The notes under the pieces are model-generated. The model made no database searches. It was not told where the DNA came from and worked only from the letters and a program-made list of their open reading frames with translations. A DNA stretch of 36,637 nucleotides. Source: Candidatus Cloacimonadota bacterium. GTDB lineage: Bacteria; Hydrothermota; E44-bin80. A program made the translations under genes and the position numbers. Below are positions 1 to 36,637 of this stretch, piece after piece (the stretch's first letter is position 1; each line of letters begins with the position of its first letter). The stretch lies in NCBI GenBank assembly GCA_004375965.1, contig SOIS01000054.1, positions 1 through 36,637 of the forward strand, in the 5' to 3' direction.

Positions 1-20
1 GTTCACGATATTTTAGCAGG

Positions 21-86
21 CTCGCAATGACACCTTTTTTGTCATTGCGAGTGCTTCTTCTTACTCAGCTCGTGCGAAGCAATCCC
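21..86 (+). repeat. Dispersed 'cattgcgag...gaagcaatc' element, copy A, with hairpin
   Basis: A perfect 11-bp inverted repeat (21-31 with 41-51, ctcgcaatgac/gtcattgcgag) has a T-rich 9-nt loop. It is followed by gaagcaatc at 76-84. Related copies occur at 26259-26300 (same strand) and 19464-19504 (reverse orientation). The three copies share their ends and a similar spacing while the middles differ, so this is a mobile or REP-like intergenic family. The hairpin might also end transcription of the minus-strand cluster, but this is not certain. Confidence 0.7.
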
Positions 87-126
87 ATTATCTCTTAAAT
101 CTTTGAACTTTTCTATCATTAAACAT

Positions 127-189
127 TTACTTTCCGTTTTCAGCTGTCCAATGTCTTGATGTTTCCGTTCCAAAACAACTATTCTTCAT
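127..189 (-). CDS. Possible 20-residue small ORF downstream of the MinD-type ATPases
   Basis: On the minus strand, a strong Shine-Dalgarno-like stretch (ggggagga) lies just before an ATG at 189. It opens a frame of 20 codons (MKNSCFGTETSR...) ending in TAA at 127-129. It follows the stop of the ATPase gene (235) by about 45 nt, so it could be the last cistron of the cluster. I recognise no family, and an ORF this short can arise by chance. The good ribosome-binding site is the only support. Confidence 0.22.
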   Translation of the reverse strand: MKNSCFGTETSRHWTAENGK

Positions 190-234
190 CTTCCTCCCCT
201 TCACCTCTTCTTCCCTTTATCTTATATCCTTTTC

Positions 235-1128
235 CTATTTAAAATATTCCTCTATCGTTTTCCATATCTTCTTTGTTTCCTTTGTTGCACAATTTTCTGA
301 ATATTCTACAGCAGGTATTCCATTAACAATTGATTCTGTAATCTCTGGCTCAAAAGGAATTTTGCCAATAACAGGAATACCTTCTCTTCTACACCAATCT
401 TCTATCTTTACTGAATTTTCATAGTTTATATCATACTTGTTTATTACACAGGCAGACTTTACGCCAAAGTGTCTTGCAACGCTATTTACCCTTTTTAGAT
501 CATGTATCCCCGAAAGGGTCGGTTCTGTTACAACCAGTGCAAGATCCACACCTGAAATTGCAGCAATAACGGGACAGCCAATACCTGGCGGACCATCAAT
601 GATTACGAAATCTTTCTTCTTTTCCTCTGCAACTCGCTTCGCCATTTCTCTTGTTAGGGAGACAAGTTTTCCGGAATTCTCTTCTGCAATTCCCAGCCTG
701 GCATGAACCATTGGCCCGTACTTCGTTTCAGAAATATACCATTCGCCTGATATAGTCTCTTCCATACTTATTGCCTCTAAAGGACAAACATAGGAACATA
801 CTGAACAGCCCTCACAGGAGATAGGGTCAATAACAAAAAAAGAAGATGTATTACCCTGATTATCATTTTTTATTTCTTTAATCGCATCAAACCTGCAAAC
901 CTTTATGCATTCACCGCATCCTGAACATAGTTCATTATTTATAACTGCTTTTTTGCCACCCGTGAATAGGTGGGTTTCTTTTATCTCAGGATGGAGAAGC
1001 AGATGGAGGTCTGCCGCATCCACATCGCAGTCGCAGAGCACTTTATTCTCTGCAAGTGCTGCGAACGAGGCAGTAACAATTGTTTTTCCTGTCCCACCTT
1101 TACCACTTATAACGACAATCTGTTTCAT
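235..1128 (-). CDS. MinD-superfamily ATPase with inserted ferredoxin domain (ORP-cluster type), 297 aa
   Basis: A cytoplasmic P-loop ATPase of the MinD/NBP35 class. The N-terminus carries the deviant Walker A motif GKGGTGKT (about residues 9-16). Around residues 60-120 a two-cluster ferredoxin module is inserted, with CxxCxxCxxxC motifs (CSGCGECIKVC and CEGCSVCSYVC). The switch region IIDGPPGIGCPV then follows. Proteins with this layout occur as tandem pairs in anaerobes and are members of the orange-protein (ORP) complex, where they are thought to handle metal or Fe-S cargo. A paralogue lies 62 nt upstream. The start is set by an aaggag site 6 nt before the ATG. It is the last well-supported gene of the minus-strand cluster. 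Family assignment is firm; the substrate is unknown. Confidence 0.92.
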   Translation of the reverse strand: MKQIVVISGKGGTGKTIVTASFAALAENKVLCDCDVDAADLHLLLHPEIKETHLFTGGKKAVINNELCSGCGECIKVCRFDAIKEIKNDNQGNTSSFFVIDPISCEGCSVCSYVCPLEAISMEETISGEWYISETKYGPMVHARLGIAEENSGKLVSLTREMAKRVAEEKKKDFVIIDGPPGIGCPVIAAISGVDLALVVTEPTLSGIHDLKRVNSVARHFGVKSACVINKYDINYENSVKIEDWCRREGIPVIGKIPFEPEITESIVNGIPAVEYSENCATKETKKIWKTIEEYFK

Positions 1129-1190
1129 TCATCTCCTTCCTTAAACCACAAAGAATTCTATTTTATTATCTCTTCCAATCCCTGTCAATG

Positions 1191-2135
1191 TTATTTTCTG
1201 TGTTTTTCTTTTCCTTTGTCAAAAGAAATTAGATACTCCCATATCCTTTTGAATATATTCCTGTATTTATTACCTTCCTTCAACATAGGTATACCGTATG
1301 AATAAAGCACCGCAATTTCTCTTTCATAGGGAATCTCAGCTATCAAAGGAATTTTTTCTTCTTTACAGAATTCCTGCACTTTCATATCACCCGTCCCTGC
1401 ACAATTTACTACAACGCCAAAAGGTATCATCAGTTTTTTTAAGGTTTCAACAGCAAGTTTCAAATCATGTAAGCCAAACGGTGTCGGTTCTGTTACAAGT
1501 ATTGTAAAATCACTTCCCTGCACAGCTTTAATTACAGGACAGGATGTACCCGGAGGAACATCTATAATTGTAATTACATTTTTATCATTCTCTTTTATAA
1601 CATCTTCCTTAGCAGCAGAAGAAACTATTGACTGATCTTTCCACCCCGTTGATGCTCTTTTAGCCTTTTCTTTTACAGATTTTATTAATGGTGCTGCCAT
1701 AGGTTCCCCAATGTTCAGTTTTCCATGAAAAAATTCTATTCTGCCACAGAGGCCTTCTTCAATAAGACCTATCTCCCTCTCTTTCTCAATAATTGCATTA
1801 TTAGGGCATAGAAGGCTGCATCCACCACATCCATGGCAGAGTTCAGGAAAAACAAGAACATTCTCCTTAACAACAATAATAGCATTGTATGCACATACCT
1901 CCCCACACTTTCCACAATAATTACATTTAGTAAAATCCACCTCAGGAATAGGAATACCAAACGAGGTACTCTTTACAATTTGAGGTTTCAGGAAAATATG
2001 CGCATTTGGTTCCTCCACATCACAATCAAGAAAATATATTTTCCCTTCTTGAGCTTCTTCAAGGTACAATGCAAGACTTGTTGCTACAGTAGTTTTGCCA
2101 GTACCTCCTTTACCACTTGCAATAGAAACAATCAT
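1191..2135 (-). CDS. Second MinD-superfamily ATPase with inserted ferredoxin domain, 314 aa
   Basis: A paralogue of the downstream ATPase. It has Walker A GKGGTGKT (residues 9-16), an inserted 2x[4Fe-4S] ferredoxin module (CNYCGKCGEVC and CHGCGGCSLLC, about residues 70-125) and the switch motif IIDVPPGTSCPV. It differs by a Ser/Lys-rich stretch of about 20 residues just before the switch (around residues 166-188) and by a basic C-terminal tail. The two ATPases probably work as a pair, as in ORP-type clusters. The ATG is preceded by aaagg. A 115-nt gap containing a dispersed repeat separates it from thioredoxin upstream. Confidence 0.92.
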   Translation of the reverse strand: MIVSIASGKGGTGKTTVATSLALYLEEAQEGKIYFLDCDVEEPNAHIFLKPQIVKSTSFGIPIPEVDFTKCNYCGKCGEVCAYNAIIVVKENVLVFPELCHGCGGCSLLCPNNAIIEKEREIGLIEEGLCGRIEFFHGKLNIGEPMAAPLIKSVKEKAKRASTGWKDQSIVSSAAKEDVIKENDKNVITIIDVPPGTSCPVIKAVQGSDFTILVTEPTPFGLHDLKLAVETLKKLMIPFGVVVNCAGTGDMKVQEFCKEEKIPLIAEIPYEREIAVLYSYGIPMLKEGNKYRNIFKRIWEYLISFDKGKEKHRK

Positions 2136-2234
2136 CTTTCAACCTTTTATTAGTTTCAGTAGAAAGAACAATAGGTTCAGTTTTGAAGGAAAGGGCTCAG
2201 TTTTATTACCTTTTCAACCATTTGTCATTAGGAT

Positions 2235-2250
2235 TTCGTCATTCGGATTT
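2235..2250 (-). repeat. Dispersed 16-bp word directly after the thioredoxin stop codon
   Basis: The minus-strand word aaatccgaatgacgaa starts immediately after the thioredoxin stop (2251-2253). The identical 16-mer occurs at 18144-18159, ten bases after the purD stop. Both copies have the same orientation relative to the gene they follow. Confidence 0.6.
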
Positions 2251-2565
2251 TCATATATGTGGCTTTATTTTCTCTTCTATCACACCTTTTGGTAAAGCAC
2301 CTATGATCTCTCCAACTACTTTTCCATCCTTAAATATTGTAAGGGTAGGTATACTCATTATATTGTATCTTTGTGCTACGGATGGAACCTCATCAACATT
2401 CATCTTACAGACCTTTAATTTTTCTGGATAATCGTTACCTAATTCTTCAACAATAGGCGAAACCATTTGACAGGGGCCACACCATGGTGCCCAGAAATCA
2501 ACAAGCACAGGTAATTCAGATTTCAAAACCTCTTTTTCGAATTCATCAACATTTTTAATCTCCAT
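2251..2565 (-). CDS. trxA: Thioredoxin, 104 aa
   Basis: A canonical thioredoxin: single domain of about 104 residues with the redox motif WCGPC near residue 30 (DFWAPWCGPCQMVSP), the cis-proline segment SIPTL and the usual C-terminal helix. It reduces disulfides in the cytoplasm. Placed between the NifX-type protein and the MinD-type ATPases, it probably keeps cluster-binding or zinc-binding cysteines of the operon products reduced. That role is inferred from location only. The start has a clear aaaggag site. No thioredoxin reductase gene is in the window. Confidence 0.95.
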   Translation of the reverse strand: MEIKNVDEFEKEVLKSELPVLVDFWAPWCGPCQMVSPIVEELGNDYPEKLKVCKMNVDEVPSVAQRYNIMSIPTLTIFKDGKVVGEIIGALPKGVIEEKIKPHI

Positions 2566-2616
2566 CTTTCTTCTCCTTTATTATTGATGTTCTCTTTTGT
2601 AGCCACACCTTTTCTT

Positions 2617-2635
2617 AATTCCCAATTCTCAATTC
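2617..2635 (+). repeat. 19-bp dispersed word, intergenic copy
   Basis: The 19-mer aattcccaattctcaattc lies between the NifX-type gene and thioredoxin. The identical word, on the other strand, lies inside the carboxypeptidase coding sequence at 26534-26552. Confidence 0.7.
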
Positions 2636-2672
2636 CTAATTGAGTACTGATTGTAACAATTTCTGCTCTATA

Positions 2673-2996
2673 TTATATGTTCTTTAAGTACTCTTCCACT
2701 ACCTCTTTTACTGTCATATCGGAACGAAAACCTGTAACAACCTTTATTCCAGCTGCATCAAGGGCACTCTGTGCATTTGGTCCTACAGCGTCAGTTAAAA
2801 CGACCTCAGCTCCTTTCGAAGAAATCAAACGAACAGCTTCAGGTCCAGCACCACCCATCATTCCTATTCCTGGATTGGAAACAGGTTCAAACTTCATTGT
2901 TTCTGAATCAACGATAAGAAAATATGCACAGCGACCAAATTTCCCGCTTACCTGTGCATTCATAGTACCGCTTGTTACTGAAACCGCTATCTTCAT
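2673..2996 (-). CDS. NifX/NifB-type dinitrogenase cofactor domain protein (ORP/MTH1175-like), 107 aa
   Basis: A single-domain protein of the family that includes NifX, the C-terminus of NifB, MTH1175 and the Desulfovibrio orange protein. Visible hallmarks are MKIAVSV at the start, the FGRCAYF turn near residue 20, a GGAG stretch and the GPNAQSAL segment. Family members bind Fe-S-Mo or Mo-Cu sulfide clusters non-covalently. No nitrogenase genes are present, so a role in nitrogen fixation is unlikely. With the two MinD-type ATPases nearby, an ORP-like metal-cluster carrier is the best reading. A strong gggggagagg site precedes the ATG. The gene lies 32 nt downstream of the ferredoxin gene. Confidence 0.88.
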   Translation of the reverse strand: MKIAVSVTSGTMNAQVSGKFGRCAYFLIVDSETMKFEPVSNPGIGMMGGAGPEAVRLISSKGAEVVLTDAVGPNAQSALDAAGIKVVTGFRSDMTVKEVVEEYLKNI

Positions 2997-3027
2997 CCTC
3001 TCCCCCTTTAGTCATTGAGCTACTAAG

Positions 3028-3303
3028 TCATGAAAGAAAAAAAGTCATATGATTAACCCTTTTTGAAAGTAAATCCACCTTTCTCTTAATATTTCCCATA
3101 TCCTTTCTCAGTCTATCAATATCCAAAACAAAAACCCCAGTTATTATAGCATTTCTGGGGCAAAAGTCAATGCACAAACCACAGTCAGTGCATTTTGAAT
3201 CGTCTATCTGTGCCTTTCCGGATGATAAATCAAAGGCACCCTCTGGGCACATCCTAATACAAAGTCCGCAACCTATACAGAGTTCCTCCCTGACGTAAAA
3301 CAT
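3028..3303 (-). CDS. 2x[4Fe-4S] ferredoxin, about 91 aa
   Basis: A small bacterial-type ferredoxin with two CxxCxxCxxxCP motifs (CIGCGLCIRMCP and CTDCGLCIDFCP). A C-terminal extension of about 35 mostly charged residues may form a helix. I place the start at the ATG at 3303, two bases after the FmdB-type stop (3306-3308), instead of the longer frame from 3327, because this makes a coupled start and removes an odd leader. It probably supplies electrons to the metal-cluster proteins of the cluster. Confidence 0.88.
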   Translation of the reverse strand: MFYVREELCIGCGLCIRMCPEGAFDLSSGKAQIDDSKCTDCGLCIDFCPRNAIITGVFVLDIDRLRKDMGNIKRKVDLLSKRVNHMTFFLS

Positions 3304-3305
3304 AA

Positions 3306-3557
3306 CTATCTCTTGTCTCTCCCACATGTTCCCGTTTCAGAACAGGGTGGTGTATCGCATCTCTCATTTCTTCCACAGCAGGTAGTTCCTTTCGTATTGG
3401 AACTTCCCATTCGTATGGATGCGGGAAAAGACAGTAATTTTACAAGTTTTTGAGAACCGCAGTTTGGGCAGGCTAATGCTTCCTGTGATCCTGGACTTCG
3501 TATGAAAAACTCTGTTACTTTACCGCATTTATCACACTTAAAATCATAAATAGGCAT
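3306..3557 (-). CDS. FmdB-family zinc-ribbon protein, 83 aa
   Basis: The N-terminus MPIYDFKCDKCG with a second CPNCGS pair forms the FmdB/CxxC_CxxC_SSSS-type zinc ribbon (residues 1-45). This is followed by a Cys-rich tail (TTCCGRNERC, PPCSETGTCG) that could bind further metal. FmdB proteins were named as putative regulators, but their function is not established. The stop lies 2 nt from the ferredoxin start, so the two are probably co-translated. A site aaaggag precedes the ATG. Confidence 0.85.
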   Translation of the reverse strand: MPIYDFKCDKCGKVTEFFIRSPGSQEALACPNCGSQKLVKLLSFPASIRMGSSNTKGTTCCGRNERCDTPPCSETGTCGRDKR

Positions 3558-3652
3558 CTTTACTCCTTTTTATTCTCCAGACCATAGTAAGCACCTGTTA
3601 AACATTAGACCAAAAACACACGACTTAAAATATTTGATTTTAGTCTATGATA

Positions 3653-3871
3653 TCATTCCCTTACCATTTTGGTAGCGCATTGAGGACAGGTAACTTGATA
3701 ACAGGGGACACCTAGTTGATGTGTGACCTTCGTTCCACAGGATGGGCATATGCAGTTCCCACCTACACCCATCCCCTTTCCACCCATACGTCCCCTTCCT
3801 CCTCCTCTTCCCATCCCTCTTCCTGTTCCTGGACCTGCGCCTTGCGGTCCTGTTCCATCGCCTCTTGGCAT
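3653..3871 (-). CDS. DUF5320-type Gly/Arg-rich zinc-ribbon protein, 72 aa
   Basis: It begins with MPRGDGTGPQGAGP, the signature start of the DUF5320 family. A Gly/Arg/Met-rich middle (residues 15-37) and a C-terminal zinc ribbon (CPSCGT ... CPQCAT) follow. I chose the ATG at 3871 because of this signature and the ccaggagg site before it; a frame from 3896 would hide it. DUF5320 proteins commonly accompany ORP/NifX and MinD-type ATPase genes in anaerobes, and their role is unknown. The gene is separated from Mrp upstream by about 160 nt containing a REP-like hairpin. Confidence 0.82.
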   Translation of the reverse strand: MPRGDGTGPQGAGPGTGRGMGRGGGRGRMGGKGMGVGGNCICPSCGTKVTHQLGVPCYQVTCPQCATKMVRE

Positions 3872-3970
3872 AATAACCTCCTGGTAAAATGCTCATTTAA
3901 ATTATTCATCATACCTTGACCAACATTTTTTTAAAATTGATACTTCCCTGACTGCTTTTAATAACCTTAC

Positions 3971-4010
3971 GCAGGCTAAACCTTCGGTTTTACTCAGGTC
4001 AAGAGCCTGC
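3971..4010. repeat. REP-like nested hairpin (gcaggct...agcctgc)
   Basis: The outer inverted repeat gcaggct (3971-3977) pairs with agcctgc (4004-4010). An inner stem aaacc/ggttt (3978-3990) is nested inside. It lies between Mrp and the downstream DUF5320 gene. The 'cgcaggct...agcctgcgg' pattern is a widely seen intergenic repeat type in bacteria. It may lower read-through within the cluster. Confidence 0.6.
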
Positions 4011-4032
4011 GGCTACCGATTTGACTTTTTCT

Positions 4033-4845
4033 CTAACTCTGTTTAGAAGAGTTTATTATCTTTTCAACTACTCTCATAAATGCTTTTGAAGCTTCTGATT
4101 CAGGATTTTCGAGGATAAAGGCTTTGCCACTATCACTTGATTGCACAATCTCTGGGTCTATTGGAATCCTTCCAAGAAACGGAACACCCATTTCCTTAGC
4201 AATCTTCTCTCCTCCGCCTTCCTTAAAGAGTTCAATCTTTTTTCCACAATGAGGGCAGATAAGCCCACTCATATTCTCTATTATTCCAACAACATTCAGG
4301 TTCAGCTTCCTTGCAAAGGTAACAGCCTTTCTTGAATCAAGAATGGAAACATCCTGTGGTGTTGTAACGATTATCGCACCTGTTGCAGGTATAAGCTGTG
4401 CAACAGAAAGAGGCTCATCACCTGTTCCTGGCGGAGAATCGATGATAAGCCAGTCAAGTTTGCCCCAATCTACATCACCGAGGAACTGTTGTATAACCTT
4501 CATCTTCAAGGGACCTCTCCATATTACAGGTAGATCCGGACTTTCTAATAGAAAAGCCATTGAAACAAGCCTCAGGTTCTTTGTAATCGGAACAGGCTGT
4601 ATCTTTTTCGCACTCGCAGCAACCATTCTCTTCCCTTCCACACCCAGCATTTTCGCAAGATTAGGTCCATGAATATCTACATCTAAAAGACCAACCTGTT
4701 TTCCTTTTTCTGATAGGGCAAGTCCAAGGTTAGTAGCAACGGTGCTTTTCCCAACTCCTCCCTTTCCACTAAAAACAAGAACTCTCTGCTTTATTTTCGA
4801 CAATGTTTCCTCTATATTCTTCTCTTGTTCTTCCTTCATACTCAT
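4033..4845 (-). CDS. mrp: Mrp/NBP35-family Fe-S carrier ATPase, 270 aa
   Basis: A cytoplasmic P-loop ATPase of the Mrp/ApbC/NBP35 family. It has Walker [10 protein letters not shown] (about residues 27-35), [10 protein letters not shown], the switch motif [13 protein letters not shown] and the conserved C-terminal CxxC (CPHCGKK) that holds a bridging [4Fe-4S] cluster between two subunits. Length matches the family. It overlaps the upstream NifX-fusion gene by an ATGA, so the two are translationally coupled. In some anaerobes an Mrp ATPase and a NifX-type domain occur as one polypeptide, which supports a physical partnership. Likely role: loading or moving an Fe-S or mixed-metal cluster onto the NifX-type proteins. 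Confidence 0.93.
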
Positions 4846-5474
4846 CCTTTCTTTTCGAGTTCTTTAATCCTTTTGTTAATTTCATCGATCTGATGTTTTA
4901 GTAATTCTGCTTGCTGCTTCATAAGTTCAAGTTCCTGTTTTTTATCCACTCCTTGAGGAGTCACTCCAGGCGGTTCTATTCCTGGCGGAATTGCTCCTGG
5001 ATACCCTGTTCCATAACCCATTCCTGCAGACATTCCTCTTCCCATACCCCTTCCCATACCTGCACCCATGCCTCTGCCCATTCCCCCACCCATGCCTCTA
5101 CCCATACCAAAGCCTGTACCAAAATGTGCACCAACATCCGGTGCCTGGGTAGGCTGGAATTGACCAGACTTAAATCTTGAAATAGCCTCCTTTACTGTCC
5201 CTACCATACCTGTAATGACCTTCACTCCTGCTGCACTGAGCGTTTGAAAAGCATTGGGTCCGCAACTTCCTGTAAGCACAAACTCTGCACCTTTGTTTGC
5301 AACAAGTTGAGCTGACTGTATTCCTGCACCTCCCATCGCCTGGACATTAGGGTTCTCAATAGCTTCAAACTTCTCTGTATCAGGGTCAATAATGATGAAA
5401 TAGGGGCATCTACCGAATCGAGGGTCTATCTGTGAAGTCAAATCCGTTCCTGAAGAAGTAATTGCAATTTTCAT
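4842..5474 (-). CDS. NifX-type cofactor domain fused to a Gly/Met-rich linker and coiled coil, 210 aa
   Basis: Three parts are visible. Residues 1-105 are a NifX/ORP-type domain ([31 protein letters not shown]). Residues 118-158 are a Gly/Met/Arg repeat of the GMGRGMG type. Residues 175-210 are a charged heptad-like helix ([19 protein letters not shown]). The last part strongly resembles the C-terminus of the upstream neighbour, so the two may form a hetero-coiled coil. Methionine-rich repeats can bind Cu(I), and the related orange protein carries a Mo-Cu cluster; a metal role here is inference. The gene overlaps both neighbours by ATGA (5471-5474 and 4842-4845), so the three are tightly coupled. 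Confidence 0.82.
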
Positions 5475-5836
5475 TTTTTTGTCTCCTCCAATTCTTTAAT
5501 CCTCATTTTTATTCCATCGAGTTCATCCTCTATCATTTCTGCTTGTCCTTTCAACATTTCCAGTTCTTTCTCTGGTGTTAAGGGTGCAGCTCCCCATGGG
5601 TCATAAGGTGTTGGAAAACCTTTCATAGGGAAACCTTGTACCTGCGTTGCGGGAACCTGTCCCTGCTGCCAGTAATAATCCATCTGAGGTGTGGGCCAGG
5701 TACCGTGTAAGAGATACTGAGCTGCAGGTCCTAATCCTGTAGGACTTCTTCCAACCCATCCAGGGCTATACCCAAATCTCATCCAGCCTGGTAAGCCTGT
5801 TAGATAGTACATATTTCTGTGTCCATATCCTCCCAT
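5471..5836 (-). CDS. DUF5320-like Trp/Tyr-rich protein with C-terminal coiled coil, 121 aa
   Basis: Starting at the ATG at 5836 gives MGGYGHRNMYYL. A perfect aaggagg lies 6 nt before it, so the longer frame from 5854 (which would translate the Shine-Dalgarno itself) is unlikely. The first 80 residues are rich in Gly, Pro, Trp and Tyr. The last 35 form a charged helix (EKELEMLKGQAEMIEDELDGI) like the tail of the following gene product. The family is DUF5320-like, function unknown. It ends in an ATGA overlap with the NifX-fusion gene. Confidence 0.7.
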   Translation of the reverse strand: MGGYGHRNMYYLTGLPGWMRFGYSPGWVGRSPTGLGPAAQYLLHGTWPTPQMDYYWQQGQVPATQVQGFPMKGFPTPYDPWGAAPLTPEKELEMLKGQAEMIEDELDGIKMRIKELEETKK

Positions 5837-5850
5837 TTTTTCCTCCTTTA

Positions 5851-5866
5851 GCATAATAAATTATGC
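5851..5866. promoter_or_regulatory. Inverted repeat just upstream of a ribosome-binding site
   Basis: gcataat and attatgc face each other across 2 bp, 1-2 nt upstream of the aaggagg that serves the gene at 5836. The loop is too short for a stable RNA hairpin, so a protein-binding site or a role in opening the ribosome site is more likely than termination. Confidence 0.35.
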
Positions 5867-5908
5867 TTGATTACATTGATTTCTATAAGATTACACAGAT
5901 TATAAAAT

Positions 5909-5929
5909 GAAATCTCTTTTTGAGATTTC
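5909..5929 (-). terminator. Hairpin after the first gene of the cluster (attenuator candidate)
   Basis: An 8-bp stem, gaaatctc/gagatttc, has a 5-nt loop. It lies about 10 nt past the stop of the first DUF5320 gene. On the minus strand it is followed by a T-rich but interrupted tract (attttataatc). It could trim transcription after the first gene so that this gene is made in excess. The flanking T-tract on the plus strand is stronger, so direction is not certain. Confidence 0.45.
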
Positions 5930-5938
5930 CTTTTTTCA

Positions 5939-6262
5939 CTAGTAGCGGAATCTTCTTCCTCTACCGCCACCTCTTCCTCCAAAGAATCCCATCCCATAAT
6001 ATGGTCTCATCGGCATAGGGTTTTGATATGGATACGGTGTAGGATAATATCCACCATACTGATACTGTCCACCATAGGGATACTGTCCTGGTCGCATATA
6101 ATCGTAAGGGTAACCTCCAAAACCTCCCCCTCGACCCAATCCAAGACCCATCCGAGGTACAGGATTGGCAAATCCAGGTGTTGAATAACCTGCACAGTAT
6201 CCAGCTGCCCTACCTGTCATAGATCCAAGACCTCTTGGTCCTGTTCCATCTCCTCCTGGCAT
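5939..6262 (-). CDS. DUF5320 Gly/Tyr/Pro-rich protein, first gene of the sigma-54 cluster, 107 aa
   Basis: It starts with the family signature MPGGDGTGPRG. A single Cys sits near residue 23 (AAGYCAGY). The rest is a Gly/Tyr/Pro-rich low-complexity stretch ending in an Arg-rich tail (GGRGGGRGRRFRY). No signal peptide or membrane segment is visible. It is the first gene behind the -24/-12 promoter and has a very strong aaaaggagg site 7-8 nt before the ATG, so it is probably made in quantity. A hairpin follows it. The function of the family is unknown; the low-complexity body suggests a scaffold or a condensate-forming partner, which is speculation. Confidence 0.78.
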   Translation of the reverse strand: MPGGDGTGPRGLGSMTGRAAGYCAGYSTPGFANPVPRMGLGLGRGGGFGGYPYDYMRPGQYPYGGQYQYGGYYPTPYPYQNPMPMRPYYGMGFFGGRGGGRGRRFRY

Positions 6263-6296
6263 TTAACTCACCTCCTTTTATCTACTATTAAATATA

Positions 6297-6312
6297 TGCA
6301 ATTTCTGTGCCA
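6297..6312 (-). promoter_or_regulatory. Sigma-54 (-24/-12) promoter of the DUF5320-NifX-Mrp-MinD cluster
   Basis: The minus strand reads TGGCAC-AGAAA-TTGCA, an exact match to the sigma-54 consensus with the required 5-bp spacer between the TGGCAC and TTGCA blocks. The predicted start is near 6286, giving a leader of about 24 nt to the ATG at 6262. The divergent gene encodes a sigma-54 activator with an intact GAFTGA loop. Confidence 0.9.
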
Positions 6313-6381
6313 GAATCCTATTTTAACTAAGTACCAAAAATTATAAACTTATCTATTTCACAAGTTAGGAAATTAACGAAA

Positions 6382-6421
6382 TTTGTTTCAATTATGAAAA
6401 TTTGTTTCAAGATGAAACAAA
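6382..6421. promoter_or_regulatory. Tandem enhancer-like sites for the sigma-54 activator
   Basis: A perfect 9-bp inverted repeat, TTTGTTTCA-aga-TGAAACAAA, occupies 6401-6421. A second, imperfect site starts with the identical TTTGTTTCA at 6382, exactly 19 bp away, or about two helical turns. The centre of the perfect site is about 100 bp upstream of the -24 box, the usual distance for an activator enhancer. It also lies 17 bp left of the -35 box of the activator gene, so autoregulation is possible. Confidence 0.72.
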
Positions 6422-6437
6422 CATATAAAAAGAAGTA

Positions 6438-6466
6438 TTGACAAAAGGAGGTATTTCAGTTATATT
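6438..6466 (+). promoter_or_regulatory. Sigma-70-type promoter of the activator gene
   Basis: TTGACA (6438-6443), a 17-bp spacer and TATATT (6461-6466) face the activator. The predicted start is near 6473. A 7-bp inverted repeat (gttgaat/attcaac, 6474-6493) sits at the start site and could be an operator or a 5' hairpin. Confidence 0.72.
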
Positions 6467-6558
6467 ATTATATGTTGAATCTTCAAATTCAACAGAGATA
6501 ATTTTTCAACTTGAAGTAACTACAAATGAAAGAATATGAAAAGGGAAATCAACTCTAT

Positions 6559-6582
6559 CCCCCCCTTTGAAAAAGGGGGGAC
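6559..6582. repeat. C-run/G-run hairpin repeat in the activator leader
   Basis: A stem ccccccttt/aaaagggggg with a tiny loop lies about 30 nt before the activator ATG. A related copy is at 28791-28809. This 'cccccttt..aaaggggg' motif is a common dispersed repeat in bacteria. In the leader it may influence translation. Confidence 0.6.
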
Positions 6583-6610
6583 AGGAGGGATTTATTAAAA
6601 GGATAAAGAT

Positions 6611-8314
6611 ATGATAACACAGGAAGCATATGAGGATTTCCTGGAGAAATTTTCTGATGGTGTAATAGCAATTGATAAAAATCTGAGGATTATTAGCTTT
6701 TCAAGGGGAGCGGAAAGGATAACCGGGCATAGGGCTAATGAGGTTACAGGACTTACCTGTAAGGAAGTTTTCAAGTCAACCATCTGTGAGAAGAGCTGTA
6801 TTGTTAAAATTGTATCGAAAACAGGTAAACCTGTATCAAACATTCGAGAAGATATAAAAAACGTCAACAATGAAACAATTCCTGTTTCTATAAATGCGTC
6901 ACCACTACTAAATATTCATGGAGAAGTAATTGGCGTTGTCATGAGTTTCAGAAATGTTCTTGAGGTCTACAAACTCACTGCTGATCTTTTCAAAGAATCT
7001 GTAAGGCTCCAATCTATTCTGAACTCTATTGCAGACGGTGTATTTACAGTAGACACCAATTGGCTTATAACAAGCTTCAACCCTTCTGCTGAAAAAATTA
7101 CAGGATATAAGAAAAAAGATGTTATTGGAAAACCCTGCAGTACTGTATTCGGAAGTGAAGTTTGCAGTAAGGATTGTCCACTCAGGAAAACTATTGAAAC
7201 AGGAAATACTATCACAAATTTTGAAATGGGTATTATCAATGAAAAGGGTGAAAAGATTCCTGTAAGCGTGAGTACAGCCTTACTGATAGACGAAAAAAAC
7301 GAGATTATTGGTGGCGTAGAAACATTCAGAGATCTCACAGTTTTGAAACAACTAACAAATGAGTTAAAAGGAAGATATAGTTTTGGTAACATTGTCGGGA
7401 AAAATCCCAGAATGCAGGAGTTATATAATTTGATTGAGACGGTTAGCAACACAAATTCAACAGTTCTTTTACTTGGTGAAACAGGAACAGGAAAGGATTT
7501 AGTCGCAAGAGCAATCCATTACAATTCACCAAGAAGGGATAAACCCTTTATTAAGGTTTCCTGTGCAGCATTACCTGAGTCACTACTTGAAAGTGAACTA
7601 TTCGGTCATAAAAAAGGCGCATTTACCGGTGCAATAAGGGATAAACCAGGAAGGTTTAAATTAGCAGACACTGGCACAATCTTCCTTGATGAGGTAGGTG
7701 AAATTCCTGTTTCAGTTCAGGTTAAACTATTGAGGGTGCTCGAGGAACAGGAGTTTGAACCCCTTGGCGATACAAAACCAACGAAAGTTGATGTGAGAAT
7801 TATTTCAGCAACCAACAGAGACTTAAAAGAGGCAATGAAGGAAGGAAAATTCAGAGAGGATCTCTTTTACCGATTGAATGTAGTTCCCATTTATATCCCC
7901 CCTTTAAGGGAAAGAAAGGACGATATACCACTTTTCGTTGAGCATTTTATCCAAAAATTCAACAAAGAGACAGGTAGGAATATCCTTTCTGTCTCAAGAA
8001 AGGCTATGGAAATACTGCTTGATAATACGTGGACTGGGAATGTAAGGCAGCTTGAGAATGTTATTGAGCATGCATTTGTTCACTGTGATGGGAAAACCAT
8101 CCAGGTTCAACATCTACCGGAAGAAATCAGGTCAAAGAAAGTGGAGGATAGATTTCTGGATACAGATAGACCTTTTGAAGAAATAGAAAGACTGGTCATA
8201 GTAAATGCATTGAAGAAAAACAATCACGATAGAGAGAAGACTGCCCATGTTCTCCATATTTCCAGAACCACGTTGTGGAGAAAGATGAAAAAATATGGGA
8301 TCAAGAAAATTTAA
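6611..8314 (+). CDS. Sigma-54-dependent activator with two Cys-motif PAS domains, 567 aa
   Basis: The layout is PAS (about 5-118), PAS (about 130-245), AAA+ (about 258-485) and a C-terminal Fis-type helix-turn-helix (EKTAHVLHISRTTLWRKM). The AAA+ part is complete: Walker A GETGTGKD (289-296), the sigma-54-contacting GAFTGA, Walker B IFLDEVGEIP and the FREDLFYRL arginine-finger region. Each PAS domain carries the same C-x8-C-x3-C pattern (C50/C59/C63 and C176/C185/C189), suggesting a redox or Fe-S signal. There is no receiver domain, so control is probably by direct sensing. It sits divergent to the metal-cluster operon and its -24/-12 promoter and is almost certainly its activator. Its stop overlaps that of the convergent gene by 4 bp. 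Confidence 0.95.
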   Translation: MITQEAYEDFLEKFSDGVIAIDKNLRIISFSRGAERITGHRANEVTGLTCKEVFKSTICEKSCIVKIVSKTGKPVSNIREDIKNVNNETIPVSINASPLLNIHGEVIGVVMSFRNVLEVYKLTADLFKESVRLQSILNSIADGVFTVDTNWLITSFNPSAEKITGYKKKDVIGKPCSTVFGSEVCSKDCPLRKTIETGNTITNFEMGIINEKGEKIPVSVSTALLIDEKNEIIGGVETFRDLTVLKQLTNELKGRYSFGNIVGKNPRMQELYNLIETVSNTNSTVLLLGETGTGKDLVARAIHYNSPRRDKPFIKVSCAALPESLLESELFGHKKGAFTGAIRDKPGRFKLADTGTIFLDEVGEIPVSVQVKLLRVLEEQEFEPLGDTKPTKVDVRIISATNRDLKEAMKEGKFREDLFYRLNVVPIYIPPLRERKDDIPLFVEHFIQKFNKETGRNILSVSRKAMEILLDNTWTGNVRQLENVIEHAFVHCDGKTIQVQHLPEEIRSKKVEDRFLDTDRPFEEIERLVIVNALKKNNHDREKTAHVLHISRTTLWRKMKKYGIKKI

Positions 8315-9432
8315 TCAAAGTATCCTTTTCCCACCATCCCACCATAAGAAAAAAGAAGATATCCTCTTGTCCCTGCTCCCTCGACCCTAATAATCTCCTG
8401 CACAAGATTTGTATAATCCTGAAGATATGCACCAAGTCCGACTGCAAGTTTATCTCCACCAATAAGTGCTGCAATGTTTCTCGTCTTTCTTTCAATCCAA
8501 TCTATATTTGTTGAATAGAGCATGGGAACCACAAAATCGACATAACCTAACCGAGCCCATGAAACCCAGTCCTGAAAGAGGTCATCTAAGGCATGTGTGT
8601 TGTCCCCAATAACAGCAACAGAAACTTGAATCCCTGGTTTTTTCCTTCTTATACTATTAGATATCTCCTTTATTGTGAGCGTGACCTGTTCACGACGCCA
8701 GTCATCCCACCTCTTTTGAAGGTCAAAAAAAGCTTCATCCCCGAACTCTTTCTTAATATCAGTATCAGTCACATCCTGGAGTTTTAAAGGGTCTATATAA
8801 TTTGCCCTCATAAATGTTACGCGTGCAGGAATATCGTACCCATAATTACTTCGTGGATAACGACAGTAATCCATATGTAAACCGTCTATATCATAATTCT
8901 TTACAATCTCATCAACAATTTTTTTCAGGTATTCTCTCACCTCTTCATTCCCTGGTTCTAGGAAATAGCCCTCAAGCCCCACAGCTTTTATCTCTTCAAT
9001 AGAATAGGTCTTAAGGTTTATCCCTCTATCATCACCAATGAACCATTCAGGATGTTTGTTCGCTATATGGCTCTGTGTCAAAGGAAATGGTGCATGGGAC
9101 CAGGCATAGTAGAGGTTTATCCAAGCATGAACTTTGTAACCATCCCTGTGAGCAAGTTTTACTATAAGATCAAGAGGGTCATAATTGAAAGGTGCTTCAA
9201 GGAGTTCTGTGGAGCGCGGTGCTATCTTAGATTTATACATTGCTTCACAACGTGCATACACCTGAACAAAAAGGGTATTGATATCATATTTTTTTATATC
9301 ATCCATTAACTTGAACACCTTGAGTGGAGCATCAACATCCCATCGGATAATCCAAATACCCTTCATCTCTTCTGAGTGGAGGTTAATAAAAAATAGTAAA
9401 GAAAAAAACAAAAGAGAACTTTTTCTAAACAT
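8311..9432 (-). CDS. Secreted GHL10-family (DUF187-like) glycosidase-like protein, about 373 aa
   Basis: A signal peptide (about residues 1-20, SSLLFFSLLFFINLHS) is followed by a TIM-barrel of the glycosyl-hydrolase-like 10 family: EMKGIWIIRWD, NTLFVQVYARCEAMYKS, GYKVHAWINLYY and the DIDGLHMDYCRYP segment, which are typical landmarks. These proteins act outside the cytoplasm on glycans; the substrate is not known. The ATG at 9432 lies inside the end of the archease gene (overlap 9425-9432), so the pair is coupled. The in-frame TTG at 9435 is a less likely start. Its stop overlaps the stop of the convergent sigma-54 activator, leaving no room for a terminator. Confidence 0.87.
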   Translation of the reverse strand: MFRKSSLLFFSLLFFINLHSEEMKGIWIIRWDVDAPLKVFKLMDDIKKYDINTLFVQVYARCEAMYKSKIAPRSTELLEAPFNYDPLDLIVKLAHRDGYKVHAWINLYYAWSHAPFPLTQSHIANKHPEWFIGDDRGINLKTYSIEEIKAVGLEGYFLEPGNEEVREYLKKIVDEIVKNYDIDGLHMDYCRYPRSNYGYDIPARVTFMRANYIDPLKLQDVTDTDIKKEFGDEAFFDLQKRWDDWRREQVTLTIKEISNSIRRKKPGIQVSVAVIGDNTHALDDLFQDWVSWARLGYVDFVVPMLYSTNIDWIERKTRNIAALIGGDKLAVGLGAYLQDYTNLVQEIIRVEGAGTRGYLLFSYGGMVGKGYFD

Positions 9433-9910
9433 CAAAAATAAGTCTTGTAAACCAGATTTGGTCTCTTCGGATGATTTTCAACTGATGATATGTAAGGGCT
9501 TTAACCTCTCCTTTCATCTCCTCTTTTTTTAAGCGTATCCCCTCGAGTTTTACATCAAGGGAGTTTTCATTTATCCTGGGTATATAAATCTTCAGAGGAA
9601 AAAATCTCTCATTTGTTATAAACCAAAGAATTTCAGATAGATAGGAATGGAGTAGTTCTTCTGGTGAATCCTCTTTTAAATGCAGCTGCTTCGAAATCTT
9701 TTTATTCCTGGAAACTGGCTCTGAGATTATTGATAACATTCCTTTTGCAGCATTGATAAATAATTCCTTGAGTGTTTCTCCCTCGACTTCCATTCCAACA
9801 TCTGAAGGATGATCTATAAATTTATAACCTTTTTTGCTGTGTTGCGGTTTTGCAGTGCTGCAGTTCTGCTGTTTTGACTTTTTATTTAATTTGCGTTTAT
9901 CTGTGTTCAT
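9425..9910 (-). CDS. Archease-family protein with a repeat-derived N-terminus, 161 aa
   Basis: Residues 29-161 match archease: YKFIDHPSDVGMEVEG at the start of the fold and the terminal VKALTYHQLKI ... RLIFDV, which carries the metal-binding end. Archease helps the RNA ligase RtcB through GTP-dependent activation; no rtcB is in this window. The first 28 residues (MNTDKRKLNKKSKQQ...) do not belong to the family and are encoded by what looks like intergenic repeat DNA. No ATG, GTG or TTG occurs in frame between 9910 and the fold, and no ribosome-binding site is visible before 9910. Either the extension is real or the true start uses an unusual codon. Confidence 0.87.
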   Translation of the reverse strand: MNTDKRKLNKKSKQQNCSTAKPQHSKKGYKFIDHPSDVGMEVEGETLKELFINAAKGMLSIISEPVSRNKKISKQLHLKEDSPEELLHSYLSEILWFITNERFFPLKIYIPRINENSLDVKLEGIRLKKEEMKGEVKALTYHQLKIIRRDQIWFTRLIFDV

Positions 9911-9996
9911 CTGAGTCTACAATTTTTTCTCTGTGGTTCCCTATTAGACTGCGAATAACTAACCGGTGAATCTGCGTTCTCTGCGGTTAACTTCTC
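9911..9996. repeat. Intergenic repeat-like words between PorX and archease
   Basis: The minus strand reads aaccgcagagaacgcagatt and then accacagagaaaaaattgtag before the archease ATG. Such 'gcagagaacgcagat' and 'accacagagaa' words recur as intergenic filler in many draft genomes of candidate phyla. Similar words appear near 15838 (accacagatcatcac) and 18180 (gcaggaaacgcagtagac). Confidence 0.45.
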
Positions 9997-11553
9997 TTAT
10001 TTTTTATGAGGAGAAAGTATAGCAACGGGCAATATAATTTCCTCAAGTGATATTCCGCCATGTTGGAATGTGCCTTTATACCTCTTTTCATATTGATGAA
10101 TATGTGTGGGATAGACAAAGAAATAATTCTCTTTAGCAATTGCATATTTCTTATGAACATTTTCCGAAGGTAATTTATATTTTAGTGGTTCTTTTATGAA
10201 AAGCGCATCTTTCATATTACACCGGATGGTAGTTCCATGTTTATACCTGAGATTTACAGAAACATCTTTCCCTGCCTCTATTGGTGTTCCGTTTTCAACC
10301 ATTATAGAGCCATGGTCTGATGTTATAACAATAGTAATATCATAACCCACCATTATTCTCATTGCTTCAAATAAAAATGACTTTAAGAACCATGCTACAG
10401 TTAGTGCTCTTAAGCCATCATAATCGTACATCATTTCCTTAAGCACATCTAACTCGGACCTCGTATGGAGTAATATATCTATAAAATTTACAACGATAAC
10501 AGCAAATGGAATTTTGTACCAGCTTTTAGTTATCGAAGGTAATCGAGCTGATTCGCTTAAATTGAGTATTTTAAAGAATTGAGGTGGTCGTGCAAGTCTA
10601 ATTCCTTCCCTTTTTAGAAGTTCTATTAAAAGCTCCTTTTCATATCGGTTCTGACTGCCTTCACTCCATTGTCCCCAATATTCAGGATAAAACCGTGCCA
10701 TATCAGAAGGAAATAATCCACTGAAAATGGCATTCCTTGAGTACGGTGTAGCAGTGGGAAGTATAGAAAAATAGTGATGGTTTTCAATCCTATAATAACT
10801 TTGGATAAGTTTCTCAAGAGCATTCCACTGGTCAAGTCTCATACAGTCAAGAAGGATAAACACAACCTTCTTCCCCTTTTTGAGAAGTGGAAAGACATAT
10901 TTTTTCATTATATCAATAGAGAGAGTTGGCCTTTCATCTTCTTCATTTGATACCCATTTTATATAGTTATTTTCGATATACTTGCAAAACTGGACATTAA
11001 AGGATTTTCTTGTGTCAAGGTGTGTTTTCTTTATATTCTTATCGTTCAAATCCTGAAAGATGTTGTCCCATTTACTCAATTTCCTGTGTATCTCAATCCA
11101 TTCATTCCAGTTGATTCCAATCAATCTATCCTTGCTCAGTTCCTGCATCGCCTTCGTATATTCCTCCGCCAGTTTGACAGAAATAATGCTCTGTCTGTCA
11201 ACCACCCTTTTCACAGTCGCGAGAAGTTGTTTCGGATTTATTGGTTTTATAAGAAAATCATCCATCCGGTATCCAAAAGCCTCATCTACAAGTGCAATAT
11301 CTTCACTTTTTGTCACCATTATAACAGGAAGATAGGGTGAGTGTAATCTAATCCCCTTAAATGTTTCCATCCCATCAATACCAGGCATCTGTTCATCTAA
11401 CAAGACAAGATCAAAGTCTTCCCGCTCAATCATAGCAAGTGCGTCATGACCGCTCATAGCCTCTTTTACATCATATCCATAGTTTTCAAGAATAGTTACC
11501 TGGGAGAGAAGACTTGCTATTTCGTCATCTACCCATAAAATCTTCTTTTTCAA
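9997..11553 (-). CDS. porX: PorX-like response regulator: receiver plus PglZ-type phosphatase domain, 518 aa
   Basis: Residues 1-120 form a receiver domain (KILWVDDE; phospho-acceptor D53 in LVLLDEQMPG; K103 in FLIKP). A helical linker (about 121-215) and an alkaline-phosphatase-superfamily PglZ domain (about 216-518) follow. The PglZ metal and nucleophile motifs are visible: LLDCMRLDQW (D236), ILPTATPYSRN (265-274), ITSDHG and the late QHGG. This matches PorX of Bacteroidota, which controls type IX secretion genes and hydrolyses oligonucleotides. The start codon is TTG at 11553 with gggggaaaa before it. It lies 17 nt downstream of the kinase gene, so they form a cognate pair. Confidence in the architecture is high; the regulatory target here is inferred. 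Confidence 0.9.
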   Translation of the reverse strand: MKKKILWVDDEIASLLSQVTILENYGYDVKEAMSGHDALAMIEREDFDLVLLDEQMPGIDGMETFKGIRLHSPYLPVIMVTKSEDIALVDEAFGYRMDDFLIKPINPKQLLATVKRVVDRQSIISVKLAEEYTKAMQELSKDRLIGINWNEWIEIHRKLSKWDNIFQDLNDKNIKKTHLDTRKSFNVQFCKYIENNYIKWVSNEEDERPTLSIDIMKKYVFPLLKKGKKVVFILLDCMRLDQWNALEKLIQSYYRIENHHYFSILPTATPYSRNAIFSGLFPSDMARFYPEYWGQWSEGSQNRYEKELLIELLKREGIRLARPPQFFKILNLSESARLPSITKSWYKIPFAVIVVNFIDILLHTRSELDVLKEMMYDYDGLRALTVAWFLKSFLFEAMRIMVGYDITIVITSDHGSIMVENGTPIEAGKDVSVNLRYKHGTTIRCNMKDALFIKEPLKYKLPSENVHKKYAIAKENYFFVYPTHIHQYEKRYKGTFQHGGISLEEIILPVAILSPHKK

Positions 11554-11570
11554 TTTTCCCCCATCTGTTG

Positions 11571-12836
11571 TTAAGTTTTCTTATTCTTTCTATTTATAGC
11601 AGGAAGGTAAATAAGAAAGGTAGAACCACTCCCAAATTGTGTGCTCTCAAGCAGAATCCTCCCATTGTGATACTCCTCAACAATCCTTTTCGTAATTGCT
11701 AAACCAAGACCCCAGCCAAATTTTTTGGAGGTGTATCCTGCTTCAAATATCCTTCTTACTTCATCCTTCGGGATTCCTCTTCCATTATCCTTCAACCTTA
11801 TTTCAACATATTTTGCACTGGAAGAATCTCTGGTACTTATCTCAATCAAACCCTTCTTCTTGTCCATTGCATCAATTGCATTTTTAACAAGGTTTTCAAT
11901 AACCCAGGAGAGTAAATCGAAATCAAAAAGAACCCTTTTTCGAGCATCATAATTCTCTTTTATTACAATTCTGTTATCAATTGTTGGTAATTTTCTTTTT
12001 AGATAGTCTACAGAATCCTTAACTACACTGTTTACATCCCCTTCTTTCAATTTTGGTAGCTGACCGATGCTGCTAAACCTGTTCGTCACCTTATGTAATC
12101 GTGCCACATCCTTTTCCAACCCCTCTATTATCTCCTTTGGATTATCTTTTTTTAATATTTCAGTCCATCCCATAAGTGAACTGAGTGGTGTTCCAAGCTG
12201 ATGTGCAGTCTCCTTTGCAAGACCGACCCATATGTGTTCCTCATCACTCCTTCTTGCTATACTGAATCCAAGGAAACCAACTATAATAAATACTATTATT
12301 ACTCCCGATATGATGACAGGAAACCACTCCAGCTGCTTTACAAGAGAAGTTTCACCATAATGAACAGTTCCAAGTTTTATCTTACCTCCATAAAGCATAG
12401 GAATAGGTTCATTTTCTTTATCGAGTCTTCTTGTTATTTCAATCAATCTTTTCACAGGACCTTCTGGAGGATTCTGTGGGTCAACATTCTCAAGCATCTC
12501 GTTTGACACAGATAACAAGTCTATATCAACATTTCGCCAGGCTCTCGGGATACCTCTTTCATCTGTGATAACAACCGGAAAATCAATGTTTTTGATAACC
12601 TCCCTGAATATTATTTCCATTTCTGGGTTGGGTTCTGGGGCAACCCCATATGCAGTTGTTTCGGTTTTCAAGAACTCTGCGAAGATCTTTGAAGTGATTT
12701 TTGTTGAATCCCTTACCTCTCTTACGAGAGTTTGAAAATAAAGAAATATACCGAGGATGATTGCTATGAATCCTAAGAAAAGGTAGCCTACGAGTGTTCC
12801 CGGTAGATGTAAGCTTCTTCTCCGTATATTAAACAT
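11571..12836 (-). CDS. PorY-like membrane histidine kinase, 421 aa
   Basis: A first membrane helix (about residues 14-36) and a second one (about 190-210) enclose an extracytoplasmic domain of about 150 residues. No HAMP motif is obvious. The kinase core has the H-box AHQLGTPLSSL (about 225-235), N-box NLVKNAIDAM, and glycine boxes LKDNGRGIP and GWGLGLAI. The HQLGTPLSSL form of the H-box is the type found with PorX partners. It is followed after 17 nt by the PorX-like regulator. The ligand of the periplasmic domain is unknown. The 97-nt gap to the exporter upstream holds no convincing gene. Confidence 0.9.
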   Translation of the reverse strand: MFNIRRRSLHLPGTLVGYLFLGFIAIILGIFLYFQTLVREVRDSTKITSKIFAEFLKTETTAYGVAPEPNPEMEIIFREVIKNIDFPVVITDERGIPRAWRNVDIDLLSVSNEMLENVDPQNPPEGPVKRLIEITRRLDKENEPIPMLYGGKIKLGTVHYGETSLVKQLEWFPVIISGVIIVFIIVGFLGFSIARRSDEEHIWVGLAKETAHQLGTPLSSLMGWTEILKKDNPKEIIEGLEKDVARLHKVTNRFSSIGQLPKLKEGDVNSVVKDSVDYLKRKLPTIDNRIVIKENYDARKRVLFDFDLLSWVIENLVKNAIDAMDKKKGLIEISTRDSSSAKYVEIRLKDNGRGIPKDEVRRIFEAGYTSKKFGWGLGLAITKRIVEEYHNGRILLESTQFGSGSTFLIYLPAINRKNKKT

Positions 12837-12933
12837 TTATCCTATCCTTTTCTCCTAATTTCTCCTGTAAAGAATCTTGTAAACTTGTCAAGAAGTGCTC
12901 CTACTTTTTTATCGTCTTTGGGGTAGGAAAATA

Positions 12934-14760
12934 TCAGTATCTATCAGAAACTGTAACACTTTCAGCCTCTTTTAATACATGTTTGTATAATTTTCTGTAT
13001 ATTCCGTCTTTCTGAAGAAGTTCTCCGTGTTTTCCATAGTCTACTATTGTTCCTTTCTCGACCACATATATAAGGTCTGCATCCTTTATGGTAGACAGTC
13101 TATGTGCTATTACAATCGTTGTCCGTCCCTCCATTAATTTATGTATTGCTTCCTGAACCTGTAATTGTGATTCAGCATCAAGCGCAGAAGTCGCTTCATC
13201 CAGAACTAAAATTGGTGGGTCCTTCAGGAGTGCTCTTGCGATTGCGATACGCTGTCTTTCTCCACCGGAAAGGGATGCTCCTCTCTCTCCAATTATTGTA
13301 TTATAACCATTAGGAAGTTTTTCTATAAAGTAGTGAGCATTTGCTGCCTTTGATACCTTTATAACCTGTTTACGGGAAATCTTAGATCTTCCATAAGCAA
13401 CATTATTAAAGATTGTATCATTGAATAGTATTGTTTCCTGTGTAACGAGACCTATTGCTTCCCTCAAACTTTTCAGAGAAAATTTTCTTATATCAACACC
13501 ATCAATCTCAATAGCACCTGATGTCGGGTCATAAAACCTGGGGATAAGATTGATTATTGTTGACTTACCAGCTCCTGATGGCCCCGCAATCGCTACTATC
13601 TGACCAGCCTTCACCTCGAGATTTATATCATTAAGAACAGGGATTTCAGAATCATACGAAAATGAAATATTTCGAAATCTTATATGTTTTGTAAAATCGG
13701 GAAGTGTTATGGAATCCGGGTATTCTTTCACCTTTTCTTCTGTGTCGAGTATCTCGAATATCCTTTTAGCAGCTCCCAATCCTCTCTGGATCTTACTATT
13801 TGCTTCACCAATCCTTTTAATAGGCTGCATAAGGGAAAGAGATGCAGCGAGAAAAACAAAGAATCTATCAGGGGAAAGAGTCTGACTTACAAGAATGAGG
13901 TGCCCTCCATAGAGCAGAATTACACTTGCAGCTATTGCTCCCAAGAATTCTGTTAAAGGAGCAATAGAGAGTCTTAGGGTTTCGAATCTGATAACAGTTT
14001 TGAGATAATTAACTGTATTTCTGAAAAATTTTCTAAGTTCAAAACCCTCCATTGCAAATGCTTTAACAATTCGAATACCAGAAACCGTTTCTGTAAATGT
14101 AGACATCATTTCACCCATTTTTTCCTGTATTCTTGTTCCTCTTTTTCTTAGTCTCTTTCCAACCCTTGCAATCAGAAAGATAGAGAGCGGTACAATAAGA
14201 ATGGAAAGGACTGAGAGCTGCCAGCTTGCCCAAATTACTATAATAATATATATAATAGCAAGGGTGCTCTCCCTTACAATCTCTATAAATCCCTTTGAAA
14301 CGGATTCCCTGACGATTTCAATATCGTTGGTTACTATCGAAGAAAGATTGCCAGTGCTACTCTTAGTAAAAAATCCCAGTGAAAGAGTGTGAATATGTCT
14401 GTAAAAATGATTTCTTATATCCTTTATAACCCCCTGTTCAACACGGCAATTGAAGTAGTTATGAAAGTATTGAAAGAACCCTTTTAGGAAGAAGATCAAG
14501 ATGATAACAAGAGAAAGCCTTTTCAATGCAACAAGTGGAGATGACTCAAACATCCATCTATCAATATTATTAAGAATCCTTATATTACTTTCACCAAGAA
14601 TAGAAAGTGCGTTCCCATCTCTATTGAATATTGCAATTACAAACGGTGATATCATCCCGAGGGAGAACCCGTTAATAAGCGCGAAAATTATCATAGTGAT
14701 AAAGGATAGTGTAAAGAAAGTTTTATAAGGTTTAATATAAGAAAAGAGTCTAAGGTACAT
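12934..14760 (-). CDS. MsbA-like ABC exporter (fused permease and ATPase), 608 aa
   Basis: The N-terminal half has six predicted membrane helices (about residues 15-330). The ATPase half has Walker A GPSGAGKST, Q-loop LVTQET, signature LSGGERQRIAIARAL, Walker B ILVLDEATSALD and the switch histidine IAHRLST. This is the lipid A/multidrug exporter class, which acts as a homodimer in the inner membrane. Its start overlaps the stop of the upstream GT9-like gene in a TAATG, which favours a lipid A or glycolipid flipping role over drug export. That preference is inferred from context. Confidence 0.94.
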   Translation of the reverse strand: MYLRLFSYIKPYKTFFTLSFITMIIFALINGFSLGMISPFVIAIFNRDGNALSILGESNIRILNNIDRWMFESSPLVALKRLSLVIILIFFLKGFFQYFHNYFNCRVEQGVIKDIRNHFYRHIHTLSLGFFTKSSTGNLSSIVTNDIEIVRESVSKGFIEIVRESTLAIIYIIIVIWASWQLSVLSILIVPLSIFLIARVGKRLRKRGTRIQEKMGEMMSTFTETVSGIRIVKAFAMEGFELRKFFRNTVNYLKTVIRFETLRLSIAPLTEFLGAIAASVILLYGGHLILVSQTLSPDRFFVFLAASLSLMQPIKRIGEANSKIQRGLGAAKRIFEILDTEEKVKEYPDSITLPDFTKHIRFRNISFSYDSEIPVLNDINLEVKAGQIVAIAGPSGAGKSTIINLIPRFYDPTSGAIEIDGVDIRKFSLKSLREAIGLVTQETILFNDTIFNNVAYGRSKISRKQVIKVSKAANAHYFIEKLPNGYNTIIGERGASLSGGERQRIAIARALLKDPPILVLDEATSALDAESQLQVQEAIHKLMEGRTTIVIAHRLSTIKDADLIYVVEKGTIVDYGKHGELLQKDGIYRKLYKHVLKEAESVTVSDRY

Positions 14761-15710
14761 TATTTTCCCTCTATAAAATCTTTTATCTTATTAATAAGCG
14801 ATTGTAGTTTCTCTCTGAGCGAAAATACCTCAATATGATGACCAGTGGAAGGATAAAATTTTTCTCCCTTTTCAAGCAAAAGAAGCGTTCTCTTATTCTG
14901 TAGAAATCCTATTGATAAAACAGGGTTAATAGAAGTGATTATGGATTCACAAGAAGAGCACTCCTCATAAACTTTTTCAAGTGGATAGATCGGCACAAGA
15001 GCATCTCCAACCTCTTTCCGCATTTTTGGTATTTCTTTTCTTTCGTTAACGAAAATAAAAGGACTAAAGTTCCTCTTTTTTAGAAATGAAAAAAGGTTAA
15101 GGGCGATTTTATCATTATGAACTGAGATTCCTATTTTCCTCTTTTCCTTTTTCGCAGTAGGTTTTTTCTTCCATTTTATCCTCTTTGTTTCCTTCTTTAT
15201 ACCAAGTGGTTGAAGGATAAGGTTATTCCTATCAATCTCGTCAAACAATGTATACGCTGCAATGACCATATTGAAAATTGGATTATCAACTGAACCATCC
15301 AAGCACATACGGATCTTTGATTTTAGAATAAGTGCAAACATCGTTAGTTTGTCTTCAGTGAATCTGTTTAATTCAATATAAATATCATACTCTCTCCTCT
15401 TCAGATTTTCCATCAAATTTTTATAATTTTGAGACAAAGGCGAAGCGAAATCCTTGTAATAAATCTTCCTTGTTGGTTGATCATTAAAAAAGAAGTTGAG
15501 TTTTTCATTTATGAGCAGATCTACATTTCTTCTACCCTTATGCCCTATAATATTCTCAATTGCTGGAAGAGAGAAAACCTCTCGACCTGGTTCCATAATT
15601 GGATGAATAAGTAAACTTTTGTAAGTTTTCAGTGTTTTTGTAAAATCTATTGGTTTCGTCCTATAAAAGCGTCTTTTAAGTCTTAGATAGTTTTTTATCC
15701 AGAGTGACAT
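14760..15710 (-). CDS. Divergent GT9 (heptosyltransferase-like) glycosyltransferase, 316 aa
   Basis: The layout suggests a two-Rossmann-domain GT-B protein: LLIHPIMEPGREVFSLPAI in place of the usual N-terminal GD..L..P loop, then DIYIELNR ... ALILKSKIRMCLDG in the first domain, a Lys-rich linker (about 170-195) and a second domain KIGISVHND ... SIITSINPVLSIGFLQNKRTLLL. The order resembles heptosyltransferases, but key residues are not well kept and the protein is short and basic. It is coupled to the MsbA-like exporter, so a role in lipopolysaccharide core or glycolipid assembly is plausible. Family assignment is tentative. Confidence 0.62.
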   Translation of the reverse strand: MSLWIKNYLRLKRRFYRTKPIDFTKTLKTYKSLLIHPIMEPGREVFSLPAIENIIGHKGRRNVDLLINEKLNFFFNDQPTRKIYYKDFASPLSQNYKNLMENLKRREYDIYIELNRFTEDKLTMFALILKSKIRMCLDGSVDNPIFNMVIAAYTLFDEIDRNNLILQPLGIKKETKRIKWKKKPTAKKEKRKIGISVHNDKIALNLFSFLKKRNFSPFIFVNERKEIPKMRKEVGDALVPIYPLEKVYEECSSCESIITSINPVLSIGFLQNKRTLLLLEKGEKFYPSTGHHIEVFSLREKLQSLINKIKDFIEGK

Positions 15711-15967
15711 AATTATTCCTATCTTATACCTCTTTTAATATAATTCCTTTTTTATCTGTATTAAGAATCATAAATATTGACTTCAATTTCGTTTAATAAT
15801 TTAACAATTTTCTTACCCTTTGTCAAGCAAATTCAACCACAGATCATCACAATTAAGAAGCTTGAAGACAGACATCAGAGATTAGAAGTTTTATGTCATC
15901 TGTTGTTTGAACTTCCCTATCTTTCAAAAAACCTTGACTTTTTGTAATGTATACCTTACAGTTAGCT
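15711..15967. other. Gene-free stretch with a promoter and repeat-like words
   Basis: It holds the promoter of the GT9-like/exporter operon at 15798-15826. Beyond that are repeat-like words (accacagatcatcac at about 15838; gacagacatcagagat at about 15869 and tgtcatctgttgtttgaac at about 15895). The last two resemble the word after the ychF stop (25077-25101). No gene is seen. Confidence 0.6.
15798..15826 (-). promoter_or_regulatory. Sigma-70-type promoter for the GT9-like/exporter operon
   Basis: The minus strand has TTGACA (15826-15821), a 17-bp spacer and TAAATT (15803-15798). The predicted start is about 80 nt before the ATG at 15710. Confidence 0.55.
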
Positions 15968-16114
15968 ATGGAGAAAAAGGAATATTATGCAAGATTTAAG
16001 CATATACACAAGGGTAGATACGAAATCTCCTGGGAAAAATTCGGATCTCTTTGCAAGGAGTTAGCATTGAAAATACATAGTGACTTTCATCCCGAATATA
16101 TGAAAAGTGAGTAA
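15968..16114 (+). pseudogene. Phosphoribosyltransferase-like N-terminal remnant, 48 codons
   Basis: An ATG frame encodes MEKKEYYARFKHIHKG ... YEISWEKFGSLCKELALKI ... DFHPEYMKSE and then stops. The segment YEISWEKFGSLCKELALKI plus D.HPE resembles the N-terminal helix of bacterial and archaeal purine-type phosphoribosyltransferases, where it is followed by VGI..GG. Here the frame ends where the core fold should begin, so the catalytic part is missing. It sits 1 kb upstream of purD, but no link is implied. It could instead be a small gene of its own. Confidence 0.4.
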
Positions 16115-16137
16115 TTAAAGCAAATAAAGGAGGGAAA

Positions 16138-16725
16138 ATGGGAGGCAAAAGCTATGATGCCGTTGTATCAATAGTTTTTCTCATTGCCCTTTTAAGTCTC
16201 TTTCCAGTAATGTCCTGCACGAAGAAAACAACCGAGCCTGAAAATCACCACGGAAAAGGCAGAGTAGAATGGGAGAAAACTTTTGGAGGAAGTTCCTATG
16301 AGTATGGATTTTCGGTTCTACAAACTTCTGATGGTGGATACATCATTGCTGGAACTACATATTTACTTCGTGCTTATGAAACTGACGTTTATCTTATAAA
16401 GACAGATATAAATGGAGATACCCTCTGGACAAAGACATATGGGGAGAACGATATTGATGAGGCTAATTCAATACAACAGACCTCTAATGGTGGATACATC
16501 ATTGCTGGATGGACAAACTCGTTTGGAGAAGGGTGGGAGGATGTATATATTATAAGCGCGGATGCAAATGGTGATATACTGTGGACAAAAACCTATGGTG
16601 GGACACTTCGGGATTTCAGTCGCTCAATTCAACAAACTTCTGATGGTGGATATATCATTGGAGGATATACAAATTCGTTTGGCGCAGGTTATTATGACGT
16701 TTATCTATTAAAGATAGAACCATAG
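16138..16725 (+). CDS. Short repeat lipoprotein, 195 aa
   Basis: A lipoprotein signal (SIVFLIALLSLFPVMSC, lipid-modified Cys near residue 27) is followed by three copies of a 48-50-residue repeat of the form TYGG....SIQQTSDGGYIIAGYTNSFG...DVYLIKTDANGDTLW. Such repeats form beta-propeller-like blades and usually occur six or more times in proteins ending in a sorting domain. This protein has only about 2.7 repeats and stops right after DVYLLKIEP with no sorting tail, so it may be a truncated copy or may act as an oligomer. The site aaggaggg lies before the ATG. Function unknown. Confidence 0.8.
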   Translation: MGGKSYDAVVSIVFLIALLSLFPVMSCTKKTTEPENHHGKGRVEWEKTFGGSSYEYGFSVLQTSDGGYIIAGTTYLLRAYETDVYLIKTDINGDTLWTKTYGENDIDEANSIQQTSNGGYIIAGWTNSFGEGWEDVYIISADANGDILWTKTYGGTLRDFSRSIQQTSDGGYIIGGYTNSFGAGYYDVYLLKIEP

Positions 16726-16841
16726 ACCTTTTTTGGTCAGTTTGATTAATTGTCTTGGTTCAATTGGTTTGACTGGTTAACAGAATGCAGTAGATTTTTA
16801 ACTTTTTACTTTTTACTTGGCCTTTTAAATGGGAGGTGAGA

Positions 16842-18134
16842 ATGAGGGTATTAGTTGTTGGGGGTGGTGGAAGAGAGCATACCCTTGTATGGAAGATAGC
16901 GAAGAGTCCCCTTGTAGATGATATTTTTTGTACACCAGGGAATGGAGGAACGGAAGAGATTGCTAACAACATTGAGATTAAAGCAGAGGATATAGGAAGT
17001 TTGCTCCAATTTGCAAAGAAAGAACGTATTGATTTAACTGTTGTTGGTCCTGAAGCTCCTCTTGTGAATGGAATCACAGATGCTTTTAAGGGTGAGGAAC
17101 TAAACATATTTGGACCATCAAAGGACGCTGCGATAATCGAAGGAAGTAAAGCATTTGCAAAAAAATTAATGAAAAGAGTAGGTGTTCAGCAGGCAGGATT
17201 CCAGGAGTTCAGTGATGCAAAAAACGCCATTACTTACTTAAGAGAACAACATTTTCCCATTGTAATAAAAGCAAGTGGACTCGCAGCAGGAAAAGGTGTT
17301 ATTATTGCAAACAATATTGATGAGGCAGAGAAAACTGTCCATGATATTATGGTAAATAAGAGATTTGGGAAGGCAGGCACAATAATTATTATCGAAGAGT
17401 TTCTCAAGGGTGAAGAAGTATCTCTTCTGGTCTTAACAGATGGAGAAGCTGTCCTTCCATTTCTATCATCGCAGGACCATAAACAGGTTTACGATAATGA
17501 CAGGGGTCCCAACACAGGTGGGATGGGAGCCTACGCACCCGCTCCTGTTCTTAATAAGGAAGAGGCAGGGAAGGTAATAGATAGAATTATCCTCCCTGTA
17601 TTATCAGGGCTGAGAAAGGAGGGAGTATCATATACAGGTGTTCTCTATGCAGGTCTTATGATAACAGATGATGATACAAAAGTGCTGGAGTTTAACTGCA
17701 GATTCGGAGATCCTGAGATACAGGCAATCATGCCACTCTGCAATTCAGATTTGGTTGAAGCCCTTTTAATGAGCCTCAATGGTGAATTAAAGAGTGCAAG
17801 GATTGAATGGAATGATGGAAGTGCAGTCTGTGTTGTCCTTGCTTCTGGTGGCTATCCTGTTAAGTATGAAAAAGGGAAAGAAATAGAAGGATTGGAAAGT
17901 TTTAAGGGAAAAGAAAATGTCATTCTGTTCCATGCAGGAACGAAAAAGGAGAATGGAAGACTCCTTACAGCAGGTGGTAGGGTGCTCGGTGTGACAGGTA
18001 TGGGAAGTAACCTGAAAGAAGCAATAGAGACAACCTATTCAGCAGTGAGAGAAATTACGTTTGAAGGAATGCACTTCAGGAAGGACATTGGAAGAAAGGG
18101 ATTGGTACGAGAGAAATCCCTGTTAAGTAAATGA
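16842..18134 (+). CDS. purD: Phosphoribosylamine-glycine ligase (GARS), 430 aa
   Basis: PurD catalyses ATP-dependent joining of 5-phosphoribosylamine and glycine in purine synthesis. The N-terminus MRVLVVGGGGREHTLVWKI is diagnostic. The ATP-grasp core follows: GSKAFAKKLM, VIKASGLAAGKGV, EEFLKGEEVS, FLSSQDHKQVYDNDRGPNTGGMGAYAP and EFNCRFGDPE. Length is normal. I start at the ATG at 16842, 5 nt after ggagg, instead of the GTG at 16836. No other purine genes are adjacent. Confidence 0.97.
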   Translation: MRVLVVGGGGREHTLVWKIAKSPLVDDIFCTPGNGGTEEIANNIEIKAEDIGSLLQFAKKERIDLTVVGPEAPLVNGITDAFKGEELNIFGPSKDAAIIEGSKAFAKKLMKRVGVQQAGFQEFSDAKNAITYLREQHFPIVIKASGLAAGKGVIIANNIDEAEKTVHDIMVNKRFGKAGTIIIIEEFLKGEEVSLLVLTDGEAVLPFLSSQDHKQVYDNDRGPNTGGMGAYAPAPVLNKEEAGKVIDRIILPVLSGLRKEGVSYTGVLYAGLMITDDDTKVLEFNCRFGDPEIQAIMPLCNSDLVEALLMSLNGELKSARIEWNDGSAVCVVLASGGYPVKYEKGKEIEGLESFKGKENVILFHAGTKKENGRLLTAGGRVLGVTGMGSNLKEAIETTYSAVREITFEGMHFRKDIGRKGLVREKSLLSK

Positions 18135-18143
18135 CCAAGCCTA

Positions 18144-18159
18144 AAATCCGAATGACGAA
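18144..18159 (+). repeat. Dispersed 16-bp word after the purD stop
   Basis: aaatccgaatgacgaa begins ten bases after the purD stop. It is identical to the word directly after the thioredoxin stop (2235-2250, minus strand). Confidence 0.6.
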
Positions 18160-18207
18160 CAATAAAGACACAGTAATCGCAGGAAACGCAGTAGACACAA
18201 CATACAA

Positions 18208-19419
18208 ATGGAATTGGTTTTAATTCTTATTCTCTTTGCTAAAACATGGATAGTAGTACCTGAAGGCTCAATCATTCCAAATTCCCTGTCTTTAAAGACT
18301 ACCAATGAAAGTCTCCAGACGATAATCCAAAATGCAACCACAGGCGATACGATCCTTTTGAAAAAAGGCACGCACTCGGCAACGCAGAAACCATACAAAG
18401 AGAGTATCTGTGGGAACTGCGAGAATCCACTTACAGAAGTTGAAGCAACAGTCGGTTTCCATATCAAGGAAAAATCCCTAATAATTATAGGCGAAAATAA
18501 AGATAGTACTCTCCTCGTTACCAATGCTGGTTATGGGGTTCTCTTTGAAGAGAGTTATGGTTCTCTAATCACGAATCTTACAGTAACTGGAGGTATCCGT
18601 GATCCTGATGGGAATGCTACCGATGCTGCTATCGTTGGGAAGAATTGTAGACTAACAGTTAAAAATGTTCGCATAACCGATAATACACACAGGATTGATA
18701 CAGTTGCCGTAGGAATCGGAGGTATCTTTGGAAGGGAAGGTGCAGAACTTTTTGTCCTGAATAATGAAATAAAAAATAACGGATGGGATGGTGTAACTTT
18801 GTATCGGGGTGGAACCGCTGTTATTGCCGATAATGTAATCGAGAAGGGAAGAGGGGCAGGGATAGGCATAACCTGGGACGGAAGTGCTCTTATCTACCGA
18901 AACAGAATTTCCGGATACTGGAAGGGCATCGGCTCCTTTGGTCAGTCTAGAGTCGTTGTAAGGAATAACGCAGTCTTTGATAATCTCGGATGGGGAATCA
19001 TCGCAACGGGAAACTCATATATGGAGGTGCTGAATAACATAATCTACCACAACGGTAACTGCGGCTTTGCTGTATGGAGAGAGACAGCAAGTGGGATACT
19101 CAAGAACAATATCATCGTTAAGAACGGCTGGAAAGAAGAATGGGTGTGTCCCTGTGTGGGTGTATGGATGAATACAACCCTTGAAAACTTTCCAACTGAA
19201 TTCAATAATGTCTGGGGTAATAAGGCAGGGAATTACGAAGGAGTTCCGGACCAGACTGGCAAAAAGGGGAATATCTCACTTGTTCCCAGATTTAGAGATG
19301 ATACATCATTCAGGATGAGTTTTGATTCACCTTGTATTAATTCAGGTGATTCACTCATTATTGATCGGGACGGCACCCGCTCGGATATGGGAATATACGG
19401 GGGTCCGCTGGCGTATTAA
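18208..19419 (+). CDS. Secreted right-handed parallel beta-helix protein, 403 aa
   Basis: A short hydrophobic N-terminus (ELVLILILFAKTW) suggests export. The segment NESLQTIIQNATTGDTILLKKGTH is the typical entry into a NosD/pectate-lyase-type beta-helix. It is followed by many rungs rich in N, G and I (NEIKNNGWDGVTLY, NVIEKGRGAGIGI, NRISGYWKGIGSF, NNAVFDNLGWGII, NNIIYHNGNCGF). The end, SPCINSGDS ... DMGIYGGP, is the common C-terminal cap of such proteins. Four Cys occur near residues 70-75 and 313-315. No sorting tail is seen. Probable carbohydrate-binding or -cleaving surface protein; no catalytic residues identified. No good ribosome site is visible before the ATG. Confidence 0.8.
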   Translation: MELVLILILFAKTWIVVPEGSIIPNSLSLKTTNESLQTIIQNATTGDTILLKKGTHSATQKPYKESICGNCENPLTEVEATVGFHIKEKSLIIIGENKDSTLLVTNAGYGVLFEESYGSLITNLTVTGGIRDPDGNATDAAIVGKNCRLTVKNVRITDNTHRIDTVAVGIGGIFGREGAELFVLNNEIKNNGWDGVTLYRGGTAVIADNVIEKGRGAGIGITWDGSALIYRNRISGYWKGIGSFGQSRVVVRNNAVFDNLGWGIIATGNSYMEVLNNIIYHNGNCGFAVWRETASGILKNNIIVKNGWKEEWVCPCVGVWMNTTLENFPTEFNNVWGNKAGNYEGVPDQTGKKGNISLVPRFRDDTSFRMSFDSPCINSGDSLIIDRDGTRSDMGIYGGPLAY

Positions 19420-19423
19420 CACA

Positions 19424-19443
19424 GCAATGTCAGGAGACATTGC
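19424..19443 (+). terminator. Hairpin just after the beta-helix gene
   Basis: A perfect 8-bp stem gcaatgtc/gacattgc with a 4-nt loop begins 5 nt past the stop codon. It has no T-run after it, so it may be a stability hairpin instead of a rho-independent terminator. It resembles the hairpin half of the element at 21-51. Confidence 0.4.
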
Positions 19444-19463
19444 ACTCCAAAAATCAACACCAA

Positions 19464-19504
19464 GATTGCTTCAACAGTGAATATGGGAGTGTATTCGCAA
19501 TGAC
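19464..19504 (-). repeat. 'cattgcgag...gaagcaatc' element, copy C
   Basis: Read on the minus strand it starts gtcattgcgaata, passes through cccatattc and ends gttgaagcaatc. The copy at 26259-26300 reads gtcattgcgagta, tccatattc and tcgaagcaatc. The order and spacing are the same. Confidence 0.65.
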
Positions 19505-19524
19505 AGACCCTTTTCGCACCAACA

Positions 19525-19746
19525 GGTGAGCCCGCTTACGCCAAGGTCCATTCTACGTAGCAGTGCTACTGCGAAGGATGAACTTCAGCGGACAACAGCC
19601 CACCGAAGTTTTAACGCAGGAGGGCCATCCTGGCTCACCCCGTTAGAAGCTCAAAAGATATCTTTGTCAAATTGCAATGGGACTTGTATTAGATATGGAG
19701 TGTATTTTATTTTCATCACCATGGTATACTGTAGCTTCTAACGGGG
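19525..19746. repeat. Nested inverted-repeat elements, 'ccccgttaga' family
   Basis: ggtgagcc (19525-19532) pairs with ggctcacc (19632-19639), and aacttc/gaagtt (19581-19610) is nested inside. This adjoins a second element whose ends are a perfect 14-bp inverted repeat, ccccgttagaagct (19638-19651) and agcttctaacgggg (19733-19746), around 81 bp of A+T-rich DNA. A compact form of the second element is at 20827-20856. Confidence 0.7.
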
Positions 19747-19779
19747 CTCACAAGAAATGCTACCTCTGTAACTTTTTTC

Positions 19780-19808
19780 TTGCAATGTAATGAATAGTAT
19801 GTTATGAT
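19780..19808 (+). promoter_or_regulatory. Sigma-70-type promoter for the PorV/PorQ-like gene
   Basis: TTGCAA, a 17-bp spacer and TATGAT lie 26 nt before the ATG at 19834. A ggagga ribosome site follows. Confidence 0.55.
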
Positions 19809-19833
19809 TTGAGAAATATATGAGGAGGATATA

Positions 19834-20742
19834 ATGAGATTATTGAAAATTGTTCTTTTTCTTATTCTTTTACTTTCATATACAACACTTAATGCAGCCG
19901 TTTATGATTTTCTCAATGTTGGCATATCTGCGAGGTCAAATGCAATGGCTGGAAGTTTTTCCGCAATCTCAAACGATATTAATTCGCTCCAGTGGAACCC
20001 CTCAGGTTTACATGGCATCGGGAAAGGGATGTTCTCTACTGGGGTTATTCTTTATGCAGCGGATATAAAATTCTATCAGGTACAATACGGCTTCAGCAAA
20101 GTCAAGAATTCTTTTGGTTTTGGAATAAACTATGTCGACTACGGTTCAATCGAAAGAAGAGGGCAAAACAACGAAGACCTCGGTTCTTTTACTCCGATGG
20201 ATATCCTCTTCCTTTCAGGTTTCAGTCGTTCAATAACAGAGGATTTGACTGCCGGTATAGCTGTGAAGTTTGTTTATGAAAAGATTGACTCTTTTGTCTC
20301 ATATGGAGCAGGTTCAGATATTGGCATTCAATATATCATGCGTGAAAGGAATCTCACACTTGCAGTCGTGTTAAAGAACGTAGGTAAAGAATTAAAAGCC
20401 CACGATGAGGAAAAAGGATCTTTTCCTCTTTCCTTAACTGGTGGTCTCTCTTTTCATCCCATTCCAATTGTGAATATAAATTTTGACTTTACACGAATAT
20501 TCTCTGATTCACGGTCTATTGCAAAATTTGGTGCAGAATGGTGGGTTATTCCGATGTTTGCACTCAGAGCAGGATACAGCAGTGCAGGGAGTGAGCTAAA
20601 AACGGATTATAGGTCAGACATCCTGGCTGGAACATCCCTGGGATTTGGTCTTTTATGGAAGAAATTTTGTCTTGATTTTGCAGTGCAGCCGATGGATGAC
20701 CTCGGATTCTCACATTCAATCACTCTCTCCCATATATTTTAA
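19834..20742 (+). CDS. PorV/PorQ-family outer-membrane protein, 302 aa
   Basis: A signal peptide (about residues 1-21, ending LNAA) leads into the family hallmark VYDFLNVGISARSNAMAGSFSAISNDINSLQWNPSGL, typical of PorV/PorQ (UPF0164) beta-barrels. The rest alternates in a barrel pattern and ends in an aromatic residue (SITLSHIF). In Bacteroidota PorV and PorQ are parts of the type IX secretion attachment complex; in FCB candidate phyla the family is often expanded. Together with the PorX-like regulator and sorting-tail proteins in this window, it supports a type IX-like system. Confidence 0.88.
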   Translation: MRLLKIVLFLILLLSYTTLNAAVYDFLNVGISARSNAMAGSFSAISNDINSLQWNPSGLHGIGKGMFSTGVILYAADIKFYQVQYGFSKVKNSFGFGINYVDYGSIERRGQNNEDLGSFTPMDILFLSGFSRSITEDLTAGIAVKFVYEKIDSFVSYGAGSDIGIQYIMRERNLTLAVVLKNVGKELKAHDEEKGSFPLSLTGGLSFHPIPIVNINFDFTRIFSDSRSIAKFGAEWWVIPMFALRAGYSSAGSELKTDYRSDILAGTSLGFGLLWKKFCLDFAVQPMDDLGFSHSITLSHIF

Positions 20743-20759
20743 ATAGCACGTTAACCGCA

Positions 20760-20856
20760 GGCGCAAGACCTACCCCTACAGCCTTAGGTTTGGAGTAACA
20801 GAGCTTGATCTGCGCCTTTTCGTTTACCCCGTTAGATATAAAATTATCTAACGGGG
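20760..20856. repeat. Inverted repeats between convergent genes
   Basis: ggcgca (20760-20765) can pair with tgcgcc (20811-20816), which is followed by four Ts. Next to it, ccccgttagat (20827-20837) and atctaacgggg (20846-20856) form a perfect 11-bp hairpin, a compact copy of the element at 19638-19746. Either could end transcription between the two convergent genes. Confidence 0.55.
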
Positions 20857-20929
20857 CGGGCAAGTTTCGCTACTCCAAAATCCTGAACATCCTGTTATCC
20901 TGTCTAATAAGAAAGAAGGAAGACAGAAA

Positions 20930-23437
20930 TCAGAATCCTATACCCATCTCAAGGAGGATTGTTCGGGGTTTACCTTTTGTTGTGGGGTCTTTCAATGTTA
21001 CAAAGTAAGGTGTTTTATCCGGTTTTATTATATTTTCATTGTTTAATAGATTCTCTATAATTAATGATAACTCTAATGTCGCTCCTGCAAGTTTCATCTT
21101 TTTATAAATCTCAATATCAAAGGTTGAATGAGAAGGTAACCGTTCTGAATTTTTTGCAAGATTACCCTTTTTTACCTCTTCTATTAGGGAATATGGTAAT
21201 CCACTTCCATACATCCAGGCAATAGTTGCACCGGTGGAATGGGAAGTAGTATTACTAGCTGTTTCGTAAGATAAAAGTAGTTTTATCCTGTGTCTTTCAT
21301 CCCAACTCAACGGAAATTCCCTCATTACCTCACCTAGATCCATATCCTCAAAATTCTCAAGGTCTTTTGTGTTTTGTCCCTTTGCCCAGGAGAGTATGTA
21401 AACAGCCCGTCCTGTAAAGTGTTTCCCTACTGGCTTTCTGAATTCAAATTCAAAACCCCTTGTATCACCATACGAAGAATTTGTAATCTTATACGATTCA
21501 AATGGATATCTGTCAACGAGCTCTGCATTGATAAGACTCCTTATATCCTTCTTATACATTCCGAAAGAGAAAACAGCCTGCATAGGAAGTTCATTTTCAA
21601 CCTTGAACTCGTAAGCCCTCGTGCACTCCGGTTTAAGTTCTGGATTGCCAATAAGTCGATATGGACCTCGCCATTTCGTTGTCATAAAGATGTACTGGTA
21701 CTCAGGCATCTGATAGTATAAGCCGAAAGAGAAAGTAAACGCAATTTTGTCTGTAAAGGGGTAGAAAAAGCCAATTCTTGGACTTATGTATCCTTGAAAC
21801 CTCTTTTTCACATCAACCTCTTTACCTATATAAAAGTAATCATATCTAACACCATAGTTCAGTATTAAACCTTCTCTTTCATACTTATCCTGAATATAAA
21901 CACCTCCCTGTAATGGATTGACTGAGTATATATCCCTTGACCATCCATAGCCAGGATACGGTCCCTCTTCATTCGTTCTCGTAGAATCATAAAACCATAG
22001 CACTTCGATCTCCTGTTTCTCAAGATGCCACATGTGATTTTCGAACCCCATCTTTACAAGATGTTTATTTTCAAATTGTTTTGTAAAATCAAACATAATA
22101 GAGTTATTGCGCTCGTTGTGGCTATGGTATGAAGAATCATATCCCATCTCGTAAAACCAATCATTATCTATATCAGTTGGTATTCCTCTATCATCTACAA
22201 TCCATGGAATACCATTATCCTCAGCCCACAGGTGTTCTTCCTCAAGCAGATGTATCTCTGGTGGAGAAAGTCCCGGGTCATAGTGAAGATCTGTATGGAA
22301 TGAGGAAAGTTTTAATTCGTAAAATGAAGAATAACCTATACTATGATTCCAGCTAATAGAGTAGAGAGAACTTTCCTCTCTGTAACGATGTGAGTGTTCT
22401 GGAATTTCTATAAATTTATGTCTGTATTTCTCATAGACATTAACATTTTTTCTGCCTGATACGACGAGCCTTCCGTTATTAAGTAATTTTACCAATGCTT
22501 TAGCTGAAAGCCCAAAGGCGTTCCTTTGTCTGTCTCCATATTTAATACCAAGAAACTCTCCTCTATTGTGAGAATAACCAAACGGTGTATAGGTATCAGT
22601 AAAATCGCCAAATCCCGTAAATAAAAGCAATATCTTTTTCCCTGAAAATGGGAAGGGTTTTGATAGAGAAAAGCCGACATGGTCTGAATCAAACTGTTTG
22701 ATTATCTTATCTGTTTTGTAAAAGGTCATGACTCTAAAACAGGTATCAGGCGATGCTGTAATAAGATTAACAATTCCTGATTGTGCTTCCCCATATTCCG
22801 TTTCAAATCCTCCTTTAAGTATCTCCACCTGTTTCACCTCAAAAACCGGTATATCTATTGCAGCGCTTCCTCCGACAAATCTATCATTGACAGGAATACC
22901 ATCAACAAGATAAAGAATTTCTCCACCTCTTCCACCTCTCATATGGTATTCTTCAAGGGTGAAGTCTTTAACTACCTCTGGTTGGGTTTCGAGAAGACGT
23001 AATACTGAATATGCCCTCGGTATTTTTACTATCTCCTTTGCCAAGAAAATCCTTGATGAATGGGTTGCCCCTGGTTCTATCAAAGGTCTTCTCCCCTTCA
23101 CAATTATAACTTCCTTCATTTCTAAAACAGTCTCCTCCAATTCGAAATTGATAAATACTGTCTTGCCTGCATCAACATATATCCCCTTTTTTAAAACAGT
23201 TTTATAACCCATCATTTGAACCCTCATAGTATACTCCCCTGGTTGAATATTGATAATGAAATAATAACCATCGGGGTTCGTAATAGCGCCCAGTCCTGTC
23301 TTTTCAAGGGTTATATTTACATATGAGAGTGCTTTCTGGGTTTCCTCATCTTTCACCCTTCCCATTATCTTTCCTGTTATTGCTCCTTTCAGCAATGAAG
23401 GAAAGATAAGGAATAAGACAAAAATTATCTTTTTCAT
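20930..23437 (-). CDS. TonB-dependent outer-membrane receptor with N-terminal carboxypeptidase-regulatory-like domain, 835 aa
   Basis: I start at the ATG at 23437, one base after the stop of the lipoprotein gene; it gives a clean signal peptide (MKKIIFVLFLIFPSLLKG). Residues 20-105 form a beta-sandwich (GKIMGRVKDEETQKALSYVNITLE ... INIQPGEYTMRVQMMGYKT). The plug follows (GGRGGEILYLVDGIPVNDRF ... GFETEYGEAQSGIVNLIT) and then a barrel ending LLEMGIGF with an aromatic last residue. Receptors with this layout import bulky nutrients or metal chelates. Translational coupling to the lipoprotein suggests that it is the substrate-capturing lid. The substrate is not identifiable from sequence. Confidence 0.92.
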   Translation of the reverse strand: MKKIIFVLFLIFPSLLKGAITGKIMGRVKDEETQKALSYVNITLEKTGLGAITNPDGYYFIINIQPGEYTMRVQMMGYKTVLKKGIYVDAGKTVFINFELEETVLEMKEVIIVKGRRPLIEPGATHSSRIFLAKEIVKIPRAYSVLRLLETQPEVVKDFTLEEYHMRGGRGGEILYLVDGIPVNDRFVGGSAAIDIPVFEVKQVEILKGGFETEYGEAQSGIVNLITASPDTCFRVMTFYKTDKIIKQFDSDHVGFSLSKPFPFSGKKILLLFTGFGDFTDTYTPFGYSHNRGEFLGIKYGDRQRNAFGLSAKALVKLLNNGRLVVSGRKNVNVYEKYRHKFIEIPEHSHRYREESSLYSISWNHSIGYSSFYELKLSSFHTDLHYDPGLSPPEIHLLEEEHLWAEDNGIPWIVDDRGIPTDIDNDWFYEMGYDSSYHSHNERNNSIMFDFTKQFENKHLVKMGFENHMWHLEKQEIEVLWFYDSTRTNEEGPYPGYGWSRDIYSVNPLQGGVYIQDKYEREGLILNYGVRYDYFYIGKEVDVKKRFQGYISPRIGFFYPFTDKIAFTFSFGLYYQMPEYQYIFMTTKWRGPYRLIGNPELKPECTRAYEFKVENELPMQAVFSFGMYKKDIRSLINAELVDRYPFESYKITNSSYGDTRGFEFEFRKPVGKHFTGRAVYILSWAKGQNTKDLENFEDMDLGEVMREFPLSWDERHRIKLLLSYETASNTTSHSTGATIAWMYGSGLPYSLIEEVKKGNLAKNSERLPSHSTFDIEIYKKMKLAGATLELSLIIENLLNNENIIKPDKTPYFVTLKDPTTKGKPRTILLEMGIGF

Positions 23438-23438
23438 A

Positions 23439-24995
23439 TTAGTCTCCAATGCAAAAAATTCTGAAATCCATACAAACAACATAAAGCTTTTCATACGAAG
23501 GAGTGAACACCATAGAATAGGGATACAGCCCGAGATCAAAACTCCATTCTATATTGTAATCAAATGTATTAATAACTAGAACTTCATAACTCGAACCCAC
23601 AAAGAGATAGTTACCGTCATCTGTTATTGCAATCCCTTTTGGATGATCCAAACCATATAGTGAAATCTCATCCAGAAGAGTGTGAGTGAATGTCTCTATT
23701 ACACCAATTAAACTGTTGTCGAGTTCAGTAACATATGCTCTGTCATAAGTAGCCGAGAAAATTAACTTAAATGGATGTCCTGAAATAGAGATGTTTGTGA
23801 TAACGGTATCAATTTCTATATCTATTACAGTAATTAGATTTTCAGAATAGAGACAAGCATAAAGCTCATCACTGTTGGTATCGATGGCTAATGCTGTCGG
23901 TTTTCCAGGCACAGGAATAGAATCTATGACACTATTTTGCTGAAGGGAATATACAAGAATATCCTCCTTTGTATTTCTTGCAATATAAAGCTTTTCATTG
24001 TATGAACGAACAATGCCCTGTGCAAATCCACCAACATCTATCGTCTCAGTAATCTGGTTTAAAAGAATATCATATATTGAAAACGAATTACCCGTGGTAA
24101 AATAGACCCAGCTATTTTCGAAGACATCCAGATAATAGGAAGTTCCGGTAAAAATGCGAATCGTCCTTTCAAAACTATTTGTTTCTGTGTTGATCATCAC
24201 AAGGTCATCACCCGATGTGTCCACCTGAACAAAGAAAAGCATCGTTCCATCATCTGTTATATCCGCCCTGAAAGGTACCTTATCTGTATAAATGGTATCT
24301 AATACCACATAAGGGAACGGCGGATGAAATCCTATAAAAACATCATGAGAGTCTGAATATCCAATATTTGCACTGTAATCCTCAGCGGTAGCATAAAGGG
24401 TGTAAACATCACCTTCAATAAGTTCTCTGACATCAAGGATGCAGAAGTATGGAAAATCTTTATCTATATTAATCAATGAATCATTAATAAAAAAGGAGAC
24501 ATTTTTTATACCTGTATGATCTGATGCACTTACTGAAACATATTCAAACCCGAATAGCGTATCACCTTCTGCTGGTTCGATAATCGTCAAAGTGGGTGGA
24601 AATGAATCGATCTGCATCCCGATTCCCAGAAATATTAATGTTGTATCTTTGAGTCTGTTTCCGCTCAAGTCCTCTATATTCTTTACATCTATCTCATAAA
24701 AGGTTGACTCCTGTGGCTCTGTCCTAAGGATACAATGCTTCTTCATAGGGTCTATGCTCACAAGATAAACATCAAGTGTTTCGTAACTTGTAATTACGTA
24801 GTTCATCGTGTTAAGTGCCAGTTCCGGATTTACCGGCTCGTTAAATGAAACAAGCACCTTTGTTGTATCAAACGAGCTAACAGTTTGAACAAAAGGGGGA
24901 GAAGTATCCGGGGTCAGTGGTTTCTCCTTTTTTGAACATCCAAATATTAGAAGAACGATTAATAATGTCCACTTAGAGATTGATAAATACCTCAT
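23439..24995 (-). CDS. Surface lipoprotein with Ig-like and beta-propeller domains, 518 aa
   Basis: A lipoprotein signal (WTLLIVLLIFGCSKK, Cys near residue 20) is followed by a Big_5-like domain (SPPFVQTVSSFDTTKVLVSFNEPVN ... SGNRLKDTT), then an Ig-like module (FPPTLTIIEPAEGDTLFGFEYVSVSASD ... DYSANIG). A YncE-type beta-propeller (about residues 230-518) follows with repeats such as SIPVPGKPTALAIDTNSDELYACLYS and GLDHPKGIAITDDGNYLFVGS. A gataggagag site precedes the ATG. It ends one base before the TonB receptor starts, so the two should act as a pair at the outer membrane. No sorting tail. Confidence 0.85.
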   Translation of the reverse strand: MRYLSISKWTLLIVLLIFGCSKKEKPLTPDTSPPFVQTVSSFDTTKVLVSFNEPVNPELALNTMNYVITSYETLDVYLVSIDPMKKHCILRTEPQESTFYEIDVKNIEDLSGNRLKDTTLIFLGIGMQIDSFPPTLTIIEPAEGDTLFGFEYVSVSASDHTGIKNVSFFINDSLINIDKDFPYFCILDVRELIEGDVYTLYATAEDYSANIGYSDSHDVFIGFHPPFPYVVLDTIYTDKVPFRADITDDGTMLFFVQVDTSGDDLVMINTETNSFERTIRIFTGTSYYLDVFENSWVYFTTGNSFSIYDILLNQITETIDVGGFAQGIVRSYNEKLYIARNTKEDILVYSLQQNSVIDSIPVPGKPTALAIDTNSDELYACLYSENLITVIDIEIDTVITNISISGHPFKLIFSATYDRAYVTELDNSLIGVIETFTHTLLDEISLYGLDHPKGIAITDDGNYLFVGSSYEVLVINTFDYNIEWSFDLGLYPYSMVFTPSYEKLYVVCMDFRIFCIGD

Positions 24996-25076
24996 ATATA
25001 CTCTCCTATCTGAGAATTCAACTTATTATCTTCCTATTTTTCAATTTTATTCTTTTAACTTTTAACTTGAGTATTG

Positions 25077-25101
25077 TCTGTCTTCTGTTGTCTGACATCT
25101 G
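25077..25101 (-). repeat. Dispersed word directly after the ychF stop
   Basis: On the minus strand the ychF stop is followed by cagatgtcagacaacagaag and acagac. Related words occur at about 15869-15910. As with thioredoxin and purD, the word abuts a stop codon. Confidence 0.45.
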
Positions 25102-26190
25102 TTATCTGAAGTGGATATAGATTATATCCCTGTCCCTGACTGTACAATCCTTCCCTTCAATGCGGAGAAGTCCCATCTCCTTCACTTCCTTGATTGACTT
25201 ATGCTCGATGAATATTTCAGCAGGAATAACCTCTGCTTTAATAAATCCCTGAGCCATGTCTGTATGGACCTTTGAAGCAGCATCAAGAACAGAGCTTCCT
25301 TTTTGTAGTGTCCAGGCGCGAAGTTCATTTTCATTGAATGTATAGAATGTAATGAGGTTGAGGAGTCTATACCCTTCAAGGATTATTCTTTCAAGGCTTC
25401 CCTTCTCAATACCGTATTCCATAAGAAACTCAGTCCTTTCTTCTTTTGGGAGCTCTCGTATCTCCTCTTCTACCTTTGCAGTAATGGGCAGAACTCCCAT
25501 TTTCTTACGTGAAGCATATTCATGTAATTCATCGAGTTTTTGGCTCGAACTTTTCAGGATTGCTACATTAACATTTGCGATAATCATCTCAGGTTTCACA
25601 GAGATAAGACCCACTTTTCTGGCAGCACTTTTTTCTTCATCTGAAATATCGGACATTTTAAGCCATTCATTGTCAGAAATTTTCTTTTCCAGCAGATTGA
25701 GAGTATCAAATTCTTCCTTCGCTTCTTTATCACCAGATGTTGCCTTCTTCTCTATCGATTTTATCCTCTTCCTCAGTATCTCTAAATCCTTTAATTTGAG
25801 TTCTGTCTCAACAATCTCCAAATCCCTTACAGGGTTTATATTTCCAATATGACTTACGTGTAGGTCTTCAAAGATTCTTACAAGATGGGCAATTGCATCA
25901 ACCTTCTGTATAAAAGAGAGGAACTGATTTCCCAGACCATCACCTTTGTGGGAACCCTCAATTAACCCAGCAATATCTATAACCTCAAGTGTTGTTGGAG
26001 TAACCTTCCTTGTCGTAATATAATTCGAGATCGCTTCAAGGGTATCATCCGGGACAGATACAACTGCCTTATTGGGGTCAATTGTGCAGAAAGGAAAATT
26101 GGTGCAGTCAACGCTTTCTCCTGTTATCGCATTGAAAAGTGTTGACTTTCCTACATTAGGAAGTCCTACTATACCTATGGAGAACGACAT
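25102..26190 (-). CDS. ychF: YchF/OLA1-family GTPase/ATPase, 362 aa
   Basis: A universally conserved ribosome-associated P-loop protein that prefers ATP. It has G1 GLPNVGKST (residues 9-17), G2/G3 region PFCTIDPNKAVV and DIAGLIEGSHKGDGLGNQFLSFI, and the substituted G4 motif (NVNVAI) that explains loss of GTP preference. A central coiled coil (about 130-170) and a C-terminal TGS domain (LLNLITFYTFNENELRAWTL ... DCTVRDRDIIYIHFR) complete it. Length is normal. No Shine-Dalgarno is visible before the ATG. Confidence 0.97.
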   Translation of the reverse strand: MSFSIGIVGLPNVGKSTLFNAITGESVDCTNFPFCTIDPNKAVVSVPDDTLEAISNYITTRKVTPTTLEVIDIAGLIEGSHKGDGLGNQFLSFIQKVDAIAHLVRIFEDLHVSHIGNINPVRDLEIVETELKLKDLEILRKRIKSIEKKATSGDKEAKEEFDTLNLLEKKISDNEWLKMSDISDEEKSAARKVGLISVKPEMIIANVNVAILKSSSQKLDELHEYASRKKMGVLPITAKVEEEIRELPKEERTEFLMEYGIEKGSLERIILEGYRLLNLITFYTFNENELRAWTLQKGSSVLDAASKVHTDMAQGFIKAEVIPAEIFIEHKSIKEVKEMGLLRIEGKDCTVRDRDIIYIHFR

Positions 26191-26258
26191 ATCAAAAATA
26201 ATAATCCAACATCCGAAATCCCTGTCTGTTATAACACGGGAAAACGAACGACGAATTT

Positions 26259-26300
26259 GTCATTGCGAGTATGCTTCCATATTCGCTTTCGAAGCAATCT
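26259..26300 (+). repeat. 'cattgcgag...gaagcaatc' element, copy B
   Basis: gtcattgcgag at 26259-26269 and gaagcaatc near 26290 flank a 20-bp middle containing ccatattc. It lies between ychF and the carboxypeptidase gene. See copies at 21-86 and 19464-19504. Confidence 0.65.
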
Positions 26301-26414
26301 CGCCTTTCCCTTTTCACTCTATCTTTTTCCAACCTTCCTTTGTGAACTCTTTAGCAAAATCTCCTTGACTTTATATTGACTTCATAAGCATAGATTAACT
26401 ATCTATATAGACTC

Positions 26415-28682
26415 TTAATCAATTAGGATAAGTTTCTTACTCTGTATTCTATTTCCGTATTTCAGTATTAAATAGTATACACCAGCTGGCAGTTTAGAAC
26501 CCTTGCTGTCCCTTCCATCCCAGCTGTAATTGAGAATTGAGAATTGGGAATTTGGAGTTTTCCCCCCTCCAAGTTTTTTCACTAACCTTCCAGTCACATC
26601 GTAGATTTTTAACTCTATGCCCTTTGCACCTTCCCCTATGCTATATCTAATTTCTACTCTGTCTCTGAAAGGATTTGGAGATATGGATAACGAGAATGGT
26701 TTATGCTCCTTCCCATCCTCAGAAATGGATGCACCGCCAACACCAATACCTTTGAGCGAGCTGTAACCACTCCCCCATCCATACGCTGTATTGTATCCAC
26801 GAACATTGTACCAGTACTTATCATCCGGTTTACTTACAAACGTGTAAAATGTATCGGTAATGTTGGAAGAGACAACGACCTCACTGCTGAAATTAGGAAC
26901 AGGTGAAATGTCATCTACATAAAAACCTTCTTTCAACGTATTATCGTCAGTCATTGCCCTGAACCTTATAAATACAGATTTACCCACCCAGGGCTCAAGT
27001 GAATAGGATTTTTGAGTCCAGTTCTGCTGAGAACCTGTGAAAGTATTGTCAAGTTGTATCCATTCCATTCCATCAACAGATACCTCAACTGTCGCTACAT
27101 CCCAATCATTTTCAAGATCATACCAGCACCAGAATGTAAGCACATCATCGCTTTTCACGGGATATGGATAAACAGTCGTTGCCGTATTGCTAATGTTGTT
27201 GCTCGAACCCGAAAAAAGGCTGTGGTTTGAACTGTGGTATCGTGCAGTTGACAAAGAAAACCCCTGGAGATTCCAAAATCCTGTACCTGATTCAAGATTG
27301 TCTGTAGAACTTGAAAAACCTGTCAATTCAATAAGTTCCCATTTCGTTGGATTATTATGTCCAGGATTTCTTGGAGACCAGTAGATTGTATAATCACCTG
27401 TAGTGCTCGTATCATCGAGAATAATCTCAGGAGCAGGTACTTCACAAGAGAGATTATTCCTAATATTTTCCGCTTCCTGAACCATATAGAAGAATCCTTT
27501 GAAGTTCTCCCTGCATATATAATCAAGGTCTCCTTCGGGCTGATAAAATTCCGTTCCCACCTCATTTGTAAAGGATATGCAGTTTGTTCCATTAACATAG
27601 TGATACCATCCATATATCCAACCATCAGTGTCACCACTTGTAGGATAGAGGGAACTCGATTGTCCGGGGTCGTAGTATCCGCTTCCTACGCAGTGTATCA
27701 ATGATGCCATTGTGGTTCCATATGAAACCAGGTAAGAATTGTTCGGTGCATGACTGGAAGTATATCCCCATGGCCAGAGGACAAGTTCACCATAACTGTG
27801 GAATGATTCTGTATAATTAAACTCATGTGATTTTACCAGTCTTACTATAGCATCATCACAAGGAGCAGAGTTTCCTCCGGGACCATCACCATAAGGCCCG
27901 CAGAAGACATCGCTTCCAGGGTTATGATTAGTTGTCCATCCATATGGTATTGCACCCCAATCGCCATACCTATCCCCGTTGCAGCATCCATTGTAAGTCC
28001 TGTTGGGATCTGTCCCAGTTGCTCCTCCGTAAGGTTGCCTGTTTTTCCTCCACCATTTCGCGCCAGGATAATCGTAAACATAACCATCAACATTTACAAT
28101 AGGGACAATCCATATCTCCCTTGAATCAACAACATCCTTTATCGTTGAATTACTGCTGTAAGCCTCAGTAAGACTATCTGCAAAAAAAAGTGGGACTTCT
28201 ACTGTTGCCCATTCCCTTGCATGATGGCAGCCCATGATGAGAACATCCGACTCATCAGGATCTTCTACTGCTGGATTATCAGATATTTTTACACAGTAAA
28301 TCCACTTTCCGAGGTGTGTTGTTCCGATGCTGTCAAATTTACATATAGCAGGATAGTTCGCTGCCATATTCTTTAAGAGTTGTCTCACCTCTGCATAGCT
28401 GTGGTAACTTCCCCTTGCTACCATTTCAGCATATTCGAGATCTGGATAAATAATCTCATTTGGAAGTCCACTTGGAATCAGATCAGAATAGTACTCCCTT
28501 TCTGTAAGAATTATGTCGTAATATTCGTCTGGACGTGCTCCTGCATAACGGATTGTTTTGGATTTGAGGGGTATCAGTTCAGTGTATGAATCGACATATA
28601 CTCTTACAAGCATATCCTTCCCTAAAACAAGTGAAGTAAAAACCAAAGAAAGGATAAAAAGTGTAATAAGAAACCTTTTCAT
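26415..28682 (-). CDS. Secreted M14-family zinc carboxypeptidase with C-terminal sorting domain, 755 aa
   Basis: A signal peptide (about 1-21) is followed by an M14 peptidase domain (about 90-415). The first zinc motif is GCHHAREWATVE, the third zinc ligand is in TESFHSYGELVLWPWGYT, the substrate-binding NPDGY is NVDGY here, and the catalytic Glu lies in SFTNEVGTEFYQP. A jelly-roll/MAM-like domain (about 450-590) ends in GFYVDDI, and a FlgD-like/type IX sorting tail (LSISPNPFRDRVEIRYSI ... AGVYYLILKYGNRIQSKKLILI) closes it. In the tail, the loop residues NSQFSILN are encoded by a dispersed repeat (26534-26552). An aggaggtagt site precedes the ATG. Probably secreted, degrading proteins outside the cell. 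Confidence 0.94.
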   Translation of the reverse strand: MKRFLITLFILSLVFTSLVLGKDMLVRVYVDSYTELIPLKSKTIRYAGARPDEYYDIILTEREYYSDLIPSGLPNEIIYPDLEYAEMVARGSYHSYAEVRQLLKNMAANYPAICKFDSIGTTHLGKWIYCVKISDNPAVEDPDESDVLIMGCHHAREWATVEVPLFFADSLTEAYSSNSTIKDVVDSREIWIVPIVNVDGYVYDYPGAKWWRKNRQPYGGATGTDPNRTYNGCCNGDRYGDWGAIPYGWTTNHNPGSDVFCGPYGDGPGGNSAPCDDAIVRLVKSHEFNYTESFHSYGELVLWPWGYTSSHAPNNSYLVSYGTTMASLIHCVGSGYYDPGQSSSLYPTSGDTDGWIYGWYHYVNGTNCISFTNEVGTEFYQPEGDLDYICRENFKGFFYMVQEAENIRNNLSCEVPAPEIILDDTSTTGDYTIYWSPRNPGHNNPTKWELIELTGFSSSTDNLESGTGFWNLQGFSLSTARYHSSNHSLFSGSSNNISNTATTVYPYPVKSDDVLTFWCWYDLENDWDVATVEVSVDGMEWIQLDNTFTGSQQNWTQKSYSLEPWVGKSVFIRFRAMTDDNTLKEGFYVDDISPVPNFSSEVVVSSNITDTFYTFVSKPDDKYWYNVRGYNTAYGWGSGYSSLKGIGVGGASISEDGKEHKPFSLSISPNPFRDRVEIRYSIGEGAKGIELKIYDVTGRLVKKLGGGKTPNSQFSILNYSWDGRDSKGSKLPAGVYYLILKYGNRIQSKKLILID
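26534..26552 (-). repeat. 19-bp dispersed word inside the carboxypeptidase coding sequence
   Basis: The word aattcccaattctcaattc (minus strand) encodes NSQFSI in frame inside the sorting domain. It is identical to the intergenic word at 2617-2635. A further partial unit (tcaatt) extends it. Confidence 0.72.
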
Positions 28683-28790
28683 ACTACCTCCTACTTATAA
28701 GACTCATCATTATGAAAAATATTTTGACATCTTTTTTTAACCTACTATTTTTAAGATTATCATCTAATTTTTGTTTTTCTCCCAATAAGT

Positions 28791-28809
28791 CCCCCTTTTG
28801 TAAAGGGGG
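28791..28809. repeat. C-run/G-run hairpin, second copy
   Basis: cccccttt (28791-28798) pairs with aaaggggg (28802-28809). It is related to 6559-6582. It lies in the predicted leader of the carboxypeptidase mRNA. Confidence 0.6.
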
Positions 28810-28855
28810 ATTTTAAATTAGGTTGTCTTATTTAACGCTTATTTTCACAATAAGA

Positions 28856-28884
28856 ACTATAATAAAATTATTATGACTTGTCAA
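28856..28884 (-). promoter_or_regulatory. Sigma-70-type promoter of the carboxypeptidase gene
   Basis: The minus strand has TTGACA (28884-28879), a 17-bp spacer and TATAGT (28861-28856). The predicted start near 28849 gives a leader of about 165 nt. Confidence 0.65.
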
Positions 28885-29174
28885 GAATATTCTCCCACAC
28901 TCCGCACTTTTCAGCCTTGTATTATTCCACTTAAACCCACACTTTTTTGATTGTGTATTAATATACGTAGAATCTTGGAAAAGCGCGGGATGAATTCCTA
29001 AATATTTGCTTAGAAGCAAGTAATTCGTATAAGGTCACATGAAATTGTCTTAAAAGGATTATGACTTTCAAGGAAAATGAACGATGACCAAACGGAGAGA
29101 TAAATTCCTAATTTACAAAAACCAAATTCTTATTATTTTCTTTGTCAGTGGAGACCCGAACTCTTCTCCCTCTA

Positions 29175-30200
29175 TTACTGGAACGCAAAGCTTTTTTCAG
29201 CAAAGAGCTTTACGCAATTATTTACCACCTCAGGTTCATAGAGAACTCCCCTTTTCTCTAAGACTTCTCCTAATGCTTTATCTATACCGCGAGCTGGTCG
29301 GTAGGGGCGGTGAGAGGACATAGCCTCAACAACATCAGCTACACTTAAAATTTTCGCTTCCGGGAGGATGTTTTCGCGCGACAAACCTGAAGGATATCCC
29401 GAGCCATCCAAACGCTCGTGATGTTGAAGTACAATTTTGCCAATTTGCCATGGAAATTCTATCCCCTTCAATATATCGTAACCAACCTGAGGATGCTTTT
29501 TTATAAATCTAAATTCGACTTCGGTTAAGCTACCGGGTTTACTGAGTATCTCAATGGGTATAGTTATCTTACCGATGTCATGTAGTAAGCATGCAACGCG
29601 AATTCCCTCAATCTCTTTCTCTGAAAAGCCCATCTCTTTGGCTATGGCATAAGCCAGTCCGGCTACTCGTCTTTGATGACCAGCTGTATAAGGATCCCTT
29701 GCTTCAACTACTACGGCCATTGCCTGGACAATCCCATCTAAGGTTTTGCGTATCGTTTCAAAACTTTGCTTAAGTTTTTCCTCTGATCGCTTTCGCTCGA
29801 TAGCATAACGTATGGAGCGTACTAGTAAGTTGCTGTCTACTTGTTTCTTAAACAGATAATCCTGTGCGCCCTCATGAACTGCTTTAATTGCGAGTGTTTC
29901 ATCGTTGAGACCTGTCAGCACCACGATAGGTACTTCTGGCGCTTGAGCAAACACCTTTGTGAACGTTTCAAACCCTCGGCAGTCAGGTAAGGTAAGATCC
30001 AACAGGAGCACGTCGATGCCTCCCTCGCTGAGGCGTTCCAGCCCTGTCGAGAGGCGCTCAACATACTCCAGATCGAGCTGATCGTCCCTTACTTCCGCAA
30101 GCATTCCCCGTATCAGGCCGACATCTCCCGGGTTGTCCTCGATGAGTAAAACCTTTATGCTATTGGAATGCTGGTTGCTTATTTCGGGTTTTTTACTCAT
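29175..30200 (-). CDS. Response regulator with HD-GYP domain (c-di-GMP phosphodiesterase), 341 aa
   Basis: A receiver domain (about 10-135; KVLLIEDNP, acceptor Asp in VLLLDLTLPD) is joined by a short coiled linker to an HD-GYP domain (about 150-341). The HD-GYP motifs are intact: LLHDIGKITIP and HHERLDGSGYP. It should degrade c-di-GMP when phosphorylated. It lies 8 nt after the receiver-GGDEF gene and shares a closely similar receiver domain with it, so one kinase probably drives both. Its HD-GYP domain is a close paralogue of that in the protein at 33360-34574. The final KSFAFQ matches that paralogue's KRFEFK. Confidence 0.93.
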   Translation of the reverse strand: MSKKPEISNQHSNSIKVLLIEDNPGDVGLIRGMLAEVRDDQLDLEYVERLSTGLERLSEGGIDVLLLDLTLPDCRGFETFTKVFAQAPEVPIVVLTGLNDETLAIKAVHEGAQDYLFKKQVDSNLLVRSIRYAIERKRSEEKLKQSFETIRKTLDGIVQAMAVVVEARDPYTAGHQRRVAGLAYAIAKEMGFSEKEIEGIRVACLLHDIGKITIPIEILSKPGSLTEVEFRFIKKHPQVGYDILKGIEFPWQIGKIVLQHHERLDGSGYPSGLSRENILPEAKILSVADVVEAMSSHRPYRPARGIDKALGEVLEKRGVLYEPEVVNNCVKLFAEKSFAFQ

Positions 30201-30208
30201 TTTTTTAA

Positions 30209-31087
30209 CTATCTACCCTGCTTCTGCTGGTACATCAATCTATCCGCCCTGGCAAGCATTTCATCAATGGAACAAGGGTGTTCAGGATCGTAGCGAGTTA
30301 TACCCAAACTTATCGACAGGTTGTAGCTGCGGTTTACTTTAGCATTGCGGGCATCCAGGGCATCTTGCAATCGTGTAGAAAGAATCTTGGCACTTGCCAA
30401 GGAAGTTTCTATCGCAAGAATCGCAAACTCATCTCCGCCAATGCGAGCAATGATATCTGAGTCACGGAAAGTCTCCATGAGAATATTTGCGGTCTCGATC
30501 AATGCCAGGTCACCTTCATGGTGACCCAGAGTATCATTAATCCATTTCAAATTGTCAATGTCGGCAAAAAGAAAACACATTTCCCTCAGCGTTCTGTCTG
30601 CCATCTTCAACTGCTGTTGGGCTAAGATTAAAAATCCTCTCCGGTTGTACAAACCTGTAAGTTCATCTGTAAGTGACAAGGCGCGTAGTTCTGCCAGTAT
30701 CCTTTGTCGTTCAATGGCATAGCGTATGGAGCGAACCAGCAAGTTGCTATCCACCTGCCCCTTGACAAGATAGTCTTGTGCGCCTCCCTGCATTATCTTA
30801 ACTGTAAGCGTTTCATCGTCGAGACTGGTAAGTACCACAATTGGCACTTCTGGGAATTGAGCGAATACCTTTGTAAATGTGTCAAGTCCCTGGCTGTCAA
30901 GCAACGAGAGATCCAGAAGGACTACATCGATACCTCCTGCAGACAAACGCTCCAGCCCTTCAGAGAGACGTTCGACGCACACCAGATCGAGCTGAGTGTC
31001 CCTTACTTCAGCCAGCATCTCCCGTATCAAGCGGGTGTCTCTTGGGTTGTCCTCCACTAACAAAATTTCAATCGGACTACCGATCAT
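30209..31087 (-). CDS. Response regulator with GGDEF domain (diguanylate cyclase), about 292 aa
   Basis: A receiver domain (EILLVEDNP; acceptor Asp in VVLLDLSLLD) is followed by a GGDEF domain (about 130-292) with LTDELTGLYNRRGF and an intact RIGGDEFAI active site. An RxxD inhibitory site (RDSD) lies five residues before GGDEF, so product inhibition is expected. I prefer the ATG at 31087, one base after the kinase stop (31089-31091), giving MIGSPIEILLVEDN; ATGs at 31099 and 31108 are alternatives. It makes c-di-GMP, opposing the next gene. Confidence 0.92.
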   Translation of the reverse strand: MIGSPIEILLVEDNPRDTRLIREMLAEVRDTQLDLVCVERLSEGLERLSAGGIDVVLLDLSLLDSQGLDTFTKVFAQFPEVPIVVLTSLDDETLTVKIMQGGAQDYLVKGQVDSNLLVRSIRYAIERQRILAELRALSLTDELTGLYNRRGFLILAQQQLKMADRTLREMCFLFADIDNLKWINDTLGHHEGDLALIETANILMETFRDSDIIARIGGDEFAILAIETSLASAKILSTRLQDALDARNAKVNRSYNLSISLGITRYDPEHPCSIDEMLARADRLMYQQKQGR

Positions 31088-31088
31088 T

Positions 31089-33074
31089 TTACTTCTCATA
31101 CCTTTCACCTTCTCTTACTGGAATTGTAAAGTAAAATGTTGCGCCCTTCCCGGTTTCTGACTCCACCCAGATACGTCCACCGTGGCGATCCACAATCTTC
31201 TTGCAGATTGCCAGGCCTACACCGGTGCCAGGACAATCTTGTATCCCATGTAGGCGCTGGAATATTAGGAAGATACGTTCATGGAATTCCGGTGCTATAC
31301 CTATGCCACTATCCCGAATGGAGAAAACCCATTCATTTCCTCTTTGCTCGGCAGCAGAATGAATAACCGGAGGTTCCCCACCACTGAATTTGATTGCGTT
31401 CGAAATGAGGTTCTGAAACAACTGAGTAATCTGCGAGGCATCGGCTATCACGATTGGCAGATGATCGTGGGTAATCACAGCTCCACTCTCCTCAATTGCC
31501 ACCTGTAGATTGGCGAGTGCTTGTTCGAAGGTGGCCTTACAGTCGGTCGATTTGAAGGGTTCTCCACGTGTACCCACGCGTGAATACGCCAACAGATCCT
31601 CAATCATAGTCTGCATGTGAGCTGCCCCATCCACGGTGTACGCAATGAATTCGTCTGCTTCTGCATCGAGTTTGCCTTTGTATCGCTTTGACAAAAGTTT
31701 CACATAGCTCGATATCATGCGTAGTGGTTCCTGTAGGTCGTGTGATGACACATAGGCAAACTGTTCCAGTTCGGCATTGGAACGCTGTAGTTCCGCTAAC
31801 ATTTTCTGAAGTTTTTCCTCCGCCCGCTTGCGCTCTGTGACATCAAGAATAATACTCTGAACGTGTGTGACAACGCCGTTTGAATCCTTAAGACCTTTAG
31901 AAAGACCCTCAATCCAACGGGCTTCTCCCGACTTTGTGATGAAGCGATATTCCTGAGCAAATTCCATAACCCCTCTTTGAAAATATTCAGCAACCTCTGC
32001 TTCAATTCTTGGAACATCCTCAGGGTATGTGATATTATCCCACGAAACTTGTCCCGATAGGAGTTCTTCCGGTGTATAACCGAATTGTTTTACGCTGTCC
32101 GAGACGAATTCTACCTGCCAACCCTCATCTAGCCGCCAAAGAAAAACTACTGCTGGACTTCTGTTGATGATAGATTCAAGTTCTCTCAGTTTTTCCAATG
32201 CACCCATCAAAGCATTCTCTACCCGCTTACGCTCGGTGATGTCTCGGAATATTCCCTGAATTATCGGCTTCCCTCCCACTAATATCAGCGAAGCTGTTAT
32301 GTGAACAGGCTTGACCTTTCCTGACATGGTTACCACCTCCGCCTCCTCGCCAACAGTCCCCTTCTGCTCTACGTGTCTCTTGAACATATCAGCAAAATAT
32401 TCCGCTTTCTCTGGAGGATGGAGTGTCGTCTGATGAAATCCTATTATCTCTTCTCTCTTCTTCTCTAAAAGCTCCTCCGCCGCCTTATTACAGTTAGTAA
32501 TCAAACTCGTCTCTGAATCTGTCCAGAAAATCGCATCCTTCGCACTTTCAAATGCTAGTCTGAATCCCTTCTCTCTCTCCTGCAACACCCCCTTTACCTG
32601 CTTACGCTCGGTGATGTCCCGGAATATTCCCTGAATTATCGGCTTCCCTCCCACTAATATCAGCGAAGCTGTTATGTGAACAGGCTTGACCTTTCCTGAC
32701 ATGGTTACCACCTCCGCCTCCTCGCCAACAGTCCCCTTCTGCTCTACGTGTCTCTTGAACATATCAGCAAAATATTCCGCTTTCTCTGGAGGATGGAGTG
32801 TCGTCTGATGAAATCCTATTATCTCTTCTCTCTTCTTCTCTAAAAGCTCCTCCGCCGCCTTATTACAGTTGGTAATCAAACCCATCTCTGAATCTACCCA
32901 GAAAATCGCATCCTTCGCATTCTCAAATGCTAGTCTGAATCCCTTCTCTCTCTCCTGCAACACCCCCTCTATCCGCTTACGCTCGGTTTCTGATGCTTCC
33001 AATTCGGAGATCCGCTGGCGAAATTTCTCTAACTCATTTATAAGTTGATCTTTTATCTTATCTTCATCTTCCAT
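31089..33074 (-). CDS. Cytoplasmic PAS-PAS-PAS histidine kinase with a duplicated PAS unit, 661 aa
   Basis: There is no membrane segment. An N-terminal coiled coil (DKIKDQLINELEKFRQRISELEASE) is followed by two nearly identical 125-residue PAS/PAC units, a third, different PAS domain (INRSPAVVFLWRL ... VTERKRAEEKL), a HisKA domain with SHDLQEPLRMI and an ATPase domain (NLISNAIKFSGG, RDSGIGIAPE, GTGVGLAICKKI). I start at the ATG at 33074 with aggag before it, not 33107. It heads an operon with receiver-GGDEF and receiver-HD-GYP proteins and should phosphorylate both. The PAS ligand is unknown. Confidence 0.93.
   Translation of the reverse strand: MEDEDKIKDQLINELEKFRQRISELEASETERKRIEGVLQEREKGFRLAFENAKDAIFWVDSEMGLITNCNKAAEELLEKKREEIIGFHQTTLHPPEKAEYFADMFKRHVEQKGTVGEEAEVVTMSGKVKPVHITASLILVGGKPIIQGIFRDITERKQVKGVLQEREKGFRLAFESAKDAIFWTDSETSLITNCNKAAEELLEKKREEIIGFHQTTLHPPEKAEYFADMFKRHVEQKGTVGEEAEVVTMSGKVKPVHITASLILVGGKPIIQGIFRDITERKRVENALMGALEKLRELESIINRSPAVVFLWRLDEGWQVEFVSDSVKQFGYTPEELLSGQVSWDNITYPEDVPRIEAEVAEYFQRGVMEFAQEYRFITKSGEARWIEGLSKGLKDSNGVVTHVQSIILDVTERKRAEEKLQKMLAELQRSNAELEQFAYVSSHDLQEPLRMISSYVKLLSKRYKGKLDAEADEFIAYTVDGAAHMQTMIEDLLAYSRVGTRGEPFKSTDCKATFEQALANLQVAIEESGAVITHDHLPIVIADASQITQLFQNLISNAIKFSGGEPPVIHSAAEQRGNEWVFSIRDSGIGIAPEFHERIFLIFQRLHGIQDCPGTGVGLAICKKIVDRHGGRIWVESETGKGATFYFTIPVREGERYEK
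32225..32974 (-). repeat. Tandem in-frame duplication, 2 x 375 bp, inside the kinase gene
   Basis: Units 32225-32599 and 32600-32974 are almost identical in DNA, including silent positions; the few differences cluster near the start of the PAS domain (for example SEMGLITN versus SETSLITN). Each unit is exactly 125 codons, so the frame is kept. A third start of the unit (gcttacgctcgg) at 32975 marks the boundary. Confidence 0.9.
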
Positions 33075-33200
33075 CTTGCATGCTCCTAAAACAGGCAGCA
33101 ATTTCATCTAACGCCTTACATCTGAAAGTGCTATGGATATACATCACTCTATGTAAAACATTGATTGGGCATTTTCTAAATTCATTTAGCATTAGTTAAA

Positions 33201-33229
33201 AGTATACAGAAACGTTAATAAAAAGTCAA
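33201..33229 (-). promoter_or_regulatory. Sigma-70-type promoter of the kinase-GGDEF-HD-GYP operon
   Basis: The minus strand has TTGACT (33229-33224), a 17-bp spacer and TATACT (33206-33201). The bases before the -35 box, gaaattgtc, match those of the promoters at 34581 and 36157. Confidence 0.68.
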
Positions 33230-33359
33230 GACAATTTCAGTTATGTAAATGAAAAATTTTACCACATAACTAATACCTCATCCATTTACATGAATGAAGT
33301 CTTCGCATCCCGCACATAACTCTGCTATTTCACTTTTCATGATTTTACTCCCCCATCTC

Positions 33360-34574
33360 TTACTTGAACTCAAACCTCTTTTCGGCAAAAAGCTTTAAGC
33401 AAGTATTTACCACCTCAGGTTCATAGAGAACACCCCTATGCTCTAAGATTTCCCCTAAGGCTTTATCAATACCGCGAGCTGCTCGGTAAGGTCGGAGAGA
33501 TGACATTGCCTCGACAACATCAGCAATACCTAAGATTCTTGCGTCCAAAAGAATGTCTTCCCTCTCCAAACCTGCAGGATATCCTGAGCCATCCAACCTC
33601 TCGTGATGTTGAAGCACAATTTGGGCAATCTGCCATGGAAATTCGATCCCCTTCAATATATCGTAACCAACCTGGGGGTGCTTTCTAATAAAACTGAACT
33701 CGGTTTCATTTAGCCTACCGGGCTTACTGAGTATTTCAATGGGTATAGTTATCTTGCCAATATCGTGAAGTAGACACGCAACTCGAATTCCCTCAACCTG
33801 CTCATCTGAAAGACCCATCTCTTTGGCTACGGCATAAGCCAGTTCGGCTACTCGCCGCTGATGACCAGCTGTATAAGGATCCCTCTCTTCAACTACCATA
33901 GCCATTGCCTGGACAATTCCCTCCATGGTTTTTCTTACCGTCTTGAAACTTCTTTTAAGTTCCTCCTCCGCCCGCTTGCGCTCAATAATCTCCTGTTCCA
34001 TTTGTTCATTGATCTTAACTAACTCGGCAGCTCGCTGCTTCACTCGCATTTCGAGCTCGTCGTGTGCCTTTCGCAGTTCTTCCTCCGCCTGTTTACGCTC
34101 AGTGATATCGCGTACAATGCTAATCCATGCTGGCTTTCCCTCATAGTCGATTTCATCTGAAAGAATTTCCACGGCTATCCGTTGTCCATACTTTGTTATA
34201 TGTGTGTAGGTGAAAAGTAAGTCTTCATTTTCAATATCCATATTCCCTTTTGCTTTTTCAAAGTCCTCTGGTGCATAGAGGTCGAATGGCGTCATGGATT
34301 TTAACTCATCCTTGGAGTAGCCATAGATTCTTTGAACAGCTTCGTTGGAATCAAGGAAATGATGGGAGTTCTTATCAAAAATAAAAATTGGGTCAGAGAT
34401 CTTGTTGAAAAGCGTATGGTATTTATTTTCACTCTCTCGCAGTTCCTCTTCCGTCCGCTCACGCTCGGTTTCTGAGGCTTCCAATTCAGCAATTCTTTGG
34501 CGCAGTTCTGCTATTTCATTTATAAGTTGATCTTTTGTCTTTTCTTCATCCTTCATTTTAACTTTATCTTCCAT
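33360..34574 (-). CDS. PAS-HD-GYP protein (c-di-GMP phosphodiesterase), 404 aa
   Basis: An N-terminal coiled coil (EKTKDQLINEIAELRQRIAELEASE), a PAS domain (about 50-165), a second coiled linker with the 'ERKRAEEEL' repeats and an HD-GYP domain (about 205-404) with LLHDIGKITIP and HHERLDGSGYP. The long frame from 34592 is ruled out because its first codons overlap the -10 box; the start is 34574 (which would give a nearly leaderless message) or the ATG at 34556, which aligns with the start of the kinase (MKDEEKTKDQL versus MEDEDKIKDQL). It is a close paralogue of the HD-GYP regulator at 29175-30200 but lacks a receiver domain. Confidence 0.92.
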   Translation of the reverse strand: MEDKVKMKDEEKTKDQLINEIAELRQRIAELEASETERERTEEELRESENKYHTLFNKISDPIFIFDKNSHHFLDSNEAVQRIYGYSKDELKSMTPFDLYAPEDFEKAKGNMDIENEDLLFTYTHITKYGQRIAVEILSDEIDYEGKPAWISIVRDITERKQAEEELRKAHDELEMRVKQRAAELVKINEQMEQEIIERKRAEEELKRSFKTVRKTMEGIVQAMAMVVEERDPYTAGHQRRVAELAYAVAKEMGLSDEQVEGIRVACLLHDIGKITIPIEILSKPGRLNETEFSFIRKHPQVGYDILKGIEFPWQIAQIVLQHHERLDGSGYPAGLEREDILLDARILGIADVVEAMSSLRPYRAARGIDKALGEILEHRGVLYEPEVVNTCLKLFAEKRFEFK

Positions 34575-34580
34575 AGCGAA

Positions 34581-34609
34581 ATTATATACCAAAGGTAAAC
34601 AAAAGTCAA
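34581..34609 (-). promoter_or_regulatory. Consensus promoter abutting the PAS-HD-GYP start codon
   Basis: The minus strand has TTGACT (34609-34604), a 17-bp spacer and a perfect TATAAT (34586-34581). Only six bases separate the -10 box from the ATG at 34574, so transcription should start at or near the first base of that codon. Confidence 0.75.
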
Positions 34610-34667
34610 GCCAATTTCAACCATAAAAAATGTTAAAAATCAAACACGAAGGGGAAAACAGAAAATT

Positions 34668-34708
34668 TAGGGGTCAAACTCTTACAGATTATAAAAGCTC
34701 GACCCCTA
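34668..34708. repeat. Inverted repeat taggggtc...gacccctA
   Basis: taggggtc (34668-34675) and gacccct(a) (34701-34708) form a perfect 8-bp stem with a 25-nt loop. It lies downstream of the modular lipoprotein gene and upstream of the PAS-HD-GYP promoter, where it may end the former transcript. It looks like another dispersed repeat type. Confidence 0.5.
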
Positions 34709-34761
34709 CAATTACCTTTGTTTCTTTATTATTAAAATAAAGTTCAGGTTGACTGGTATTT

Positions 34762-35916
34762 TTATTCTACCATTATTTCAAACGGTTTGGGAGAACTTGC
34801 ATCGTTATAGTCATCATGCAAAAGAACAAAATATTCCTGCCCAACATTAACATCAAATTCAGCAGGACACTTTTTCCAATCGCTAAAATCTTCTAACTTA
34901 TTAGGATCTTTTTCACTTAATACGTATAATTTTATCTCAGGGACTACGTCTGAAAAATCCTTAGCCAGAAACTTGATTTTATTCCCCTCAGAAATTTTAA
35001 TCTTATAATAGTCTCTATCACCTGTGGGAAAGATAGCCACACTTATTTTATCATCCCGATTTATTGTCTTAGCTTGCTTAAAATCATCGTTTGGTTCAAA
35101 CTGGTCCATTTCATCTAAAAATTCGATCCTTAAATCATATGTCCTTTCGCAAGCCGCATCATCATAATCATCATGTACGTGAATATAATAATCTCCTCCT
35201 TCAGGAATAAAACAAGCATCGGGTAATCTCTTCCAATTTCTTATCCTTTTTATTTTTGGTTCTGCCCATTCATCAAAAACAGAATAATTCACCTCTGGAA
35301 CAATCTCTTCACATACATCCTTTGATTTTACAGTCAGATAACCCTGCTTTTCCACTTTCACTTTTAACCAGTCCTGATCTCCCACGGGATAAATGGCTAT
35401 TTTAATATCAGAAGCAAGTTCAATTACTGTTGCTTCTTCCGGATCATTATTGGGTTCGGTTGGATCGAACTCCTTCAAAAAATCAACTTTTATTTGGGCT
35501 TGCTTAGTCGACGATTTGTCATCATAATCATCCTTGATAACAAAATAATACGTTCCCGCTTTGGGAATAAATACTGCGTCAGGAAGTCTGCGCCAACCTC
35601 GAATCCGCTTCTCTTTACTGCCTTCCCACTCCTGATATAAAGCAAAAACAACTTCAAGACCAAGTTCTTCAGGAACCTGACTCGCCTGAACTTTTAAATA
35701 ACCCTGTTCAGTAAGATCCACCTTAAACCAATCCATGTCACCTTGTGGGTTAATTGTAAGTGAAAACGGTTGTCCTAAGGTTATATCATTAGCTTGCTCA
35801 ATCGTGTTGTTTGGTTCCTTATCTCCAACTTTACCTACACCTTTACATCCAACTAAAGCTAACACCAATAGTCCGGTCAGAATTAACATCAGCAAGTTTC
35901 TCCTCCCACATCTCAT
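34762..35916 (-). CDS. Lipoprotein with three tandem PPC-like beta-sandwich modules, 384 aa
   Basis: A lipoprotein signal (LILTGLLVLALVGCKG, Cys near residue 24) precedes three modules of about 115-120 residues. Each starts with EPNN or EPND, then a TI.L....I.I.P.GD.DW.KV strand pair, a PE.....V....W...KRIR.W..LPDA.FIP segment and a final G.YYFVI.DDYDD. These resemble bacterial pre-peptidase C-terminal (PPC) domains, which usually hang on secreted peptidases; here they stand alone on a lipid anchor. The Asp-rich DDYDD ends may bind calcium. The third module is the most divergent. A strong aaggagg site precedes the ATG. Function unknown. Confidence 0.82.
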   Translation of the reverse strand: MRCGRRNLLMLILTGLLVLALVGCKGVGKVGDKEPNNTIEQANDITLGQPFSLTINPQGDMDWFKVDLTEQGYLKVQASQVPEELGLEVVFALYQEWEGSKEKRIRGWRRLPDAVFIPKAGTYYFVIKDDYDDKSSTKQAQIKVDFLKEFDPTEPNNDPEEATVIELASDIKIAIYPVGDQDWLKVKVEKQGYLTVKSKDVCEEIVPEVNYSVFDEWAEPKIKRIRNWKRLPDACFIPEGGDYYIHVHDDYDDAACERTYDLRIEFLDEMDQFEPNDDFKQAKTINRDDKISVAIFPTGDRDYYKIKISEGNKIKFLAKDFSDVVPEIKLYVLSEKDPNKLEDFSDWKKCPAEFDVNVGQEYFVLLHDDYNDASSPKPFEIMVE

Positions 35917-36156
35917 TTTCTTCCTCCTTGTTCCAGGTTAAGTTCTGTTATGTACATGATTAACTGCTTCTCTGTTTCCCCCTCATTAGAAACAGGAAGT
36001 TTGGTCAATCCTTGCTTCTTTTAAGGCATCACCTCCTTTTTGGTTCTTAGTTCACCAAGAAATGTCGTCTTAATCGTTTACTTCACACTTATGCATAAGT
36101 GCTCGATTCATCCCTTTATTTAAAATATAAGTTAAACATTTTTAAATTCATTTTCT

Positions 36157-36185
36157 AATATATAAAAAAGACATTTAAATGTCAA
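36157..36185 (-). promoter_or_regulatory. Promoter of the modular lipoprotein gene with a palindromic operator
   Basis: The minus strand has TTGACA (36185-36180), a 17-bp spacer and TATATT (36162-36157). A perfect 14-bp palindrome GACATTTAAATGTC (36170-36183) covers the end of the -35 box and the spacer, an ideal place for a repressor. Confidence 0.68.
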
Positions 36186-36283
36186 GTCAATTTTTAATAT
36201 GTCATAGGAATAGGAACAGAGGTTGTTTATACTTTTCATACGATTCTTAATAAAGTAAGAAATAGAACCATGAAAGACAGGAA

Positions 36284-36309
36284 CCCTCCTGGAAATTTCT
36301 CCAGGAGGG
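36284..36309 (-). terminator. Strong hairpin after the sorted protein gene
   Basis: A perfect 10-bp G+C-rich stem ccctcctgga/tccaggaggg with a 6-nt loop lies 15 nt past the stop codon at 36324. The minus strand continues ttcctgtctttc, pyrimidine-rich but not a pure T-run. Confidence 0.7.
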
Positions 36310-36323
36310 CGTTAATTTCAAAT

Positions 36324-36637
36324 CTACCGCACAACTATCATTTTCCTCGTTATTGTATAATCTCCTGCCTTAATCTTGTAAAAGTAAACACCATTAGCCA
36401 CTTTCTTGCCACTATTGTCTTGACCATCCCAAACGACTCTGTGATATCCAACCTCTTTTCCTGTTTTTTTAATAGTTCGTACAAGTCGTCCGCTAATATC
36501 ATAAATGTTTATCCTGGAATTTTTGGCTTCATTTGGTATGAAGTAAAAAATTGTAGTTGAATTCCGCATAGGATTGGGATAGTTTTGTGAAAGGGTAACT
36601 ACAGGGGTTGATTCATTATTCTCTGCCACGCCTACGG
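36324..36637 (-). CDS. C-terminal end of a secreted protein with FlgD-like/type IX sorting domain (partial)
   Basis: The frame is open through the window edge (codons GTA GGC precede the GTG at 36629), so this is the last 104 or so residues of a longer gene and the GTG should not be taken as its start. It contains LSQNYPNPMRNSTTIFYFIP, INIYDISGRLVRTI, HRVVWDGQDNSGKKVANGVYFYKI and TITRKMIVVR, the standard layout of the sorting tail that directs export and anchoring. The body of the protein and its activity are outside the window. Confidence 0.92.
   Translation of the reverse strand, partial: VGVAENNESTPVVTLSQNYPNPMRNSTTIFYFIPNEAKNSRINIYDISGRLVRTIKKTGKEVGYHRVVWDGQDNSGKKVANGVYFYKIKAGDYTITRKMIVVR

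Follow-up and report, generated by a model that had tools for sequence, protein, structure and literature searches.

DUF5320 proteins of an ORP-like locus in Hydrothermota are probably tied to iron-sulfur storage and delivery

What does an ORP-type complex do when it is encoded together with DUF5320 proteins, and which metal does it handle? To our knowledge, little is known about iron and sulfide storage and Fe-S cluster supply in strict anaerobes, and no paper on the function of DUF5320 (PF17253) was found in the limited open-access literature. The question is raised by a locus of a Candidatus Cloacimonadota bacterium (GTDB lineage Bacteria; Hydrothermota; E44-bin80; assembly GCA_004375965.1). 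The window, i.e. the whole stretch of DNA analysed, comprises 36,637 nt of contig SOIS01000054.1 (positions 1-36,637). The original prediction was that of an ORP-like system for building or storing a metal-sulfur cluster, with DUF5320 proteins as structural partners.

Operon layout, promoter and ORP-like core

Profile searches recovered all the genes named in the original prediction, each in its place (Table 1). Eleven genes form one operon on the minus strand (6262 to 235), divergent from the gene for a PAS/sigma-54 activator.

Table 1 Features of the locus, with positions in the window and the basis of assignment
Feature	Position	Strand	Basis
MinD2, Orp3/Orp4-like: deviant Walker A ATPase of the MinD type with a two-cluster, eight-Cys ferredoxin insert	235-1128	-	Pfam ParA/CbiA + Fer4
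MinD1: second MinD-type ATPase, likewise with an eight-Cys ferredoxin insert	1191-2135	-	Pfam
Thioredoxin (WCGPC)	2251-2565	-	Pfam, 109 bits
NifX-type protein without tail	2673-2996	-	PF02579, 75 bits
2x[4Fe-4S] ferredoxin	3028-3327	-	Pfam Fer4
FmdB-type zinc ribbon	3306-3557	-	TIGR02605, 52 bits
DUF5320 head + six-Cys ribbon (CxCPxC...H...C...CPxC)	3653-3871	-	22 bits to PF17253
Mrp/NBP35 Fe-S carrier ATPase	4033-4845	-	PF10609 (NUBPL/ParA model), 339 bits
Fusion of a NifX domain, a Gly/Met/Arg-rich linker and a C-terminal coil of the DUF5320 type	4842-5474	-	PF02579, 92 bits; PF17253, 43-44 bits
DUF5320 middle (TGLPGWMRFGYSPGW) + coil (DUF5320-B)	5471-5854	-	23 bits to PF17253; kept in relatives
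DUF5320 head + aromatic/Gly/Arg tail (DUF5320-A)	5939-6262	-	49 bits to PF17253
Sigma-54 -24/-12 promoter TGGCACAGAAATTGCA	6297-6312	-	Motif match
Palindrome TTTGTTTCAAGATGAAACAAA, candidate activator site	6401-6421	.	Motif match
PAS-PAS-sigma-54 AAA+ activator, GAFTGA, Fis-type HTH	6611-8314	+	Sigma54_activat, 245 bits; PAS; HTH_8

The consensus -24/-12 promoter claimed for the region between operon and activator was borne out: the site is perfect and is the only match within the window, where chance alone predicts 0.02. The palindrome is the sole match in the window with three or fewer mismatches, against 0.04 expected. Both elements are conserved among relatives. Comparable promoter sites lie upstream of the first gene of the operon in 12 of 22 loci (the window counted), and GTTTCA-N-TGAAAC is also found upstream in two loci of the same family (L043, from a sister genus, and L044) and in two others.

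The closest known system is the ORP complex of Desulfovibrio vulgaris (Orp3, Orp4, Orp5, Orp8 and MrpORP; DVU2103-2109; PMC6345978, PMC3897727), of which Orp3, Orp4 and Orp8 co-purify and receive Fe-S clusters from MrpORP in vitro (PMC6345978). The predicted ORP-like core is supported: two ferredoxin-MinD ATPases, an ORP-clade NifX protein, an Mrp carrier, a divergent sigma-54 activator and palindromic upstream sites are common to both systems. The D. vulgaris genes are arranged in two divergent operons, whereas here we see one structural operon. In D. vulgaris, MrpORP unites Mrp and a Di-Nase (NifX) domain in one protein, whereas the Mrp of the window is unfused and falls below the cut-off of the MrpORP model (383 against 450 bits) because its NifX domain is a separate gene. 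The activator motif reads GAFTGA, in contrast to the GAFTDA given for DVU2106 (PMC4641369). Unlike in D. vulgaris, NifX here carries a Gly-rich tail and a coil, and DUF5320, FmdB, thioredoxin and ferredoxin are additional.

NifX-type proteins, DUF5320 modules and their linkage

In a phylogenetic tree, both NifX-type proteins of the window fall into one clade with D. gigas ORP (2wfb; support 96/96), and apo-ORP (2wfb) is the nearest solved fold to the tailed protein (4842-5474), with an rmsd of 0.8 Å. By sequence, the NifX domain matches MTH1175 best, followed by ORP. MTH1175 was assigned to the IssA clade (PMC5524996); in our tree, from which Pyrococcus furiosus IssA is absent, it is unresolved outside the ORP-containing clade and does not visibly group with the window proteins. 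Pantoea NifX, NifY and the NifB C-terminus separate from the window proteins (99/99) on long branches; on this tree, a role of the latter as nitrogenase factors is rejected.

The single-chain AF2 model of the tailed protein is confident for the NifX domain (~98) and for a helix at residues 178-209 (~91), with low confidence in the linker (~113-175), which has a pI of 10.0 and 40% Gly. In IssA of P. furiosus and the uncharacterised IssX clade a NifX-type domain likewise precedes a basic tail that is rich in Gly and predicted to be disordered (PMC5524996). The IssA tail has a pI of 10.7 and contains 15/70 Gly, 14/70 aromatic and 7/70 cationic residues, and IssA nanoparticles are reported to be homomeric (PMC5524996). 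An iron-sulfide context, presumed in the case of the locus, is common to both; unlike IssA/IssX, the locus adds a C-terminal coil and encodes ATPases, Mrp and separate DUF5320 proteins alongside. Judged by composition, the DUF5320 and NifX tails resemble thioferrate-storing IssA: the tail of DUF5320-A has a pI of 10.0 with 29% Gly, 25% aromatic and 12% K/R residues. Taken as a whole, DUF5320-B (pI 5.7) is not cationic.

The DUF5320 family comprises three modules, head, middle and coil, which are here distributed among four proteins, one of them a NifX protein. The DUF5320 C-terminus of this NifX-type protein (4842-5474) had been overlooked in the original prediction, which counted three DUF5320-type proteins. 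Of these three, DUF5320-A alone passes the Pfam gathering cut-off of 27 bits as a separate protein, as does the C-terminus of the NifX protein; the other two are sub-threshold and partial, DUF5320-B matching in its C-terminal half only and the protein at 3653-3871 in its first half only, running on into the six-Cys ribbon. The head of DUF5320-A is near-invariant, and the six-Cys pattern is conserved. A full-length DUF5320 gene, with Fur adjoining, is present on another contig of the same genome.

Within the phylum, 98 of 114 DUF5320 matches lie less than 5 kb from a NifX gene (co-occurrence, Fisher p = 2e-19, uncorrected for shared ancestry), and the gene set was found in 20 loci. Outside it, 80 MinD-ferredoxin loci from many bacterial phyla and archaea encode NifX (69/80), DUF5320 (49/80), Mrp (43/80) and the FmdB-type zinc ribbon (27/80), while a thioredoxin gene is adjacent in L043, L044 and one other locus. 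Natural fusions of NifX to a DUF5320 coil occur in 17 loci; a six-Cys ribbon tail is fused to NifX in two, and NifX-coil-ferredoxin and NifX-coil-NifX fusions occur in two loci and one locus, respectively. The flanks of two sulfate-reducer loci that include an activator gave no DUF5320 match. Conserved linkage of DUF5320 in relatives had been set beforehand as the refuting test of the prediction, and the outcome is in its favour; together with the natural fusions it supports DUF5320 as a genuine partner and rules out a chance neighbour. Contrary to what had been supposed, the extra parts are not new here: the same gene set is found again in numerous anaerobes, both bacterial and archaeal, and is therefore not unique to this genome.

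Metal, mechanism and rival explanations

Fur is found in 18 and a NifU-type scaffold in 29 of 80 loci, with less than one expected for each from genome-wide copy numbers. DUF5320 often adjoins Fur-family regulators, and in L043 the Fur gene is followed directly by that for FeoB and this, 5 bases on, by the activator gene. Fur-family members may also sense peroxide or zinc. The Mo-Cu cluster of the ORP parallel is doubtful as far as the metal is concerned: neighbourhood and composition point to iron-sulfide, and the evidence on Mo is mixed.

Our best explanation, with chances close to even, is an ORP-type complex that has become a specialist in keeping iron-sulfide and passing it on, with DUF5320 probably tied to iron-sulfur storage and delivery. 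Gene content, linkage, fusions, promoter, folds and composition are directly established; from them we infer the metal, the assembly, the direction of transfer and the signal. In the NifX-coil protein, the NifX domain would be the binding site of iron and sulfide, and the Gly/Arg-rich tail would retain the anionic product in the way that IssA retains thioferrate. DUF5320 proteins would add further Gly/aromatic/Arg-rich tails and could join the NifX protein via the C-terminal coil that both share, so that a particle or scaffold of mixed subunits would result. The ferredoxin-insert MinD pair may couple the binding of ATP to the movement of electrons or clusters into or out of the particle, and Mrp would deliver completed [4Fe-4S] clusters to their target proteins. 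The supply of reductant or the holding of metal might fall to the thioredoxin, ferredoxin and zinc-ribbon proteins, and the PAS/sigma-54 activator would turn the operon on. A bolder version is rather unlikely: DUF5320 and NifX-coil proteins would assemble into an iron-sulfide particle of mixed subunits, which the ATP-driven ferredoxin-MinD pair would fill and empty, as an anaerobe counterpart of ferritin in many bacterial phyla and archaea.

Several observations count against iron-sulfide. The tail composition is generic and would suit any anion or RNA, the NifX proteins of the window share a clade with ORP, a Mo-Cu binder, DUF5320-B is not cationic and IssA particles are reported to be homomeric. 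The genome itself has a strong ferritin match (161 bits), and a need for further storage is therefore not evident; replacement of ferritin by the module was looked for and not found.

A true ORP system is unlikely; in it, a Mo-Cu (or other Mo-M) sulfide cluster would sit on NifX, Mrp and the MinD pair would see to its maturation and DUF5320 would be an accessory. The core, the sigma-54 regulation, the D. gigas ORP clade and the apo-ORP fold all fit it, and the family has a pterin-cofactor pathway, since MoaC is encoded by two of the four genomes of the family (and, as a fragment at a contig end, by the source genome). The iron-related neighbourhood argues against it, as does the absence of DUF5320 from the flanks of the two sulfate-reducer loci. 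A search confined to ModA/WtpA-type importers gave no clear binding protein in the source genome, where the best match reached 30 bits, and two other genomes with the same cluster had none, but this lack is not decisive given MoaC in relatives.

The MinD pair could instead be an ATP-gated, nitrogenase-reductase-like electron donor to the NifX centre, which would make the system a redox enzyme or sensor and not a store. A switch-II Cys is present in 95/95 relatives of MinD2 (Cys185) and 89/91 of MinD1 (Cys199), seven residues after Asp, the spacing also seen in the NifH motif DVLGDVVC; in a global alignment the MinD1 Cys falls on that of NifH, and NifH, BchL and HypB follow MinD among the nearest folds to MinD2 (AF2 pLDDT 94). 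However, MinD2 did not align with NifH at switch II, canonical MinD is better by fold, and no catalytic partner is encoded. The eight ferredoxin Cys of MinD2 are conserved in its 95 aligned relatives (one of them in 94/95); beyond the ferredoxin set and the DCD Cys only one is conserved. We hold such a donor to be quite improbable. Even less probable is a general stress operon, with Gly-rich DUF5320 condensates protecting Fe-S proteins without an inorganic core: the Gly-rich linker of low AF2 confidence and the frequent Fur-family neighbours, possibly PerR-like, would suit it, but DUF5320 is bound to NifX genes, direct fusion included. A role in positioning or cell division was reportedly the first to be suggested for the D. 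vulgaris orp genes. MinD-type ATPases placing a polar complex would agree with the MinD fold, the C-terminal helix predicted at 280-296 of MinD2 and the polar MrpORP of D. vulgaris (PMC6345978), yet the MinD proteins score 70 bits, far below the curated cut-off for bacterial MinD (212.9), and division leaves the eight-Cys insert and the Fe-S neighbours unexplained; we rank this reading lowest.

Linkage and natural fusions place DUF5320 in a definable module, and what was a vague ‘NifX-like’ neighbourhood is now a testable multi-protein system of bacteria and archaea.

A conserved module inside and outside the phylum

The gene set of the ORP-like operon, named for its likeness to the orange protein complex of Desulfovibrio, is a conserved module. 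Gene families at the same-phylum and outside loci were labelled with profiles built here from relatives of the window proteins. An independent scan with the profile of MinD2, one of the two MinD-type ATPases with a ferredoxin insert, yielded 80 outside loci from Aminicenantes, Omnitrophota, Chloroflexota, Clostridia, deltaproteobacteria, Planctomycetes, Armatimonadetes and archaea. A second MinD-ferredoxin protein is present in 74 of these 80 loci, NifX in 69, DUF5320 in 49, Mrp in 43, FmdB in 27, a sigma-54 activator in eight and thioredoxin in five. These counts rank the ATPase pair, NifX and DUF5320 as the common core and Mrp as frequent, with the activator and thioredoxin occasional.

Within the phylum, 147 genomes were surveyed. 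DUF5320 was found in 69 of them and NifX in 93, the latter also in 68 of the 69 DUF5320 genomes (Fisher p = 2e-19, shared ancestry ignored), and at least 98 of 114 DUF5320 matches lie within 5 kb of a NifX gene among those listed. Most operon genes are present in 20 same-phylum loci, which were picked for inspection since their matches hinted at the layout.

Additional genes were seen at related clusters. A metallo-beta-lactamase-fold protein (L045 3829-4587, L047 6071-6775, L049 12205-12912 and others) is encoded at 30 of the 80 outside loci and in the majority of the same-phylum clusters, but not in the window cluster. ArsP_2, a putative heavy-metal exporter, is encoded within the cluster at L046 457-1467, L047 3536-4567 and L053 3214-4245, and at L055 (5776-10441) a LarC-like (PF01969) nickel-insertion gene and others separate the two MinD genes. 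On contig C25 of the same genome (L012 1235-3401), a NifX-type protein of the HFGRC...CDH kind is encoded near a radical-SAM-like gene, the profile of which matches 28 of the 80 outside loci.

Operon, promoter region and protein architecture

The genome is an incomplete draft of 2.29 Mb, of which the window is contig C7; genes were called from six frames.

Features of the operon and of the region upstream of it
Feature	Coordinates	Orientation	Remarks
Operon	6262-235	minus	11 genes in the order DUF5320-A, DUF5320-B, NifX-coil, Mrp, head-ribbon, FmdB, ferredoxin, NifX, thioredoxin, MinD1, MinD2
DUF5320-A	5939-6262	minus	head + tail
DUF5320-B	5471-5854	minus	middle + coil
NifX-coil	4842-5474	minus	coil carried by NifX protein
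Head-ribbon	3653-3871	minus	head + six-Cys ribbon
MinD1	1191-2135	minus	MinD-type ATPase with ferredoxin insert
MinD2	235-1128	minus	MinD-type ATPase with ferredoxin insert
-24/-12 site	6297-6312		between operon and activator; single, 0.02 expected in window
Palindrome	6401-6421		between operon and activator; 0.04 expected
PAS-PAS-sigma-54 activator	6611-8314	opposite to operon	

In 12 of 22 loci, the window counted among them, the 500 bases ahead of the operon's first gene contain a looser -24/-12 pattern, and a GTTTCA-N-TGAAAC palindrome is present in the window, L043, L044, L052 and L053. Elsewhere in the window (9997-12836), a PglZ-domain response regulator adjoins a histidine kinase, a pair that we take to resemble PorX/PorY of type IX secretion. 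Regulation of orp genes with IHF and DVU2106 has been treated previously (PMC3897727).

Judged from alignments, DUF5320 is modular: MPGGDGTGPxGLGPMTGRAAGYCAGY marks the head, TGLPGWMRFGYSPGW the middle and EQELxxLKxQAExLExEL the C-terminal coil. In the AF2 model of the NifX-coil protein, the NifX domain and the terminal helix are confident and the linker is of low confidence. Natural fusions were found for NifX-coil (17 loci), NifX-ribbon (L066, L097) and NifX-coil-ferredoxin (L116, L125), and L117 encodes NifX-coil-NifX. Contig C21 of the same genome carries a second, Fur-linked cluster (L011 34-3527) with a full-length DUF5320 gene adjoining two NifX genes, a head-ribbon gene and a MinD1-like ORF. 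The latter, of 178 aa only, stops just past the switch-II motif and is perhaps a broken gene or a sequence error. Among the open-access papers covered by our literature search, DUF5320 turned up in two only, neither of them listed for its function.

Both MinD-type proteins keep the ferredoxin cysteine set and a switch-II cysteine in alignments of their relatives, the latter in 95 of 95 (MinD2) and 89 of 91 (MinD1) aligned sequences. The spacing from the switch-II aspartate to this residue is that of the NifH motif DVLGDVVC, the cysteine of which is a cluster ligand; MinD1 aligns at that cysteine, whereas MinD2 does not, which leaves the switch-II cysteine as a candidate equivalent.

Iron-sulfide versus molybdenum

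The evidence on the metal leans towards iron-sulfide. Fur is encoded in 18 and a NifU-type scaffold in 29 of the 80 outside loci (1.14 Mb in total), and fewer than one of each would be expected by chance, judging from whole-genome counts in 34 of the genomes that the loci come from, which total about 84.7 Mb and have 52 matches to Fur and 56 to NifU. Also counted for iron are the consecutive Fur, FeoB and activator genes in the same-family genome G013 (L043). IssA, the thioferrate-storing NifX-type protein of Pyrococcus furiosus, is treated in PMC5524996; its tail as described there is matched in charge and glycine content by the NifX-coil linker and by the tail of DUF5320-A, and by the latter in aromatics as well. 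In Methanococcus voltae grown on pyrite, two IssA homologues increase and a thioferrate-like EPR signal appears (PMC8516115).

Molybdenum, the metal of the Mo-Cu sulfide in the ORP complex (MrpORP and ORP are treated in PMC6345978), has the weaker lean: the window NifX proteins sit in the ORP-containing clade of the tree and MoaC was found in relatives, while no clear match to a ModA-type protein was detected in the genome studied, G013 or G014, the latter two with the same cluster. A ferritin is also encoded in the genome. Our leaning is that this gene set would handle iron-sulfide; all statements on mechanism are inferences.

Follow-up and report, generated by a model that had tools for sequence, protein, structure and literature searches.

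A conserved predicted sigma-54 control region between an activator gene and an ORP-type operon in a Hydrothermota bacterium

The 348-bp gap that separates a gene for a sigma-54 activator from a divergent ORP-type operon is, judged by its sequence and that of its counterparts, a real sigma-54 on-switch conserved in related bacteria, and through it the regulator most likely turns on the iron-sulfur ORP-type operon. The gap lies in a 36,637-bp stretch of DNA (the window) from a bacterium assigned to Hydrothermota. The first-pass annotation had read it as a control switch between activator and operon; all of the parts it named were located, and comparison with relatives supports that reading. Its preset test was conservation of the inverted repeat upstream of orthologous operons, which was found in two related genera and in more distant families. 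The design is already known from Desulfovibrio, so the layout is ordinary and the lineage is new. What is added here is a DNA motif, a single-operon regulon, and repeated linkage to feo genes.

Results

The ORP-type operon and its activator

The gap (6263-6610, 27.6% GC) is bounded by start codons at 6262 on the minus strand and 6611 on the plus strand. The operon runs on the minus strand from 6262 to 235. Based on Pfam/NCBIfam, it encodes two DUF5320 proteins (5939-6262 and 5471-5854), a Nitro_FeMo-Co/Di-Nase protein with DUF5320 (4842-5474), an Mrp/NBP35 ATPase (4033-4845), an FmdB zinc ribbon protein (3306-3557), a ferredoxin (3028-3327), a Nitro_FeMo-Co protein (2673-2996), and two MinD-type ATPases with ferredoxin inserts (1191-2135 and 235-1128); a thioredoxin-like protein (2251-2565) was recognized by reading the ORF by eye. 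The gene set resembles the anaerobe-specific ORP cluster (PMC6345978), with Mrp, Di-Nase, and MinD/ferredoxin genes all present. As for the MrpORP iron-sulfur carrier, an Mrp/NBP35 ATPase is encoded beside a Di-Nase protein, but the two are unfused and the two-domain MrpORP is absent (PMC6345978). The Mrp protein scores 383 bits against NF041136, under the 450-bit cut-off. No Rfam family was found in the window.

The activator (6611-8314, plus strand) is a protein of 567 aa, examined with Pfam and by alignment of 18 homologues. It has two PAS domains, an AAA+ domain with GAFTGA (PF00158, 4e-73), and a C-terminal HTH_8 domain (PF02954, 3.4e-12). An AAA+ domain with a GAFTGA loop, a Fis-type HTH, and RpoN encoded in the same genome (PF04552, 1.9e-56) identify it as a sigma-54 enhancer-binding protein. 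Activators of one family of the phylum (L048-L054) have GAFTDA in place of GAFTGA, as reported for DVU2106. Elsewhere in the window, a sensor kinase (31089-33107) has two near-identical PAS blocks in tandem, which seem to have arisen by a recent duplication within the gene.

Promoters

The minus strand reads TGGCACAGAAATTGCA at 6297-6312, which agrees with the earlier description of an exact sigma-54 promoter (consensus TGGCAC-N5-TTGCA); it is kept in genomes G002 and G003 and places the likely transcription start near 6286. It is the one exact sigma-54 site on the window contig. The 2.29-Mb genome has nine matches to the looser pattern TGGCAY-N5-TTGCW and one to its reversed control; of the eight other matches to the pattern, at least four fall inside genes. 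Between the activator sites and this promoter is an A/T-rich block, GATAAGTT..TAATTT (6334-6353, minus strand), with a core that is invariant in three genera. It matches the IHF consensus incompletely, and the genome has two HU/IHF-family genes; the block could be a candidate bend or IHF-like site.

The sigma-70-type promoter TTGACA-17-TATATT proposed for the activator gene was confirmed at 6438-6466 (plus strand), with 11 of 12 consensus bases, and is kept in G002. A second inverted repeat, TGTTGAAT-N6-ATTCAACA (6473-6494), lies where transcription of the activator gene is inferred to begin; it was not seen in the G002 gap. The activator leader also carries a G/C-rich hairpin, CCCCCCTTTGAAAAAGGGGGG (6555-6584). 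Four or more similar copies are found at other places in the genome, and the G002 leader has a related stretch. This hairpin is probably a dispersed repeat.

Candidate activator sites

Two candidate activator sites lie upstream of the sigma-54 promoter on the minus strand. The distal one (6401-6421, centred at about -125) is the perfect 9-bp inverted repeat noted previously, TTTGTTTCA-AGA-TGAAACAAA, with an N3 spacer. This sequence has its sole exact match here in the 2.29-Mb genome, and the next best match has three mismatches. The promoter-proximal site, TTTTCA-TAAT-TGAAAC (6385-6400, centred at about -106), has an N4 spacer that is kept in G002 and G003. Copies of TTTGTTTCA in direct repeat start at 6382 and 6401, so the reported second site exactly 19 bp away is present in the window, but this distance is not conserved (18 bp in G002); centre to centre, the sites are 17-19.5 bp apart in the relatives measured. 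The N3 half-site motif suggested from TTTGTTTCA fits the distal site, but a fixed N3 motif covers one of the two sites because the spacer of the second is N4 (TTTCA-ATTA-TGAAA). On sequence grounds the motif is better written GTT(T/G)CA-N3/4-TG(A/C)AAC.

The first-pass annotation had also proposed scanning this genome for the motif, and the scan recovered this operon but no other target operon. One other sigma-54-like match with an 11/12 site was rejected as a second regulon member, being intragenic and antisense. The predicted regulon in this genome is a single operon.

Conservation of the control region

Within the family, three genera have orthologues of the activator, and other families of the phylum have them too. 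Two related genera retain the paired sites, the sigma-54 site, and the ribosome-binding site. G002 (activator 80% identical) retains the whole gap layout. In G003 (81%) the activator gene is 3 kb off, behind fur-feoA-feoB, and the distal N3 and proximal N4 sites and the promoter still precede the operon. Genomes G010 and G101 have the activator gene and then the operon in tandem, with a sigma-54 site and two to three GTTTCA-N4-TGAAAC-like sites between them. The operon of G104 and G109 is several kb from the activator gene or on another contig of the draft assembly, and the sites are present. More distant families have GTTTCA/TGAAAC pairs upstream of the sigma-54 promoters of ORP-type operons. 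The region examined was between activator and operon for loci L007 and L008, and downstream of the activator for L006. G012 encodes a 63%-identical orthologue, and the stretch examined there showed no site or sigma-54 match near the Di-Nase gene.

Across 147 genomes of the phylum, we searched blind for a pair of half-sites followed 60-90 bp later by a sigma-54 site, with a reversed pattern as control. The search gave four matches, all at loci of an orthologue or close homologue of the activator, and the control gave none. When the distance was set to 90-120 bp, G010 and G101 were also retrieved, and so were two sites next to a GAF-type activator of G094. Matches in G018 and G134 at this distance were taken as chance; the stretches examined contained neither an activator gene nor an ORP-type gene. 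In shuffle tests of 19 upstream regions with GTT(T/G)CA half-sites, in which the T/G widening was chosen after looking, 16 regions had p ≤ 0.012, uncorrected for kinship; sites were weak in G110, G108, and G096 (p 0.06-0.10). The parts of the switch, their conservation, and the persistence of the motif at the operon can be read directly from these comparisons.

Similar sites were also seen at other loci. G094 has two tandem sigma-54 promoters beside its GAF-type activator (L082, 1608-2042), each with a perfect GTTTCA-N4-TGAAAC upstream, so the motif is not exclusive to the activator studied here. G023 encodes a second, 46%-identical activator, and like sites precede the sigma-54 promoter of a divergent ferredoxin operon (L077, 1501-1590); in the stretch examined, that operon is without the ORP genes of the window.

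Discussion

Activation of the operon through the paired sites

The arrangement suggests a mechanism that we hold with considerable confidence as a whole, including its one-operon regulon. The activator would be made from its own sigma-70-type promoter, and dimers of the protein would occupy both neighbouring GTTTCA/TGAAAC sites, centred near -106 and -125. The A/T-rich stretch that separates these sites from the promoter would loop, perhaps aided by an HU/IHF protein, and allow the AAA+ ring to touch sigma-54 RNA polymerase waiting at TGGCAC-N5-TTGCA. ATP hydrolysis by the activator would then open the promoter of the ORP-type operon. We infer that the activator binds and activates, that the DNA loops, and that the signal is iron or iron-sulfur status perceived via the PAS domains.

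The inverted repeat alone is not significant: when the gap was shuffled 2000 times with dinucleotides preserved, 131 of the shuffled sequences (6.5%) had a perfect repeat of the same or greater length. It is convincing because of its conservation and context and not its own length, and its recurrence in other genera and families, together with the empty control of the blind search, leaves a chance occurrence with almost no credibility. It is somewhat less implausible, though still improbable, that the regulator bound at the sites is another activator of the genome or a repressor, and not the product of the neighbouring gene. The genome has about 14 activator-like matches, and in G094 it is the GAF-type activator that adjoins sites of the same sequence. 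Against this, genomes with the sites at ORP-type operons have a homologue of this activator, its loci account for four of four matches in the first blind search, and further targets were not found in this genome.

A further question is whether the sites serve mainly the activator's own sigma-70 promoter, with the operon secondary. They lie just upstream of that promoter in the window and in G002, and the D. vulgaris activator represses itself (PMC3897727). However, the inverted repeat ends at 6421, and the -35 element begins at 6438, leaving 16 bp and no overlap. In ten relatives, the 300 bp upstream of the activator gene contain no site that scores 11/12 or better, and the sites before the operon remain; the motif also keeps its place before ORP-type operons when the activator gene is several kb distant or unlinked. 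Sites that strong were also absent upstream of fur in five of the six relatives examined, the exception being G003, where fur and the ORP genes share an upstream region. Because the motif is absent before the activator gene in those ten relatives and kept before the operon, operon control is the conserved role. Autoregulation of the activator in the window is possible, and as the main function of the sites we regard it as very unlikely. Activation of the operon by the neighbouring gene product is the reading that we prefer.

A possible iron or iron-sulfur signal

All 18 aligned homologues share C176 of the second PAS domain, and C185 and C189 of that domain are nearly invariant. In G003, G104, G109, G111, and G096, the activator gene is immediately preceded by feoB in the same orientation; in G108 and G110, feoB is a few genes upstream of it. 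G101 has fur-feoA-feoB about 4 kb from the activator gene in opposite orientation, and distant feoB homologues precede the activator gene in G135 and G137. Among the loci of relatives, L044 (4928-9170), L049, L053, L054, and L055 have the activator gene after fur-feoA-feoB or feoA-feoB. The feo-linked cases include several genomes from one family and are not all independent; three or four families are involved. The conserved PAS cysteines and the fur-feoA-feoB clusters suggest an iron or iron-sulfur input. Given the feo linkage, the cysteines, and an operon for an Mrp-type iron-sulfur carrier and iron-sulfur proteins, our best guess is that the activator responds to iron or iron-sulfur status. 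The specific proposal that the activator senses it through C176/C185/C189 of the second PAS domain, and so couples fur-feoA-feoB uptake to ORP/Mrp expression via sigma-54, is tentative and rather doubtful.

Comparison with known systems

In D. vulgaris, the same control logic has been demonstrated experimentally for orp1/orp2 and DVU2106 (PMC3897727). Both systems have ORP-type genes, a sigma-54 promoter, and a neighbouring activator gene with a sigma-70 promoter (PMC3897727). Both also have palindromic sites about 90-130 bp upstream, identified here from sequence and conservation, and the palindromes were compared by layout only. There are several differences. D. vulgaris has two divergent operons, whereas the window has one sigma-54 operon, with Mrp and Di-Nase domains in separate proteins. 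The activator sites overlap the sigma-70 promoter in D. vulgaris and lie off it here, and the IHF site between activator sites and promoter has a candidate block as its counterpart here. TGTTTCA-N3/4-TGAAACA fits the TGT-N11/12-ACA form of sites in the D. vulgaris sigma-54 regulome (PMC4641369), while the sites studied here have the inner bases TTCA/TGAA in common. The literature searched contained no published site for this lineage.

Many of the examined Desulfobacterota loci have an activator homologue (42-54% identity) close to MrpORP; the association is therefore either old or frequently transferred. The motif was not found in the 1.5-kb flanks of Desulfobacterota MrpORP loci. Longer stretches contained activator homologues, and strict patterns gave few promoters or sites there: in Desulfosarcina, GTTGCA-N4-TGCAAC lies 120 bp upstream of a sigma-54 site, and there were a few partial matches.

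These results extend the control logic of the Desulfovibrio orp operons to a lineage that had not been studied. They provide a testable predicted binding motif, which recurs with the T/G change in examples drawn from several phyla, and the linkage to feo suggests what signal ORP activators may respond to. If that signal is correct, an iron- or iron-sulfur-sensing activator would be an anaerobe-type route of iron-sulfur control.
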